DNA from: Pseudomonas taetrolens
GTDB lineage: Bacteria; Pseudomonadota; Gammaproteobacteria; Pseudomonadales; Pseudomonadaceae
Assembly: GCF_900475285.1 (NCBI RefSeq)
Contig: NZ_LS483370.1
Span: 3,362,001 to 3,426,000, forward strand
DNA length: 64,000 nt
Direction: 5' to 3'
Part shown: in pieces, positions 1 to 64,000 of the stretch
Numbering within the stretch: position 1 is the first letter of the stretch
Layout of the letters: every line of letters starts with the position of its first letter
The notes under the pieces: model-generated
What the model saw: only the letters and a program-made list of their open reading frames with translations
Database searches by the model: none
Told to the model about the DNA's origin: nothing
Made by a program: the position numbers and the translations under genes

Positions 1-1
1 T

Positions 2-322
2 GGCCCGGACAACGCCAAGCGTTGGCTGAAAACCGGTAAATGCAGCTTTTTGCCTGAAGAACGCGAATGGATGGAACGCCTCAAGGGCTGGGGCCTGGTC
101 GACAGCTTCCGCTACCTGCACCCGGACGTGGCTGACCGCTTCAGCTGGTTTGACTACCGCAGCCGCGGGTTTGAAGACGAACCCAAGCGCGGCCTGCGCA
201 TCGACGTGATCCTGGCCTCCCGCGGTCTGGTGCCACGGATCAAGGATGCCGGCGTCGACTACGACCTGCGCGGCATGGAAAAACCCTCCGACCACGCCCC
301 TATCTGGCTGGAGCTCAACTAA
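2..322 (+). CDS. xthA: Exodeoxyribonuclease III, C-terminal part (5' end outside window)
   Basis: Exonuclease III / AP endonuclease of the EEP (endonuclease-exonuclease-phosphatase) fold, which cuts abasic sites and trims 3' ends in base-excision repair. The reading frame is open from base 2, so the gene starts before the window and only about 106 C-terminal residues are present. Visible family landmarks are the DVILAS strand and the terminal [10 protein letters not shown] segment, where the Asp-His pair is catalytic in the family. Residues before the first internal Met ([20 protein letters not shown]) also fit the family. It is followed by a palindromic repeat and then an unrelated gene. The assignment is by sequence recognition. 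Confidence 0.93.
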
Positions 323-383
323 AACGACTGCTGCGCAGCCGGACGCGGCCTCGCTCCGCTCGACTGCTGCTACAAACAGCTTT

Positions 384-432
384 TGTAGCCGCTGGGCCTC
401 GGCCCTTTTCGCAGCCTGCGGCAGCGGCTACA
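384..432. repeat. REP-like palindromic repeat
   Basis: TGTAGCCGCTG at 384-394 is the exact inverted repeat of CAGCGGCTACA at 422-432, with a GC-rich centre that can itself pair. Intergenic palindromes with this GC-rich, TGTAG-flanked look are common in fluorescens-lineage genomes. It lies between xthA and the next gene, and could also act as a transcript-end hairpin. Confidence 0.6.
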
Positions 433-527
433 GGCTTCCCCGAATGCAACGGGGCGATGTCATGGGCTTGCAATACCTCCGGGTTAAATTGCTGGCACTG
501 CTATGGCCCAGAGGAAGGTGCCCGTTG

Positions 528-1844
528 ATGCTGCGTCTGATGCCGTTGTTCTTGTTGTTCGTGATGACTCACCTGGCGTGTGCCGCGCCCGTTGCCGATT
601 TGCGAATTCAGGGCTCGAATACCATAGGTGCCAGTCTGGGACCGGCGCTGGTCGCGGCGATGCTGGCGGAGCAAGGTCTGCACGATATCCACAGTGTCCC
701 GACCACTGCGCCCAACGAACACAACATCATAGGGACCAACGCTCAGGGCCAACAGATCCGGGTGGCGGTCTCGGCGCACGGTTCAGGCACCGGGTTTAGC
801 GCCCTTAAGGCCGGTGAGGCCGACCTTGTCGCGGCGTCGCGCAGCATCACTGATCACGAGCTGGTCCAGCTCGATCCGCTGGGCGATCTGAAAAGCCCCG
901 ACGCCGAGCATGTGATCGCCATTGATGGCCTGGCCATTATTGTTCATCCCGACAACCCGCTGAATCAACTGAACACCGAGCAAGTGGCGCAGATTTTCAG
1001 TGGGCAACTCTCTACCTGGGAAGCTCTGGGCGGCGTCGGCGGGCCGATTCGCGTGTATGCCCGCGACGACCGGTCGGGCACCTACGACACCTTCAACCAA
1101 TTGGTCCTGAGCCGCACCGGGCATCGGCTCAGCCCCCAGTCGCAACGTTTCGAGTCCAGCAAGCAACTGTCAGAAGCGGTCAGCCATGACCCGCAAGCCA
1201 TCGGCTTTATCGGCCTGCCTTATATCCGCGAGGCGAAAGCCCTGGCCCTTGTCGACGGGGCCTCGCAACCGATGCTGCCTCTCAACAGCCTGATCGCCAG
1301 CGAAGATTATCCCTTGTCCCGGCGGCTGTACTTTTACCTGCCTCCTTCGTCGAATAACCCATGGGCCAAAGCGCTCATCAACTTCACTCAAGGCGCCCAC
1401 GGACAAGCCATCGTTTCGCAACACGGCTTTGTCGCCCAAACCGTCCTGGCCAGTCGCGTGCTTCCCGGCCCGCACATGCCTGAGGATTACCTGACGCTGA
1501 CACAGCAGGCCGAGCGCCTGTCGGTTAATTTTCGCTTTGACGAAGGCAGCGCCTCGCTGGACAACAAGGCACGCCAGGATCTGCTACGTGTCGTGGCCTA
1601 CTTAAACGCCAGCGACAAACTCAACAAACACGTCACCCTGGTGGGGTTCGGTGATGCCAAGGACAACCCCGAACGGGCAGAACTGCTGTCAAAGCTACGG
1701 GCCATGGCCGTGCGCCGTGAGCTGGTGAAAAGCGGCGTGGTGCTGCGTGAGATTCGCGGTTATGGCGCCCACATGCCGGTGGCGGCCAACACCGAAGATG
1801 AGGGCCGCTTGAAAAACCGCCGGGTTGAGGTGTGGGTGTATTGA
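528..1844 (+). CDS. Secreted phosphate-type substrate-binding protein fused to an OmpA-like peptidoglycan-binding domain
   Basis: A 438-residue protein. Residues 1-20 form a signal peptide (hydrophobic LMPLFLLFVMTHL, then ACA-A). Residues about 25-285 resemble the PstS/PBP-like phosphate-binding family (GSNTIG near the N-terminus, GSGTGFSAL, RDDRSGTYDTF). Residues about 328-438 are an OmpA-C domain (NFRFDEGSASLD, GFGDA, KNRRVEVWVY). The expected location is the periplasm, tethered to peptidoglycan. I chose ATG 528 because GAGGAAGG lies 9 bases upstream and the signal peptide then starts properly; an in-frame ATG at 462 would bury the signal. The ligand could be phosphate or another anion. It stands alone, with no transporter genes beside it. 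Confidence 0.85.
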   Translation: MLRLMPLFLLFVMTHLACAAPVADLRIQGSNTIGASLGPALVAAMLAEQGLHDIHSVPTTAPNEHNIIGTNAQGQQIRVAVSAHGSGTGFSALKAGEADLVAASRSITDHELVQLDPLGDLKSPDAEHVIAIDGLAIIVHPDNPLNQLNTEQVAQIFSGQLSTWEALGGVGGPIRVYARDDRSGTYDTFNQLVLSRTGHRLSPQSQRFESSKQLSEAVSHDPQAIGFIGLPYIREAKALALVDGASQPMLPLNSLIASEDYPLSRRLYFYLPPSSNNPWAKALINFTQGAHGQAIVSQHGFVAQTVLASRVLPGPHMPEDYLTLTQQAERLSVNFRFDEGSASLDNKARQDLLRVVAYLNASDKLNKHVTLVGFGDAKDNPERAELLSKLRAMAVRRELVKSGVVLREIRGYGAHMPVAANTEDEGRLKNRRVEVWVY

Positions 1845-1883
1845 GTCCCCCAGCGTTGTAACCATGCTGACAGCGCAAGTAGG

Positions 1884-3098
1884 TTAAACGCCCTGCCCCG
1901 CATATTTGCCTAACTCGTATTTGCCCACCGCCGCCCGGTGCACTTCATCCGGCCCATCGGCCAGGCGCAACGTGCGCTGCATGGCGTACATGTAGGCCAG
2001 CGGAAAATCCCCCGACACCCCGGCCCCACCATGGATCTGAATCGCCCGGTCGATAACCTTGAGCGCCACGTTTGGGGCGATGACCTTGATTTGCGCGATT
2101 TCACTTTTTGCGACTTTATTACCCACCGTATCCATCATGTACGCCGCTTTGAGCGTCAACAACCGCGCCATGTCGATCTCCATCCGTGAGTTGGCGATCA
2201 GATCGATGTTGCCACCCAGCCTGGCCAGCGGCTTGCCGAAGGCGTTGCGCGTGAGCGCGCGCTTGCACATCAATTCCAATGCCCGCTCAGCCATACCGAT
2301 GGAACGCATGCAATGGTGAATACGCCCGGGCCCAAGGCGGCCCTGAGCAATTTCAAAGCCACGCCCCTCCCCAAGCAGGACGTTGTCGTACGGCACCCGC
2401 ACATGTTCAAACAGCACTTCGGCGTGCCCATGAGGCGCATCGTCATAACCGAACACCGGCAATGGGCGCACGATGTGCACACCCGGCGTATCGACCGGTA
2501 CCAGGATCATCGAGTGTTGCTGATGACGCGGGCCTTCAGGATTGCTCAACCCCATGAAAATCAGAATTTTGCAGCGTGGGTCGCAGGCGCCGGAGGTCCA
2601 CCATTTACGACCATTGATCACCCATTCATCACCATCACGCACGGCGCGGGCGTCCATGTTGGTGGCATCCGACGATGCGACATCGGGTTCAGTCATGGCA
2701 AACGCCGAACGAATCTCGCCGCGCAGCAGTGGTTCGAGCCATTGCTGTTTTTGCGCCGCGCTGGCGTAACGCACCAGCACTTCCATATTGCCGGTGTCCG
2801 GGGCGGAACAGTTGAATGGCTCGGGGCCAAGCATTGAACGCCCCATGATTTCAGCGAGCGGCGCATATTCCAGGTTGGTCAAGCCAGCGCCGCGCTCCGA
2901 CTCGGGTAAGAACAGATTCCACAGACCTTGCGCCCGGGCCTTGCGTTTCAGTTCCTCCATGATCGCGGTCGGCTGCCAGCGATCACCCTGCGCCACCTGT
3001 TGTTCGAAGACCGCCTCTGCCGAGTACACATGGGTGTCCATAAAGGCGGTGACGCGCTCGCGCAGCGCCTGAACTTTCGGGGAATAAGCGAAATCCAT
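1884..3098 (-). CDS. Acyl-CoA dehydrogenase family protein
   Basis: A 404-residue flavoprotein of the acyl-CoA dehydrogenase superfamily, close to the ACAD10/11-like branch, predicted to introduce the alpha-beta double bond in an acyl-CoA in the cytosol. The three-part architecture is visible: N-terminal helical part, middle FAD/substrate part ([16 protein letters not shown]), and C-terminal helical part with the [15 protein letters not shown] segment and ADGPDEVH near the end. It lies divergent from a LysR regulator with about 150 bases between them, which suggests that regulator controls it. Substrate chain length or branching cannot be told from the sequence. It is not the isovaleryl-CoA enzyme, which is encoded at 8184. 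Confidence 0.88.
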
Positions 3099-3251
3099 GG
3101 AGAGCTACCTTCATACCGGTCATGTCAAAAGTGATGTTCCGATCCTAGATCAGCCGACCTTCATTTACCTTGTCTATTTACCGCGTGTATTACCATTCAT
3201 AAGCAATATATGATTCGGGCGCAGTCCCCTTTCAATCACCAGAGCCGTGCC

Positions 3252-4217
3252 ATGAACCTGAGCAAGGTCGATCTCAATCTGTTTGTCGTGTTCGACGCCA
3301 TTTACACCGAAGGCAATCTGACCCGCGCCGGGCAAATCATTGGTATCACTCAGCCGGCCGTGTCCAACGCTCTGGCGCGACTGCGCGAAAGCTTCAACGA
3401 TCCGTTGTTCGTGCGCACGGCTCAGGGCATGGTGCCGACACCGATGGCGCAAAACATCATCAGCCCGGTGCGCAGCGCCCTCGCGTTGCTGCGTGTCTCG
3501 GTGCAGGAAAGCCGCACCTTCAACCCGCTGCAGGCGAACAAGACATTCCGCATCAGCATGACTGACCTGTCCGAAGCGGTCATTTTGCCGCCGCTGTTTC
3601 AGCGCCTGCGACGCCAGGCTCCCGCGGTAGTGGTTGAAAGCTTTCTCTCCCATCGTCGTGAAACCACCAGCGACCTGGCCGCCGGACGCCTGGACTTCGC
3701 GGTGGATGCGCCGCTCAATACCGACCCGCAAGTGCGCCACGTCAAGCTGATGGAAGACCGCTACGTGTGTGCCATGCGCCAGGAACACCCGCTGGCCGAC
3801 AAATCGGCGATCAGCCTCGATGACTATCTGGGACTGACCCATATCCATATTTCAACCCGGCGCAACGGCCTCGGCGAAGTGGACCTGGCTCTGGGCAAAA
3901 TGGGCCAGCAACGCAAAATCACCCTGCGCTCACAGCATTACCTGATGGCGTCCAATGTGCTGCAGCAAACCGACATGGTCATGACCGTGCCCGAGCGTTT
4001 CGCCCGCCGTCATGCTTTGCATTTCGTAGCGTTGCCGCTCAATGAGTTGCCTACGGTTGAAACTCATCTGTACTGGCACGAAAGCACAGAGCAAGACCCT
4101 GCCAACCGCTGGATGCGTGAGCAACTGATCGAGCTGTGCCAGCAACAGATCGCTCAGGAAAAGAAAGCTGAAGCCGCGCACCTGCTTGACGTATACGTCA
4201 AGCAGCCATTAGCTTAG
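3252..4217 (+). CDS. LysR-family transcriptional regulator
   Basis: A 321-residue LysR-type regulator. The N-terminal winged helix-turn-helix is clear (residues about 5-65; NLTRAGQIIGITQPAVSNAL), followed by a substrate-binding effector domain. ATG 3252 is chosen because MNLSKVDLNLFVVFDAI is the usual LysR opening; an earlier in-frame start at 3210 would add unrelated residues. It is divergent from the acyl-CoA dehydrogenase gene and so is its likely regulator. The 3' end of the gene carries a long perfect palindrome (4182-4205) that probably serves the next gene, liuR. The effector is unknown. Confidence 0.9.
   Translation: MNLSKVDLNLFVVFDAIYTEGNLTRAGQIIGITQPAVSNALARLRESFNDPLFVRTAQGMVPTPMAQNIISPVRSALALLRVSVQESRTFNPLQANKTFRISMTDLSEAVILPPLFQRLRRQAPAVVVESFLSHRRETTSDLAAGRLDFAVDAPLNTDPQVRHVKLMEDRYVCAMRQEHPLADKSAISLDDYLGLTHIHISTRRNGLGEVDLALGKMGQQRKITLRSQHYLMASNVLQQTDMVMTVPERFARRHALHFVALPLNELPTVETHLYWHESTEQDPANRWMREQLIELCQQQIAQEKKAEAAHLLDVYVKQPLA
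4182..4205. promoter_or_regulatory. 24-bp perfect palindrome, probable LiuR autoregulatory operator
   Basis: A 24-base perfect palindrome inside the last codons of the LysR gene, 38 bases before liuR. Its core TTGACGTATACGTCAA (4186-4201) agrees at 12 of 16 positions with the palindrome TTTACGTTAACGTAAA found before liuA at 8111. Its TTGACG could serve as a -35 box, the usual arrangement for MerR-family operators. The coding overlap shows it is not simply intergenic drift. Confidence 0.6.
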
Positions 4218-4243
4218 GAATACGATTTTTCCAGAGCCCGCCC

Positions 4244-4660
4244 ATGAGCAGCCAGACGTACAGTATTTCCGACCTTGCCCGCGAGCTGGACATCACCACA
4301 CGCGCCATTCGCTTTTATGAAGAACAAGGACTGCTCGCCCCTGAACGACGCGGTCAGGAGCGGGTGTATTCAGCGCGGGACAAAGTCAGCCTGAAACTGA
4401 TATTGCGCGGCAAGCGCATCGGCTTTTCGCTGGCTGAATGCCGCGAATTGATCGAGTTGTATGACCCGAGCAGCGGCAATCAAAAACAGCTGAACAGCAT
4501 GCTGGGCAAAATTGCCGAACGCCGTGAGCAACTGGAACAACAGTTGCTGGATATCCAGCAAATGCAGCTGGAGCTGGATACCGCCGAGGAGCGCTGTACC
4601 CAGGCACTTGAGCAAACCATTAAAAGCCAGACGGCCTCCCGGACCTCGACAGTGCTATAG
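4244..4660 (+). CDS. liuR: MerR-family regulator LiuR of leucine/isovalerate utilisation
   Basis: A 138-residue MerR-family regulator. Residues about 6-75 are the winged-helix DNA-binding domain (YSISDLARELDITTRAIRFY, EEQGLLAPERRG), followed by a long helix (about 85-130) that forms the dimer coiled coil. LiuR of proteobacteria controls the liu genes for branched-chain acyl-CoA degradation. The assignment rests on the domain, on mvaB immediately downstream, and on the MerR-type palindromes before liuA and before this gene. It is probably cotranscribed with mvaB (90-base gap). Confidence 0.85.
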   Translation: MSSQTYSISDLARELDITTRAIRFYEEQGLLAPERRGQERVYSARDKVSLKLILRGKRIGFSLAECRELIELYDPSSGNQKQLNSMLGKIAERREQLEQQLLDIQQMQLELDTAEERCTQALEQTIKSQTASRTSTVL

Positions 4661-4749
4661 GCTTTTCCTGCTGCAATGGCATCAGGACACGCCAACGCAT
4701 TGCACCTTCGCGCCTATAAGGCTTAACGCTATTCAACAGGTGAACCCCC

Positions 4750-5646
4750 ATGACACTTCCCACCCATGTGCGCCTGATCGAAGTCGGTCCGCGCGACGGC
4801 CTGCAAAATGAAGCCATGCCCATCAGCGTGGCAGACAAGGTGCATCTGGTAGACGCCCTGACCGACGCCGGGCTTGGCTATATCGAAGTCGGCAGTTTCG
4901 TTTCGCCCAAATGGGTGCCGCAAATGGCAGGCTCCGCCGAAGTCTTCGCCCGGATCCAGCACAAGCCCGGGGTGGTCTATGGCGCGCTGGCACCCAATTT
5001 GCGCGGTTTTGAAGACGCCGTGGCGGCAGGCGTCAAGGAAGTCGCCGTGTTTGCGGCCGCCTCCGAAGCCTTCTCGCAACGCAATATTAATTGCTCGATC
5101 AGCGAAAGTCTGGCGCGCTTTGTGCCCATCATTGAAGCCGCACAACAACACGGGATCAGCGTGCGCGGCTATGTGTCCTGCGTGCTCGGCTGCCCGTACG
5201 AGGGCAACGTGCCTCCGCAACAGGTCGCGGCCGTGGCCAAAGAGCTGTACGCGATGGACTGCTACGAGGTTTCCCTGGGGGACACCATCGGCACCGGTAC
5301 ACCCAACGCTACACGGGCGATGTTCGAGGCTGTCACCGCGCACGTGCCGCGAGAAAAACTCGCCGGGCATTTCCACGACACCTACGGTCAGGCGCTGGTG
5401 AATATTTACGCGAGCCTGCAGGAAGGGATCGCCGTGTTCGACAGCTCGATCGCCGGACTTGGCGGCTGCCCCTACGCCAAGGGTGCCAGCGGTAACGTGG
5501 CCACCGAAGACGTGCTGTACATGCTCCAGGGCATGGGCATTGAAACCGGGGTCGACATGGACAAGCTGCTGCTGGCCGGGCAACACATCTGCAACGTGCT
5601 GGGTCGTGTTACCGGTTCACGGGTGGCCAAGGCGCGCCAGGGCTAA
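4750..5646 (+). CDS. mvaB: Hydroxymethylglutaryl-CoA lyase
   Basis: A 298-residue HMG-CoA lyase (also called LiuE). It splits 3-hydroxy-3-methylglutaryl-CoA into acetyl-CoA and acetoacetate, the last step of leucine degradation. It is a TIM-barrel of the DRE-metallolyase family: [11 protein letters not shown] near residue 10-20 holds the metal and catalytic residues, the HFHDT segment provides metal-binding histidines, and [14 protein letters not shown] carries the active-site Cys240. It follows liuR and lies apart from liuABCD, separated by the crcY sRNA and an acyl-CoA ligase gene. P. putida has the same mvaB-crcY adjacency. A terminator lies at 5703-5726. Confidence 0.95.
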
Positions 5647-5659
5647 AAGTGTGCCGCGG

Positions 5660-5690
5660 TGTTACCGCACTGTCACTGAAACGAGTAACA
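5660..5690 (+). promoter_or_regulatory. Probable CbrB activator sites upstream of crcY
   Basis: TGTTAC at 5660-5665, a near copy TGTCAC at 5671-5676, and the inverted copy GTAACA at 5685-5690. TGTTAC half-sites are the described CbrB recognition element upstream of Pseudomonas crcZ/crcY. They lie about 85-115 bases before the -24 element at 5774, a usual distance for an RpoN-dependent activator. Confidence 0.65.
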
Positions 5691-5702
5691 CGGAAACAAA
5701 CC

Positions 5703-5726
5703 GACCGGCCTCATGGCCGGTTTTTT
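5703..5726 (+). terminator. Rho-independent terminator of liuR-mvaB
   Basis: The stem ACCGGCC-TCAT-GGCCGGT is followed by TTTTTT. It sits between the CbrB-type sites and the crcY promoter, so mvaB transcription should stop before the sRNA. Confidence 0.8.
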
Positions 5727-5771
5727 ATGGCCATAAAATACAAGCCATTGATTTATAACGATTTTTAAAAG

Positions 5772-5788
5772 TTGGCACGGCTCCTGCT
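5772..5788 (+). promoter_or_regulatory. Sigma-54 (RpoN) promoter of crcY
   Basis: TTGGCACG with GG at 5774-5775 and TGC with GC at 5786-5787 leave exactly 10 bases between the invariant GG and GC, the canonical -24/-12 spacing. The predicted start is near 5799. Confidence 0.85.
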
Positions 5789-5798
5789 ATCTCTATGG

Positions 5799-6183
5799 CA
5801 TAACAAGAATAAAAATTGCGGCAACATAATAAAAACAATACGAAACGACTCTGACATAACAAAAACAACACGGCAGAGACGCAGCTAACAGATTTTTTTG
5901 GAGAAGGTTTACTTTTCCGGGGAGCTAACAAGCCACCTCGCAACCGGGCAGAGAATAATAAAACTACCTTCAGGTAGCACCCGCACAGGTTGGATCACAG
6001 GTTTGATAGCCAGTGATAAAAGTGGATCAGCGCTCAAAAAAATACGTTTGCTCTTGATCCCGGATGGGGATCACCAAAACAGCAACAAAGGGCCACGGTT
6101 CCAAAAACAACAATAGACCGCCCCTCAATAATAAAAAAAGAGCACGCAACGACAAATTAAAGGGGAGCCTCGGCTCCCCTTTG
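5799..6183 (+). ncRNA. crcY: CrcY-type sRNA, titrates the Hfq/Crc catabolite repressor
   Basis: A noncoding transcript of about 385 nt predicted from an RpoN promoter and a terminator at 6159-6183. It carries six clusters of the Hfq/Crc-binding motif AAnAAnAA: 5802-5815, 5828-5838, 5858-5868, 5954-5961, 6103-6113 and 6127-6137. CrcZ/CrcY/CrcX RNAs sequester Hfq/Crc when CbrAB is active, relieving catabolite repression. The 5' end (GCATAACAAGAATAAAAA) looks like CrcZ of P. aeruginosa as I recall it. The position beside mvaB is why I choose CrcY rather than CrcX or CrcZ. A 72-codon frame inside (5898-6116) has no family likeness and is not taken as a gene. Confidence 0.88.
6159..6183 (+). terminator. 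crcY terminator
   Basis: Strong GC-rich hairpin (AGGGGAGC paired with GCTCCCCT, flanked by AA and TT) followed by a short TTTG tail. It defines the 3' end of the sRNA. Confidence 0.8.
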
Positions 6184-6220
6184 TGCTGTCTGGAGAACCT
6201 GAAAACCGCAAACCTCTAGC

Positions 6221-6275
6221 ACAGGAACGAGCGGCCAGCGGCACCATGGCCACGCGATAGACGTTCGCTCCTGCA
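6221..6275. repeat. REP-like inverted repeat
   Basis: CAGGAACGAGCG near 6222 and CGTTCGCTCCTG near 6263 form an inverted repeat matching at 10 of 12 positions, with a GC-rich centre. The form is that of the fluorescens-lineage REP elements. It lies just beyond the 3' ends of crcY and the convergent ligase gene. Confidence 0.55.
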
Positions 6276-6291
6276 AGGTTTCACCGCCCGT

Positions 6292-7977
6292 TCAGCGCAG
6301 TTGCTGGCACTCCTGAATGCTGATTTCGCGCATCTTGAACTTCTGGATCTTGCCGGTCACGGTCATCGGGAATGCCTCGACAAACTTGAAGTAGCGCGGT
6401 GTCTTGAAATGGGCGATTCGTGATTTGCACCAGGTCTGCAATTCCAGCTCATTGGCCACGTGTCCCGGATGCAGCTTGATCCAGGCGACGATCTCTTCAC
6501 CGTACTTGGCATCCGGAATCCCTACCACCTGTACATCGGCCACCGCCGGATGCGTGAAGAAAAACTCTTCAAGCTCACGCGGGTAAACGTTTTCGCCGCC
6601 ACGAATAATCATGTCCTTGTTGCGCCCGACAATGCGCACATACCCCTGCTCGCTCATCTCGGCCAGATCGCCGGTGTGCATCCAGCCTTCGCTGTCGATG
6701 GCTTCCCGGGTGGCCTGCGGGTTGTTCCAGTACCCCAGCATCACGCTGTACCCCCGGGTACAGAGCTCGCCTACCTGACCACGCTCAACGATGTTGCCTT
6801 GAGCATCGACCAGTTTGCTCTCCAGCTGCGGCTGGGTACGTCCCACCGTCGTCACCCGCAACTCCAGGTCATCCGCCGGGCCGGTCTGGATCGATACCGG
6901 GCTGGTCTCGGTCATGCCATAGGCAATTTGCACCTCTCCCATGTGCATCTCACGAATCACCCGACGCATCACTTCGATGGGGCACGTTGCCCCGGCCATG
7001 ATCCCGGTGCGCAGGCTCGACAGATCAAACCCGGCCCGTTGCGGATGATCGAGCATGGCGATAAACATGGTGGGCACGCCGTACAACCCGGTCGCGCACT
7101 CTTCGGCAACCGCTTGCAAGGTCAGGCCCGGGTCGAAAGCATCACTGGGATAAATCATGGTCGTGCCATGAGTCACACACCCCAGATTGCCCATGACCAT
7201 GCCAAAGCAGTGATACAGCGGCACCGGGATTACCAGCCGATCGCTGGATGTCAACCCGAGGCTTTCGCCGACCATATAGCCATTATTGAGAATATTGTGA
7301 TGACTGAGGGTTGCCCCTTTCGGGAAGCCTGTGGTGCCTGAGGTGTACTGAATGTTCACCGGCTGATGGAACTGCACGCTGGCCTGACGGGCATAGAGCT
7401 GGCTGACCGGCACCCCGGCGCCTGCCGTCGCGAGTTGCGACCAGGGCATGAAACCGCACGGCGGTTGCTCGCTGAGGCTGATGACCCCGCGCAACGCTTC
7501 AAAGCGCTCACTCTTGAAATGCCCTGCCGGTTGCGCGGCCAGTTCCGGGATCAACGTCTGGAGCATGGCGTGATAATCGGATGTCTTGAACGCACCCGCG
7601 CACACTAGCCACTGACAGGCCGACTGTTTGAGCACGTACTCCAGCTCAGCAAGACGATAGGCCGGGTTGATATTGACCAGAATCACGCCGATTTTGGCAC
7701 TGGCGAACTGGCAGATGAACCATTCAACACAGTTGGGCGCCCATACCCCGAGCCGGTCACCCGCCTCCAGGCCCAATGCCAGTAGCGCTCTGGCGTGCAG
7801 GTCAACCGCCTGCCCCAGTTGCGCCCATGTATAGCGCTGGCGCTGATGGCAGACGACCAACGCCTCGCCTTCAGAATAACGTGCAACCGTTTGATCGAAA
7901 GCCTGACCGATGGTCATCGCCAGCAGGGCCTTGTCTTGAGCGCCCTGGCTGTAACTGGGGACAGATTGCGACTTCAT
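6292..7977 (-). CDS. AMP-forming acyl-CoA ligase, divergent from liuA
   Basis: A 561-residue ANL-superfamily adenylate-forming enzyme that activates a carboxylic acid to its CoA thioester with ATP. Visible motifs: P-loop-like [25 protein letters not shown], the hinge-region MHTGDLAEM, and the C-terminal catalytic Lys in [14 protein letters not shown] 7977 is chosen because GAGGAG precedes it by about 7 bases; upstream in-frame codons would run through the LiuR-type operators. It shares the operator region with liuABCD, so it is probably in the LiuR regulon, and a role in activating free isovalerate or a related acid is an inference. A gene of this kind next to liu is usual in fluorescens/putida relatives. 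Confidence 0.85.
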
Positions 7978-8068
7978 GGCAACTCCTCTTGTGATTGTTT
8001 TGGGAGCATGAGCAACGCGGATCTCGGCGCTGTCTCTAGAGGGAGAACGGTCATTACTCTGGCCTAAG

Positions 8069-8084
8069 TTGACGTTAACGTAAA
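8069..8084. promoter_or_regulatory. LiuR-type operator 1
   Basis: TTGACGTTAACGTAAA differs at one base from the perfect palindrome at 8111. It lies between the divergent ligase and liuA genes, closer to the ligase. Confidence 0.8.
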
Positions 8085-8110
8085 GGTCATTGACAGCCTT
8101 GCCCGCCAAG

Positions 8111-8126
8111 TTTACGTTAACGTAAA
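8111..8126. promoter_or_regulatory. LiuR-type operator 2 (perfect palindrome)
   Basis: TTTACGTTAACGTAAA is a perfect 16-base palindrome matching the published LiuR motif as I recall it. A TTGACA (8090-8095) lies on its upstream side, as expected if a MerR-family regulator sits between -35 and -10 of the liuA promoter. Confidence 0.85.
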
Positions 8127-8157
8127 GCATACCCGTGGCGATGCCGCCATCGCCCCC

Positions 8158-8168
8158 AATAAGAACAA
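8158..8168 (+). promoter_or_regulatory. Hfq/Crc-type A-rich motif in the liuA leader
   Basis: AATAAGAACAA contains two overlapping AAnAAnAA motifs 15 bases before the liuA start codon, next to the ribosome-binding region. This is where Hfq/Crc blocks translation of catabolic mRNAs in Pseudomonas. Confidence 0.6.
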
Positions 8169-8183
8169 CGATCAAGGTGCACC

Positions 8184-9347
8184 ATGAGCTACCCGACTTT
8201 GAACTTCGCCCTGGGCGAAACCATCGATATGCTGCGCGATCAGGTCCAGGCCTTCGTCGCCGCTGAACTGGCGCCGCGAGCGGCGCAAATCGACAAGGAC
8301 AACCTGTTCCCCACAGACATGTGGCGCAAGTTCGGAGACATGGGGCTGCTGGGCATCACCGTCCCTGAAGAATACGGCGGCACCGGCCTGAGCTATTTGG
8401 CCCACGTGGTGGCGATGGAAGAAATCAGCCGCGGCTCGGCCTCCGTCGCCCTCTCCTACGGCGCGCACTCCAACCTGTGCGTCAACCAGATCAACCGCAA
8501 CGGTAGTCACGCGCAAAAACTCAAATACCTGCCCAAGCTGATCAGCGGTGAACATGTCGGCGCGCTGGCCATGAGCGAGCCCAATGCCGGCTCTGACGTG
8601 GTGTCGATGAAACTGCGCGCAGACAAACGCGGTGACCACTTTGTGCTCAACGGCAGTAAAACCTGGATCACCAACGGCCCTGACGCCAGCACCTACGTCA
8701 TCTATGCCAAGACCGACCTGGAAAAAGGCGCTCACGGGATCAGCGCCTTTATCGTCGAGCGTGACTGGAAAGGCTTCAGCCGCAGCAGCCATTTCGACAA
8801 GCTCGGCATGCGCGGTTCCAACACCAGTGAACTGTTCTTCGACGATGTCGAAGTGCCTGAAGAGAACCTGCTCGGCACGCTGAACGCCGGGGTCAAGGTT
8901 TTGATGAGCGGCCTCGACTATGAACGTGTGGTGCTGTCGGGTGGCCCTACCGGGATCATGCAAGCCTGCATGGACCTGGTGGTGCCGTATATCCACGACC
9001 GCAAACAGTTCGGCCAGAGCATCGGTGAATTCCAGCTGATCCAAGGCAAGGTGGCGGACATGTACACCCAGCTCAACGCCAGCCGCGCCTATCTGTATGC
9101 CGTGGCCGCTGCATGCGAACGGGGTGAAACCACACGCAAGGACGCGGCCGGGGTGATTTTGTACAGCGCCGAACGCGCCACACAAATGGCCCTCGACGCG
9201 ATCCAGATCCTGGGCGGCAACGGCTACATCAATGAATTCCCGGCCGGGCGCCTGCTGCGTGACGCCAAGCTGTATGAAATCGGCGCCGGAACCAGCGAAA
9301 TTCGCCGCATGCTGATTGGTCGCGAACTCTTTAACGAAACCCGCTAA
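8184..9347 (+). CDS. liuA: Isovaleryl-CoA dehydrogenase
   Basis: A 387-residue acyl-CoA dehydrogenase that oxidises isovaleryl-CoA to 3-methylcrotonyl-CoA, passing electrons to ETF. Visible: [16 protein letters not shown] (FAD-binding middle domain), WITNGPDA, and a Glu in [13 protein letters not shown] (Glu247). This Glu position, in the helix before GGP, is the isovaleryl-CoA-dehydrogenase location of the catalytic base. QILGGNGY and [15 protein letters not shown] lie at the C-terminus. It is the first gene of liuABCD, 11 bases before liuB, with LiuR-type operators and an AAnAAnAA motif in its leader. Confidence 0.95.
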
Positions 9348-9358
9348 GGAGCGCGTCC

Positions 9359-10966
9359 ATGTCCATTCTGCACACCACCCTCAACCCGCGCTCGGCCGAG
9401 TTCGCCGCTAACCGTGACGCGATGCTCAAGCAAGTCGACGCCCTGCACCGGCTACTGGCCGAGGTGCAACAGGGCGGAGGCGCCAAAGCCCAGGAACGTC
9501 ATACCTCACGCGGCAAGTTGCTGCCTCGCGAGCGTATTGACCGCCTGCTGGACAGTGGCTCGCCTTTTCTGGAGCTGAGCCAGTTGGCGGCGTATGGCGT
9601 TTACGGCGAAGACGTTCCGGCCGCCGGAATCATTGCCGGAATTGGTCGGGTCGAAGGCGTGGAGTGCATGATTGTCGCTAACGATGCGACGGTCAAAGGC
9701 GGCTCGTACTACCCGCTGACAGTCAAAAAACACCTGCGGGCACAGACGATTGCCGAGCAGAACCGTCTGCCATGCATCTACCTGGTGGACTCGGGCGGTG
9801 CCAACCTGCCCCGTCAGGATGAAGTGTTTCCCGATCGCGAGCACTTTGGCCGGATCTTTTTCAACCAGGCCAATCTGAGTGCAGCGGGCATTCCGCAAAT
9901 TGCCGTGGTCATGGGCTCGTGTACCGCAGGTGGCGCCTACGTGCCGGCCATGGCCGACGAAGCGATCATGGTGCGCCAGCAAGCGACGATTTTTCTCGCC
10001 GGCCCGCCTCTTGTCAAAGCCGCCACCGGTGAAGTGGTCAGCGCTGAGGAGTTGGGTGGCGCCGATGTGCACTGCAAGATTTCCGGGGTCGCCGATCATT
10101 ACGCCGACAGTGACGAGCACGCGCTGGCTCTGGCCCGACGCAGCGTGGCCAACCTCAACTGGCGCAAACTGGGGCAGTTGCAGCAGCGCACGCCGCTGGC
10201 ACCGCTGTACAGCAGTGATGAGCTGTACGGGATAGTCCCCGCCGATGCCAAACAGCCCTTTGATGTCCGCGAAGTGATTGCACGGCTGGTCGACGGGTCG
10301 GTATTCGATGAGTTCAAAGCCCTGTTCGGCACCACGCTGGTGTGTGGCTTCGCGCATCTGCACGGGTATCCGGTCGCGATCCTGGCCAACAACGGCATTT
10401 TGTTTGCCGAGGCCGCGCAAAAAGGTGCGCACTTTATTGAGCTGGCCTGCCAGCGCGGTATTGCGCTGGTGTTTCTGCAGAACATCACGGGCTTTATGGT
10501 CGGGCAAAAGTACGAAGCCGGCGGCATAGCCAAGCACGGCGCCAAACTGGTGACTGCCGTGGCCTGCGCCCGGGTTCCCAAGTTCACGGTGATCATCGGC
10601 GGCAGCTTTGGTGCAGGTAACTATGGCATGTGCGGCCGGGCCTATGACCCACGCTTTCTATGGATGTGGCCCAACGCACGCATCGGCGTAATGGGGGCAG
10701 AACAGGCCGCCGGCGTTCTGGTCCAGGTCAAGCGTGAGCAGGCGGAACGTAATGGCGAGACGTTCTCGGCTCGGGAAGAAGCTGAACTCAAACAGCCAAT
10801 CCTTGACCAGTACGAACAGCAGGGCCACCCCTACTATTCCAGCGCCCGCTTGTGGGATGACGGTGTCATCGATCCGGCGCAAACCCGTGACCTGTTGGCG
10901 CTGGGCCTGTCAGCAGCGTTGAACGCACCGGTCGAGGCGACGCGCTTCGGTGTGTTCCGCATGTAA
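9359..10966 (+). CDS. liuB: Methylcrotonyl-CoA carboxylase, carboxyltransferase (beta) subunit
   Basis: A 535-residue carboxyltransferase subunit that moves CO2 from biotin on LiuD to 3-methylcrotonyl-CoA, giving 3-methylglutaconyl-CoA. It has the two crotonase-fold halves of the acetyl/propionyl-CoA carboxylase beta family: an N-terminal half with [16 protein letters not shown] and a C-terminal half with [31 protein letters not shown] is typical of the MCC branch. Length matches the family. It is second in liuABCD, 50 bases before liuC. Confidence 0.95.
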
Positions 10967-11016
10967 CCGCACCCCCAGACATTCCCTTTGCGTGCAGCCA
11001 TTAAGGACTGACGGAC

Positions 11017-11835
11017 ATGATCGATTTCAACACCCTCGAACTGCAAACCGATCCACGGGGCTTTGCCACCCTGTGGTTGAGCCGTGAACAAAAGAACAAC
11101 GCCTTTAACGCCGAGATGATTCGCGAGTTGATCCTCGCCCTGCATGCGGTGCAGGGTGATCCCGACATACGTTTTCTGGTCCTGCGCGGACGCGGCAAGC
11201 ATTTCAGCGCCGGTGCCGACCTGGCCTGGATGCAGCAATCGGCCGAGCTCGACTACCACACCAACCTCGACGACGCCCGGCACCTGGCCGAACTCATGTA
11301 CAACCTGGCCAAGCTGAAAATACCTACCCTGGCCGTGGTTCAAGGCGCGGCTTACGGTGGAGCGCTGGGCCTGATCAGCGCCTGCGACATGGCCATCGGA
11401 ACGCATGACGCACAGTTTTGCTTGTCAGAGGTGCGCATCGGACTGGCGCCTGCCGTCATCAGTCCGTTTGTGGTGCAGGCCATCGGTGAACGCGCCGCGC
11501 GGCGCTACGCCCTGACCGCCGAACGCTTCAGTGGCGAACGCGCCCGCGAACTGGGATTGCTGTCAGAAAGCTATGCGGCTGACGCGCTTGAACAACAGGT
11601 CGCGCACTGGGTCGACAACCTGTTGCTCAATAGCCCCCACGCCATGCGTGCCTGCAAGGATCTGCTGCGTGAAGTCAGCCACGGCGCACCGACCCCGGCC
11701 ATTCGCCGCTATTGCGAAAACGCCATCGCCCGGATCAGGGTCAGCCCCGAAGGCCAGGAAGGCTTGCGCGCCTTTCTGCAAAAACGCACACCCAACTGGC
11801 AGTCTGCCCCATTGACCCAGGAACCACGCCCATGA
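11017..11835 (+). CDS. liuC: Methylglutaconyl-CoA hydratase (enoyl-CoA hydratase family)
   Basis: A 272-residue crotonase-family enzyme predicted to hydrate 3-methylglutaconyl-CoA to HMG-CoA, the substrate of MvaB. Crotonase landmarks: GKHFSAGADLAWM (oxyanion hole), GAAYGGALGLISACDMAIG, and FCLSEVRIGLAPAVISPFV (catalytic Glu region). Its stop codon overlaps the liuD start (ATGA), so the two are translationally coupled. Confidence 0.93.
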   Translation: MIDFNTLELQTDPRGFATLWLSREQKNNAFNAEMIRELILALHAVQGDPDIRFLVLRGRGKHFSAGADLAWMQQSAELDYHTNLDDARHLAELMYNLAKLKIPTLAVVQGAAYGGALGLISACDMAIGTHDAQFCLSEVRIGLAPAVISPFVVQAIGERAARRYALTAERFSGERARELGLLSESYAADALEQQVAHWVDNLLLNSPHAMRACKDLLREVSHGAPTPAIRRYCENAIARIRVSPEGQEGLRAFLQKRTPNWQSAPLTQEPRP

Positions 11836-13781
11836 CGTCCCCCATGCTGACAACGCTGCTGGTGGCCAACCGGGGCGAGATCGCCTGCCGGGTGATGCGC
11901 ACGGCCAAAGCCCTGGGCCTGACCACGGTTGCCGTCCACAGTGCGACCGACCGGGATGCACGGCATTGCCGCGAAGCCGATATCTGTGTCGACCTGGGCG
12001 GCAGCAAGGCCGCTGACAGCTACCTGAAAATCGACAAAATCATCGCCGCTGCCAAAGCCAGCGGCGCTCAGGCGATTCACCCCGGTTATGGTTTTCTGTC
12101 AGAGAATGCCGGCTTTGCCCGCGCCATCGAAGCCGCCGGGTTGATCTTCCTCGGCCCCCCGGCCGCGGCCATTGATGCGATGGGCAGCAAGTCTGCGGCC
12201 AAAGCCTTGATGGAGGTCGCCGGGGTGCCTTTGGTACCGGGTTACCACGGCGAAGCCCAGGATCTGGAAACCTTTCGCGCTGCCGCCGAACACATCGGCT
12301 ACCCGGTGTTGCTCAAGGCAACCGCCGGCGGTGGTGGCAAAGGCATGAAAGTGGTCGAGGACGTCAGCCAACTGGCCGACGCACTGGCCTCGGCGCAGCG
12401 TGAGGCACTGTCATCCTTTGGCGATGCGCGCATGCTGGTGGAAAAGTACGTACTCAAACCCCGTCATGTCGAGATTCAGGTCTTTGCCGACCAGCACGGT
12501 AACTGCCTGTACCTGAACGAGCGCGACTGCTCGATTCAGCGCCGCCATCAAAAAGTCATTGAAGAAGCTCCGGCGCCAGGCCTGAGTGCCGCGCAGCGCC
12601 AGGCCATGGGTGAGTCCGCCGTCCGTGCGGCACAGGCCATAGGCTATGTCGGGGCCGGCACCGTTGAGTTTTTGCTCGATGCCCGGGGTGAGTTCTTCTT
12701 TATGGAGATGAACACCCGGCTCCAGGTCGAACACCCGGTCACGGAAGCCATCACCGGGCTGGACCTGGTGGACTGGCAAATCCGCGTGGCCCGCGGTGAA
12801 GCGTTGCCGCTCACTCAGGCTGAAGTACCGTTACATGGGCACGCGATTGAAGTGCGCCTGTATGCCGAAGACCCGGGCAATGACTTTCTGCCTCAAACCG
12901 GACGGCTTGAGGTGTACCGCGAGTCGGCGGCTGGCCCGGGGCGTCGGGTGGACAGCGGGGTTTGCGAGGGCGACGAGGTGTCACCGTTCTACGACCCCAT
13001 GCTGGGCAAGTTGATCGCCTGGGGCGAAGACCGTGAGCAGGCACGCCTGCGGCTGCTGGCCATGCTTGATGAGTTCGCCATTGGCGGCCTGAAAACCAAC
13101 CTGAGCTTTTTACGACGCATCCTCGGACACCCGGCCTTCGCCGCGGCAGAACTGGATACCGGATTCATCCCGCGCTACCAGGAACAATTGCTGCCCGCCA
13201 TTGAGCCTTTGCCCACAGCCTTTTGGACAGCGGCCGCTGAAGCCTTCGATCAAACCCGCCCCCATCAGGTTCGCCACGATGACCCGGCTTCGCCCTGGTC
13301 GGCAGGTAACGGGTTTCGCAACGGCTTGCCTGCGCGCACGCTGTTGGCGCTGAATTGCAATGGCGAGCATCGGGTCATCCATCTCAGTGGCCAAACGGCC
13401 GTGCTGCAAGATGACCAACTGATCATTGAGCAGGCCGGCATACGCCGCCAGCACCTGGCCGTTCGCCGGGCAGATACGCTCTACCTGCGCTGGGAAGGTG
13501 AGCTGCACGGCATACGCACCGATGACCCGATTGCTGCCGCCAACGCCAGCCACTCGGTGCAAGGCGGCCTGACGGCTCCGATGAATGGCAGCATCGTGCG
13601 CATACTGGTCGAGGTCGGCCAAACCGTCGAGGCCGGTACCCAGCTGGTGGTGCTCGAAGCGATGAAAATGGAACACAGCTTGCGGGCACCGCACGCGGGT
13701 GTGGTCAAAGCGCTGTTTTGCCAGGAAGGCGAGATGGTTAGCGAAGGCACTGCGCTGGTTGAACTGACCGAGTTGCAATAA
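11832..13781 (+). CDS. liuD: Methylcrotonyl-CoA carboxylase, biotin carboxylase/biotin carrier (alpha) subunit
   Basis: A 649-residue subunit. Residues about 6-450 are a biotin carboxylase (LLVANRGEIACRV at the start; the ATP-grasp loop GGGGKGMKVV; EMNTRLQVEHPVTE). A linker region of about 460-570 follows, then a biotinyl domain of about 575-649 with EAMKMEH carrying biotin Lys612. ATG 11832 overlaps the liuC stop; an alternative ATG at 11844 is also possible. It ends the operon at a bidirectional terminator. It pairs with LiuB to form the MCC holoenzyme. Confidence 0.95.
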   Translation: MTSPMLTTLLVANRGEIACRVMRTAKALGLTTVAVHSATDRDARHCREADICVDLGGSKAADSYLKIDKIIAAAKASGAQAIHPGYGFLSENAGFARAIEAAGLIFLGPPAAAIDAMGSKSAAKALMEVAGVPLVPGYHGEAQDLETFRAAAEHIGYPVLLKATAGGGGKGMKVVEDVSQLADALASAQREALSSFGDARMLVEKYVLKPRHVEIQVFADQHGNCLYLNERDCSIQRRHQKVIEEAPAPGLSAAQRQAMGESAVRAAQAIGYVGAGTVEFLLDARGEFFFMEMNTRLQVEHPVTEAITGLDLVDWQIRVARGEALPLTQAEVPLHGHAIEVRLYAEDPGNDFLPQTGRLEVYRESAAGPGRRVDSGVCEGDEVSPFYDPMLGKLIAWGEDREQARLRLLAMLDEFAIGGLKTNLSFLRRILGHPAFAAAELDTGFIPRYQEQLLPAIEPLPTAFWTAAAEAFDQTRPHQVRHDDPASPWSAGNGFRNGLPARTLLALNCNGEHRVIHLSGQTAVLQDDQLIIEQAGIRRQHLAVRRADTLYLRWEGELHGIRTDDPIAAANASHSVQGGLTAPMNGSIVRILVEVGQTVEAGTQLVVLEAMKMEHSLRAPHAGVVKALFCQEGEMVSEGTALVELTELQ

Positions 13782-13787
13782 GCCCCA

Positions 13788-13824
13788 TAAAAAAGCGGCT
13801 ACCGTCACCGGTAGCCGCTTTTTT
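13788..13824. terminator. Bidirectional terminator between liuD and the S24-type repressor
   Basis: A-run, stem AGCGGCTACCG/CGGTAGCCGCT, then a T-run. It can end liuABCD on the plus strand and the convergent repressor gene on the minus strand. Confidence 0.85.
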
Positions 13825-13841
13825 GATGCTGGCGGGGCTGC

Positions 13842-14498
13842 TTAAAACTTGGCGGTTGCCTGTACCACCACCCCGATAATCCGGCACTGATCATCGAACA
13901 GCGTCTTGGGATAGGTCGGGTTCAGGGGCTTGAGGTAACGCTGACCGCTTTCTTCGATCAACTGGCGAAAGGTGGCGGCTTCAGACTCGGGCGTACGGGC
14001 AATCACCATTTTCCCTGGCCTGGCTTCGATGTCCGGATCGACCAGGATCATCATGCCTTGCGGAATACTGACGCCGACCGGAGCCGTCATGGCATCGCCC
14101 GTCACCTGCAGCCAGAACGCCGGCCCCTTGGCGTAATGATCGCTGACTTCGAACACCGTACCCGGTGCATAGCCCGCCTGTGCTTTCTCATTGACTTGAC
14201 CTGCCGACACCCAGTCACTCACCGGGTAACGGAAGGCTGACGTGATGTCGTAGGTGTATTCATCAGGACCGGCCTCTTCGTTCGCACCACTGCGCTCACG
14301 AATGACCAGGGCCACTTCAAGGTGCTCCAGCCCAAGGGCATGCAGCACAGCGTTCATCGTCGGCAGATCAGGCTGACGACGCTTGTTAAGCCAATGCCCG
14401 ACCCCGCCCTGGGAAGCCCCTACGCGTTCGGCTAGTTTTTCTTGCGTGAGTTTCAACTCGCGCAATTTGGTTCTGACTAAAGCGATCCATTTATCCAT
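13842..14498 (-). CDS. XRE/S24-type (PrtR/CI-like) repressor with substituted catalytic residues
   Basis: A 218-residue regulator. Residues about 5-60 are an XRE helix-turn-helix (LTQEKLAERVGASQGGVGHWLN) and residues about 88-215 a LexA/CI-like S24 domain. The Ala-Gly cleavage site is kept (WVSAG, 99-100), but the catalytic Ser is Ala136 (VTGDAMTAP, where active relatives have GDSM). The catalytic Lys is Arg178 (ATFRQL, where relatives have TFKKL). It should bind DNA but not self-cleave in the SOS response. ATG 14498 gives the usual MDKWIALVR opening; a longer frame to 14540 would overlap the operator-like palindrome. No phage genes lie nearby. It is divergent from a DUF6124 gene. Confidence 0.85.
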   Translation of the reverse strand: MDKWIALVRTKLRELKLTQEKLAERVGASQGGVGHWLNKRRQPDLPTMNAVLHALGLEHLEVALVIRERSGANEEAGPDEYTYDITSAFRYPVSDWVSAGQVNEKAQAGYAPGTVFEVSDHYAKGPAFWLQVTGDAMTAPVGVSIPQGMMILVDPDIEARPGKMVIARTPESEAATFRQLIEESGQRYLKPLNPTYPKTLFDDQCRIIGVVVQATAKF

Positions 14499-14504
14499 CT
14501 GCCG

Positions 14505-14548
14505 AACAATACGGATTGAATTCGGCGCAACAATACACATTATGTATT
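14505..14548. promoter_or_regulatory. Operator-like repeats between the S24-type repressor and the DUF6124 gene
   Basis: AATACA-CATTA-TGTATT at 14532-14548 is a perfect inverted repeat with a 5-base centre. AACAATAC occurs at 14505-14512 and again at 14529-14536. The repeats lie just upstream of the repressor start, where an autorepressor would bind, and could also act on the DUF6124 promoter. Confidence 0.5.
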
Positions 14549-14627
14549 ATTTGACCTATAGATAAAAATACTTAGCGTACTAATCTTGATTTGCTGATTC
14601 GATTAACTTCCGAAATGCAGGTAAATC

Positions 14628-14975
14628 ATGACTTCCATAACCCAGATGCCGCTTAAAACCGATCCGGATCCTGAGCTCGACGCGTTGAAGGACAGCGCTG
14701 CCACGCAGCGCGCACTCGACTATTATTTGAAACCATCTGTTTCCCAACAGCTCAACGACCAGAAAGTGTTCCTGTTGCGCGAGGGCGTGAGTCAGGAAGA
14801 AGCGATGGTGCATGCTTCGGAACTGCTGCGTTGCGTCATCGCCACGGCCCATGGCTCCAGCGAGAGCCTGCAGGGTTCGCACCGCGACCTTGTGCTGGGC
14901 ATGGTGTACTTCGTCGAGCTGGCCAAGACCTGCGTGGACCGCGTCGTTGATGCCCAGCAACTGCCTGCACGCTGA
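14628..14975 (+). CDS. DUF6124 family protein
   Basis: A 115-residue protein resembling the DUF6124 family, small Pseudomonas proteins with an ALDYYLKP-type motif (here residues 29-36) after a charged, disordered start. No signal peptide or membrane segment is seen, and the rest is predicted helical. The function is unknown. It is divergent from the S24-type repressor, across the operator-like repeats, and convergent with leucine dehydrogenase. Confidence 0.75.
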   Translation: MTSITQMPLKTDPDPELDALKDSAATQRALDYYLKPSVSQQLNDQKVFLLREGVSQEEAMVHASELLRCVIATAHGSSESLQGSHRDLVLGMVYFVELAKTCVDRVVDAQQLPAR

Positions 14976-14987
14976 CACGTACAAAAG

Positions 14988-15018
14988 GCGCTGGCGGACC
15001 CGCACAGGGCACCAGCGC
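14988..15018. terminator. Hairpin between convergent genes
   Basis: GCGCTGG at 14988-14994 pairs with CCAGCGC at 15012-15018, flanked by AAAAG and TCTT. It is a weak terminator candidate for the DUF6124 gene and for leucine dehydrogenase. Confidence 0.45.
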
Positions 15019-15025
15019 TCTTCCC

Positions 15026-16078
15026 TCAGGCGTTCAGACGCTCCAGAGCAAGACTGTCAGCGATGCGGGTCGTGTTGCAATCTTCTGCCTTGGCTCGCAA
15101 AAAGATCTGACGCAGGGTTTCTCCGATCCGCTCAACATGCTCACGCACTTGTTCCGGCGTCCCACCGTTGTACTCGTAGGAAACATCGATAATGCCGCCC
15201 GCATTAATCGCGTAATCCGGCGCGTGCAGACACCCCCGGCGCCACAACTCATCGGCATGGGACGCTTTGGCCAGTTGGTTGTTGGCGGCACCGGCGATGA
15301 CCGGCGCCCGTAACAATTGCAGGGTCTGATCATTGATGATCGCCCCCAGCGCGCACGGTGCGAACACATCCACATCCAGCCCGTAAATATCTTGCGCACT
15401 CACCGCATGGGCGCCCAGCTCATCGACCGCACGTCGTACGTTAGCCTCCTGGATATCGTGTACCCACAATTGCGCACCTGCGGCCTTCAGTTGGCGTGCC
15501 AGGTCGAATCCCACCTGGCCCAGCCCCTGAATCGCGACCCGCAAACCAGTCAGGTCAGCAGTGCCCAAGCGTTGCAGGACAGCTTCGCGAAGCCCGATAA
15601 AAACCCCCAGCGCCGTCGAGGGCGATGGATCGCCACTGCGCAATCCGCCACCCAGTTGTTCACGCGTGCCAGCCCCTACGACATGGCGCGTACGCTGCCC
15701 CATCTGCGCCATTTCGGTCACTCCGGTACCCGAATCGGCTGCCGTGATATACCGTCCGCCCATGCTTTCGACAAACCCGCCCATGGCCTGGAACAGCGCT
15801 TCGCTCTTGTCCTTGCGCGGATCCGCGATGATCACCGCCTTGCCCCCACCCAACGGCAACCCGGCCAGCGCCGATTTATACGTCATGCCCCGGGACAAGC
15901 GCAGCACATCGTTCAAGGCCTGCTGTTCGTCGGCATAGGGCCACATGCGACAGCCTCCCAACGCTGGGCCAAGTCGAGTGTTATGCACCGCGATAATGGC
16001 CTTGAGGCCCGTCGCCGGGTCGTGACAAAACTGAACCTGCTCGTGCTGATCGAATTCAGGGTGAGTAAAAATCGGCAT
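15026..16078 (-). CDS. ldh: Leucine dehydrogenase (Glu/Leu/Phe/Val dehydrogenase family)
   Basis: A 350-residue NAD-dependent amino-acid dehydrogenase that deaminates leucine and other branched-chain amino acids to 2-keto acids. The N-terminal catalytic domain shows [22 protein letters not shown] and [18 protein letters not shown] (substrate-binding Lys). The C-terminal Rossmann domain shows [11 protein letters not shown] 16078 is chosen because GAGAG precedes it and [10 protein letters not shown] is the usual start; an open frame extends further upstream to 16165. It is divergent from an Lrp-family gene. With liuABCD/mvaB it supplies the first step of leucine breakdown. Confidence 0.9.
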
Positions 16079-16266
16079 TTCATTTCTCTCTTGTTTTAGC
16101 CTGCGGGTGGGCCAGACCGAAAAGTCAGTTTCTGACCCGACACACGGATACGCGACCCGTAGCAAAAGAGTGAAGGTTTAACGTGGGATTTTTCTTTCTA
16201 AATTGAAGGAAATCTTCTGATAATCTGCATGAAACCACCCAAAAAAATAAGAAAGCAGATCAGTTC

Positions 16267-16734
16267 ATGCAGATCAAATTAAGCGCAATAGACCGCAAGA
16301 TCCTTCGCTTGCTTCAGCACAATGCTGATCTCTCAGCGGCCGAAGTGGCAGAACATGTGGAGTTGTCGCAGTCGCCCTGCTGGCGACGTATTCACCGACT
16401 GCAAGAGGAAGGCCTGATCGAGCGCAAGGTCGCCCTGCTCAATCCGAAAAAACTCGGACTTAACGTGGTGGTGTTCGTCAATGTACGCCTGTCCGGCCAT
16501 GGGCGGCGCCATTTGACTGAATTCGAAGAAGCCATCACCGATTACCCCGAAGTGATCGAGTGCTACACGATGGCAGGCGACATGGATTACTTGCTGAAGG
16601 TCGTGACCCATGACATCGACAGTTATGAACGTTTTTTACGCGATCACTTGCTGCAAAAGCCACACGTCCAGGAAGCGCACTCGAATATCGCCATGAGCGA
16701 GGTCAAACGCACCACAGAACTGCTACTGGACTGA
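16267..16734 (+). CDS. Lrp/AsnC-family transcriptional regulator
   Basis: A 155-residue Lrp/AsnC regulator. Residues about 5-65 are the helix-turn-helix (LSAAEVAEHVELSQSPCWRRIHRLQEEG in separate parts) and residues about 70-150 the RAM ligand-binding domain (VIECYTMAGDMDYLLKVV). It is divergent from leucine dehydrogenase across an A/T-rich 190-base gap and is its probable amino-acid-responsive regulator. It is distinct from global Lrp, judging by this context only. Confidence 0.9.
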   Translation: MQIKLSAIDRKILRLLQHNADLSAAEVAEHVELSQSPCWRRIHRLQEEGLIERKVALLNPKKLGLNVVVFVNVRLSGHGRRHLTEFEEAITDYPEVIECYTMAGDMDYLLKVVTHDIDSYERFLRDHLLQKPHVQEAHSNIAMSEVKRTTELLLD

Positions 16735-16816
16735 TAAAGGTCGCGTATACAAGCTCCGGAATAGAGCCTTTAAGCGAGGAATGGGAAATAAATTTCCAAA
16801 TTGCGCGGGAAAACAC

Positions 16817-16848
16817 TTGATTTGCAAATGATAATGATTATTATTGCA
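16817..16848 (+). promoter_or_regulatory. prrF promoter with overlapping Fur box
   Basis: TTGATT at 16817-16822 and TATTAT at 16839-16844 form a sigma-70-type promoter with a 16-base spacer. Bases 16830-16848 match the 19-base Fur consensus at 14 positions (GATAATGAT is exact) and cover the -10 box, so Fur with iron should block it. Confidence 0.85.
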
Positions 16849-16851
16849 TGC

Positions 16852-16966
16852 AGCTGGTCGCGAGATCAGTCGATAATTCAAGGGACCTTAGGTCGGTCTT
16901 TTGAATTACCTCCTCATCAGGCTAATCACGGTTATTTGACCCGGCTCATGGCCGGGTCTTTTTTTT
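16852..16966 (+). ncRNA. prrF: PrrF iron-responsive sRNA
   Basis: An sRNA of about 115 nt. The 5' end AGCTGGTCGCGAGATCAG and the central CCTCCTCATCAGGCTAATCA (about 16909-16928) match PrrF1/PrrF2 of P. aeruginosa as I know them; the central stretch is the region that pairs with sodB- and sdhD-type mRNAs. The 3' terminator is at 16938-16966. It is repressed by Fur and made under iron starvation, when it shuts off iron-using proteins. One copy is in the window. The other PrrF gene is expected elsewhere, since the two are not in tandem outside P. aeruginosa. Confidence 0.93.
16938..16966 (+). terminator. prrF terminator
   Basis: Stem GACCCGGC/GCCGGGTC (16938-16945 with 16951-16958), then eight T. 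Confidence 0.92.
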
Positions 16967-17284
16967 GTGGCCAGTTATCTGGCTCAGCGTGCTTCAGGCT
17001 AATGAAGTCGGGTGTGCGGCCGGTTTTTTTCGGTGGCCGCTACAATGCGCAAGATGATAGCAAAAGAACATCGACCAACGAAAGCCTGAAGTCCTGGACT
17101 ATGGCGGTAATGGCAATTTAGCACTTGAGAATCAGTCGCAAAAACTCTATTCTGGCGCGGCGTCAGGGATGACGCCCCCCCTGCGCTCATCTCACCTCTC
17201 CTGCAAACCGTCAAAACCGTATTGGCCTGTCGCCATTGCGATGTACAGTAGTGCCCACATTTATCAGATTCCAGGATTTGGACG
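16967..17284. other. Intergenic stretch with no recognised feature
   Basis: About 318 bases between prrF and the M14 peptidase gene. I see no gene, RNA or clear repeat; short open frames here have no family likeness. It presumably holds the promoter of the peptidase gene. Confidence 0.5.
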
Positions 17285-18436
17285 ATGACCGGGGCGCCCT
17301 CTTCACTTCATATCAGCAGTGACTTCGACAGTGGCAATATCAAGGTACTGGACGCCAGCAATCCGCTGCAGGTTCAGTTGGCAATCAAACCTGATACCAA
17401 AAGCCCGCACTTTCAGTGGTTCCACTTCAAGGTTGACGGCCTGACACCCGGCCAGACTCACCATTTCCAGTTGTGCAACGCCAGCCAGTCTTCCTACAAC
17501 AAAGCCTGGGACGGTTACCAGGCCGTCGCGTCTTACGATCACGAAAACTGGTTCCGGGTGCCCACCTCGTTTGACGGCACAGCATTGAACATCAGTCTGG
17601 AGGCCAAGCATCCTCAGGTCTGGTTTGCCTACTTCGAACCTTACAGCCGCGCACGCCATGAGCAATTGATCCAGCGTGCCCTCAAATGGGCAGGGTGCGA
17701 ACTGCTGAGCCTTGGTAAAAGTGTCGAGGGACGCGACATTCCGTTGCTGCGCAAAGGCTCCGGCGCGCCTCACAAGCACAAGATCTGGATCATCGCCCAG
17801 CAGCATCCCGGGGAGCACATGGCCGAATGGTTCATGGAGGGCCTCATCGAGCGTCTGGAACAGGGCAGTGATCCGCAAATCCGTAAATTGCTGGACTTCG
17901 CCGACCTGTACCTGATCCCGAACATGAACCCGGACGGTGCCTTTCACGGGCATTTACGCACCAATGCCAATGGCCAGGACCTGAACCGCGCCTGGCAAAA
18001 CACCCGTCAGGAGATCAGTCCTGAAGTGTTTTTTGCGTTGGAGCACATGAACACCTACGGCGTGGATCTGTTTCTGGATATCCATGGCGATGAAGAAATC
18101 CCTTACGTGTTTACCGCTGGCTGTGAAGGCAATCCTGGTTACACCCCGCGCCTGGCCGGCCTCGAAGAGCGTTTTCGCACTCACCTCAGCAACCTGACCC
18201 GGGACTTCCAGACCGTGCATGGCTACACCCGCGACGAGCCCGGCCAGGCCAACATGACCCTGGCCTGCAACAGTGTGGGCGAACGTTTTGACTGTCTGTC
18301 GCTGACCCTTGAGATGCCTTTCAAGGACAACAATGACGCGCCGGATGCACTCACCGGCTGGTCGGGCAAACGCTCGATGCAATTGGCCAAGGACGTGCTG
18401 ACGACGCTGTCGGCCATGGTTCGCGAGTTGCGCTAA
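17285..18436 (+). CDS. M14-type cytosolic zinc carboxypeptidase
   Basis: A 383-residue metallocarboxypeptidase of the M14 CCP-like branch, the same type as P. aeruginosa PA2831. An N-terminal beta-rich domain (about 1-120, with HFQLCNASQSSYNKAWDGY) precedes the catalytic domain. Zn ligands: His and Glu in QQHPGEHMAEW (about 173 and 176) and His in LDIHGDEEIPYVF (about 265). A Glu in LTLEMPFKD (about 342) is the likely catalytic base, and NPDGAFHGHLRTN with DLNRAW is the substrate-binding segment. There is no signal peptide, so it is cytosolic. Eukaryotic relatives remove glutamates from proteins; the bacterial substrate is not known to me. Confidence 0.88.
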   Translation: MTGAPSSLHISSDFDSGNIKVLDASNPLQVQLAIKPDTKSPHFQWFHFKVDGLTPGQTHHFQLCNASQSSYNKAWDGYQAVASYDHENWFRVPTSFDGTALNISLEAKHPQVWFAYFEPYSRARHEQLIQRALKWAGCELLSLGKSVEGRDIPLLRKGSGAPHKHKIWIIAQQHPGEHMAEWFMEGLIERLEQGSDPQIRKLLDFADLYLIPNMNPDGAFHGHLRTNANGQDLNRAWQNTRQEISPEVFFALEHMNTYGVDLFLDIHGDEEIPYVFTAGCEGNPGYTPRLAGLEERFRTHLSNLTRDFQTVHGYTRDEPGQANMTLACNSVGERFDCLSLTLEMPFKDNNDAPDALTGWSGKRSMQLAKDVLTTLSAMVRELR

Positions 18437-18466
18437 CTCACCCGCCGGGCAATCCTGCTGTACCTG

Positions 18467-18492
18467 AGCCGCGCTACCGCGCGGCTTTTTTT
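18467..18492 (+). terminator. Terminator after the M14 peptidase gene
   Basis: AGCCGCGC-TACC-GCGCGGCT followed by seven T. Confidence 0.85.
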
Positions 18493-18521
18493 AGCGAATT
18501 TACGAGAAGCTGCGCCTGCAT

Positions 18522-19841
18522 ATGAACACCCTCGCCCAACTGCGTGCCGGCCAACTGGCAGGTCAAAAACGTCTCGACCTCTGCTGTGACCTGACCGAGT
18601 TCCCGGACGAGATTTTTCAGTTGGCCGACTCGCTGGAAATCCTCAACCTGAGCGGCAACCGTTTAAGCCAACTTCCCGAGGACTTGCATCGCCTGACCCG
18701 GTTGCGAATCCTGTTTTGCTCGGACAACCAATTCACCGAGTTGCCCGCCTGTCTGGGCCAGTGCCTGGAACTGAGCATGATTGGTTTCAAGGCCAACCAG
18801 ATCAAATCCGTACCTGGCGCAGCACTGCCGCCGCAGTTGCGCTGGCTGATCCTGACCGATAACTGCATCGAACATTTACCTGTCGAATTGGGCGAGCGAC
18901 CACGCCTGCAAAAGCTGATGCTGGCCGGTAATCGTCTGCAACAACTGCCCTCCAGCCTGGCCAACTGCGAACGTCTGGAGCTGATCCGGCTCGCCGCCAA
19001 TCAGCTCAGCGAACTGCCCGAATGGTTAGTGCGCCTGCCACGTCTGAGCTGGCTGGCCTATGCCGCGAACCCACTGTGCAATGACACCCGTGCTCCGGGC
19101 GCAGCCGACCACTCGCAGCACATCGATTGGTCACAGCTCGAACTCGGTCAGCGACTGGGCGAAGGTGCCTCTGGGGTGATTTATCAGGCGCAGTGGAGCG
19201 TCAGCGGTCAACCGCCCCGGTCAGTGGCGGTCAAACTGTACAAAGGCAGCATCACCAGCGATGGCTCGCCACTCAACGAAATGCACGCCTGCATCGCCGC
19301 CGGGGAGCATCCGAACCTGATCCCGGTGCTGGGACGTGTCACAGGGCATCCGCAGAACACCGCGGGCCTGGTCATGGCCCTGATCGCCCCGTCGTTCACC
19401 AACCTCGCCGAATTACCCAGCTTCGATAGCTGCAGTCGCGATGTGTATGCGCACAGCCTGCGCTTCAGCGCTGACCACGCCCTGCATATCGCCCGCGGAG
19501 TAGCCGCCGCTGCCGGCCACCTCCACGCGCAAGGCATCAGTCATGGCGATGTGTATGGGCACAATATGTTGTTCAACCCAGAGGGCGAATGCCTGCTGGG
19601 AGATTTTGGCGCCGCGTGTTTCCACGCCACAGACGACAGCCCGCAAACGCGCGCGTTGCAACGGTTGGAAGTTCGGGCGTTCGGGATCTTGCTGGGGGAG
19701 TTGCTGGAGCGAATTGACTCAGGCCTGAGCGATCAATCGCGCACGGTGCTGGAAGATCTGCAGCGGCGCTGCATGCAGCCAGAGGTACTGGCACGCCCCG
19801 GATTCACCGAGGTCAACGAAGTGTTGCGCGCCATCCGGTAG
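18522..19841 (+). CDS. Leucine-rich-repeat protein fused to a protein kinase domain
   Basis: A 439-residue fusion. Residues about 15-195 are a run of roughly seven LRR units of the bacterial type (LEILNLSGNRLSQLPEDL, LRWLILTDNCIEHLPVEL, LQKLMLAGNRLQQLPSSL). Residues about 205-439 are a eukaryotic-like kinase: glycine loop LGEGASGVIY (about 211), VAVKLY with the ATP Lys (about 238), catalytic loop HGDVYGHNMLF with Asp and Asn (about 341-346; HGD where most kinases have HRD), and LGDFGAA for the metal-binding DFG. No transmembrane segment is seen, so it is cytosolic. The catalytic residues are kept, so it is probably active. The target is unknown and no phosphatase gene lies nearby. Confidence 0.85.
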   Translation: MNTLAQLRAGQLAGQKRLDLCCDLTEFPDEIFQLADSLEILNLSGNRLSQLPEDLHRLTRLRILFCSDNQFTELPACLGQCLELSMIGFKANQIKSVPGAALPPQLRWLILTDNCIEHLPVELGERPRLQKLMLAGNRLQQLPSSLANCERLELIRLAANQLSELPEWLVRLPRLSWLAYAANPLCNDTRAPGAADHSQHIDWSQLELGQRLGEGASGVIYQAQWSVSGQPPRSVAVKLYKGSITSDGSPLNEMHACIAAGEHPNLIPVLGRVTGHPQNTAGLVMALIAPSFTNLAELPSFDSCSRDVYAHSLRFSADHALHIARGVAAAAGHLHAQGISHGDVYGHNMLFNPEGECLLGDFGAACFHATDDSPQTRALQRLEVRAFGILLGELLERIDSGLSDQSRTVLEDLQRRCMQPEVLARPGFTEVNEVLRAIR

Positions 19842-19851
19842 GCGCCGGCTC

Positions 19852-19882
19852 GTCTCGCGCAGGTGTCACTTCTGCGCGAGAC
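19852..19882. terminator. Hairpin between the LRR-kinase and YebC-family genes
   Basis: GTCTCGCGCAG (19852-19862) pairs fully with CTGCGCGAGAC (19872-19882). There is no long T-run on either side, so it may be a terminator or an RNA-protecting hairpin for two convergent genes. Confidence 0.5.
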
Positions 19883-19908
19883 AAACTCAAAGCTTGCAGG
19901 GCAACGGC

Positions 19909-20613
19909 TCAGGCCAGTGCCACAAACATTTCCTGCACGTCGTCCTGGTTGTCCAGGGTTTCGAGGAAAGCTTCGACTTCGGCCATTTGTTCGTCGCTCA
20001 AGCCACTCACCGGATTTTTCGGCTGGTAGCCCAACTTGGCCGACAGCACAGTGAAGCCTTGTTCCGGCAGGGCTTTTTGTACGGCGTCGAGGTCAGTCGT
20101 TTCGGTGATGAACAAGGTCGTACCTTCTTCTTCACCCGGCTCGAAGTCCTGGGCACCGGCTTCGATGGCGGCCATTTCGGGGTCGGCATCGGGGGTATCC
20201 GGCTTGGCCTCGATCATGCCTACATGGTTGAAATCCCAGGCAACCGAACCCGAAGCACCCAGTTGGCCCTTGCGGAATGCCACACGAATTTCAGCGACGG
20301 TGCGGTTGACGTTATCGGTCAGACACTCAACGATCAGCGGCACCTGGTGCGGGGCAAAACCTTCGTAGGTCACGCGATGGTATTGCACGGCATCGGTACC
20401 GATGCCGGCACCCTTGTTGATGGCGCGCTTGATGGTGTCCGCTGGCATCGACGCTTTTTTGGCCTGTTCGTAAACCAGACGCAGGTGCGAGTTCATGTCC
20501 GGGTCTGCGCCGTTACGGGCAGCAACCGTCAGCTCCTTGGCCAGTTTGCCGAAAATTTTGCCGCGTGCATTGGCGGCGTCCGCTTTGTGTTTAACCTTCC
20601 ACTGTGCGCCCAT
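19909..20613 (-). CDS. YebC/PmpR (TACO1) family protein, YeeN-like paralogue
   Basis: A 234-residue YebC-family protein. The N-terminal helical part ([30 protein letters not shown]) and the [19 protein letters not shown] and GSVAWDF segments are diagnostic. Family members have been described as transcription regulators and, more recently, as translation factors that relieve proline stalling. The opening [15 protein letters not shown], rather than MAGHSKWAN, marks it as the YeeN-type second copy, not the yebC beside ruvC. It stands alone and is convergent with the LRR-kinase gene. Confidence 0.88.
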
Positions 20614-20720
20614 TACTCACTCTCTCAATCGGGTGTGTCGCGGCGGGTAAGCCGTCGAATGGGCGCAAGTTTATACGGCAAAAAGAGCTCAATCGACCAA
20701 AAAATCCAATCTACTCTGCC

Positions 20721-22112
20721 TTAAGCCTTATCAGCCTTGCCCGCCGCGGCTGCAAATTTGGCCAGCCGTACGTCCAAATGCCGGGGCCGGCGCCCATGAT
20801 CCTCCGCCCGTTCCTTGCGGCGGATGGCGTTACGCACCATCAACGACCCCAGGTAACGAATGGGCTCAGGCGGGAAATACCCCAGAGGCCCGTCGACCAA
20901 CGGCGAGCGCGTCCAGTCATTGATTTGGCCTTGCACCAGCGATGCCAGGATTTGTCCGCCCATATGGCATGGCCCGACGCCACTCCCCGAATAGCCAAAG
21001 CCATAGAACACATTGCCGTAGGGGCTCATCTGCCCAAAGAACGGCAAGCCGGTAACCGATCGATCCGAAGGGCCGTTCCAGGTGGCTTCGACCTCCACCC
21101 CGGCAAAGGCAGGAAAAAACTGCTGCAGACTTTTTTGCAGTAACCCTGCATAGGGGGAAGGTCGATCAAATGCTGGCGACATCCGGCCCCCATAAGCAAA
21201 CGTATTACCGCCCTTCCCGAGCATGATCCGGCCGTCCGGGGTGTTGTGGTAGTAGTGCACGAAAATCCGCGAATCCAGCACCGTGACACCGCTGGTCAGG
21301 CCGATTTCCTGCAGCAAGTCCGGGCGCGGCCTGGTGATCAGCATGTCGCTGGAGACAATCGCCACACTGCGCTCGAACTGCGGGAACGCCCGCGCCATCC
21401 AGGCGTTCATCCCCAACACCACGCGATCAGCACGAATACTGCCATCAGGTGTTCGAATCAACGCAGGCGTTCCTTCTTCCAGCCCGGTCATCGGAGTGTT
21501 CTCATGAATTCGCACGCCCAATTGCAACGCTACCCGACGCAAACCCCGCACCAGCTTACCCGGCTGCACACTGGCCGCTGCTGGAGAAAACCAGCCCTCC
21601 AGATGCTGGGCCGAGCCGGCCCGACGCTGCACGTCCTCTACCGCCAGCTTACTGAACGAGTTGATCGACTGACGCTCCAGCGCAGCGATCACGCTATCGG
21701 TTGAGCCCACCTGCGCCGCATTGGTCGCGGTATACAGAGTGCCATCCAGTCGATAATCGGCATCGATGGCGTACTTCTCGCAGAACGCGCCGATGGCATA
21801 AATGCTCTGCTCCGACGCTTTAACCAGCCGTACCGCCTCCTCGACCCCGAACAGTCGCTCAAGGGTGAAGTACTTGGCCGACCACGACAGCGCGCAGCCG
21901 CCATTACGCCCGCTGGCACCTGCCCCACAGATGTCGGCTTCAATCAGCAGCACGTCCAGCTCCGGGTTTTGTTCCTTGAGCATGATCGCCGTCCACAACC
22001 CGGTGTAACCGCCTCCCACAATGCAGACTTGGGCACGGGTGTCACCGGTCAACGCTTCGCATGGGACGCCACTGTCTAACGCGAGCGCCTGTTCCAGCCA
22101 AAAAGGTCGCAT
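20721..22112 (-). CDS. FAD-dependent oxidoreductase of the DAO family, phosphonate locus
   Basis: A 463-residue flavoprotein of the D-amino-acid-oxidase/glycine-oxidase family. The FAD dinucleotide fold is at residues about 27-60 (VCIVGGGYTGLWTAIML, then LLIEADICGAGASGRNGG). The C-terminus (GLPFFGQMSPYGNVFYGFGYSGSGV) is typical. It is the second gene of an operon after the transporter (15-base gap) and next to phnWX. FAD oxidoreductases in such clusters have been reported to oxidise N-substituted aminoethylphosphonates to phosphonoacetaldehyde, which is my preferred guess. Oxidation of another amine or amino acid cannot be excluded. Confidence 0.8.
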   Translation of the reverse strand: MRPFWLEQALALDSGVPCEALTGDTRAQVCIVGGGYTGLWTAIMLKEQNPELDVLLIEADICGAGASGRNGGCALSWSAKYFTLERLFGVEEAVRLVKASEQSIYAIGAFCEKYAIDADYRLDGTLYTATNAAQVGSTDSVIAALERQSINSFSKLAVEDVQRRAGSAQHLEGWFSPAAASVQPGKLVRGLRRVALQLGVRIHENTPMTGLEEGTPALIRTPDGSIRADRVVLGMNAWMARAFPQFERSVAIVSSDMLITRPRPDLLQEIGLTSGVTVLDSRIFVHYYHNTPDGRIMLGKGGNTFAYGGRMSPAFDRPSPYAGLLQKSLQQFFPAFAGVEVEATWNGPSDRSVTGLPFFGQMSPYGNVFYGFGYSGSGVGPCHMGGQILASLVQGQINDWTRSPLVDGPLGYFPPEPIRYLGSLMVRNAIRRKERAEDHGRRPRHLDVRLAKFAAAAGKADKA

Positions 22113-22127
22113 GGGTACTTCTCCCGG

Positions 22128-23453
22128 TCAGGTACGCAAAGGTTTGATCAACAGCGAGTTGTTGGGCACGAACGGACATTCCTGCTTGTATCCGGCAGGA
22201 CGACTGTTCCAGTGCGGAATCAGCACCAGCGAAGCGAACAGCGCGCACCCGGCAAAGACGATAAACACCGTGACCGTGTCGAAATACCCCGGCAGCAGCC
22301 CTCCAAGAATCGCGCCTACCGAACCACAGCCATTCACAAAACCGGCAGCCGTGGCACCCGCCTTGGCCGTCCCGAAGTCAATGGCCGCAGCTCCGCTGAT
22401 CATCGAGTCAGGTCCGTAAAGCGTCAGGCCCATGATGAACAACAGCGCCACCACCAGCATCACGCTGCCGGAATGCAGCGCCCCCATAAAGAAGGCCAGC
22501 GAGATCGTCAGCGCAAACAGACTCAAAATGCAGGCGGGCATCCGCCGCGCACCGAAAATTTTGTCGGAGGCCAGGCCGATCATGATCGGCCCCAGTAACC
22601 CGGCCAGTTCAAACGCCGTCGGAATAATCGCCGCACCGACTTTGCCCACCTGGGGCATCTGCTCAAATACGATCACCGGCCCCCAGAGCAAAATGGCGTA
22701 ACGCGCCGGCTTCAACATGAAATACGCCAGCCCCAGGGTCAGCACCGTACGATTGCGCATAATCTCGCGCAGCGGAGCCCAGACACTGATGCGCTTTTCG
22801 GCAGCACGTTCTTCATCGCTCATTTCAGGTTCGGGTTCGACCGCCGGCAAACCTACGTCTTCGGGTCTGTTGCGCTGAAAAATAAAAAACAGCACGGCAA
22901 CCAGCCCAACCACCGCGGCGCTGGAAATGAACGCGGCGTGCCAGGAGCCTATGAGGGTGTACGCCCACCAGCCGGCAAAGGGCGAAGCCACCAGTCCGCC
23001 AAAGGCGTAGCAGGAACTCCATAACCCCAATACCCGCCCGCGTTGCTGGGCCGGGAAAAAGCTTCCGATGTTCTTGCACAGTCCTGACCAGCCCGTGGAT
23101 TGCGCCAGGCCTTGAATCAGCATGCACGTAGCGAAAATCGGCAACGTGGCGTAGGTGCCCATCACCAGCGCCGCCAGGGCCGAGATGATCAACCCGCCCA
23201 ATACCACGACTCTCGGGCCGAAGCGGTCCGCGAGGATGCCCCAGGTGAACTGTCCGACGGCGTAGGCGGCGAGATAGATGGCATCCAGGTTCGCCATCGC
23301 CATCTTGTCCATATGGAACGCTGGGTCCTCTCCGATGCCGAGTTTGGCGACCGAAAATGCTTTGCGAGTGAAGTAGAAGGCTGCATAGGCCAGCCAAGTG
23401 ATGGCAAAAATCTGCACGCGCCAACGCTTGATAGTGGCAATGGAGTTATTCAT
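22128..23453 (-). CDS. MFS transporter of the organophosphate:phosphate antiporter type
   Basis: A 441-residue membrane protein with about 12 predicted segments. The opening (WLAYAAFYFTRKAFSVAK) and the DRFGPR loop match the GlpT/UhpC branch (OPA family) of the major facilitator superfamily. P. aeruginosa has a like gene (PA1313) beside its LysR and phnWX genes. The place in the phosphonate cluster and the OPA type suggest import of 2-aminoethylphosphonate or a derivative. First gene of the transporter-oxidoreductase operon, divergent from a LysR gene. Confidence 0.83.
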   Translation of the reverse strand: MNNSIATIKRWRVQIFAITWLAYAAFYFTRKAFSVAKLGIGEDPAFHMDKMAMANLDAIYLAAYAVGQFTWGILADRFGPRVVVLGGLIISALAALVMGTYATLPIFATCMLIQGLAQSTGWSGLCKNIGSFFPAQQRGRVLGLWSSCYAFGGLVASPFAGWWAYTLIGSWHAAFISSAAVVGLVAVLFFIFQRNRPEDVGLPAVEPEPEMSDEERAAEKRISVWAPLREIMRNRTVLTLGLAYFMLKPARYAILLWGPVIVFEQMPQVGKVGAAIIPTAFELAGLLGPIMIGLASDKIFGARRMPACILSLFALTISLAFFMGALHSGSVMLVVALLFIMGLTLYGPDSMISGAAAIDFGTAKAGATAAGFVNGCGSVGAILGGLLPGYFDTVTVFIVFAGCALFASLVLIPHWNSRPAGYKQECPFVPNNSLLIKPLRT

Positions 23454-23742
23454 GTCGGGTATGACCTCAGAAGTGAATGTGCCGGCAGAATCAAAAAAAG
23501 AACGCCTGTTTTTTTATTGTGTTGAGCACTTCAATCCGGCCCTCAGACAAGGGCGGGATTAATCAGACAAACCACGACGATCCGTTTTTTATTGGGTTTC
23601 AGGATCGCGCAGGGGCAAGTCACGACCCGGCGCTATCGAGGACATAACGCCGGGCTGAGGTCGATAAAAGCAATTACTGACTAATAGGTAAAATCGATTT
23701 ATCGTATTTCACTAATAAGCTCAGCTTGTGAGAGGTGGTCCG

Positions 23743-24639
23743 ATGTCGGTTTCCCACGCACAGTTAAAAGCGTTTCATGCGGTTGCGGTACATGGCAGTT
23801 TCACTCGCGCTGCCGAGCGGTTGTTTTTGAGCCAGCCGGCCATCTCCGATCAAGTCCGAAAACTCGAAGAACGATTTGGCGTGCAACTTTTCCACCGCAA
23901 CAAGCGCTCGGTACGTCTGACCGATCTGGGTGAGCGGCTGCTGAGTGTGACCCAACGCCTGTTTGTGGTGCAGGCCGAAGCCCATGAGTTGCTGCAGGAT
24001 TCCCAGGCGTTGCTGACGGGCAGTCTGGTTCTGGCCGTGGACGCTCCCGTTCATGTCTTGCCCCAGATTGCCCGTTTCTGCGAACGCTACCCGGGGATCA
24101 CCGTCAAAATCGAAACCGGCAACACCGATGAGTCATTGGCACGCCTGTTCAACTACCAGGCTGACCTGGCGTTGTTGGGGCGTGATATCAATGATGAGCG
24201 TCTGCTCAGTGTGCCGTTGCGCAGCGACCCGATGCTGGCGTTTGTAGCGCGCACCCACCCCTGGGCCGGCCGCAGCTCCATTTGCCTGGCCGACCTGGAT
24301 GACACGCCGCTGGTCTTGCGTGAAGTCGGCTCGGTGACTCGGCAAACCCTCGAGGAAGAAATGAACCGTGCAGGTCTGCGCATTCGTGCGGCGATTCAGG
24401 TCGAGGGACGCGAAGCCGCACGGGAAGCCGTGGTCGTCGGCATCGGCGTGGGGGTAGTGTCGGCGGCCGAATTCGGCTCGGACTCGCGTGTCTGTGCTTT
24501 GCCGATCACCGATTGCAACAGGCGCCTGACTGAAACCCTGGTCTGTCTGCGGGAGCAGGGTTCACGTCGGGTGGTGTCCACCTTTCTCGATATCGTGCGT
24601 GAGGACCTCAGGGCGTGTGCTCCGGCGCCAGCGCCATGA
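23743..24639 (+). CDS. LysR-family regulator, divergent from the phosphonate transporter operon
   Basis: A 298-residue LysR-type regulator with a clear helix-turn-helix (GSFTRAAERLFLSQPAISDQVRKLEERFGV) and effector domain. ATG 23743 is chosen over an in-frame GTG at 23728 because MSVSHAQLKAFHAV is the usual opening and GAGAGG lies upstream. It is divergent from the transporter/oxidoreductase operon and so is its probable activator. Its 3' end overlaps the convergent second LysR gene by 32 bases. Possible effectors are aminoethylphosphonate or phosphonoacetaldehyde (inference). Confidence 0.88.
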   Translation: MSVSHAQLKAFHAVAVHGSFTRAAERLFLSQPAISDQVRKLEERFGVQLFHRNKRSVRLTDLGERLLSVTQRLFVVQAEAHELLQDSQALLTGSLVLAVDAPVHVLPQIARFCERYPGITVKIETGNTDESLARLFNYQADLALLGRDINDERLLSVPLRSDPMLAFVARTHPWAGRSSICLADLDDTPLVLREVGSVTRQTLEEEMNRAGLRIRAAIQVEGREAAREAVVVGIGVGVVSAAEFGSDSRVCALPITDCNRRLTETLVCLREQGSRRVVSTFLDIVREDLRACAPAPAP

Positions 24640-25483
24640 AAGCCTTGATCAACCGCAGCTCGGCACGGCGTTCCATGCAGCCGAGCATATGCCGGTTGGC
24701 CAGCCCTTCGCCCTTGATCGGTACCGCCCCTACGCGCGGATCATGGCTGACCTCGATAGACGATACGATCCCGACCCCGAGCTGCGCGGCCACGGCCTCG
24801 GTGACTGCTTCACGGCTGTCCAGCTCCAGCAGGACACGCGGGTTAACCCCGGCCTTATCGCACGCCTCATCAAAGGTGCGCCGGGTAATGGAAGTGGGTT
24901 CACGCAACACCATGATGATTTGATCCAGCTGCGCAATGTCGATCCCTTCCGGTAACGCCAGCCACGGGTGGCTCGCCGGGACCAGAGCGCAGATCCGTGA
25001 CTCGACGAGAGGCCGCAGGGTCAATCCTTTGCGCGGTTCTATCTCCGTCAGCACCGCCACATCAACGTGCTCCGACAGCAGTGCCGCCAGGGTTTCCTGT
25101 GCGTTGCCCAGCCGCAGATTGACCGTAATCCCCGGATAACGTGCCCGCAGGCTCGCCAGCATCGGCATCACCATATGCGGACCATCGGCCGCCACCTCAA
25201 GTCGCCCGGTCAATAACTGGCGATTGGCCTCAAGCATGACCTGCGCCTCATCAACCAGACCAAACATGGCACGGGTGATGGCGGCCAGCTTGATGCCCTC
25301 TTCTGTCAGCTCAACCCGCCGCGCAGTTCGCCGCAGCAAGGTGATCTGGTAATGCTCCTCAAGGGTCTTGATGTGCCCGGTGACCGCCGGCTGGCTGATA
25401 AACAATCGGGCCGCAGCACGGGTAAAGCTGCCTTCACGGGCCACTGCGTCGAACGCACGAAGCTGGAACAAATTCACATGCAT
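24608..25483 (-). CDS. LysR-family regulator, divergent from phnWX
   Basis: A 291-residue LysR-type regulator (NLFQLRAFDAVAREGSFTRA, then FISQPAVTGHIKTLEEHY) with effector domain. ATG 25483 has GAGGG very close (2 bases), while an in-frame GTG at 25477 has better spacing, so the start may be six bases later. It is divergent from phnW with about 110 bases between, and should regulate phnWX. It resembles the first LysR of the cluster in type but is clearly a different protein. Confidence 0.88.
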   Translation of the reverse strand: MHVNLFQLRAFDAVAREGSFTRAAARLFISQPAVTGHIKTLEEHYQITLLRRTARRVELTEEGIKLAAITRAMFGLVDEAQVMLEANRQLLTGRLEVAADGPHMVMPMLASLRARYPGITVNLRLGNAQETLAALLSEHVDVAVLTEIEPRKGLTLRPLVESRICALVPASHPWLALPEGIDIAQLDQIIMVLREPTSITRRTFDEACDKAGVNPRVLLELDSREAVTEAVAAQLGVGIVSSIEVSHDPRVGAVPIKGEGLANRHMLGCMERRAELRLIKAFMALAPEHTP

Positions 25484-25593
25484 AACCCTCACTGATGGCT
25501 GGCATAACAACAAACAATTTGATTGATATCAACTCAAACTGCAATTTATGCCGTGTATCCAGTAGCCATCCCAACGCTTGTGAGGAAACCAGA

Positions 25594-26703
25594 ATGAGTA
25601 CTGCCGCGCCGATCCTGTTGACCCCTGGCCCACTGACCACCTCGGCGCGCACACGCCAGGCCATGATGGTCGACTGGGGCTCGTGGGATGACCGCTTCAA
25701 CCAACTGACCGCCAGCCTGTGCGAGCAATTGCTGGCCATTATCAATGGCAGCAACAGCCATTACTGCGTGCCGCTGCAAGGCAGCGGCACCTTCGCCGTC
25801 GAAGCAGCCATTGGCACCCTGGTGCCACGCGATGGCAAGGTTCTGGTGCTGATCAACGGCGCCTACGGCAAGCGTCTGGCCAAAATCTGCGAGGTGCTGG
25901 GACGTCGCTTCAGCACCTTCGAAACGGCCGAAGACGAACCCACTACAGCCAGCGACGTGGATCGCTTGCTGAGCGCGGATCCTGGCATCACCCACGTCGC
26001 CCTGATTCACTGCGAAACCAGCACCGGGATTCTTAACCCGCTGCCAGAAATCGCCAACGTCATCGCCCAACATGGCAAGCGCCTGATCATTGACGCCATG
26101 AGTTCTTTCGGCGCCCTGCCCATCGACGCGCGGCAAGTCCCCTTCGATGCACTGATCGCAGCCTCCGGCAAATGCCTGGAAGGCGTGCCGGGCATGGGCT
26201 TTGTCTTTGCCCGTAAAGAGGCACTGAGCAATGCCGCAGGCAACTGCCATTCTTTGGCGATGGACCTGCATGATCAGCACACTTATATGGTCAAGACCGG
26301 GCAATGGCGCTTCACCCCGCCCACCCACGTCGTAGCCGCCCTGCATGAGGCACTGCTGCAATACAACGAAGAAGGCGGTTTGCCGGCTCGCCATCAGCGT
26401 TATGCCAACAACTGCCAGGCCTTGCTCGACGGTATGGCCAGCCTGGGCATCCGCAGCTTTCTGCCCGAGGCGATTCAAGCCCCCATTATCGTTACCTTCC
26501 ATGCCCCCAAAGATCCTCGCTACCAGTTCAAGGATTTCTACGAACGGGTTAAAGCCAAGGGTTTCATCCTGTACCCAGGCAAGTTGACTCAGGTCGAGAC
26601 CTTCCGGGTCGGCTGTATCGGCCACGTTAACCAGGCCGAAATGCGGGCGGCGGTCAATGCCGTGGCCGAAGTGCTGCAGGAAATGGAAGTGCTGGAAATC
26701 TGA
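25594..26703 (+). CDS. phnW: 2-Aminoethylphosphonate--pyruvate transaminase
   Basis: A 369-residue PLP-dependent class-V aminotransferase that turns 2-aminoethylphosphonate plus pyruvate into phosphonoacetaldehyde plus alanine. Visible: [10 protein letters not shown] opening, [10 protein letters not shown], the DAMSSFGA segment, and the PLP-binding Lys in [15 protein letters not shown] (about Lys193). ATG 25594 has GAGGAA upstream; an earlier frame would run into the LysR promoter. With phnX, 70 bases downstream, it forms the phosphonatase pathway. Confidence 0.95.
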
Positions 26704-26772
26704 ACCTCATCGCCTTCGCTCCACCTTTGATTTTTCCGTGCGGCACAGCCCGCTCACACAGGATTTAATGAC

Positions 26773-27600
26773 ATGAACTACACCAATCCAAGCAAGCTTC
26801 AGGCAGCCATTCTCGACTGGGCTGGCACCGTGGTCGATTTCGGCTCTTTCGCCCCGACCCAGATCTTTGTCGAGGCCTTCGGCGAGTTCGACGTGCAGGT
26901 CTCCATCGAAGAAGCCCGAGGCCCGATGGGCATGGGCAAGTGGGATCACATCAGGACGCTGTGCGATCAACCACAAATCACTGAACGCTACAAAAAAGTC
27001 TTTGGCCGCGCACCGACCGACGACGACGTGACCGCTATTTATGAGCGTTTCATGCCGCTGCAAATCGAAAAAATCGCCGAGCACTCGGCACTGATTCCCG
27101 GCGCGCTGGACACCATCGCCGCCCTGCGCGCTCAAGGCATCAAGATTGGTTCCTGCTCGGGCTACCCGGCACAAGTGATGGCCAAAGTGGTTGAACTGGC
27201 TGCCACCAATGGCTACGTCGCCGACCATGTAGTGGCCACCGACGAAGTACCGAACGGCCGTCCCTGGCCAGCCCAGGCACTGGCCAACGTGATCGCGCTG
27301 GGTATTGATGATGTAGGCGCCTGCGTGAAGATCGACGACACGGTTCCTGGCATTCTCGAAGGCCGTCGCGCCGGCATGTGGACGGTCGCTCTCGTGTGCT
27401 CAGGTAACGCTCTGGGCCTGACCCATGCGCAATACAAGGCACTGGCCCCTGAAACCCTGGCCACGGAACGCAAGCGCATCCACGCCCTGTTCGAAGGTTC
27501 GCGCCCACATTACTTGATCGACACCATCAGCGACCTGCCGGAGGTCATTGCTGACATTAACAAGCGTCTGGCCCAGGGCGAGATGCCGCAAAGCAGCTGA
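26773..27600 (+). CDS. phnX: Phosphonoacetaldehyde hydrolase (phosphonatase)
   Basis: A 275-residue HAD-superfamily enzyme that cleaves the C-P bond of phosphonoacetaldehyde to acetaldehyde and phosphate. The nucleophile Asp15 is in [12 protein letters not shown], the Schiff-base Lys56 is in [11 protein letters not shown], and the HAD segments [10 protein letters not shown] and [14 protein letters not shown] follow. All key residues are present. It ends at a strong terminator (27611-27651). Confidence 0.95.
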
Positions 27601-27610
27601 GTACGCTGAC

Positions 27611-27651
27611 AAAAAACGCGGCAGCCCTGACTCAGGCCTGCCGCGTTTTTT
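27611..27651. terminator. Bidirectional terminator after phnX
   Basis: A-run, stem ACGCGGCAG/CTGCCGCGT, T-run. It serves phnWX and the convergent reductase gene. Confidence 0.88.
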
Positions 27652-27665
27652 ATGGCTCTGAGCTA

Positions 27666-28226
27666 TCAGGCCTTGTGATGTTGTTCGACCCAGCGGGCAA
27701 ACTCATCGATGAATTTCTGCAGAAACGGACGCGTTTTTTCAGACAGTTTCCCCGAGGCATCAAATGCATCCCCCGCACCGCCCAAATAGGCTTCTGGCTG
27801 CTGCATGCAGGGTACATTGAGGAAAACCAGCGACTGGCGCAAATGATGGTTAGCCCCAAATCCGCCGATGGCCCCCGGTGAGACACTGATTACTGCGCCC
27901 GGCTTGGCGTTGAAGACACTTTGCCCATAAGGGCGCGACCCCACATCGATGGCATTCTTCAACACACCCGGCACCGAGCGGTTGTATTCGGGTGTCACAA
28001 ACAGTACGGCATCCGCCGGGCGTATTTGATCGCGAAAAGCGGTGTAGGACGCAGGTGCCGGCGTAACGTCGATGTCTTCGTTATAAAGTGCCAGATCCCC
28101 TATTTCGACAATTTTCAGCTTCAGACTGGCCGGGGCCAGTTCCGCCAAGGCAAGGGCCACTTTTCGGTTGAGGGAATCCTTTCTCAAACTGCCGACCAAT
28201 ACTGCAACATCGAAGACCTTGCTCAT
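27666..28226 (-). CDS. NADPH-dependent FMN reductase
   Basis: A 186-residue flavodoxin-fold reductase of the chromate-reductase/quinone-reductase type (ChrR/YieF family). Visible: VAVLVGSLRKDSLNRKVA at the start, FVTPEYNRSVPGVLKNAID in the middle, and a GAIGGFGANHHLR segment. It is cytosolic and predicted to reduce quinones or metals with NADPH. ATG 28226 gives the normal MSKVFDVAVLVGSL opening. Monocistronic. Confidence 0.88.
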   Translation of the reverse strand: MSKVFDVAVLVGSLRKDSLNRKVALALAELAPASLKLKIVEIGDLALYNEDIDVTPAPASYTAFRDQIRPADAVLFVTPEYNRSVPGVLKNAIDVGSRPYGQSVFNAKPGAVISVSPGAIGGFGANHHLRQSLVFLNVPCMQQPEAYLGGAGDAFDASGKLSEKTRPFLQKFIDEFARWVEQHHKA

Positions 28227-28422
28227 GGAAAACCCCAAGTCTGTGACTGAAAGAAGATTAGTTATAGATGATTGGAAGCCTTTCTTGCACCCCAGTTCAC
28301 CCTATCAGCCTGCAAGCCTGTAAAGTAGCCGGACTATTTTTTTCACATTGCTAAACTTCCCCTACTGAACAACGGTCTACAGAACCGAAAATTGGGTGTT
28401 TATCTCCAGAGGTTCTCTACAA

Positions 28423-28674
28423 ATGTCGGCAGTTCTCGTTGGGCAATTTCATGCAAGGGATGCGGAAGGCCGCGTCTATTCCGTGCATGAGTTTCAAAAT
28501 TCCACCCCAGGAGTAGACGGTCAGCCTGTCGTCACTTACAAATTGGCGATCGGCGACCGTGTTGCCAGGATCAGTGGCAATCAGTTCCAGTTGGTGCAAT
28601 CGGGCGTCGAACTGATTCGTGAACCGGAATTCCCTGTGACCGAGGCGCCTGTCGCTCCTGTCGTACAGGCTTAA
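28423..28674 (+). CDS. Small hypothetical protein
   Basis: An 83-residue protein that I do not recognise as a named family. It looks folded (GQFHARDAEGRVYSVHEFQN, YKLAIGDRVARISGNQFQLV), with beta-strand patterns and no signal or membrane segment. ATG 28423 has AGAGG about 10 bases upstream. Similar short proteins seem common in Pseudomonas. Codon use matches its neighbours, so it is probably real. Confidence 0.7.
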   Translation: MSAVLVGQFHARDAEGRVYSVHEFQNSTPGVDGQPVVTYKLAIGDRVARISGNQFQLVQSGVELIREPEFPVTEAPVAPVVQA

Positions 28675-28763
28675 TTGCCCGGCATATCGCTGAAGTCATG
28701 GGATAAGACTTGGATCAGGCTTCTCAACACTGAAACCTCATCTGCTGCACATGGACTTCAAGC

Positions 28764-29675
28764 ATGCGTTTACGCCATATCGAAGTAATTCAGGCTATTT
28801 TGCAAACAGGTAACCTCGGCCATGCGGCCGAGTTGCTGCAGCTGCCTGCGAGCACCCTCAGCGCCACGCTGCAGGAGGCAGAACAACAACTTGGCTTCAT
28901 GTTGTTCGCCAGCGTTCGCGGGCGGCTGCAGGCCTCGCGTGAAACCCTTCTGCTGCAACCCCGCATCGACCAGTTGTACCTGGAGCTCGAGCCGCTGAAA
29001 CGGCTTGGCGATTCGTTGCGCCAACATCAGGAGCCGGCATTACGCGTGGTCTGTAGCGAAACACTGGCTCAACCCTTGCTGCCCCACTGTATCGCTGCAC
29101 TCAGACGCCGCTTCCCCGATACGCCGACCACGCTGAGCAGCCAGCCCTGCACGGAAATCGCGAGACGTTTGTTGATGGACGAGTGCGACATTGGCCTCAG
29201 CCTGCACCCCTCCACGCAGTCAGGTATCGATTGCCTGAAGCTGACCCAGGGCAAGGTACAGTTTCTGGCCCCGCACGGCTGGCTCTCCCCCCGGCAAAAA
29301 TACATAGCGCTGCAGGATCTTGCCGGACAAGCGATGATTGGCCTGGAACAGCACGACCCCCTGAGCCGCATGCTGGACAGCAAAGTACAAGCCTTGCATC
29401 CGGTGCCGGTAATACAGATTCAGGTGCAGAACTATCAGATGATGCGCAGCATGGTGGAAGCCGGTGAAGGGCTGGCGCTGGTCGATCCGTTTACGGCGGT
29501 GGGGGCCAAAAACAGCGGGCTGGATGTATGCCCGTTATCCCCGGCCATCCCTGTGACCCTGTATGCCTTGACGCGCAAGGGTTGCGAATCCGGACTCGCG
29601 TTGAATGCCTTGCTGGATATCGTGCGCCAGAAAGCTGAGAGTATGCTCGCTGACCAGGGAGTGGTGGCGCTGTAA
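28764..29675 (+). CDS. LysR-family regulator
   Basis: A 303-residue LysR-type regulator that opens MRLRHIEVIQAILQTGNLGHAAELL. The recognition-helix stretch is LPASTLSATLQEAEQQLG where many relatives have VSQPAVSKVLQHAEQQLG, so its DNA target may differ. An effector domain follows (about 90-295). No divergent partner gene is present; upstream is the small hypothetical protein on the same strand, about 90 bases away. The regulon is unknown. Confidence 0.87.
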   Translation: MRLRHIEVIQAILQTGNLGHAAELLQLPASTLSATLQEAEQQLGFMLFASVRGRLQASRETLLLQPRIDQLYLELEPLKRLGDSLRQHQEPALRVVCSETLAQPLLPHCIAALRRRFPDTPTTLSSQPCTEIARRLLMDECDIGLSLHPSTQSGIDCLKLTQGKVQFLAPHGWLSPRQKYIALQDLAGQAMIGLEQHDPLSRMLDSKVQALHPVPVIQIQVQNYQMMRSMVEAGEGLALVDPFTAVGAKNSGLDVCPLSPAIPVTLYALTRKGCESGLALNALLDIVRQKAESMLADQGVVAL

Positions 29676-29718
29676 AAACGCTGCACTGGCCTCCGGCTGC
29701 AAAGGCCGGTGTTGCAGG

Positions 29719-30291
29719 TCAGTCGCGGCTCTCGAACAACAAATACCAGAAAATGGCCACTTCAGCAGTCTGCGGGTCAATACCGCGATAACGCAGATAA
29801 TCCACCCCACCCACCTGATACCCGCACCGCTCATACAAACGGCAGGCGCCCAGGTTGTTATTTTGGGTTTCGAGCACGATGCCCGGCAGGTTTTTTTTGT
29901 GACTCCAGAACCTGACGACATCCAGCAACGATCGGGCTACACCATGACGACGGGCCGGAGCGGCCACAGCCAGTTCATCAACATGGGCATAACCGTTCCA
30001 GTTGGTGCTGACCACCACGTGACCGACAGGCTGATTATCAAGATAAGCCATGAAGATCGCACTATCGGGTGCACCTCGATAGCTCGCAAACTCATCAGGA
30101 TCGATGCCGTAGCACTTGCGATAAGGGGTGATCATATCCAATGGCCACTGCTCGACCTTTTTGTGACGGTCGACGCGGGCATAGGCACGCACTTCAAAGC
30201 TGAAGTCGTTGCCCCAGATATAGGGTGCGAAACCTTCATCGGCCAAACGTACCGAAACTTCAGGGTCCTTGGGGGTCATAACCAGATGCAT
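29719..30291 (-). CDS. GNAT-family N-acetyltransferase
   Basis: A 190-residue protein. The C-terminal half (about 70-180) is a GNAT fold: VGHVVVSTNWNGYAHVDELAVAAPARRHGVARSLL contains the acetyl-CoA pyrophosphate loop (RRHGVA), and LETQNNNLGACRLYERCGY is the usual C-terminal motif. The N-terminal part is variable. It acetylates an unknown amine. It stands alone, convergent with the LysR gene. Confidence 0.85.
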   Translation of the reverse strand: MHLVMTPKDPEVSVRLADEGFAPYIWGNDFSFEVRAYARVDRHKKVEQWPLDMITPYRKCYGIDPDEFASYRGAPDSAIFMAYLDNQPVGHVVVSTNWNGYAHVDELAVAAPARRHGVARSLLDVVRFWSHKKNLPGIVLETQNNNLGACRLYERCGYQVGGVDYLRYRGIDPQTAEVAIFWYLLFESRD

Positions 30292-30378
30292 GAAAAATCC
30301 TTATTTCCGGTCACGGATACCCCCTGAACGATGTCGGTTTACCGCCACAGGAACTAACAGTGGCGACAACAATCGCGG

Positions 30379-31137
30379 TTACTGCAACGTCTGTCCTTTG
30401 GCGTCGAGAAGCTGCGTCCACAGCGATGGACCACCCGCTGATTTTGCAATGGCGTCAAGTCGCGCCGCATGCTCGGTCAAGTCGCTTTCACTTGCACGAA
30501 TAATCCGGCCTGGTTGACGATCAGCCGACAGACGGCGTATTTCAGTGGCCTGGTTGCCCGAACCTTCACCAGAACCATTGCCATCAGAGGCATTGCCTGC
30601 CAGTGACAGACTGGTCTGGCCGCCGGTCATGGTCAGGTAAACGTCTGCGAGAATCTCGGAGTCGAGCAAAGCGCCGTGCAGCTCACGGCCCGAGTTGTCC
30701 ACACCGTAGCGTTTGCACAAGGCATCGAGGCTGTTGCGCTGCCCCGGGTGCCGCGCCCGAGCCATGGCCAGGGTATCGAGGATGCTGCAATGCTGCGTCA
30801 GGTCGGCCCGGTCTGTCTGCCCGATCAAGGCAAACTCGTTATTCAGAAAGCCCACGTCAAACGCAGCGTTATGAATGATCAGTTGCGCACCTTTGATGAA
30901 GTCAAAAAACTCATCGGCGACTTCTGCGAAACGGGGTTTGCCCACCAAAAACTCGTTGGTAATGCCGTGGACGCCAATCGCGCCCTCGTCACTTTCACGG
31001 TCCGGTTGCAGATAGACGTGAAAATGCCGCCCGGTCAGTCGGCGGCCCATCAACTCGACGCAACCGATCTCGATCACCCGGTGGCCATCGGTGACCGGCA
31101 TACCGGTGGTTTCAGTATCGAGTACAACACTACGCAT
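30379..31137 (-). CDS. dnaQ: DNA polymerase III epsilon subunit (proofreading exonuclease)
   Basis: A 252-residue DEDDh 3'-5' exonuclease, the proofreading subunit of the replicative polymerase. Asp7 and Glu9 are in VLDTETTG, with the ExoII Asp in [17 protein letters not shown] sequence ([11 protein letters not shown]) and the ExoIII HxxxxD further on ([11 protein letters not shown]). The C-terminal tail should bind the alpha subunit. It overlaps rnhA by 8 bases; the rnhA-dnaQ pair is conserved in gammaproteobacteria. Confidence 0.95.
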
Positions 31138-31582
31138 GCTTGAGGCCCCTCATTTCATCCACGCCGCGATTGGCCAGCTGGTCGGCACGCTCGTTACCGT
31201 GATGACCAATGTGGCCGCGAACCCACTGCCACTTCACGGTGTGGCGGTTGACCTGCTCATCGAGTAACTTCCACAGATCGGCATTCTTTACCGGTTCTTT
31301 GGCAGCGGTTTTCCAGCCGCGCTTTTTCCAGTTGACCATCCATTCGGTGATGCCCTTCATCACGTACTGTGAATCGGTCACCAGCAGCACTTCGCAGGGG
31401 CGCTTGAGCTCTTCGAGGCCGCGAATCGCTGCCATCAGTTCCATGCGGTTGTTGGTCGTATCGGGTTCGCCGCCCCAGAGTTCTTTCTCTACACCCTGGC
31501 AAACCAGCAAGGCTCCCCAACCGCCCGGGCCCGGGTTTCCCTTGCAGGCACCATCGGTGAACATCTCAACGCTATCGGTCAT
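31130..31582 (-). CDS. rnhA: Ribonuclease HI
   Basis: A 150-residue RNase HI that cuts the RNA of RNA-DNA hybrids. The four acidic residues of the active site are visible: Asp10 ([15 protein letters not shown]), Glu48 ([10 protein letters not shown]), Asp70 ([11 protein letters not shown]) and Asp in [11 protein letters not shown]. Length matches E. coli RNase HI. It is upstream of and overlaps dnaQ. Confidence 0.96.
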
Positions 31583-31676
31583 TACAAACTATCCAAAAAG
31601 GGTATTGTGGCCTGCCAATAATCATCAGCAGCACCAGAGGCCGGACTGATCCGGCCCTGAATTGATCAGGAGTGGC

Positions 31677-32435
31677 TCAAGAATCACTATGGCGCCGATT
31701 GAGCTTGGCCATCGGCAATGGGATCAGCTTGCCCATCGGTTCGCGACGCGACGGATTGACAGGCCGCAAGCCCACCACCATTTTGCGGGCGACCAGTATA
31801 TAGAAGCCGCCACCGGCCAATTGCCAGCTGCTCGCCCTGCGTTCCCAGCCGGCCAAACGGCTCTGCCAGGCAACTGAGGCCAGCGGCGGACGATAGCACC
31901 CGAAGCGGCGTTTCTCCAGCGCGAAGCCCAGCAGATTCAACCAGTCGGCGACGCGCGAAGGCGGAATACAACGTGCCTGGCGCAGTGCGTCCTTGGCAAA
32001 AGCATGCTTAAGCCCCCAACTGCTCCACGGGTTGATGCCGACAATCAACAAGTGCCCGCCCGGGCGCACACTGCTGGCCGCTTCACGCAGCAAACCATGG
32101 GGTGACAGGCAGAAATCCAGACCGTGCTGCAACACCACCACATCGGCAGCATGCTCGCATAAAGGCCAGGCCTGCTCTTCACAGATGATTTCGACGCCTG
32201 GCAAAGGCGCCCCGAGCCGTACATTGCGCTGCACCTGAGGGGCCTTTGGCGGAGTGTCGGCGCCAGGGCCGTAATGCACCAGGTAACCACCGAAATAGCG
32301 TCCAAGCTCGTCCTCGAGTACGCGCTGTTCCTCTGCAAGCAACAGCTGTCCATGGGGACCCGACAGCCATTCGCGGGCCGAACTGATCAGCGCCAGCCAC
32401 TCAGGATCAGCCTGAGCCAATGCTTTATCGGTCAT
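31677..32435 (-). CDS. Class I SAM-dependent methyltransferase
   Basis: A 252-residue methyltransferase of the type found between rnhA and gloB in many gammaproteobacteria (PA1814-like, yafS region). Visible: [42 protein letters not shown], which is the strand 4 to strand 5 region of a class I fold. The start ATG 32435 has GGAGGGAG upstream. The N-terminal SAM loop is degenerate. The substrate is unknown. It is divergent from gloB. Confidence 0.83.
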
Positions 32436-32509
32436 TGCTCCCTCCAACTCGCCATCCACCTATCACACGCTCTAAGATGCGCCATTGTTTCGTACTTGGG
32501 AATTGCACC

Positions 32510-33289
32510 ATGTTACAGATCGACGCCCTGCCCGCCTTTAGTGACAACTACATCTGGTTGTTACAGGACACCCTCCACAAGCGCTGCGCCGTGGTCGATC
32601 CGGGTGATGCCGCGCCGGTTCTGGCCTGGCTGGACCTGCACCCGGACTGGGTACTGAGCGACATTCTGGTTACCCACCATCACTTCGATCATGTCGGCGG
32701 TGTCGAACAACTGCATAAACACACTAACGCGAAGGTCTGGGGTCCGGCACAGGAGAACATCCCGGCCCGACAAGTGGCGCTCGGCGACAATGACCGCATT
32801 GAAGTACTGGGCCTGGCGTTCGAGGTATTCCTCGTCCCCGGTCACACCCTCGGGCACATTGCCTACTATCACGCTGACGCAACGGCACCGTTGCTGTTTT
32901 GTGGTGACACGCTGTTCGCCGCTGGCTGCGGACGGCTATTCGAAGGAACGCCCGAGCAGATGCACCACTCGCTGAGCCGTCTGGCGGCACTCCCCGGCAA
33001 CACCGGCGTGTATTGCACCCATGAGTACACCTTGAGCAATTTGCGCTTTGCCCAGGCGGTAGAACCCAACAACCCCGAAGTTGCCATGCGCATGGCCCAA
33101 GTGACGCAATGGCGCGCCGAGGGACGCATCAGTTTGCCATCAACCATGGCCCTCGAATTGCGTACCAACCCCTTCCTGAGAGTCGGTGAAACATCCGTTA
33201 AAGAAAAAGCTGACGAGTGGAACAAGCTCGACAATACGTCGCCCTGCTCGGTCTTTGCCAGCCTGCGCAGCTGGAAAGATAAGTTCTAA
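32510..33289 (+). CDS. gloB: Hydroxyacylglutathione hydrolase (glyoxalase II)
   Basis: A 259-residue metallo-beta-lactamase-fold thioesterase that hydrolyses S-lactoylglutathione in methylglyoxal detoxification. [10 protein letters not shown] is the binuclear metal site; [25 protein letters not shown] and [13 protein letters not shown] are the other diagnostic segments. ATG 32510 gives the usual [16 protein letters not shown] opening. It lies between the methyltransferase and mltD. Confidence 0.95.
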
Positions 33290-33388
33290 TCAGGGTCGCG
33301 GTTGGCACAAAAATTCTGAACGGTTGACCGCGCCCCATGTGCTTTCTAGAATCCCCCGACATTTTTGCCCGGAACTAACTTCCAGCCA

Positions 33389-34789
33389 ATGTCGTCATCC
33401 ATACGTAAATCCATCAATTCAGACGCATTGACGCGCTTGGTTAAAGCCATCGCGCTGGCTGTTTCCGCGACGCTCGCGGGCTGCCAAAGCATCGATCATT
33501 CGGCACAAACAGCCGAAAGGCCCAGCCTCAAACTGACCAAGCGTATCCCGCAGGAGCCGATCTGGCTCAGCGAGAAACCTGGCCCCGCGGCCCCACAGGA
33601 TGTGTGGGAACGGATGCGCCAGGGCTTCAAGTTGCAGGACGGCCAGAACGTCAATCCGCGTATTGAACAGCAGCGCCTGTGGTTCGCAAGCAATCCCTCG
33701 TTCCTCGAGAACGCCGGCGAGCGCGGCAGTCTGTACATCCACTATATTGTTGAGCGCCTCGAGGAACGCAACATGCCGCTGGAACTGGCGCTGTTGCCAG
33801 CCATCGAAAGCGCCTACAACCCAATGGCGTATTCCCACGCCAATGCGGTAGGGCTCTGGCAGTTCATTCCATCTACCGGCCGTTATTTCAACTTGCGCCA
33901 GACCCGCGCCTACGACGGCCGCCGTGACATTACGGCTTCGACCCTGGCCGCCTTGAATTACCTGAACCGTCTGCACGACATGTTCAACGGTGACTGGTTG
34001 CTGGCCCTGGCCGCCTACAATGCGGGTGAAGGCACGGTCAGCCGAGCCATAGAGCGCAACGAAAAGCTCGGTCTGCCCACCGATTACTGGAACCTGCCAT
34101 TGCCGCAGGAAACCAAGGACTACGTCCCCAAACTGCTGGCCCTGTCCCAAGTGGTTCTGGCCCCTGAAGCCTATGGCATCAATCTCAACCCGATTGCCAA
34201 CGAACCCTACTTCGAAATGGTCGAGATCAAACAGTCCATGGATCTGTCACGCGTGGCAGCGCTGGCTGAGATCGACGAAGACGAGATGTTCCAGCTGAAC
34301 CCTGCGTACAAGCAACGAGCCACTATCGATGGCCCGCAGCACTTGCTGGTACCCACCTCCAAGGCGCAATTGCTGACCGCCAACCTGTCCAGCCTGAAAC
34401 CCGAAGAGCTGATCAGCCTGCGTCCGAAAAAACCGGTCTTCGACAACCTGGCAAGCAAGCAACCGGCCCGGCTCAATCGCAAGTACCGTGTCAAAAGTGG
34501 CGATAACCTGACGCTCATTGCCAAGAACAACAAGGTCAATGTCAAGGATCTGCAACGCTGGAACCAGCTCACCGGCAAAAACCTCAAGGTCGGTCAAACG
34601 CTGGTCATGCAAGACACGCGCAAGGCAACCGTCAAAACAGCCACGAAGTACAAGGTGAAAAAAGGTGACTCGCTGTACATCGTCGCCAAGCGTTTCAACG
34701 TCGAAATGCAGCATCTCAAACGCTGGAACCCAAACAGCGCCAAAGCCCTCAAGCCCGGGCAAGTGCTGACTGTGTCCAAACCGCGCTAA
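33389..34789 (+). CDS. mltD: Membrane-bound lytic murein transglycosylase D
   Basis: A 466-residue lipoprotein. The lipobox LAGC places lipidation at Cys32, so it is an outer-membrane lipoprotein facing the periplasm. The SLT domain has catalytic Glu in LLPAIESAYNPMAYS (about Glu139), with GLWQFIPSTGRYFNL and LAALAAYNAGEG-like NAGEGTV. Two LysM peptidoglycan-binding domains follow near the C-terminus (YRVKSGDNLTLIAKNN and YKVKKGDSLYIVAKRF). ATG 33389 is chosen over an in-frame TTG at 33365 because it gives a proper lipoprotein signal, although the ribosome site is weak. Confidence 0.95.
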   Translation: MSSSIRKSINSDALTRLVKAIALAVSATLAGCQSIDHSAQTAERPSLKLTKRIPQEPIWLSEKPGPAAPQDVWERMRQGFKLQDGQNVNPRIEQQRLWFASNPSFLENAGERGSLYIHYIVERLEERNMPLELALLPAIESAYNPMAYSHANAVGLWQFIPSTGRYFNLRQTRAYDGRRDITASTLAALNYLNRLHDMFNGDWLLALAAYNAGEGTVSRAIERNEKLGLPTDYWNLPLPQETKDYVPKLLALSQVVLAPEAYGINLNPIANEPYFEMVEIKQSMDLSRVAALAEIDEDEMFQLNPAYKQRATIDGPQHLLVPTSKAQLLTANLSSLKPEELISLRPKKPVFDNLASKQPARLNRKYRVKSGDNLTLIAKNNKVNVKDLQRWNQLTGKNLKVGQTLVMQDTRKATVKTATKYKVKKGDSLYIVAKRFNVEMQHLKRWNPNSAKALKPGQVLTVSKPR

Positions 34790-34806
34790 GCACAACACTC
34801 GCGGAT

Positions 34807-34856
34807 CTACGGGCGAGCTGAATCTTACATACATGTAGGAAGCAGCTTGCCCGTAG
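34807..34856. repeat. REP-like inverted repeat after mltD
   Basis: CTACGGGCGAGCTG (34807-34820) and CAGCTTGCCCGTAG (34843-34856) pair at 13 of 14 positions around an AT-rich centre. The GCGAGCT/AGCTTGC arms are typical of fluorescens-lineage REP units. It may also end mltD transcripts. Confidence 0.6.
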
Positions 34857-34945
34857 TGCTTTCCAGCACGGCCTTTTTCCTACAGATACAAGCTGTTACT
34901 GTACGAAGACCAAAAGCCCAATGCCTGGATCGGATCTCTGACTTG

Positions 34946-36775
34946 ATGCGTCCCCTCCTTCCGCTATTCATCAGCCTGGCCTTGAGCTTCCCCGCAAGCG
35001 CAAACCTCAGCGAAAGCCATGGTTACGCGCAATTTGGAACCCTCAAATACCCGGCCACATTCACCCATTTTGACTGGGTAAACCCTTCCGCGCCCAAAGG
35101 CGGGACGCTGAAGGTCATGGCATTCGGCACATTCGATACGCTCAACCCCTACACATTCAAGGGCTCGAGCCCTGTCTCAACCCCAAACTTCTTGCAATAT
35201 GGGGTCAATGAACTCAACGAAACCCTGATGGCGGGTACAGGCCAATATGCACCTTCCGGAGACGAGCCAACTTCAAGCTATGGCTTGATCGCGCAATCGG
35301 TCGAGTACAATGAAAGCCGTAGCTGGGTGGTGTTCAACCTGCGTCCCGAAGCACGCTTCCACGATGGTGCCCCCATCACCGCCTATGATGTGGCGTTTTC
35401 TTACAACCTGTTGCGCAAAGAAGGCCATCCGCAATACAGAACCCATCTTCAGGAAGTCCAACGGGTCGATATCCTGGGGCCCAAGCGCATTCGCTTCGTG
35501 TTCAACCGCGGCGGCAATCCCTTGCTGATCCTGCGCCTGGGCGAACTGCCGGTATTGCCTCAGCATTACTGGGCCAAACGCGACTTTAAAGCCACGACCT
35601 TTGAGCCGCCGCTGGGTAGCGGTCCTTATCGCATCACCAAGGTCACTCCGGGCCGGCAACTGGTCTTTGAGCGCGTTAAACAGTGGTGGGGGGCCAACCT
35701 GCCGGTCAATCGCGGCAAATACAACTTTGACCGGGTTCAGGTGGAGTTCTACCGCGACAGCGATGTCGCATTTGAAGCATTCAAGGCCGGGGAGTTCGAC
35801 ATCTACATCGAGCACCAGGCCAAAAACTGGGCCAATGGCTACAATTTCCCGGCTGCGCGTCGGGGCGATGTGGTCAAGGCAGAGATCACGCACCAGATCC
35901 CGACGCAAACCCAGGGGCTGTTCATGAACAGCCGGCGCGCCACCTTCAACCAGGCCCGAGTGCGTGAAGCGCTGGGTCTGATGTTTGACTTTGAGTGGAC
36001 CAATCGCACGCTGTTCAACAGCGCCTATCAGCGCGCCCTCAGCTATTACCCCAACAGTGAGTTCTCGGCCCACGGCATTCCCGTAGGGCATGAATGGCTG
36101 ATGCTCTCTCCCTGGCGCAGCCAGCTGCCACCTGAACTATTCAGTCAGGCCTTTACCCTGCCGCAAACCGACGGCAGAGGCATCCCGCGCGCCACCTTGC
36201 GCCGCGCGCTGGGGTTATTGGAACAAGGTGGATGGAAACTCTCAGGGCAGCGTCTGCTCAATCGTGAAGGCCAGCCGCTCAAATTCGAAATATTGCTGGT
36301 AAACCCCAATCTTGAGCGCATCCTGCAGCCCTATGTGGAGAACCTGGCCAGTATCGGGATTGAAACCCGACTGCGTACCGTGGACCGCGCTCAATACAAG
36401 CAACGGCTGGACCAGTTCGATTTCGACATGATCCTGATGACGCTCAACCAGACCCTGAGCCCGGGCCTTGAGCAATGGCAGTACTTCCACTCCAGCCAGG
36501 TCAACGTCAAGGGCAGCAAGAACTATGCAGGCGTCTCTGATCCGATAGTCGATCAACTCCTTGAGCGATTGCTGGCGGCACGGACCCGCGAAGAACAATT
36601 GGCGGCAGGGCGGGCGCTGGATCGCGTCCTGCTCTGGCAGCACTACAGCATCCCCAACTGGTATCTGAATTATCACCGCCTGGCGTACCGCAACCGGTTC
36701 GCCTTCGTAACCACGCCGCCCTATACGCTAGGCCTGAGTGCGTGGTGGATAAAGCCTACGGAGAAAACCCAATGA
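34946..36775 (+). CDS. nppA1: Extracellular solute-binding protein 1 of a peptide/peptidyl-nucleoside ABC transporter
   Basis: A 609-residue SBP of the peptide-binding (family 5) type, with signal peptide at about 1-20 (LFISLALSFPASA). HGYAQFGTLKYP, FDWVNPSAPKGGTLKV and FDTLNPYTFKG are the YejA-type start of the mature protein. It resembles YejA and P. aeruginosa NppA1 (PA1811), which imports peptidyl-nucleoside antibiotics and peptides. First gene of the npp operon, overlapping nppA2 by 4 bases (ATGA). Chosen start ATG 34946; an upstream GTG frame at 34847 would bury the signal. Confidence 0.9.
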   Translation: MRPLLPLFISLALSFPASANLSESHGYAQFGTLKYPATFTHFDWVNPSAPKGGTLKVMAFGTFDTLNPYTFKGSSPVSTPNFLQYGVNELNETLMAGTGQYAPSGDEPTSSYGLIAQSVEYNESRSWVVFNLRPEARFHDGAPITAYDVAFSYNLLRKEGHPQYRTHLQEVQRVDILGPKRIRFVFNRGGNPLLILRLGELPVLPQHYWAKRDFKATTFEPPLGSGPYRITKVTPGRQLVFERVKQWWGANLPVNRGKYNFDRVQVEFYRDSDVAFEAFKAGEFDIYIEHQAKNWANGYNFPAARRGDVVKAEITHQIPTQTQGLFMNSRRATFNQARVREALGLMFDFEWTNRTLFNSAYQRALSYYPNSEFSAHGIPVGHEWLMLSPWRSQLPPELFSQAFTLPQTDGRGIPRATLRRALGLLEQGGWKLSGQRLLNREGQPLKFEILLVNPNLERILQPYVENLASIGIETRLRTVDRAQYKQRLDQFDFDMILMTLNQTLSPGLEQWQYFHSSQVNVKGSKNYAGVSDPIVDQLLERLLAARTREEQLAAGRALDRVLLWQHYSIPNWYLNYHRLAYRNRFAFVTTPPYTLGLSAWWIKPTEKTQ

Positions 36776-38613
36776 TGCCTCTGCGTACATTGTTAAAACC
36801 GCTCTGTGGCCTGTTGCTGTCCAGCCTGGCCTGCATGGCGCTAGCGGCTCCGCAACATGCACTGACGCTGTATGACGAACCGCCGAAATACCCGGCCAAC
36901 TTCAAGCATGTCGACTACGTGAATCCGGACGCCCCCAAAGGCGGCACGTTCCGCAAGTCGGATTTCGGCAGTTTTGACAGCCTGAACCCCTTTATCAACA
37001 AGGGCGTTCCGGCGGCGGATATCGACCTGACTTTCGACACCCTCACCCGCCAGAGCCTTGATGAGCCCTTCACCGCGTATGGCCTGATCGCCGAGAAGAT
37101 TGAAAAAGCCCCGGACAACAGCTGGGTGCGTTTTTACCTGCGCCCTGAAGCCCACTTCAACGATGGGCACCCTATCCGTGCCGAAGACGTGGTGTTCAGT
37201 TTCAACACCCTGATGACCAATGGTTCGCCACTGTTCAAGGGCTATTACAGCGACGTCGACCAGGCCATCGCAGAAAGCCCGCTGCAAGTGAAGTTCACGT
37301 TCAAACACAACAAAAACCGCGAGCTGCCGCTGATCCTCGGCCAGCTTCCGGTGCTGCCCAAACACTGGTGGGAAACCCGTGAATTCGACAAAAGCAACCT
37401 GGAAATTCCTGTAGGGAGCGGTCCTTACAAGGTTGCAGAGATCAACCCCGGGCGTTCGATCCGCTATGAGCGCGACACCCACTACTGGGGCAAGGATCTG
37501 CCCATCAACAAGGGGCTGTTCAACTTTGATGCGATCACAGTCGATTACTTCCGTGACAACACCGTTGCACTGGAAGCACTCAAAGCCGGTCAGTTCGATT
37601 ATTGGTTCGAGATCAGCGCCAAAAACTGGGCCAGCGCTTACAACGTCCCGGCGGTGAATCAGGGCCGCTTGAAGAAAGAAGAAATCCGCAACGGCAACCC
37701 GACAGGCATGCAGGGTTTCGTGTTTAACCTGCGCAAACCAATGTTTCAGGATGTACGTGTGCGGGAGGCGCTCAGCCTGCTGTTCGACTTTGAATGGACC
37801 AACAAACAATTATTCAGCGGCGCCTACGCGCGTACCGGCAGTTATTTTGAAAACTCGGAGATGGCCGCCAAGGCACCTCCCACAGAAGCAGAGCTGGCCA
37901 TTCTGGAGCCTCTGCGCGGACAGATCCCCGACAAGGTCTTTACCGAAACCTTCGAGCCCAGCGTCACCGATGCCAGCGGCATGATTCGCGACCATCAGCG
38001 TCGCGCCTGGAAACTGCTGCAGGACGCGGGCTGGCGCATCGTCGACGACAAAATGGTGGATGCCCAGGGCAAGCCGGTCCAAATCGAGTTTCTGCTGGCA
38101 CAAACCGAGTTCGAACGGATCCTGCTTCCCTACAAGCGCAACCTCAGCGACCTGGGAATCGACTTGCAGATCCGCCGGGTCGACGTCTCCCAATACCTGA
38201 ACCGCCTTCGCTCGCGGGACTACGACATGATCGTCGGCAGTTTCCCGCAGTCCAACTCACCTGGCAGCGAACAGCGCGACTATTGGGAATCGCTGAGTAT
38301 CGATAAACCCGGGAGCCGCAATTTCATAGGTCTCAAGGACCCGGCCATTGATCAACTGACCGAAGGTTTGATCCACGCCGAATCGCGACAAAGCCTGATC
38401 AATCATGCCCGGGCGCTGGATCGCGTCTTGCAGTGGGGCTTCTACGTGGTACCCAACTGGCATATCAAAACCTGGCGTATCGCGTATTGGGATCACATCG
38501 CTCACCCATCGGTCACTCCGCTGTACGACATCGGCACCAACACCTGGTGGATAAAACCAGATGCGAAACCTGCCGCGCCGACTGACACCCCAAGTCCGAG
38601 CCAGGAGCATTAA
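36772..38613 (+). CDS. nppA2: Extracellular solute-binding protein 2 of the npp ABC transporter
   Basis: A 613-residue paralogue of the preceding gene, with signal peptide (about 1-23, LLLSSLACMALA-A). Both proteins share YPANFKHVDYVNPDAPKGG-type and YDIGTNTWWIKP / LGLSAWWIKP ends. Two SBPs for one permease pair is the arrangement of NppA1/NppA2 in P. aeruginosa. Start ATG 36772 overlaps the nppA1 stop, with GGAG upstream. Confidence 0.9.
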   Translation: MMPLRTLLKPLCGLLLSSLACMALAAPQHALTLYDEPPKYPANFKHVDYVNPDAPKGGTFRKSDFGSFDSLNPFINKGVPAADIDLTFDTLTRQSLDEPFTAYGLIAEKIEKAPDNSWVRFYLRPEAHFNDGHPIRAEDVVFSFNTLMTNGSPLFKGYYSDVDQAIAESPLQVKFTFKHNKNRELPLILGQLPVLPKHWWETREFDKSNLEIPVGSGPYKVAEINPGRSIRYERDTHYWGKDLPINKGLFNFDAITVDYFRDNTVALEALKAGQFDYWFEISAKNWASAYNVPAVNQGRLKKEEIRNGNPTGMQGFVFNLRKPMFQDVRVREALSLLFDFEWTNKQLFSGAYARTGSYFENSEMAAKAPPTEAELAILEPLRGQIPDKVFTETFEPSVTDASGMIRDHQRRAWKLLQDAGWRIVDDKMVDAQGKPVQIEFLLAQTEFERILLPYKRNLSDLGIDLQIRRVDVSQYLNRLRSRDYDMIVGSFPQSNSPGSEQRDYWESLSIDKPGSRNFIGLKDPAIDQLTEGLIHAESRQSLINHARALDRVLQWGFYVVPNWHIKTWRIAYWDHIAHPSVTPLYDIGTNTWWIKPDAKPAAPTDTPSPSQEH

Positions 38614-39687
38614 ATGCTGGCCTATATATTCAGGCGACTGCTGCTGATCATTCCGACGCTTTTCGGGATCCTCCTGATTAACTTCATTATCATTCAAGCG
38701 GCGCCTGGCGGCCCAGTGGAACAGATGATCGCCAAGCTCGAAGGCTTCGACGGAGCAACCAGCCGCATCGCAGGCGGCGGCTCTGAAGTCTCGGTGGCCG
38801 GCTCCAATTATCGGGGAGCGCAAGGGCTCGACCCGGAGCTGATTCACGAAATCGAAAAAATGTACGGCTTCGACAAATCAGCCCCCGAACGACTGTGGAT
38901 CATGATCAAGAACTACGCCCGACTGGACTTCGGCGAGAGTTTCTTCCGCGATGCAAAAGTCATCGACCTGATCAAGGAAAAGATGCCGGTGTCCATCTCC
39001 CTGGGACTGTGGAGCACCCTGATCATGTACCTGGTCTCGATTCCTCTGGGCATCGCCAAGGCAACACGACACGGCAGCCCTTTTGATGTCTGGACCAGCT
39101 CGGCGATCATCGTGGGGTATGCCATTCCAGCGTTCCTGTTCGCCATCCTGCTGATCGTGGTGTTTGCCGGCGGCAGTTATTTCGACTGGTTCCCGTTACG
39201 CGGCCTGACCTCCAACAACTTCGACGAGCTCAGCTGGAGCGGCAAGATCCTCGATTACTTCTGGCACCTGGTGCTGCCCGTGACCGCGCTGGTTATCGGC
39301 AACTTTGCGACCATGACCTTGCTCACCAAAAACAGCTTCCTGGACGAGATCAACAAGCAGTATGTGGTCACCGCCAAAGCCAAAGGACTCAGTAACAACC
39401 GCGTGCTCTACGGCCATGTTTTCCGCAACGCCATGCTGCTGGTCATCGCCGGCTTCCCGTCGGCTTTCATCGGCATTTTCTTTACCGGCTCATTGCTGGT
39501 CGAGGTCATATTCTCGCTGGACGGTTTAGGGCTGATGAGCTTCGAGGCCGCAATCAACCGTGATTATCCCGTGGTCTTTGGCACCCTGTTTATCTTCACG
39601 CTGCTCGGGTTGTTGGTGAAACTGATCGGTGATCTCTCATACACCCTGGTTGACCCGCGCATCGACTTTGAAAGCAGGGAGCATTGA
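38614..39687 (+). CDS. nppB: ABC transporter permease YejB/NppB
   Basis: A 357-residue inner-membrane permease of the oligopeptide (DppB/OppB) type with about six membrane segments. The N-terminus ([26 protein letters not shown]) is a first membrane segment, and the EAA loop region includes [32 protein letters not shown], the coupling helix to the ATPase. It starts directly after nppA2's stop and ends one base before nppC. Confidence 0.93.
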
Positions 39688-39688
39688 G

Positions 39689-40708
39689 ATGAAGCTATCG
39701 CCTCTGAATCGAAGACGCTTCGAGCGCTTCAAGCAAAACAAGCGTGGCTGGTGGTCACTGTGGATCTTTCTGGTGCTGTTCGGACTAAGCCTGGGGGCTG
39801 AGTTGATCGCCAACGATAAGCCACTGGTCATCCATTACGACGGCGACTGGTATTTTCCCGCCCTCAAGCGCTACCCCGAGACAGATTTTGGCGGCGAGTT
39901 CCCCCTCGAAGCCAACTACAAAAGTCCGTATATCCGTGAATTGCTGGCCAAAAAAGATGCCCTGGTCATTTGGCCGCCCATCCCCTACAGCTACCAGAGC
40001 ATCAACTACGACCTGAAAGTGCCCGCCCCCGCACCGCCTTCGGCGGAAAACTGGCTGGGGACCGATGATCAGGGGCGCGATGTTCTGGCCCGGGTCATCT
40101 ACGGCTTCAGGATCTCGGTGCTGTTCGCGCTGACCCTGACCCTCCTGAGCTCGGTCATTGGCGTCATTGCTGGCGCGCTCCAGGGTTTTTATGGCGGCTG
40201 GGTCGATCTTGTCGGCCAGCGCTTTCTTGAGATCTGGTCAGGCTTGCCCGTGCTTTACCTGCTGATCATTCTGGCCAGCTTTGTCCAGCCCAACTTTTGG
40301 TGGCTGCTGGGGATCATGCTGCTGTTCTCGTGGATGAGCCTCGTAGACGTGGTGCGGGCCGAGTTCCTGCGTGGGCGCAACCTGGAATATGTGCGGGCTG
40401 CCCGCGCCCTGGGCATGCAAAACATGGCGATCATGTACCGCCACATTTTGCCCAACGCCATGGTTTCAACCATGACCTTCATGCCGTTTATTTTGACCGG
40501 GGCGATCGGCACGCTCACGGCCCTCGACTTTTTGGGTTTCGGTCTACCGCCGGGTGCGCCCTCGCTGGGTGAGCTGGTCGCCCAGGGTAAATCCAACCTG
40601 CAAGCGCCCTGGCTGGGGATGAGCGCCTTCGCGGTGCTGGCGATAATGCTTAGCCTGCTGGTATTTATCGGTGAGTCCGCTCGCGATGCCTTCGACCCGA
40701 GGAAATGA
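39689..40708 (+). CDS. nppC: ABC transporter permease YejE/NppC
   Basis: A 339-residue permease of the DppC/OppC type. The cytosolic N-terminus (FERFKQNKRGWWSL) leads into the first membrane segment. A large periplasmic loop (about 50-140) and the EAA segment (EYVRAARALGMQNMAIMYRHILPNAM) follow. It starts two bases after nppB and ends one base before nppD. Confidence 0.93.
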   Translation: MKLSPLNRRRFERFKQNKRGWWSLWIFLVLFGLSLGAELIANDKPLVIHYDGDWYFPALKRYPETDFGGEFPLEANYKSPYIRELLAKKDALVIWPPIPYSYQSINYDLKVPAPAPPSAENWLGTDDQGRDVLARVIYGFRISVLFALTLTLLSSVIGVIAGALQGFYGGWVDLVGQRFLEIWSGLPVLYLLIILASFVQPNFWWLLGIMLLFSWMSLVDVVRAEFLRGRNLEYVRAARALGMQNMAIMYRHILPNAMVSTMTFMPFILTGAIGTLTALDFLGFGLPPGAPSLGELVAQGKSNLQAPWLGMSAFAVLAIMLSLLVFIGESARDAFDPRK

Positions 40709-40709
40709 G

Positions 40710-42320
40710 ATGACGCAGGACAACCTGATCGAAGTGCGCGATCTCTCTGTTGAGTTTGCAGGCGATGGAAAACCGCAGCGCGTGGTGCAAGGCATCAGTT
40801 TTGATATCAAGCGCGGGGAAACGCTCGCGCTGGTTGGCGAAAGCGGCTCGGGTAAATCGGTCACCGCACACTCTATCCTGAGATTGCTGCCCTACCCCAT
40901 CGCCCGCCATCCGAGCGGCAGCATCCTGTATTCGGGACACGACCTGCTGACCCTGAACGAGAAAAAACTGCGGCATATTCGTGGCAACCGGATTGCGATG
41001 ATTTTTCAAGAACCCATGACCTCACTGAACCCCTTGCACTGCATTGAGAAGCAAATCAATGAAGTTCTCGGGATTCACAAAGGGCTCACGGGCAAGGCGG
41101 CCACACGCCGCACCCTGGAGCTTCTCGAGCTGGTCGGCATACCGGAACCTGCAAAACGTCTCAAGGCATTGCCACACGAGCTCTCAGGCGGCCAGAGACA
41201 GCGAGTCATGATCGCCATGGCCCTGGCCAACGAACCTGAGCTGTTGATTGCCGACGAACCGACCACGGCGCTGGACGTAACGGTCCAGCTGAAAATTCTC
41301 GATTTATTGAAAGATCTGCAAGCCCGGCTGGGCATGTCATTGCTACTGATCAGTCACGATTTGAACCTTGTTCGACGAATTGCCCACCGAGTATGTGTCA
41401 TGCAGCGCGGTTGCATCGTCGAACAAGCATCGTGCGAACAGTTGTTCCGTTCGCCGCAACATCCCTACACGCGGGAACTGCTCAGTGCAGAGCCCAGTGG
41501 AGGCCCCGCCAGCACTGTTGCCGGGCCACCCTTGCTGGACGTCGAGGACTTGAAAGTCTGGTTCCCGATCAAAAAAGGGCTGTTGCGCAAGACGGTCGAC
41601 CATGTGAAGGCCGTCGACGGCATCAACTTCAGCCTTCCACGTGGGCAAACCTTGGGTATCGTGGGAGAAAGCGGCTCAGGAAAATCGACCCTGGGCCTGG
41701 CAATTTTGCGCTTGATTGCCAGCAAGGGCTCGATCCGTTTTGGAGACAAACGATTAGACTGTTTGTCGCAGCAAGAAGTCAGACCGCTGCGACGGGAAAT
41801 GCAGGTGGTGTTCCAGGACCCTTTCGGCAGCCTCAGCCCACGCATGAGCGTGAGCGAGATTGTCGGTGAAGGCTTGCGTATTCACCGTATGGGCACCGCC
41901 CAGGAGCAAGAAACCGCTATTATTGAAGCCTTGCGAGAAGTAGGCCTGGATCCGGAAACCCGGCACCGCTACCCTCACGAGTTTTCAGGCGGACAACGGC
42001 AAAGAATCGCCATTGCCCGCGCATTGGTGTTAAAGCCGGCGTTGATTTTGCTGGACGAGCCAACGTCAGCGTTGGACCGGACCGTACAACGTCAGGTAGT
42101 CGAGCTGTTGCGCTCACTGCAAGCCAAGTACAACCTGACATATTTGTTTATCAGCCATGATCTGGCGGTAGTCAAAGCGCTGAGCCACCAATTGATGGTG
42201 GTCAAGCATGGCCAAGTGGTCGAACAGGGTGAAGCGCAAAATATCTTTGCCTCACCGCAACATCCATATACACAACAGCTGCTGGAAGCCGCCTTTTTGG
42301 CACCAGTGGCTGTCGATTAA
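40710..42320 (+). CDS. nppD: ABC transporter ATP-binding protein YejF/NppD (two nucleotide-binding domains)
   Basis: A 536-residue fusion of two ABC ATPase domains. Walker A is present in both halves ([10 protein letters not shown] and [10 protein letters not shown]), as are the signature motifs ([26 protein letters not shown]) and Walker B ([26 protein letters not shown]). A full transporter needs both sites. ATG 40710 has GAGG upstream; other in-frame starts lie in nppC. The npp operon ends here, 19 bases before fabI. Confidence 0.93.
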
Positions 42321-42339
42321 CCTGATAGAGGAACAACAC

Positions 42340-43134
42340 ATGGGTTTTCTCGCCGGTAAGCGCGTCCTGATCGTCGGTGTCGCTAGCAAATTGTCCATCG
42401 CTTCTGGCATTGCTGCCGCCATGCACCGTGAAGGCGCCGAACTTGCCTTCACTTATCAGAACGAAAAGCTTAAAGGCCGCGTTGAAGAGTTCGCTGCAGG
42501 TTGGGGCTCCAGCCCTGAACTGTGCTTCCCTTGCGACGTTGCCAGCGATGAAGAAATCGCCAAGGTTTTCGAAGAACTGAGCAAAAAGTGGGATGGCCTG
42601 GACTGCATCGTTCACTCTGTAGGCTTCGCTCCGGGCGACCAACTGGACGGTGACTTCACTGACGCCACCACCCGTGAAGGTTTCCGCATTGCTCACGACA
42701 TCAGCGCCTACAGCTTCGTGGCCCTGGCCAAAGCTGGCCGCCCGATGATGAAAGGCCGCAACGGTAGCCTGCTGACCCTGTCCTACCTGGGCGCAGAGCG
42801 CACCATGCCTAACTACAACGTGATGGGCATGGCCAAGGCCAGCCTGGAAGCCGGTGTACGTTACCTGGCAGGCAGCCTGGGCCCTGAAGGCACACGCGTT
42901 AACTGCGTATCGGCAGGTCCGATCCGCACACTGGCAGCGTCCGGGATCAAGAACTTCCGCAAAATGCTGGCGGCCAACGAAGCACAAACGCCTCTGCGCC
43001 GTAACGTCACCATCGACGAAGTCGGCAATGCCGGCGCCTTCCTGTGCTCGGACCTGGCGTCTGGCATCAGCGGCGAAATCATGTACGTAGACGGCGGTTT
43101 CAACACCACCGCAATGGGCAACATCGAAGAGTAA
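42340..43134 (+). CDS. fabI: Enoyl-[acyl-carrier-protein] reductase (NADH), FabI
   Basis: A 264-residue short-chain-dehydrogenase-like enzyme that reduces enoyl-ACP in fatty-acid synthesis, the triclosan target. [16 protein letters not shown] is the coenzyme-binding part, and [22 protein letters not shown] contains the catalytic Tyr-x6-Lys. The length fits FabI rather than FabV or FabK. It follows nppD by 19 bases and may be read from its own promoter too. A strong terminator follows. Confidence 0.96.
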
Positions 43135-43158
43135 GCACTTCGTCATCGTTACCCAATA

Positions 43159-43191
43159 ACGCCCGGTGCATTGATTGCATCGGGCGTTTTT
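43159..43191 (+). terminator. fabI terminator
   Basis: ACGCCCGGTGCA, a TTGA loop and TTGCATCGGGCGT, followed by T-run. Confidence 0.85.
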
Positions 43192-43238
43192 CGTTCTGAT
43201 GCCCAAGGACTCCCCGCCGGGGCTACTTTACCGCCCAT

Positions 43239-43271
43239 AAAAAATGGCCGCTCAATGAGCGGCCATTTTTA
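43239..43271. terminator. Bidirectional terminator between fabI and ppiD
   Basis: AAAAATGGCCGCTCA pairs with TGAGCGGCCATTTTT, a long perfect stem with A/T runs on both sides. Confidence 0.85.
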
Positions 43272-43290
43272 GTGAGGCTACGAAGAACGC

Positions 43291-45162
43291 TTAGTAGCGC
43301 TCGACCTTGGCCTCGTTTTCCAGCTGCTTGCGGTAGGCTGCAAAGTCTTGCTGGCCAGCACGCGAAGCGAGGAAGCGGCGATAGGACGCTTTCTCTTCTT
43401 CGGTGGGTTGCGCGGAATCGTTAACGCCATTCAAACGCAACACGACAACACTGCCATCGGCCAAGGTCACACTGCCAAACGTCGGCTTGTCCTTGGATTC
43501 AGGTCTGGCCATGCGGAACACGGCTTGCAGGACAGCAGGATCGATACCTTCCTGGCTCCGGGCAACCGCTTCTTGCGCCTTCCACGACTGACCATCGACC
43601 GGCTGATTCAACGGCAGCTTGCCATCGCGCAGTCCTTTGATGATGTCTTCAGCCCTGGTCTTGGCAGCAGCACTTGCATGCTCCTTGACCAGTTGCGCAC
43701 TAATGCTCGAGGCAACGGCTTCCAGAGGCAACTGCTCAGGCTTGCGGTGCTCCTTGACGCGCAATACAACCACGGTCTCGGGATCGAGTTCGATGGCAGT
43801 GCTGTTCGCACCCTCATCCATCACTTCAGTGCTGAATGCAGCCTGGATCACAGCACGATTGGCCGTAATGCCATCACCACCCTCTCGACCAAATGGCTCA
43901 GAGGTATGCACAGTCAGCTTCAACTCCTGGGCAGGCTGGGCCAGATCCGATGCTTCAAAAGCCGAATCCTCAAGCTGCTTGGTCGCGTCAACGAAGCTGC
44001 GCTCAACCTGTTGAGTTTTCAGATCACGCGTCAGCTTGTCTTTCAAACTGGCGAAGCTCGGCACCTCAGGTGCTTCAACACCCAGCAGCTTGATCAGGTG
44101 ATAACCGAAGCTGGTACGCACCGGTTCGGAAACCTGATCCTTGTTCAGAGCATAGAGCGCTGTTTCGAACACCGGATCATAGACACCCTGACCCGCGAAG
44201 CCCAGATCGCCGCCATTGGCAGCCGAACCCGGATCCTGGGAGAATTCCTTGGCCAATGCCTCGAAGCTTTCGCCCTTGGCCAATCGCTGCTGAATCTCGG
44301 CGATCTTCGTTTTGGCCTGCTCGTCGCTGACCTTGTCGTTGACTTCGATCAGAATGTGCGCAGCACGACGTTGTTCTGCCAGGTTGGCAATTTCTTTCTG
44401 ATAAAGCGCTTGCAGCTCATCATCTTTGACAGCCACCTGATCAAAGAATGCCGACTTCTTCAATTCGATGTAGTCGATCACGACCTGATCCGGCGTCATG
44501 AACTCTTTGGCATGCTCGTCGTAGTAGGCCTTGATTTCGTCGTCGCTGAGTTTCACCGCGGCCGGGTCGGCCTTGATGTTCAGAGAAGCGAAATCACGGG
44601 TTTGCTTTTCAAGACGGGCAAATGCATTCACCTGCTCATCGGTCACAAAGCCGCTGCCGGCCAAACCGGCGCGTAGCTGACCGATCAGCATTTCCTGTCC
44701 CAGCATGTCGCGGAACTGCAGACGGCCGTAGCCCAGCTGACGAATCACCTGATCGAAACGCTCAGGGCTGAACTTGCCATCTTCCTGAAACTCAGGAGTC
44801 AGCAGAATCACTTGATCCAGTGCCGCCTCGGAGAAGGAGAACTTCGCTTCATTGGCGCCTTGCAGCAACAGCTTGCGATCGATCAACCCCTTGAGGGCCG
44901 CTTCGCGCAGCATCTTCTCATCCAGCAGAGAAGCGTCGAAATCCTTGCCCAACTGCTGCATCAACTGACGACGTTGCATGTCGACGGCCTGGCTCAGTTC
45001 GGTCTGAGTGATTTCTTCACCGTTTACCTTGGCGGCATCCTGGCTGGTAGAGGTGGCTTGGAAAATGGCATCGAAACCTGTCAACGCCATTAACGCGACG
45101 ATGACTCCGATGATGGTCTTGGCAATCCAACCTTGTGAATTGTCCCTGATATTTTGCAGCAT
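43291..45162 (-). CDS. ppiD: Periplasmic chaperone PpiD
   Basis: A 623-residue membrane-anchored periplasmic chaperone. Residues about 12-32 form the single membrane segment (WIAKTIIGVIVALMALTGF), followed by a SurA-like N-terminal chaperone part, a parvulin domain (about 260-360, AAHILIEVNDKVSDEQAK and GGDLGFAGQGVYDPVFE) and a C-terminal domain. Known PpiD proteins mainly act as chaperones at the Sec translocon. ATG 45162 has GGGGGAAG upstream. Confidence 0.93.
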   Translation of the reverse strand: MLQNIRDNSQGWIAKTIIGVIVALMALTGFDAIFQATSTSQDAAKVNGEEITQTELSQAVDMQRRQLMQQLGKDFDASLLDEKMLREAALKGLIDRKLLLQGANEAKFSFSEAALDQVILLTPEFQEDGKFSPERFDQVIRQLGYGRLQFRDMLGQEMLIGQLRAGLAGSGFVTDEQVNAFARLEKQTRDFASLNIKADPAAVKLSDDEIKAYYDEHAKEFMTPDQVVIDYIELKKSAFFDQVAVKDDELQALYQKEIANLAEQRRAAHILIEVNDKVSDEQAKTKIAEIQQRLAKGESFEALAKEFSQDPGSAANGGDLGFAGQGVYDPVFETALYALNKDQVSEPVRTSFGYHLIKLLGVEAPEVPSFASLKDKLTRDLKTQQVERSFVDATKQLEDSAFEASDLAQPAQELKLTVHTSEPFGREGGDGITANRAVIQAAFSTEVMDEGANSTAIELDPETVVVLRVKEHRKPEQLPLEAVASSISAQLVKEHASAAAKTRAEDIIKGLRDGKLPLNQPVDGQSWKAQEAVARSQEGIDPAVLQAVFRMARPESKDKPTFGSVTLADGSVVVLRLNGVNDSAQPTEEEKASYRRFLASRAGQQDFAAYRKQLENEAKVERY

Positions 45163-45230
45163 GCTTCCCCCAGAAACGGTCTTACGTAATGAACAACCGT
45201 GGAGCGTGGGTAGAGTCCGGATAGAAGAAA

Positions 45231-45250
45231 GGCGCATCCGAGGATGCGCC
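45231..45250 (-). terminator. Terminator of the tRNA-Asp-like gene
   Basis: GGCGCATCC-TC-GGATGCGCC on the minus strand, followed by TTTCTTCT. It lies 11 bases after the tRNA-like 3' end. Confidence 0.75.
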
Positions 45251-45260
45251 TTCTCGTAAC

Positions 45261-45337
45261 TGGCGGAGCGGACCGGGCTCGAACCCGCGACCCCCGGCGT
45301 AACACGACGATGTCATCATCGACGGTACTACCGCTCC
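45261..45337 (-). pseudogene. Degenerate tRNA-Asp-like gene with Asn-type anticodon GTT
   Basis: 77 bases on the minus strand, the length of Pseudomonas tRNA-Asp. The acceptor stem (GGAGCGG/CCGCTCC), G73, an encoded CCA, the variable loop and most of the T arm match tRNA-Asp. The D stem has two mismatches, the conserved GG of the D loop is GA, the anticodon stem has one mismatch, the T stem one, and the anticodon is GTT (Asn), not GTC. It has its own terminator downstream. It is either a decaying tRNA-Asp copy or an odd tRNA with another role; I favour decay. An intact tRNA-Asp must exist elsewhere. Confidence 0.75.
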
Positions 45338-45391
45338 GCTGCCAAGCCTGGCGTGCGCCTGACCCGGTTGGGTAAAAGGTGTTACAGAAAC

Positions 45392-45664
45392 TTAGTTAAC
45401 CGCTTCTTTCAGTGCTTTGCCGGCTTTGAAACCAGGCTTTTTAGCAGCAGGAATTTCCAGCGTTTTACCGGTCTGTGGGTTACGACCAGTACGAGCAGGA
45501 CGATCGGTTACAGAGAAAGTACCAAAGCCAACCAGTACCACAGAGTCGCCAGCCTTAAGAGCACCAGTGACGGATTCGATTACTGCGTCCAGTGCACGAC
45601 CAGCTGCAGCTTTCGGGATATCAGCAGATGCAGCGATAGCATCAATCAGTTCCGACTTGTTCAC
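45392..45664 (-). CDS. hupB: DNA-binding protein HU-beta
   Basis: A 90-residue HU protein ([25 protein letters not shown], then [38 protein letters not shown]). The arm motif [12 protein letters not shown] intercalates into the minor groove in known HU proteins. The order lon-hupB-ppiD is the standard gammaproteobacterial context. Nucleoid-associated, homo- or heterodimeric. Confidence 0.97.
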
Positions 45665-45813
45665 TCTAAGTCCCCTTATATCTGTTTGAGTATGTTTCTA
45701 AAGTTTTTTTGGTGAAAGCAAAACGATTGCTGAAGCACTTATTGACACTTATAGAGCCGCTTTATAACAAGGGCTCTAAAAAGCGTCAAGAAAGCACATC
45801 AGGCAAATCCGTA

Positions 45814-48210
45814 TTAATGCGTGCTAATTCTTTCCTTAGAGTCAGACTCTCGCTTGTCGTCCTTGGCAACAATCTCGGGAGCCACATCCGGCAAGGGCTC
45901 CGGCGCGTATTGCAGCGCAATTTGCAGGACCTCGTCAATCCATTTAACCGGTTTGATTTGAAGATCCTGTTTGATGTTGTCAGGAATTTCCTTCAGATCG
46001 CGAACATTCTCTTCAGGAATAATTACCGTCTTGATCCCACCGCGGTGAGCAGCCAATAACTTTTCCTTCAAGCCTCCGATCGCCAATACCTGGCCACGCA
46101 GAGTAATTTCACCGGTCATTGCAACATCTGCTCGCACAGGAATAAGTGTCAATGCAGAGACCAGTGCCGTGCACATGCCGACACCCGCACTTGGGCCATC
46201 CTTGGGCGTAGCGCCTTCCGGCATGTGGATGTGAATGTCTCGTTTCTCGTGGAAATCCAATGGGATACCGAGGCTCTTGGCGCGGCTTCGAACCACCGTC
46301 AAAGCTGCGGTAATCGACTCAAGCATCACGTCACCGAGCGAGCCGGTCTTGATCAACTGGCCCTTACCCGGCACAACGGCGGCTTCAATCGTCAGCAATT
46401 CGCCCCCCACCTGAGTCCAGGCCAACCCGGTCACTTGACCGATCTGGTCCTGCTGCTCGGCGAGGCCGTAGCTGAATTTTCTTACGCCCAGGAAGTGCTC
46501 CAGGAGCTCCGGAGTCACGGTCACCGTGAAGCGTTTTTCCATCGCATGCTCTTTGACCGCCTTGCGGCAAATCTTCGCGATCTGGCGCTCAAGGCCCCGC
46601 ACACCGGCTTCACGCGTGTAATAACGAATGATGTCCCGAATCGCTTCGTTGTCGAATGCCAGCTCACCCTTCTTCAGGCCATTGGCCTCAATTTGCTTGG
46701 GTGCGAGGTATTTGACCGCGATATTGATTTTTTCGTCTTCGGTGTAGCCCGGCAGACGAATGACTTCCATCCGGTCCAGCAAGGCCGGCGGGATGTTCAT
46801 CGAGTTGGAGGTGCACAGGAACATTACATCGGACAGGTCGTAGTCGACCTCCAGGTAATGGTCATTGAAGTTGTGGTTTTGTTCGGGATCCAGTACTTCG
46901 AGCAATGCAGAGGCCGGATCGCCACGCATATCGCTGCCCATTTTGTCGATTTCATCGAGCAGGAACAACGGGTTGCGAACGCCCACCTTTGTCATTTTTT
47001 GAATCAATCGACCTGGCATCGAACCGATGTAGGTGCGGCGATGACCACGAATTTCCGCCTCATCACGAACGCCACCCAAAGCCATGCGTACGAACTTGCG
47101 GTTCGTTGCGTGAGCAATGGATTCTGCCAGCGAGGTTTTACCCACACCAGGAGGTCCTACCAGACACAGAACCGGGCCACGAATTTTCTTCACGCGCTTC
47201 TGCACGGCGAGGTATTCGAGAATCCGCTCTTTGACTTCGTCCAGACCGTAGTGATCAGCGTCAAGGATGTCCTCTGCACGCTTCAGGTCAAGGCGTACCT
47301 TGCTCTGAGCCTTCCACGGCACCTGAACCAGCCAGTCGATGTAGGAGCGCACCACAGTGGCTTCTGCAGACATCGGAGACATTTGCTTGAGCTTGTTCAA
47401 CTCGGCCTGGGCCTTGGCCATTGCATCCTTTGGCAAGCCCGCCGCATCGATACGCTTTTTCAGCTCTTCGATTTCGTTGTGACCTTCGTCACCATCGCCC
47501 AGCTCTTTCTGAATGGCCTTCATCTGCTCATTCAGGTAGTACTCGCGCTGGCTGCGCTCCATTTGCTTTTTGACACGGCCACGAATACGTTTTTCGACCT
47601 GCAACAGGTCAATCTCGGCATCCAGCAACGCCAGGACGTGCTCGACCCGGGTTTGCAGGTCAATGATTTCAAGAATTTCCTGCTTCTGTTCGATCTTGAG
47701 CGCCATGTGGGCAGCCATCGTATCGACCAGACGACTTGGCCCATCAATGCTGTTAAGCGAAGACAGAACCTCGGCCGGGACTTTTTTCCCCAGCTGCACA
47801 TACTGCTCGAACTGCGAGAGCAGGCTGCGTACGAATACTTCGGACTCTCGTTCCGGTGCTGCCTCTTCATCGATCAAAGAGACTTCTGCACTCAGGTAAC
47901 CATCCGCCTGGCCAAAATGCTCGACAGCACCACGCTGCTCGCCTTCGACCAGTACTTTAACGGTGCCATCCGGGAGCTTGAGCAACTGCAAGACCGTGGC
48001 GATAGTACCTACGCGATAAAGGGCATCTTCGCCCGGATCATCGTCCGCAGGATTTTTTTGAGCCAACAGCAGAATCTGCTTGTCGCCCGTCATCGCAGCC
48101 TCAAGGGCCTCGATTGATTTCTCGCGTCCCACGAACAGTGGGATCACCATGTGCGGATACACCACAACATCGCGCAATGGCAGGAGAGGCAATTCGATGG
48201 TTGTCTTCAT
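45814..48210 (-). CDS. lon: ATP-dependent protease Lon
   Basis: A 798-residue AAA+ serine protease of the cytosol. An N-terminal substrate-binding part ([20 protein letters not shown]), a coiled coil, an AAA+ domain (Walker [21 protein letters not shown]) and the C-terminal protease follow in order. The catalytic Ser674 is in [12 protein letters not shown], and a downstream Lys in [15 protein letters not shown] completes the Ser-Lys dyad. The length matches the P. aeruginosa enzyme. It degrades misfolded and regulatory proteins. Next to clpX and hupB. Confidence 0.97.
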
Positions 48211-48311
48211 GATTTCGCCTCTACGGCGGCCATAAGGCCGTAATCAGATGGATGTAAGCTTGAAGCCAAGATGGGGGCAGTCTCGAAAAAAAACAAGCAT
48301 TGAACGACAGG

Positions 48312-48340
48312 AAAAACAAAGGGGCCCGAAGGCCCCTTCT
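48312..48340 (-). terminator. clpX terminator
   Basis: On the minus strand AAGGGGCC-TTC-GGGCCCCTT, followed by TGTTTTTCC. It separates clpX from lon. Confidence 0.75.
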
Positions 48341-48373
48341 TTAACACGCAGCGTGTAATACAAAGCAATACAC

Positions 48374-49657
48374 TTACGCGTCAGGTGCAGCCTTGGCAGT
48401 CGCTTCGTTGTTTTCATAAATCAACAACGGCTTGGACTTGCCTTCAATAACGCTTTCGTCGATCACCACTTTACTCACCTCGGACTGCGAGGGGATTTCA
48501 TACATGGTGTCAAGCAGCACGCCTTCAAGAATAGAACGAAGGCCACGTGCGCCAGTCTTGCGCTCAAGCGCACGCTTGGCGACGGCTTTCAAGGCATCGG
48601 CACGGAACTCAAGATCAACGCCTTCCATCTCGAACAGCTTGCCGTACTGCTTGGTCAACGCGTTTTTCGGCTCGGTGAGGATCTGCATCAATGCAGCTTC
48701 ATCAAGCTCATCCAGCGTCGCCAAAACAGGCAGACGACCCACGAATTCCGGGATCAGACCGAACTTGACCAGATCGTCAGGCTCGACTTCACGCAAGGAT
48801 TCGCCAACCTTCTTGCCCTCTTCCTTACTGCGAACTTCAGCACTGAAGCCGATGCCCCCACGCGTCGAACGAGCCTGTACAACCTTTTCCAGACCCGAGA
48901 ACGCACCACCACAGATAAACAGGATGTTGCGGGTATCAACCTGCAAGAATTCCTGCTGCGGATGCTTGCGGCCACCTTGAGGCGGCACGGAAGCCACGGT
49001 GCCTTCAATCAGCTTGAGCAAGGCCTGCTGGACCCCTTCGCCGGAAACATCGCGGGTAATCGAAGGATTGTCGGATTTGCGCGAAATCTTGTCGATTTCA
49101 TCGATATAGACAATACCCATCTGGGCCTTCTCTACATCGTAATCGCATTTCTGAAGCAGCTTCTGAATGATGTTTTCCACATCCTCGCCCACGTAACCGG
49201 CTTCAGTCAGCGTGGTTGCGTCAGCAATGGTAAACGGCACATTCAGCAGACGGGCCAGGGTTTCTGCCAGCAGGGTTTTACCCGAGCCGGTCGGGCCGAT
49301 CAGCAGGATGTTGCTCTTGCCGAGTTCGACGTCGTCATTCTTTTTGTCACGCTGGTTAAGGCGCTTGTAGTGGTTATACACCGCTACAGCCAAAACCTTT
49401 TTGGCACGTTCCTGACCAATGACGTATTGATCAAGAATGCCGCTGATTTCTTTTGGCGAAGGTAATTTATGCGCGCTGCTTTCGGCCTGGGCTTCCTGCA
49501 CCTCCTCACGGATGATGTCATTGCACAGGTCGACGCATTCGTCGCAGATAAAGACCGAGGGGCCGGCAATCAATTTGCGCACTTCATGCTGGCTTTTGCC
49601 ACAGAAGGAGCAATAGAGCAATTTGCCGTTGTCCTCGCCGTTGCGGGTGTCAGTCAT
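48374..49657 (-). CDS. clpX: ATP-dependent Clp protease ATP-binding subunit ClpX
   Basis: A 427-residue AAA+ unfoldase that feeds substrates to ClpP. The N-terminal zinc-binding domain ([11 protein letters not shown] and [10 protein letters not shown], four Cys) binds adaptors. The AAA+ core has Walker [13 protein letters not shown], Walker [11 protein letters not shown] and pore loop [11 protein letters not shown] 49657 gives the usual [19 protein letters not shown]; further upstream frame is not needed. It follows clpP with a gap of about 106 bases. Confidence 0.97.
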
Positions 49658-49763
49658 TCGATCGATCCAAATCCGATAGGCTTGCAACACAAGATGAAGG
49701 CAACTGCGGGCTTTTTCAAGCCCACAGGTGGTCAGTTAACCCGACCGGCCACACTTGTGCTGC

Positions 49764-50405
49764 TTAAGCGGGCATTTGACGCTTGCTGAACACAGAGTCG
49801 ATCAGACCATATTCGGCTGCACGCTCGGCGCTCATGAAGTTGTCACGTTCGGTATCGCGCTCGATGGTTTCGAGCGTTTGACCGGTGTGGTGAGCCAACA
49901 GCGAGTTCAAACGATGACGAATGTTGAGGATTTCCTTGGCATGGATGTCGATATCCGACGCCTGACCCTGGAAACCGCCCAACGGCTGGTGAATCATCAT
50001 GCGCGAGTTAGGCAGGCAGTGACGCTTGCCTGGCGCGCCGCCAGCCAACAGGAATGCACCCATGCTGCACGCTTGACCGATACAGATGGTCGACACGTCC
50101 GGTTTGATGAACTGCATGGTGTCGTAGATCGACATGCCAGCAGTTACCGAACCACCCGGTGAGTTGATGTAAAGATGGATGTCCTTGTCCGGATTTTCGG
50201 CCTCAAGGAACAACAGCTGCGCCGCCACCAGGTTGGCCATGTAGTCTTCTACAGGGCCTACCAGGAAGATGATTCGCTCCTTCAACAGGCGCGAATAGAT
50301 GTCATAGGCACGTTCGCCACGGGCAGACTGCTCAACAACCATCGGGACCAGGCCGCCTGCGGCCTGGATGTCAGAGTTCTGCTGAATATAAGAATTGCGG
50401 GACAT
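49764..50405 (-). CDS. clpP: ATP-dependent Clp protease proteolytic subunit ClpP
   Basis: A 213-residue serine protease that forms the 14-mer chamber with ClpX or ClpA. The catalytic triad is Ser114 ([11 protein letters not shown]), His139 ([11 protein letters not shown]) and Asp184 ([12 protein letters not shown]). An N-terminal propeptide is likely to be removed. It is between tig and clpX, the usual gammaproteobacterial order. A hairpin at 50447-50474 lies in the tig-clpP gap. Confidence 0.97.
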
Positions 50406-50446
50406 GTCCGGCAGTCACTCCCAAATAGTCATGTCTGGAATACGCA

Positions 50447-50474
50447 TAAGCCAGCTCGAGGCTGGCTTATGGTT
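50447..50474. terminator. Hairpin between tig and clpP
   Basis: CATAAGCCAGC-TCGA-GGCTGGCTTATG-type stem without a good T-run on the minus strand. It may attenuate read-through from tig into clpP or protect the 3' end. Confidence 0.45.
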
Positions 50475-50496
50475 GTGTTTTCTAACGATTCAGAAA

Positions 50497-51807
50497 TCAG
50501 TCGGCTTGTGGAGCTTCCACCGGCTTAACAGCTTCTTCGTAAGAGACCGCTTTATCGGTCACCTTAGCCTTCTGCAGAACAGTATCCACAACTTGCTCTT
50601 CCAGCACAACCGAACGCACTTCGTTCAATTGCTGGTCATTTTTGTAGTACCAAGCTACAACCTGCTCCGGCTCCTGGTAAGCGGAAGCCATTTCCTGAAT
50701 CATTTCGCGAACGCGATCTTCGTCAGGCTTGAGGTCGAACTGCTTGACCACTTCAGCCACGATCAGGCCCAGCACTACACGGCGCTTGGCTTGCTCTTCG
50801 AACAGCTCAACCGGCAGTTGGTCCGGCTTGATGTTGCCACCGAACTGCTGAACAGCCTGAACGCGCAGACGATCAACTTCGCTGGACAGCAATGCCTTAG
50901 GCACTTCGATCGGGTTGGCAGCCAACAGACCGTCCATTACCTGATTCTTGACCTTGGATTTGATCGCCTGACGCAGCTCGCGCTCCATGTTCTTGCGAAC
51001 TTCAGCACGGAAACCTTCCAGACCCGTTTCCTTGATACCGAACTGGGCGAAGAATTCTTCGTTCAGTTCCGGCAGCTTGGGCTCGGATACAGTGTTGACT
51101 GTTACAGTGAACTCAGCGGCTTTGCCAGCCAGGTCCAGGTTCTGGTAGTCAGCCGGGAAAGTCAGGTTCAGAACGCGCTCTTCGCCAGCCTTGGCACCCA
51201 CCAGACCTTCTTCGAAGCCTGGGATCATGCGGCCCGAACCCAGAACCAGCTGGGTAGCCTTGGCGGAACCGCCAGCGAATACTTCGCCATCAACCTTGCC
51301 AACGAAATCGATGTTCAGTTGGTCTTCGTTCTGAGCGGCACGCTCAGTCACTTCAAAGCGGGTGTTCTGCTTGCGCAGCACGTCCAGCATTTTATCCAGG
51401 TCGGCATCAGCCACTTCGGCGCTCAGGCGCTCGATGGCGATGGTGTCCAGACCGGTCACTTCGAATTCAGGGAAAACTTCGAACGTGGCAACGTATTCCA
51501 GATCCTTGCCTTTTTCAAAGACCTTAGGCTCGACCGAAGGCTGGCCGGCAGGGTTCAGCTTTTGCTCAACCACTGCTTCATAGAAGGATGCCTGGATCAC
51601 ATTGCCCAGAGCTTCTTGACGTGCATCAGCTTCGTAACGCTGACGAATCACGCTCATTGGCACCTTGCCTGGACGGAAGCCCGGGATCTTGGCCTTTTGG
51701 GCAGTCTGTTGCAGACGCTTGTTGACTTCAGCCTCAATACGCTCAGCTGGCACGCCAATGGTCATGCGACGCTCAAGAGCGGAAGTATTTTCAACAGAAA
51801 CTTGCAT
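50497..51807 (-). CDS. tig: Trigger factor
   Basis: A 436-residue ribosome-bound chaperone and peptidyl-prolyl isomerase. The N-terminal ribosome-binding part has the signature ([17 protein letters not shown]), followed by an FKBP-type domain ([32 protein letters not shown]) and a long helical C-terminal chaperone domain. ATG 51807 has GAGGAA upstream. It begins the tig-clpP-clpX-lon string. Confidence 0.96.
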
Positions 51808-52161
51808 GGATATTCCTCGTTGCACAGACGTTAGCCGGCCGTTTCCGACCCCATAATCAAGGGCATGCATTCTAGAGGGTCAAACTCAAGAAGTCACCCT
51901 ACCGGAATCGAGCAAAGAAACAGCAGGTACATTATTAAGCGGAAGCAATCATTTGCTTAACCACCTCAGAACACACAAACCTTTACACACAGACCCTAAT
52001 TCAGAGCCTTCTATATAGAAGCAAGCATCAGACAGGCGCCCGACAAGCTCTCTACGGCGCATGAAGATCAAAAAACCGCATCATGCCGCAACACAATGCA
52101 GCTCACCTCAACGCCGGAAAATCGCCCGACACCCCTATCAGAACCAAAAACCGCCAGAACG
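51808..52161. other. Intergenic stretch, tig promoter region
   Basis: About 350 bases between tig and the terminator of the tRNA operon. It presumably holds the tig promoter; I see no gene, RNA or strong repeat. Confidence 0.4.
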
Positions 52162-52199
52162 AAAAAGGCGCAGCCCTTTTCAGGTGCTGCGCCTTTTTG
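52162..52199. terminator. Terminator of the tRNA cluster
   Basis: AAAAAGGCGCAGC pairs with GCTGCGCCTTTTT around an 11-base loop. Symmetric, it can act on both strands. Confidence 0.85.
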
Positions 52200-52225
52200 T
52201 CAAACAGTGGATGAACCACTAAATT

Positions 52226-52310
52226 TGGTGCGGACGGAGAGACTCGAACTCTCACACCTTGCGGCGCTGGAACCTAAATCCAGTGTGTCTACCAATTCCA
52301 CCACATCCGC
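52226..52310 (-). tRNA. tRNA-Leu (anticodon TAG)
   Basis: 85 bases with acceptor GCGGATG, long variable arm, TTCGAGT T loop and encoded CCA. The anticodon loop is TTTAGGT, so the anticodon is TAG, reading CUN leucine codons. Confidence 0.93.
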
Positions 52311-52328
52311 ATTTCAAACTTTTGAAGC

Positions 52329-52359
52329 AAAGACGCCAGATGATTAATCTGGCGTCTTT
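52329..52359. terminator. Hairpin between tRNA-His and tRNA-Leu genes
   Basis: AAAGACGCCAGA pairs exactly with TCTGGCGTCTTT around a 7-base loop. A terminator-like hairpin inside a tRNA operon may dampen tRNA-Leu or be an RNA processing signal. Confidence 0.6.
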
Positions 52360-52366
52360 CTAAATA

Positions 52367-52442
52367 TGGGGTGGACGAAGGGGATCGAACCCTCGACAAC
52401 GGGAGTCACAATCCCGTGCTCTACCAACTGAGCTACGCCCAC
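52367..52442 (-). tRNA. tRNA-His (anticodon GTG)
   Basis: 76 bases, GTGGGCG acceptor, anticodon loop TTGTGAC (GTG), TTCGATC T loop, CCCCA end. An extra G at 52443 fits the G-1 of tRNA-His. Confidence 0.95.
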
Positions 52443-52483
52443 CATATTGCCTGTGTTGCCTTACTTGTGCCAAAGCTGCCTAA

Positions 52484-52560
52484 TGGCGCACCCGGCAGGA
52501 CTCGAACCTGCGACCATCCGCTTAGAAGGCGGATGCTCTATCCAGCTGAGCTACGGGCGC
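52484..52560 (-). tRNA. tRNA-Arg (anticodon TCT)
   Basis: 77 bases, GCGCCCG acceptor, anticodon loop CTTCTAA (TCT), TTCGAGT T loop and encoded CCA. It reads AGA/AGG. First gene of the Arg-His-Leu cluster. Confidence 0.95.
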
Positions 52561-52840
52561 CTTGTTAATCTGTATTCTGTGACGACTACAAACTAAGTGC
52601 TTTCAGTATCACCAAGCTAGACATCAACTTCGCTCTACCTTCTTAACCAGTGCTAGGCTGTGCCCGACAAGTGCGACGAATGTTATAGGTGAGTCGGGAA
52701 GTCGTCAACTCTTTTTTGAAAAAAGTTTAGAAATATAAAGGGGTTAGGGGAATAAGCAGACCAAGCGCCTTTGCCCTTACGCCACGGCATGCGAGAATGC
52801 ACGTCCTTTTTCCACCCTTTACGATGGTTAATCACGCGTA

Positions 52841-53695
52841 ATGACTGCACAACTAATCGACGGCAAAGCGATCGCCGCCAGCCTGCGCCAGCAGATTGCC
52901 AAACGTGTCGCCGAGCGCCACGAGCAAGGCCTGCGCACCCCTGGCCTGGCAGTGATTCTGGTCGGCAGCGATCCTGCCTCCCAGGTTTATGTTTCGCACA
53001 AGCGTAAAGACTGCGAAGAGGTAGGCTTCCTTTCTCAAGCCTATGACCTGCCTTCCGATACGACACAGCAAGCCCTGACCGACCTGATCGACCGCCTTAA
53101 TGAAGACGCGAACATCGACGGTATCCTGCTGCAACTGCCCCTTCCGGAACATCTGGATGCGTCCAGACTGCTGGAGCGCATTCGCCCGGACAAAGACGTT
53201 GACGGTTTTCACCCTTATAACGTCGGCCGCCTGGCACAGCGCATCCCCCTGCTGCGCCCGTGCACGCCTAAAGGCATCATGACCCTGCTGGAAAGCACCG
53301 GTCAGGACCTGTACGGAATGGACGCCGTGATTGTGGGTGCCTCCAACATCGTGGGTCGCCCAATGGCCATGGAGCTGTTGCTGGCTGGCTGCACCGTGAC
53401 CGTCACCCACCGCTTCACCAAGGATCTGGCGGGCCACGTCGGCCGAGCCGACCTGGTGGTTGTAGCTGCCGGCAAACCGGGCCTGGTCAAGGGCGAATGG
53501 ATCAAGGAAGGCGCCATCGTGATCGACGTTGGCATCAACCGTCAGGCTGACGGCAAGCTGGTGGGCGACGTGGTTTACGAGACCGCCCTGCCCCGCGCCG
53601 GCTGGATCACCCCGGTGCCGGGCGGCGTAGGCCCGATGACTCGCGCCTGCCTGCTGGAAAACACCTTGTACGCAGCTGAAGCATTGCACGGCTGA
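52841..53695 (+). CDS. folD: Methylenetetrahydrofolate dehydrogenase / methenyltetrahydrofolate cyclohydrolase
   Basis: A 284-residue bifunctional folate enzyme that supplies 10-formyl-THF for purines and initiator tRNA. Visible: [23 protein letters not shown] with the catalytic Lys, [27 protein letters not shown], and [15 protein letters not shown] for NADP binding. The [17 protein letters not shown]-terminus is typical. It is divergent from the tRNA cluster and convergent with cysS. Confidence 0.97.
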
Positions 53696-53718
53696 TTATT
53701 GTGCAAGCCGCTGCAGAT

Positions 53719-53743
53719 AACGGCACCTTCGGGTGCCGTTTTT
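53719..53743 (+). terminator. folD terminator
   Basis: AACGGCACC-TTCG-GGTGCCGTT followed by T-run. It has a stable UUCG tetraloop. Confidence 0.88.
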
Positions 53744-53767
53744 AGTAGCGACGATAAAAGTCAGGCA

Positions 53768-53798
53768 AACAAAAGCCCGCACTGGGCGGGCTTTTGTT
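53768..53798. terminator. Bidirectional terminator between folD and cysS
   Basis: AACAAAAGCCCGC-act-GGGCGGGCTTTTGTT stem, oriented to end cysS on the minus strand and back up folD. Confidence 0.8.
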
Positions 53799-53813
53799 CA
53801 CACAACGGGCAAC

Positions 53814-55196
53814 CTAGTCAGCTAGACGCCAGGTAGTACCGCCTTTACCGTCCTCCAGCACAACACCCATTGCCGTGAGCTGATCGCGAATCCGATCAGA
53901 CTCCGCCCAGTCCTTACCGGCACGGGCGGCCAGACGCGCATCAATCAAGGCCTGAACCTTAGCGGCATCGACTTTGCCTTCGGCGCCCGCCTGCAGGAAG
54001 TCATCGGCTTCCAACTGCAGAACACCCAGCACATCCGCCAGCTGCTTGAGGCGCGCAGCCAGACCGGCCGCAGCCTGCAGATCGGTTTCACGCAACCGGT
54101 TGATTTCGCGAACCATCTCGAACAGCACCGCACAGGCTTCCGGCGTACCGAAGTCGTCGTTCATTACCTGGGTAAAGCGCTCGACAAACGCTTCGCCACC
54201 GGCCGCAGCCACCTTCGGCAAGCCTTTAAGTGCGTTGTAGAAACGATCAAGGGCTGCTTTCGCATCCTTGAGGTTGTCTTCTGAGTAGTTGATCGAGCTA
54301 CGGTAGTGGCTCGATACCAACAGATAACGCACCACTTCCGGGTGATATTTCGCCAGAACGTCACGAATGGTGAAGAAGTTGTTCAAGGATTTGGACATCT
54401 TCTCGCCATTGATGCGAATCATCCCGCAGTGCATCCAGGCATTGGCGTAGGTTTTACCGGTCGCCGCCTCGCTTTGGGCGATTTCGTTTTCATGGTGCGG
54501 GAACTCAAGATCACTGCCCCCTCCATGAATATCGAACGTCTCACCCAGGCAGCACGTCGACATCACCGAGCACTCAATGTGCCAGCCCGGACGACCTGCT
54601 CCCCATGGCGACTCCCAGCTCGGCTCGCCAGGCTTGACGCCCTTCCACAGCACGAAGTCCAGCGGATCATCCTTGGCCTCGTCGACCTCGATACGTGCAC
54701 CGATACGCAGGTCTTCAATCTTTTTGCGTGACAGTTTGCCGTAGCCCATGAACTTGGCAACGCGGTAATACACGTCACCATTACCCGGAGCGTAGGCGTA
54801 ACCCTTGTCGATCAAGGTCTGGATCATCGCGTGCATGCCCGGGATATGATCCGTGGCACGAGGCTCCATATCCGGCTTCAGGATATTGAGCCGCGCTTCA
54901 TCTTCATGCATCGCCGCGATCATGCGCTCGGTCAGTACCTCAAAAGGCTCGCCGTTTTCACGGGCACGATTGATGATCTTGTCTTCAATATCCGTGATGT
55001 TGCGCACATAAGTCAGGTTGTAACCGCTGAAACGCAACCAGCGGGTCACCAGATCGAAAGCGATCATGCTGCGGCCATGGCCAATGTGGCAGTAGTCGTA
55101 AACGGTCATGCCGCACACATACATGCGCACATTGTTGCCGTCCAGCGGCTTGAAAACTTCTTTGCTCTTGGTGAGCGTGTTGTAGATCGTAAGCAC
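53814..55196 (-). CDS. cysS: Cysteinyl-tRNA synthetase
   Basis: A 460-residue class I synthetase. The HIGH motif is in [21 protein letters not shown] in [13 protein letters not shown], and zinc ligands include Cys in [10 protein letters not shown] and the [22 protein letters not shown] region (ECSVMS, HHENE). The length equals the P. aeruginosa enzyme with start at GTG 55196, which has AAGGAA about 8 bases upstream; an in-frame TTG at 55211 is less likely. It follows glnS by 22 bases and is probably cotranscribed. Confidence 0.96.
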
Positions 55197-55218
55197 GGTT
55201 TGTTCCTTCAAAACTTGA

Positions 55219-56916
55219 TCACTGGCCCCACGAATCGCGCAGGGTCACGGTACGGTTGAATACCGGGTGACCGGGTTTCGAGTCCTTGATATCTGCGCAG
55301 AAGTAACCTTCGCGCTCGAACTGGAAACGGTCTTCCGGCTGTGCATTGCCCAACGAAGGCTCAGCACGACAACCGGTCAGCACCTGCAGCGAATCAGGGT
55401 TGATGTTTTCCAGGAAGCCCGCGCCATCCTCGGCCTTTTCAGGGTTCGGCGAGCGGAACAGACGATCGTACAAACGCACTTCGCACTCGACACTGGCCGC
55501 CGCCGGCACCCAGTGCACAACACCCTTGACCTTGCGACCTTCCGGATTCTTGCCCAGGGTCTCAGGGTCGTACGAGCAGCGCAGCTCAACTATATTGCCG
55601 TCAGCATCCTTGATCGCTTCGTCGGCACGAATCACATAGCTGCCGCGCAGGCGCACTTCGCCACCTGGCTCAAGACGCTTGTAGCCTTTTGGCGGCTCTT
55701 CCATGAAGTCGTCACGATCGATGTAGATTTCACGGGCGAATGGCAAAACCCGCACACCCATGTCTGCTTTCGGATGGCAAGGCAGCTCAAGGTTCTCGAC
55801 CTTGTCTTCGTCGTAGTTGGTGATCACGACTTTCAACGGACGCAGCACGCACATGGCACGCGGGGCGCTGTGGTCCAGGTCGTCACGAATGCTGAATTCC
55901 AGCATGCCGAAGTCGACCACGCCATCGGAACGGTTGGTACCGACCATGTCGCAGAAGTTGCGGATCGATTTAGGCGTGTAACCGCGACGACGGAAACCCG
56001 ACAGGGTCGACATGCGCGGGTCATCCCAGCCATTGACGTGCTTTTCATCGACCAGCTGCTTGAGCTTGCGCTTGCTGGTGATGGTGTAGTTCAGGTTCAG
56101 GCGGCTGAATTCGTACTGACGCGGTTGCGCCGGAACAGGCAGGCTGTCAAGGAACCACTCGTACAGGGGGCGATGGCTTTCGAACTCCAGGGTGCAGATC
56201 GAATGGGTAATGCCCTCGATTGCATCCGACTGACCATGAGTGAAGTCATAGTTCGGGTAAATGCACCATTTGTCACCGGTCTGGTGGTGATGGGCATGGC
56301 GGATACGGTACATGATCGGATCACGCAGGTTCATGTTCGGCGAAGCCATGTCGATCTTGGCCCGCAGCACGCATTTGCCGTCTTCGAACTCACCGGCGGT
56401 CATGCGGGCGAACAGGTCCAGGTTCTCTTCGACGCTGCGATCGCGGAACGGACTGTTCTTGCCCGGCTCGGTCAGGCTGCCGCGGTATTCCTTGGCCTGC
56501 TCAGGGGTCAGGTCGCAGACGTAGGCCTTACCCTCTTTGATCAGGTAATTTGCCCATTCGTGTAACTGGTCGAAATACTGCGAGGCATAGCGCACTTCAC
56601 CAGACCACTCAAAGCCCAGCCATTTCACGTCGCTTTCAATTGCGTCGATGTATTCCTGGTCTTCCTTGGCCGGGTTGGTGTCGTCAAAACGCAAATGCGT
56701 CACGCCGCCAAATTCCTGAGCCAGCCCAAAGTTCACGCAAATGGATTTGGCATGACCGATGTGCAGGTAGCCGTTGGGCTCTGGCGGAAAACGGGTCACG
56801 ATCTGCTTGCATTTACCCGAGTCAAGGTCCGCCTGAACGATAGGACGCAGGAAATTGGCCGGGACAGCTGGGCCAGCCTTTGGATTCAGAGTGGGGTCGA
56901 CAGTGGGCTTGCTCAT
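55219..56916 (-). CDS. glnS: Glutaminyl-tRNA synthetase
   Basis: A 565-residue class I synthetase. HIGH motif in [12 protein letters not shown], the MSK-type loop in [11 protein letters not shown], and an anticodon-binding beta-barrel in the C-terminal half ([19 protein letters not shown]). A short N-terminal tail (about 20 residues) precedes the catalytic domain. ATG 56916 has AAGGAT upstream and gives [11 protein letters not shown] 56931 would add five residues. The presence of GlnRS means Gln-tRNA is made directly, not by transamidation. Confidence 0.95.
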
Positions 56917-57192
56917 AGGATCCTTGGACATAACAGGTGCGCGGCCTGGGTCGGCCGACTAAATCAAAGCGCCTATCATAGCCGATGCTGTCAAGTCCCT
57001 GACAGAGCAGAGTCTCAATCCGAATGGCTAAAACCGCTGCATTTAATGCCCATATCGCAAAAACCCCATCGAAATGTCCGGCGAGCACGCTAAACTCCGC
57101 CACGCGGCTGTATCTACCCAGCCAGCTCAGGGGTTGAGGCGATTTCTGCCACTCCCGAGCCCGACGAATTCTTTGATAGAGCGATAAAGACC

Positions 57193-57696
57193 ATGTCAAA
57201 AGTAAAACTGAGCACCAACCACGGCGACATCGTGATCCAGCTGAACGCTGAAAAGGCGCCGATTACCGCTGCCAACTTCATCGAATACGTAAACGCCGGC
57301 CACTACGAAAACACTGTTTTTCACCGTGTAATCGGTAACTTCATGGTCCAGGGCGGCGGTTTTGAGCCTGGCATGAAAGAAAAGAAAGACAAGCGCCCAA
57401 GCATCCAGAACGAAGCTGACAACGGCCTGCCGAACAAGAAGTACACCGTTGCCATGGCTCGCACCATGGAACCGCATTCGGCCTCCGCCCAGTTCTTCAT
57501 CAACGTGGCTGATAACGACTTCCTCAACCACAGCGGCAAAACCGTTCAGGGCTGGGGTTATGCCGTGTTTGGCGAAGTGATTGAAGGCAAGGACGTGGTC
57601 GACAAGATCAAAGGCGTTCAGACCACTTCCAAAGCCGGCCACCAGGACGTGCCAGCTGAAGACGTGATCATCGAGAAAGCCGAGATCATTGAGTGA
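57193..57696 (+). CDS. ppiB: Peptidyl-prolyl cis-trans isomerase B (cyclophilin)
   Basis: A 167-residue cytosolic cyclophilin. The core motifs are [18 protein letters not shown] with the catalytic Arg, [17 protein letters not shown], and [18 protein letters not shown]. There is no signal peptide, so this is PpiB and not the periplasmic PpiA. It overlaps the lpxH start (GTGA) and is divergent from glnS. Confidence 0.96.
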
Positions 57697-58421
57697 TATT
57701 ACTGATTTCAGATTTGCATCTGGAAGAGGAGCGCCCGGATATAACCCGGGCGTTTCTGGATTTCCTGGCCGGACGCGCTCGTTCGGCACAGGCGCTGTAC
57801 ATTCTCGGCGACTTTTTTGAAGCCTGGATTGGCGACGATGCAATGACGCCCTATCAGCGTTCCATTTGCGAAGCGCTGCGAACACTGAGCGATACCGGCA
57901 CCCAGGTCTTCCTGATGCACGGCAACCGCGACTTCCTGCTGGGCCAGGCCTTTTGCAAGGCGGCTGGCTGCACCTTACTCAAAGACCCGAGCGTTGTAGA
58001 TTTTTACGGCGAGCCGGTCTTGCTGATGCACGGCGACAGCCTGTGCACCCGCGATGAAGCCTACATGCGTCTGCGACGCTACCTGCGCAACCCCGTGACC
58101 TTGTGGGTATTACGCCACCTACCCCTGGGCACACGCCACAAACTGGCGCGCAAGTTGCGCAGCGAAAGCCGCGCCCAGACCCGCATGAAAGCCAACGACA
58201 TTGTCGATGTGACCCCCGAGGAAATCCCGCGGATCATGGCGCACCATGGCGTACACACCTTGATTCATGGTCATACCCATCGCCCGGCCATTCACAAGCT
58301 GCAAATCGGCGATCACGCCGCCAAGCGTATTGTGCTCGGCGACTGGGACCGCCAAGGCTGGGTCTTGCAAGTGGACGAGCAAGGCATGCAACTGGCGCCG
58401 TTTGAGTTCGCGCCAGCCTAG
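57693..58421 (+). CDS. lpxH: UDP-2,3-diacylglucosamine diphosphatase
   Basis: A 242-residue calcineurin-like metallophosphoesterase that hydrolyses UDP-2,3-diacylglucosamine to lipid X in lipid A synthesis at the inner membrane. Metal ligands: [37 protein letters not shown] and HGHTHRP. The start is GTG 57693, overlapping the ppiB stop, so the two are translationally coupled. Confidence 0.95.
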
Positions 58422-58476
58422 AACCAACAGCCCCTGACCCTCGGCAGAGGGTGGGGCAAGCGCATAAGCCCGCTGA

Positions 58477-60006
58477 TCAATGCCCGCTCGCCGCCGGCCC
58501 CGGCTTGGCGGTGAATGGCGGCTTGGCCAGCCACACCAGCAGGATCAAGCCCATGAACAACCAGCCCATCAGCGTGAAATAGTCCACAGTGGAGAACATA
58601 TAGGCCTGGCTATTGAGGATCTGCTCCATCTGCGCATACGCCCGCTGACTCGCGCCCCCCAGGCTTTCCAGAGTGCTTCGCGTCACTGGATCGTAGGTAC
58701 TGATGCTTTCGCTCATGTAGGCATGATGCTGATCAGCCCGGCGAATCCAGATCCAGGTTGTCAGTGACGCCGCAAAACTACCGCCCAACGTCCTCAGGAA
58801 CGTCGCCAGCCCTGCTCCGTCAGCAATTTGATGAGGCGGCAAATCCGACATCAAAATGCTCAAGGTCGGCATAAAGAACAGCGCGACGCCAATCCCCATA
58901 AACAGTTGCACCATAGCAATACGCTGGAAATCCACCTCATGGGTGAAGTCGGCGCGCATGAAACAACTCAGGCCAATGGCCAGGAATGCCAGCCCGGCGA
59001 GCAGGCGCAAATCAAATTTATGCGCGTACTTACCCACGAAGGGTGACAACACCACGGGCAAAATCCCGATAGGTGCCACCGCCAGCCCTGCCCAGGTCGC
59101 GGTATAGCCCATCTGGGTTTGCAGCCACTGCGGCAAAATCAGATTGATCCCGAAGAAGCCGGCGTAGCCCAGCACCAGAACGATGGTGCCGATGCGGAAG
59201 TTACGGTGTGAAAACAGGCGCAAGTTGACGATCGGATGCTTGTCGGTCATTTCCCAAATGACAAAAGCCGCCAGCGCCACCACGGACAATGCTGTACCCA
59301 ACAGAATGAAGCTGGATTCGAACCAGTCCAGATCATTACCTTTGTCGAGCACGATCTGCAGGGCTCCCACACCGATGATCAGGGTAATCAAGCCCACGTA
59401 ATCCATCGGTTGACGGGTAATCACAACCGGCCGGGCCTTGAGCTGCTGGCGAACCACCATCACTGCGAAAGCGCCAATAGGTATGTTGATAAAGAAGATC
59501 CACGGCCAACTGTAGCTGTCCGTGATCCAGCCCCCCAAAATCGGCCCGGCAATGGGCGCAACCACCGTAACCATTGCCAGCAATGCCAATGCCATCCCCC
59601 GTTTCGCTGGGGGATACACCGCAATCAACAAGGTTTGGGTCATGGGATACAGCGGCCCCGCGACCAGCCCCTGCAGCACCCTGAACCCCACCAGCTCAGG
59701 CATTGAGGTCGAGATACCGCACAAAAAGGAGGCCAGTACGAACAAAATGGTCGCCCACAAGAACAACTTTACCTCGCCAAAACGGCGGCTCAGCCAGCCG
59801 GTCAGCGGCAATGCAATCGCGTTACTTACAGCGAATGAGGTGATGACCCACGTGCCCTGCTCTGAACTCACCCCCAGGTTGCCGGAGATAGTAGGCAGAG
59901 CGACGTTGGCAATAGTGGTGTCAAGCACCTGCATGAAGGTCGCCAGCGACAGCCCGATGGTGGCCATCAGCAAACTGGGGGGCGTAAATGATGCGTTCGT
60001 ACTCAT
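58477..60006 (-). CDS. DHA2-family multidrug efflux MFS permease (EmrB-like)
   Basis: A 509-residue inner-membrane permease with about 14 predicted segments, typical of the EmrB/QacA DHA2 family. TFMQVLDTTIANVALPTISGNLG is the first segment with the family Asp, GWLSRRFGEVKLFLW the motif A loop, and GPILGGWITDSYSWPWIFFINIP is motif C-like. It pairs with a membrane-fusion protein and an outer-membrane factor in one operon, so it should export drugs across both membranes. Last gene of the operon. Confidence 0.92.
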   Translation of the reverse strand: MSTNASFTPPSLLMATIGLSLATFMQVLDTTIANVALPTISGNLGVSSEQGTWVITSFAVSNAIALPLTGWLSRRFGEVKLFLWATILFVLASFLCGISTSMPELVGFRVLQGLVAGPLYPMTQTLLIAVYPPAKRGMALALLAMVTVVAPIAGPILGGWITDSYSWPWIFFINIPIGAFAVMVVRQQLKARPVVITRQPMDYVGLITLIIGVGALQIVLDKGNDLDWFESSFILLGTALSVVALAAFVIWEMTDKHPIVNLRLFSHRNFRIGTIVLVLGYAGFFGINLILPQWLQTQMGYTATWAGLAVAPIGILPVVLSPFVGKYAHKFDLRLLAGLAFLAIGLSCFMRADFTHEVDFQRIAMVQLFMGIGVALFFMPTLSILMSDLPPHQIADGAGLATFLRTLGGSFAASLTTWIWIRRADQHHAYMSESISTYDPVTRSTLESLGGASQRAYAQMEQILNSQAYMFSTVDYFTLMGWLFMGLILLVWLAKPPFTAKPGPAASGH

Positions 60007-60069
60007 CGCAAATCCTTTAAAACCGGGTGTACAGCCCCGCCAGTGCGCAGGGGCTTATGGATTGGCGAA

Positions 60070-61275
60070 TCAACGTTGAGCGGCAGTGTTACCGGAGACC
60101 GAGCTATTGCTGTCAATCAAGCGTGTAATGAGCGCTTCGGCATCGGCCAGTTGCTGCTGGTAAACGTTGGTGGTGAATGCCGCTTTCTGCGGCGGCAGCT
60201 GCGCAAGCACCGGACCGCTCTGGTCGCGCAGGTTCACCTCGACCATCGTCGACAGCCCGACTCGCAGCGGGTGCTCGGTCAGTTGCTCAGGGTTGATATG
60301 AATCCGCACAGGCACACGCTGGACAATCTTGATCCAGTTACCCGTAGCGTTTTGTGCTGGCAACAACGCAAACGCACTGCCCGTACCGGCCCCGATGCTG
60401 TCGACAGAACCGCTGTACTTCACGCTACTGCCATAGATGTCCGCCTCGATGTCCACCGGCTGACCAATGCGCATGTTGTGCAATTGGGTTTCCTTGAAGT
60501 TGGCATCGATCCACAGCTGGCTCAGCGGAATGACCGCCATCAACGCTGTGCCTGGCTGAACCCGCTGGCCCAACTGAACCGTACGCTTGGCTACGTAGCC
60601 CGTGACCGGTGCGATCAACGTGGTACGGGCATGCGCCAGGTAGGCTTGGCGCAACTGTGCCGCAGCCGCCATCACATCCGGGTGATTGACCACCGCGGTG
60701 TTATCGACCAGCGCCCGCGAGGTATCCAGTTGCTGCTCGGCATTGCGCAAGGCGCTGCGCGCGGAAGACAGGTCATCCCGGGCATGAGAAAGTTCTTCCA
60801 GAGAGATTGCTCCGCCTGCCGCCAGACTTTTACGCCGGGTGTAGTTGTCCTGAGCTTTTTGCACTTCGGATTTTTGCGCAGCCACCTGTGCCTTCATGCC
60901 ATCAACATTGCTGAACAGGCCACGAACCTGACGCACCGTACGGGCCAGATTGGCCTCGGCACTTTGCAAGCCCACCAGGGCATCGCTCGGGTCGAAGCTG
61001 ACCAGTGTCTGGCCCTCATGCACCAGATCGCCATCATCGGCCCCGATACTCACCACCGTCCCCGTGGCCAACGGCGTGATTTCAACCACGTTGCCGTTTA
61101 CATAGGCATCGTCAGTGCTCTCATTCCAGCGACCATACAGTTCGTGCCAGGCCCAGACGCCCAGCCCGAGCAGAATGACCAGTACGGCCAGCCCGCCAAG
61201 CCAGCGCTTGCGGTTACGCTGATTGGCAGCGTCCTCTTGGTGTTGCGTTTCATTTGGTGTTTGCACAGTAGCCAT
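60070..61275 (-). CDS. HlyD/EmrA-family membrane-fusion protein
   Basis: A 401-residue periplasmic adaptor. One N-terminal membrane segment (about 25-45, WLGGLAVLVILLGLGVWAWH), a short lipoyl half (VVEITPLATGTVVSIGADDGDLV), a long alpha-helical hairpin (about 90-210) and a beta-barrel end (PVTGYVAKRTVQLGQRVQPGTAL). It bridges the EmrB-type permease and the outer-membrane channel. Encoded 63 bases before the permease gene. Confidence 0.92.
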   Translation of the reverse strand: MATVQTPNETQHQEDAANQRNRKRWLGGLAVLVILLGLGVWAWHELYGRWNESTDDAYVNGNVVEITPLATGTVVSIGADDGDLVHEGQTLVSFDPSDALVGLQSAEANLARTVRQVRGLFSNVDGMKAQVAAQKSEVQKAQDNYTRRKSLAAGGAISLEELSHARDDLSSARSALRNAEQQLDTSRALVDNTAVVNHPDVMAAAAQLRQAYLAHARTTLIAPVTGYVAKRTVQLGQRVQPGTALMAVIPLSQLWIDANFKETQLHNMRIGQPVDIEADIYGSSVKYSGSVDSIGAGTGSAFALLPAQNATGNWIKIVQRVPVRIHINPEQLTEHPLRVGLSTMVEVNLRDQSGPVLAQLPPQKAAFTTNVYQQQLADAEALITRLIDSNSSVSGNTAAQR

Positions 61276-61291
61276 GGATCAGTACCTGAAA

Positions 61292-62767
61292 TTATTTTGC
61301 CAGCGAGGCTTGAGTGGGAGCAGCCAATGCCGTGTGGGCAGGTTCAAAGCCGCCGCCGAGGGCCTGCATCAATTGAATCGAGAGGTCGATCCGGTTGGCA
61401 TTCAGATCCGCCAGCAAGCGCTGGGCCTGAAGCAGTTGCTGCTCAATGCTGAGCACGTCCAGATAGTTGCCGACGCCCGAGCCGTACCGCTGCAGGACCG
61501 TGTCATACGAATCCTGGGCGATCGCGGTGGCGCGCTGTTGGGCGTTGATTTGCTGGCCCACCGCGCTTAGCTGTCCAAGGGTGTCGCTGACATCACCCAG
61601 CGCACCGACCAGCATCTTGTTGTACTGCGCAACGGCCACATCGTAATTGGCGTCTTCTGCATCCAGCCCGGCACGCAGTCGCCCGCCGTCAAAGATCGGC
61701 AACGAGACAGCCGGAGCGATGTTGAAGAAACGACTGGCGGAACCAAACAGCGCATCCCCCAGCAACGACTGGGTACCGGCAGCTGCGCTCAAGTTGAGAT
61801 TGGGGTAAAAGCGGGTTTTAGCGGCGGCAATGTTTTTGCTCGCGGCTTCAACCCGCCAGCGCGCGGCCACCAGATCCGGACGTCGACCAAGCAACTCGGC
61901 CGGCAACGTGCTTGGCAGCGCGACAGCCCCCGCGGCAAGGGTATCGGGACGAGCGATATCACCGCCTCGGTCCGGCCCTTTGCCCAACAATACGGCCAAG
62001 GCAATCCGTGCGCTGCCTAGCTGTTTTTCAGCGTCGATCAGCTGTGCTTGCGCACTCGCCTCAAGGCTCTCGGTTTGTTGATACTGATAGTGACTGTCGA
62101 TCCCCGAAACCAGACGGCGCTGGCTCAGGCTCAGCATTTTGCGGGTGCGTTCGAGGTCTTCCCCGGCCAGGTCCCGAACGCTATAGGCATGCCCGAGCGC
62201 GCTGTAGGCGCGTGCCACATCGGCGGCGAGGGTCAGGCGTGCCGCCTGATTGTCGACCTCTGCGGCACGCGCTTCACCCACTGCGGCTTGCCATGCATCA
62301 CGCTGGCCACCCCACAGGTCGAAGGTGTAATTGAATGTCAGATTCAGATCTCGCTCAGTACCGTAACGCCCGCCCTGCCCCGTGGGGTCTTGTGCACGGG
62401 ACAAACGGGAGCGCGTGACATCCGCGCCGGCATCCAGGGTCGGCATGCGCTGCGCATTGGCCGCACTGACCGCTGCCGTTGCCTGATGCGCACGAGCATT
62501 GGCCATTTGCATATCAGGGCTGTCGCGCAACGCTTCTTTAATCAAGCCATCGAGCTGTTCATCCCCCAGCCGCTTCCACCAGTCCTTTTCAGGCCAGGCC
62601 GCCGGGGTCACGGCAACGTCCTCCAGCGAGTGTGCTGCCTTGAGAACATTGGCCTGCAAATTGACACCTTCGGGATTCAAGCCGCTGTAGCTGGCGCAAC
62701 CGGCCAGCGCCATGGCCATGGCCATGCATATCAGGCTCAGGTCAGCTCGCAATGTTCTGATGCTCAT
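61292..62767 (-). CDS. Outer-membrane efflux lipoprotein (NodT family)
   Basis: A 491-residue TolC-like outer-membrane factor. A lipobox at about residue 24 (ALAGCASYSGLNPEG) shows it is lipidated. Two repeated OEP halves follow, the first with SPDMQMANARAHQATAAVSAANAQRMPTLDAGADVTRSR in separate parts and the second with LPAELLGRRPDLVAARW and FYPNLNLSAAAG. It provides the exit duct for the EmrAB-type pump. First structural gene after marR (ATGA overlap). Confidence 0.92.
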   Translation of the reverse strand: MSIRTLRADLSLICMAMAMALAGCASYSGLNPEGVNLQANVLKAAHSLEDVAVTPAAWPEKDWWKRLGDEQLDGLIKEALRDSPDMQMANARAHQATAAVSAANAQRMPTLDAGADVTRSRLSRAQDPTGQGGRYGTERDLNLTFNYTFDLWGGQRDAWQAAVGEARAAEVDNQAARLTLAADVARAYSALGHAYSVRDLAGEDLERTRKMLSLSQRRLVSGIDSHYQYQQTESLEASAQAQLIDAEKQLGSARIALAVLLGKGPDRGGDIARPDTLAAGAVALPSTLPAELLGRRPDLVAARWRVEAASKNIAAAKTRFYPNLNLSAAAGTQSLLGDALFGSASRFFNIAPAVSLPIFDGGRLRAGLDAEDANYDVAVAQYNKMLVGALGDVSDTLGQLSAVGQQINAQQRATAIAQDSYDTVLQRYGSGVGNYLDVLSIEQQLLQAQRLLADLNANRIDLSIQLMQALGGGFEPAHTALAAPTQASLAK

Positions 62768-63237
62768 TTATCACCCAAGCGCTGAACGGTGATCGGGTCA
62801 CCCGCCGCCAGCAGTATTTTTTTGAGAATCTGCTCAAGGCTTTGCAGTTCTTGTGGAGTGATCGCGGCCGCCAATTCGTTCATCGCATCGGCACCAATCT
62901 GCGGCAGCAAGTCGGCCAGTGCCTGGCCATCAGCGGTGAGCACCAGTTGCACCTGGCGCCTGTCGGCCTCGGAGCGCTGGCGAAGCAGCAGGTTTTTCTG
63001 CTCAAGGCGATCGAGCATGCGAGTCATCGAACCACTGTCCAATGACAGGTGGCGACACAGGTCTGCCGGCGTATCTACAGCGAATTGCGCCATGATGATC
63101 AGCACCTTGAACTGAGCCGCCGTGATGCCGTACGGCTCCATGTGGCTATCAATGATGCGGTCCTTGAGCAACGCAGTACGCCCCAGGAGCAAACCCAGGG
63201 TGCAGTTTTGAAACGTATCGGGATGGAAATGCTTCAT
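62764..63237 (-). CDS. MarR-family transcriptional regulator of the efflux operon
   Basis: A 157-residue winged-helix MarR regulator (LCRHLSLDSGSMTRMLDRLEQKNLLLRQRSEADRRQVQLVLT). It sits first in its own operon, overlapping the outer-membrane factor by 4 bases, and has two palindromes in its upstream region, so autorepression that a drug or phenolic relieves is likely. ATG 63237 gives MKHFHPDTFQ; an upstream in-frame start would add nine odd residues. Confidence 0.9.
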   Translation of the reverse strand: MKHFHPDTFQNCTLGLLLGRTALLKDRIIDSHMEPYGITAAQFKVLIIMAQFAVDTPADLCRHLSLDSGSMTRMLDRLEQKNLLLRQRSEADRRQVQLVLTADGQALADLLPQIGADAMNELAAAITPQELQSLEQILKKILLAAGDPITVQRLGDK

Positions 63238-63282
63238 CTGGGCACCAGAACGCCATACAGGCAATAATGTTTCCAGATGTTA

Positions 63283-63294
63283 CTGCCTAGGCAG
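63283..63294. promoter_or_regulatory. Probable MarR operator
   Basis: CTGCCTAGGCAG is a perfect 12-base palindrome 46 bases before marR. GCCTAGGC centres occur in several MarR-regulated promoters of Pseudomonas. Confidence 0.6.
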
Positions 63295-63309
63295 CTAATG
63301 TCAAGGCGG

Positions 63310-63327
63310 TAGATAGGTCGCTATCTA
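63310..63327. promoter_or_regulatory. Second palindrome upstream of the efflux operon
   Basis: TAGATAG-GTCG-CTATCTA is an exact inverted repeat with 4-base centre, in the likely promoter of the marR operon. Confidence 0.5.
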
Positions 63328-63426
63328 TTTGAGCCTGACACATTCCTGCAGATACCCGCGCTCACAGCGCAATCGCTGCGAATCATCTAGTGCACCGCAG
63401 CGTCTGTATCGCAAGTAAAAGCGGGC

Positions 63427-64000
63427 TTATACCGGGGCGGGCACACCGCTGTGGAAGCGGAACTCAACATCAGGGGTTTCGATCAGTTCCTGTTCGGCCG
63501 CTCTGACACGCTCGATCACCTGAGCAATATCCTTGGCATCGCCATACTGATATGCCAGCTTCAGGTATCCCTGAAAGTGCCGCGCCTCACTCTTGAGCAA
63601 TCCGAAGTAGAACTTGCCGAGCTCTTCGTCCAGATGAGGCACCAACGCTTCGAAACGCTCGCAACTGCGGGCCTCGATAAATGCACCCACCACCAGCGTA
63701 TCGACGAGCTTGACCGGCTCGTGATTGCGTACAACCTTGCGCAGTCCGGAAGCGTAGCGGCCTGCCGAAAGCTGGCGCAGTTCGATCTTGCGCTTTTTCA
63801 TCAGGCGCATGACCTGCTCGTGATGAACCAGCTCTTCACGCGCCAGACGCGACATCATATTGATGAGGTCAACATGGGAGTGGTACTTCGCGATCAGGCT
63901 CAAGGCAGTGCTGGCAGCCTTGAACTCGCAGTTCTTGTGGTCGATCAGCAGCGTTTCCTGATCCGCCAGGGCTGCCGCAATCCAGCCATCAGGGGTTCGG
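63427..64000 (-). CDS. miaE: tRNA-(ms2io6A)-hydroxylase MiaE, C-terminal part (5' end outside window)
   Basis: A diiron monooxygenase that hydroxylates the isopentenyl group of ms2i6A37 in tRNAs reading UNN codons. The frame is open to the window edge, so the first codons lie beyond base 64000; about 190 residues are present. Family landmarks are LLIDHKNCEFKAASTAL and EELVHHEQVMRLMKKRKIE (iron ligands), and RSCERFEALVPHLDEELGKFY with EARHFQGYLKLA. A TTG at 63903 is internal, not the start. Confidence 0.93.
   Translation of the reverse strand, partial: RTPDGWIAAALADQETLLIDHKNCEFKAASTALSLIAKYHSHVDLINMMSRLAREELVHHEQVMRLMKKRKIELRQLSAGRYASGLRKVVRNHEPVKLVDTLVVGAFIEARSCERFEALVPHLDEELGKFYFGLLKSEARHFQGYLKLAYQYGDAKDIAQVIERVRAAEQELIETPDVEFRFHSGVPAPV

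Follow-up and report, generated by a model that had tools for sequence, protein, structure and literature searches.

The intergenic gap behind mvaB in Pseudomonas taetrolens almost certainly holds crcY, which encodes a CrcY-type RNA of the CrcZ family and would act as a sponge for Hfq and Crc. The first-pass annotation had proposed such a catabolite-control RNA, and this reading is supported by a match to the Rfam model RF01675, by the place of the RNA next to mvaB and by its position in a tree of the family. "The window" below denotes the whole stretch of DNA that was analysed (64,000 nucleotides). This places a known global regulator in the gap. For P. putida the same gene order, MerR-mvaB-crcY, has been reported (PMC6292655), the P. 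taetrolens genome also encodes CrcZ, Crc and Hfq, and the RNA belongs to the mvaB-linked clade; the finding itself is therefore already known. What is worth following beyond crcY is a long-range helix within the RNA and the wider circuit to which the family belongs.

An RNA of the CrcZ family in the gap

The gap has the size first given for it, 645 bases (5647-6291), and runs from the end of mvaB at 5646 to the end of the minus-strand ligase gene at 6292. The genes and reading frames concerned are the following:

4244..4660, plus strand: MerR-type regulator gene, upstream neighbour (Pfam MerR_1, 1.6e-16)
4750..5646, plus strand: mvaB, hydroxymethylglutaryl-CoA lyase (Pfam HMGL-like, 2.8e-55; NCBIfam NF004283, 489.3 bits, cut-off 246)
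5725-5943, minus strand: a second 72-codon TTG frame in the gap (ORF list)
5898-6116, plus strand: 72-codon frame with a TTG start codon inside a helix strand (ORF list)
6292..8175, minus strand: acyl-CoA ligase gene, convergent neighbour (Pfam AMP-binding, 5.1e-87; NCBIfam NF009233, 939.6 bits, cut-off 832)

We take the MerR gene to occupy the position of PP3539 in P. putida, which is presumably a MerR gene as well. Elsewhere in the window lie a PrrF iron-responsive RNA (16817-16966, 151.1 bits) and three consecutive tRNA genes on the minus strand (52229-52560).

The check that had been suggested, a search with the Rfam CrcZ model, matched RF01675 over its full length (1-398) at 5800-6214, with 307.8 bits against a cut-off of 95. 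The fold z-score of the RNA was -5.23, and 0 of 100 shuffles were as low. The RNA and its elements, all on the plus strand, are as follows:

5799..6186 (end approximate): CrcY RNA, start inferred from the promoter and end from the hairpin
5802..5815: AAnAAnAA cluster 1 (this and the other clusters by motif scan)
5828..5838: AAnAAnAA cluster 2
5858..5868: AAnAAnAA cluster 3
5883..5901: long-range helix, 5' strand (fold, alignment, covariation)
5954..5961: AAnAAnAA cluster 4, inside the helix-closed domain
6034..6052: long-range helix, 3' strand (fold, alignment, covariation)
6103..6113: AAnAAnAA cluster 5
6127..6137: AAnAAnAA cluster 6
about 6159..6182: terminator hairpin, GC-rich, 10-11 pairs (consensus scan, fold)

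The six AAnAAnAA clusters of the first-pass annotation were borne out. The 385-base stretch contains 12 overlapping sites in six clusters, compared with shuffled means of 1.9 sites and 1.4 clusters; among 5000 dinucleotide shuffles of the same bases, none reached six clusters and two had eleven or more sites. Other 385-base pieces of the window, taken on both strands in 5-base steps, never had more than three sites. The uneven spacing, with three clusters in the first 70 nt and three in the last 230, had also been described correctly. The "strong terminator" was half right: the GC-rich hairpin of 10-11 pairs is present, but on the plus strand GTGCTG stands where a T run would be expected to follow, and the consensus scan reports the hairpin for the minus strand only. 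This hairpin may be shared from both sides by crcY and the convergent ligase gene.

Promoter and upstream sites

The following sites precede the RNA:

5660..5665, plus strand: predicted CbrB half site of the forward type, TGTTAC (hexamer match)
5685..5690, plus strand: predicted CbrB half site of the reverse type, GTAACA (hexamer match), 25 bp from the forward hexamer
5703..5722, plus strand: terminator-like hairpin after mvaB (consensus scan)
5741..5753, minus strand: IHF-like site between the CbrB sites and the promoter (strict pattern match)
5774..5787, plus strand: sigma-54 promoter core GG-N10-GC (sequence only)

The RpoN promoter had been called exact, which holds for the GG/GC core; the 16-mer at 5773-5788 has one mismatch to what we take to be the long sigma-54 consensus, TGGCACGNNNNTTGCW. 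None of the other hits among the 19 in the window has fewer than two mismatches. When two mismatches are allowed, hits are not commoner in the window than in its shuffles (19 hits, shuffled mean 18.4), and the promoter therefore carries weight by its place rather than by its rarity. In 38 of 38 mvaB-linked loci, the core starts 26-29 bases before the start of the CrcZ model. Counting 12 bases from the -12 GC puts +1 near 5799.

TGTTAC and GTAACA are each present in all 38 mvaB-linked loci examined. Of the CbrB subsites at crcY (F1, R1 and R2, plus R'), we found one perfect F and one perfect R hexamer, perfect hexamers only being scored. The forward-to-reverse distance is 25 bp in the window copy, which is one of six loci with 24-25 bp, compared with 34-36 bp in the remaining 32 of the 38; the two classes differ by about one DNA turn. 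The strict IHF pattern, based on what we take to be the IHF consensus, was found in 30 of the 38 loci. The hairpin at 5703-5722 could reduce a read-through form of CrcY in this strain.

CrcY and CrcZ copies within Pseudomonas

All 199 genus genomes searched have at least one RF01675 match over the cut-off. Counted by eye, 22 have one copy, 153 two, 22 three and 2 four, under strict filters by which weak copies were possibly lost. The P. taetrolens genome (4.84 Mb, one contig) has two, the window copy (307.8 bits) and a copy behind cbrB at C1:4024039-4024432, which scores higher (333.3 bits). The partners cbrA, cbrB, Crc and Hfq are encoded in the same genome. Its Crc matches the solved Pseudomonas Crc 4jg3 with 537.5 bits, and the top match is 2myi (591.6 bits), labelled exodeoxyribonuclease III.

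We examined 74 loci, a non-random set made up of the best-scoring matches, genomes with both copies listed and the nearest relatives. They lie by mvaB (38), by cbrB (34) or by neither (2). Six clusters are present in 36 of the mvaB-linked loci and seven in the other two, with much the same uneven spacing in all 38; the cbrB-linked loci have six clusters in 33 cases and five in one (L043). The tree of the 74 loci separates a 39-row group (the 38 mvaB-linked loci and L071) from a 35-row group (the 34 cbrB-linked loci and L046) with support of 100/99, and the window copy is placed inside the former. Because it adjoins mvaB and falls in the mvaB-linked clade, the window copy is CrcY rather than CrcZ, CrcX of P. 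syringae being known here from papers only. Several branches of the tree are long, and joins between them, for example of L055 with L071, are possibly false. L071, an extra copy of genome G018 that lies by neither mvaB nor cbrB, groups with the CrcY copies and may be CrcX. L046 (genome G001) also adjoins neither gene and groups with the CrcZ copies.

A predicted long-range helix in the RNA

The strands 5883-5901 and 6034-6052 can form a long-range helix, for which 18 pairs are possible in the family and 16 are formed in the window copy. Clusters 1-3 lie before the helix, cluster 4 inside and clusters 5-6 after it. The Rfam consensus line marks only about five of the 18 pairs. The helix was evaluated on an alignment (A2) built on sequence alone, whose 52 rows are the window copy and 51 of 172 usable loci of our own choice, including 12 of 13 Marinobacter representatives; three further loci beyond the 172 had no usable RNA. 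Some of the sequences tested had already been inspected when the helix was drawn.

In the 52 rows, 89.5% of the helix cells pair; shifting the partner by 1-3 columns lowers this to 35.5-56.6%. Covariation scores 0.220, a value that none of 500 shuffles reached (0.138, sd 0.007) and that falls to at most 0.105 after the shift; related sequences without structure can also exceed all shuffles on this score and on the pairing percentage. The count of pairs with two-sided change is the stricter test: it is seven, compared with a shuffled mean of 3.8, and 2 of 500 shuffles gave as many. For further pair types, 100 of 500 shuffles attained the observed count. The helix thus covaries. In L048 (group f8), for instance, GUAAGU stands opposite ACUUAC where most rows have GCnAAC and GUUUGC, and G-U pairs account for part of the pairing retained in the remaining two rows of that group. 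One row, Mar_L124, was retained in the alignment with a 3' strand that pairs poorly (6 of 18 unpaired).

The 5' motif of the helix is absent from 13 loci. Four of these (L046, L072, L089 and L177) are in the alignment, and nine were left out, namely L146 and the eight loci of groups f44, f13, f40 and f36 (L171-L174 and L180-L183); the helix is therefore not universal on present evidence. In the literature covered, including the accessible parts of PMC9890229 and PMC13022988, we found no description of it. It may nevertheless have been published already, and the first CrcY paper possibly shows a predicted fold. The helix offers a concrete explanation, open to tests by mutation, of the uneven cluster spacing in the family; such spacing is already known in kind from P. 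aeruginosa CrcZ (PMC4063720).

A putative wider circuit outside Pseudomonadaceae

An order-wide search with RF01675 gave a match (E up to 0.001) in 42 of 194 genomes, seven of them Pseudomonadaceae. Ten of the 42 were over the cut-off, comprising the seven Pseudomonadaceae and three genomes of group f2, and many of the others were short or weak; one Pseudomonadaceae genome (G366) had no match in this search. The class-wide search gave 5 of 274 genomes: P. taetrolens itself and G218, both Pseudomonadaceae, and three weak hits of 20.7-29.7 bits, which make no sound case for the family beyond the order.

In 11 of 13 outer loci (groups f2, f34, f20 and f8), a CbrB homologue with 62.0-67.5% identity lies beside the RNA; of the other two, L047 starts at a contig end and L048 shows none. 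Ten of a further 13 outer loci have a CbrB homologue (56-64%), the exceptions being L175 and L176 (f8) and L183 (f36). The stretches of all three f8 loci (L048, L175 and L176) thus contain no cbrB. The weak matches of groups f44, f13, f40 and f36 (L171-L174 and L180-L183) have three to nine A-rich clusters and lack the helix motif; L183, with no cbrB in its stretch, has eight or nine clusters.

A search pattern of three hexamers and GGCAC, which was built from f2, f34 and f20 and so could find only loci like these, hit 72 named stretches: 67 from Marinobacter, 2 from Zooshikella and one each from a Halomonas bin, a Nocardioides bin and Photorhabdus. The -12 GC, the clusters and CbrB were outside the pattern; of the 72 stretches, 71 combine the -12 GC with two or more clusters, and 69 also encode CbrB. 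The Photorhabdus stretch, without any of these, was taken as a chance hit. Genus names rest on named records only, and not on group labels such as f20.

Marinobacter algicola (L100) has cbrA, cbrB, the RNA and pcnB in the same order as the P. taetrolens genome, with identities of 52% over 976 residues for CbrA, 61% for CbrB and 54% for the pcnB product. Zooshikella (L156) has the same order (CbrA 53%, partial, over 672 residues; CbrB 66%; pcnB product 58%). Pfam found PAS, HisKA and HATPase domains in the CbrA of both and, at E 0.001, reported no transporter domain; their CbrB scored 416.2 and 435.5 bits with the NtrC model, below its cut-off of 558.6. Judged by sequence, the module of cbrA, cbrB, a putative CrcZ-like RNA and pcnB is present in Marinobacter and Zooshikella records, and cbrB with a predicted CrcZ-like RNA in further Pseudomonadales. 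Crc was rejected as a marker of the wider circuit: a homologue was found in 22 of 22 genomes tested (38-52% identical outside P. taetrolens, best hit each), including three without a CrcZ match (G201-G203), and it is thus not diagnostic.

As far as the accessible parts of the two papers go, Pseudomonas and Azotobacter have been called the exclusive hosts of CbrAB (PMC8871633), and CbrAB exclusive of Pseudomonads (PMC6296734). The former statement does not fit the genomes searched here. A seawater study counted cbrA and cbrB transcripts, and its accessible part does not mention the RNA (PMC5073097). Our search, mainly of the open literature, found no publication linking CrcZ, or CbrB with CrcZ, to Marinobacter. 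If the circuit is present there, Marinobacter would be a second place to test Hfq-based carbon control.

Proposed mechanism and alternatives

The function of CrcY and CrcZ has been published for P. putida, P. aeruginosa and Azotobacter (PMC6296734, PMC4063720, PMC6292655, each in the part accessible), and from these relatives we infer the control of transcription, including expression and CbrB dependence, the capture of Hfq and Crc and the relief of repression. On poor carbon, CbrB at its sites in 5660-5690, helped by an IHF-induced bend in the intervening DNA, would activate sigma-54 RNA polymerase at 5774-5787 and give a transcript of about 390 nt. The RNA would consist of two open A-rich arms (clusters 1-3 and 5-6) flanking a helix-closed middle domain with cluster 4. 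The A-rich clusters would bind the distal face of Hfq, together with Crc, and draw Hfq away from catabolic mRNAs, which could then be translated. In all this crcY would act alongside the cbrB-linked copy of the genome, crcZ. Points against the crcY reading are the missing T run after the hairpin, the presence of two perfect CbrB hexamers only, and the Rfam score below that of the CrcZ copy. A broader two-part proposal has, taken jointly, about an even chance of being right: that CrcY and CrcZ are scaffolds whose helix aligns the two A-rich arms so that several Hfq hexamers and Crc form one particle, and that the cbrA-cbrB-crcZ-pcnB module predates Pseudomonadaceae, with catabolite control in Marinobacter, Zooshikella and other Pseudomonadales still depending on it.

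A coding role for the gap, in which the 72-codon TTG frame at 5898-6116 would instead yield a small protein, has a negligible probability. The frame is open in the P. taetrolens genome and, from the same TTG, reaches 59 codons in 6 of 37 other mvaB-linked loci, but it stops after 2 to 53 codons in the other 31, with 12 codons the commonest length; it is hence shorter in all 37. Pfam matched neither this frame nor the minus-strand one, the start codon sits in a helix strand, and the RNA model accounts for the whole stretch. The first-pass annotation was right that the gap has no believable gene, and we rejected the protein. It is improbable that the RNA is more than a sponge and also regulates mRNAs by base pairing from a seed in its conserved, non-A-rich blocks: the blocks around 5883-5901 and 6034-6052 are kept across CrcY, CrcZ and the outer relatives, but they pair with each other and covary, which explains their conservation without a target.

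Two further alternatives accept the RNA and differ from the crcY reading in its use or its origin. The window copy could be an idle, decaying duplicate, with crcZ doing the work. Besides its lower Rfam score, this agrees with the single match in 22 of the 199 genus genomes (by eye, strict filters); the four such genomes that were examined (G008, G012, G013 and G014) carry their copy beside cbrB, and a genome can therefore do without crcY. Against this, the copy retains an intact promoter core, two intact CbrB hexamers and all six clusters in the spacing of the family, and we regard decay as very improbable. It is somewhat less improbable, though still unlikely, that the RNA is mainly processed from a long merR-mvaB transcript (as CrcY*) rather than made from its own promoter. 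PP3539-mvaB-crcY read-through and a processed CrcY* are described for P. putida in the accessible part of PMC6292655; in P. taetrolens, by contrast, a transcript running on from mvaB would meet the terminator-like hairpin at 5703-5722 before the promoter, and 38 of 38 mvaB-linked loci keep the sigma-54 core. We therefore retain crcY with its own promoter as the preferred reading.

Comparison with known systems

The published systems are compared here as described in the accessible parts of the papers. CrcY of P. putida KT2440, likened by description, resembles the window copy in its place behind mvaB, its sigma-54 promoter, TGTTAC and GTAACA, and IHF (PMC6296734, PMC6292655). CbrB subsites and IHF have been reported at both crcZ and crcY of P. 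putida, with four subsites at the latter, F1, R1, R' and R2 (PMC6296734), whereas only two perfect hexamers were found at the window copy. In P. ogarae, crcY was found by BLAST (PMC12552145). P. aeruginosa CrcZ has six A-rich stretches, three of them within the first 151 nt, and gives three shifted bands, consistent with one Hfq hexamer per stretch (PMC4063720). CrcX of P. syringae, known here by description only, is a CbrB-activated sponge of the same family (PMC8871633).

The CrcZ copy of P. taetrolens (C1:4024039-4024432) shares with CrcY the RF01675 match, six clusters at nearly the same places and the same helix; it differs in lying behind cbrB, in sequence (69% identical over 406 columns) and in belonging to a separate clade. 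The cbrB-linked RNAs of Marinobacter and Zooshikella have the sigma-54 core, CbrB hexamers and A-rich clusters in common with the window copy, and the helix in those aligned, but they have three hexamers with a spacing of their own. Groups f20 and f34, which score 33-73 bits and so fall below the Rfam cut-off of 95, appear by their layout to resemble the Marinobacter and Zooshikella RNAs.
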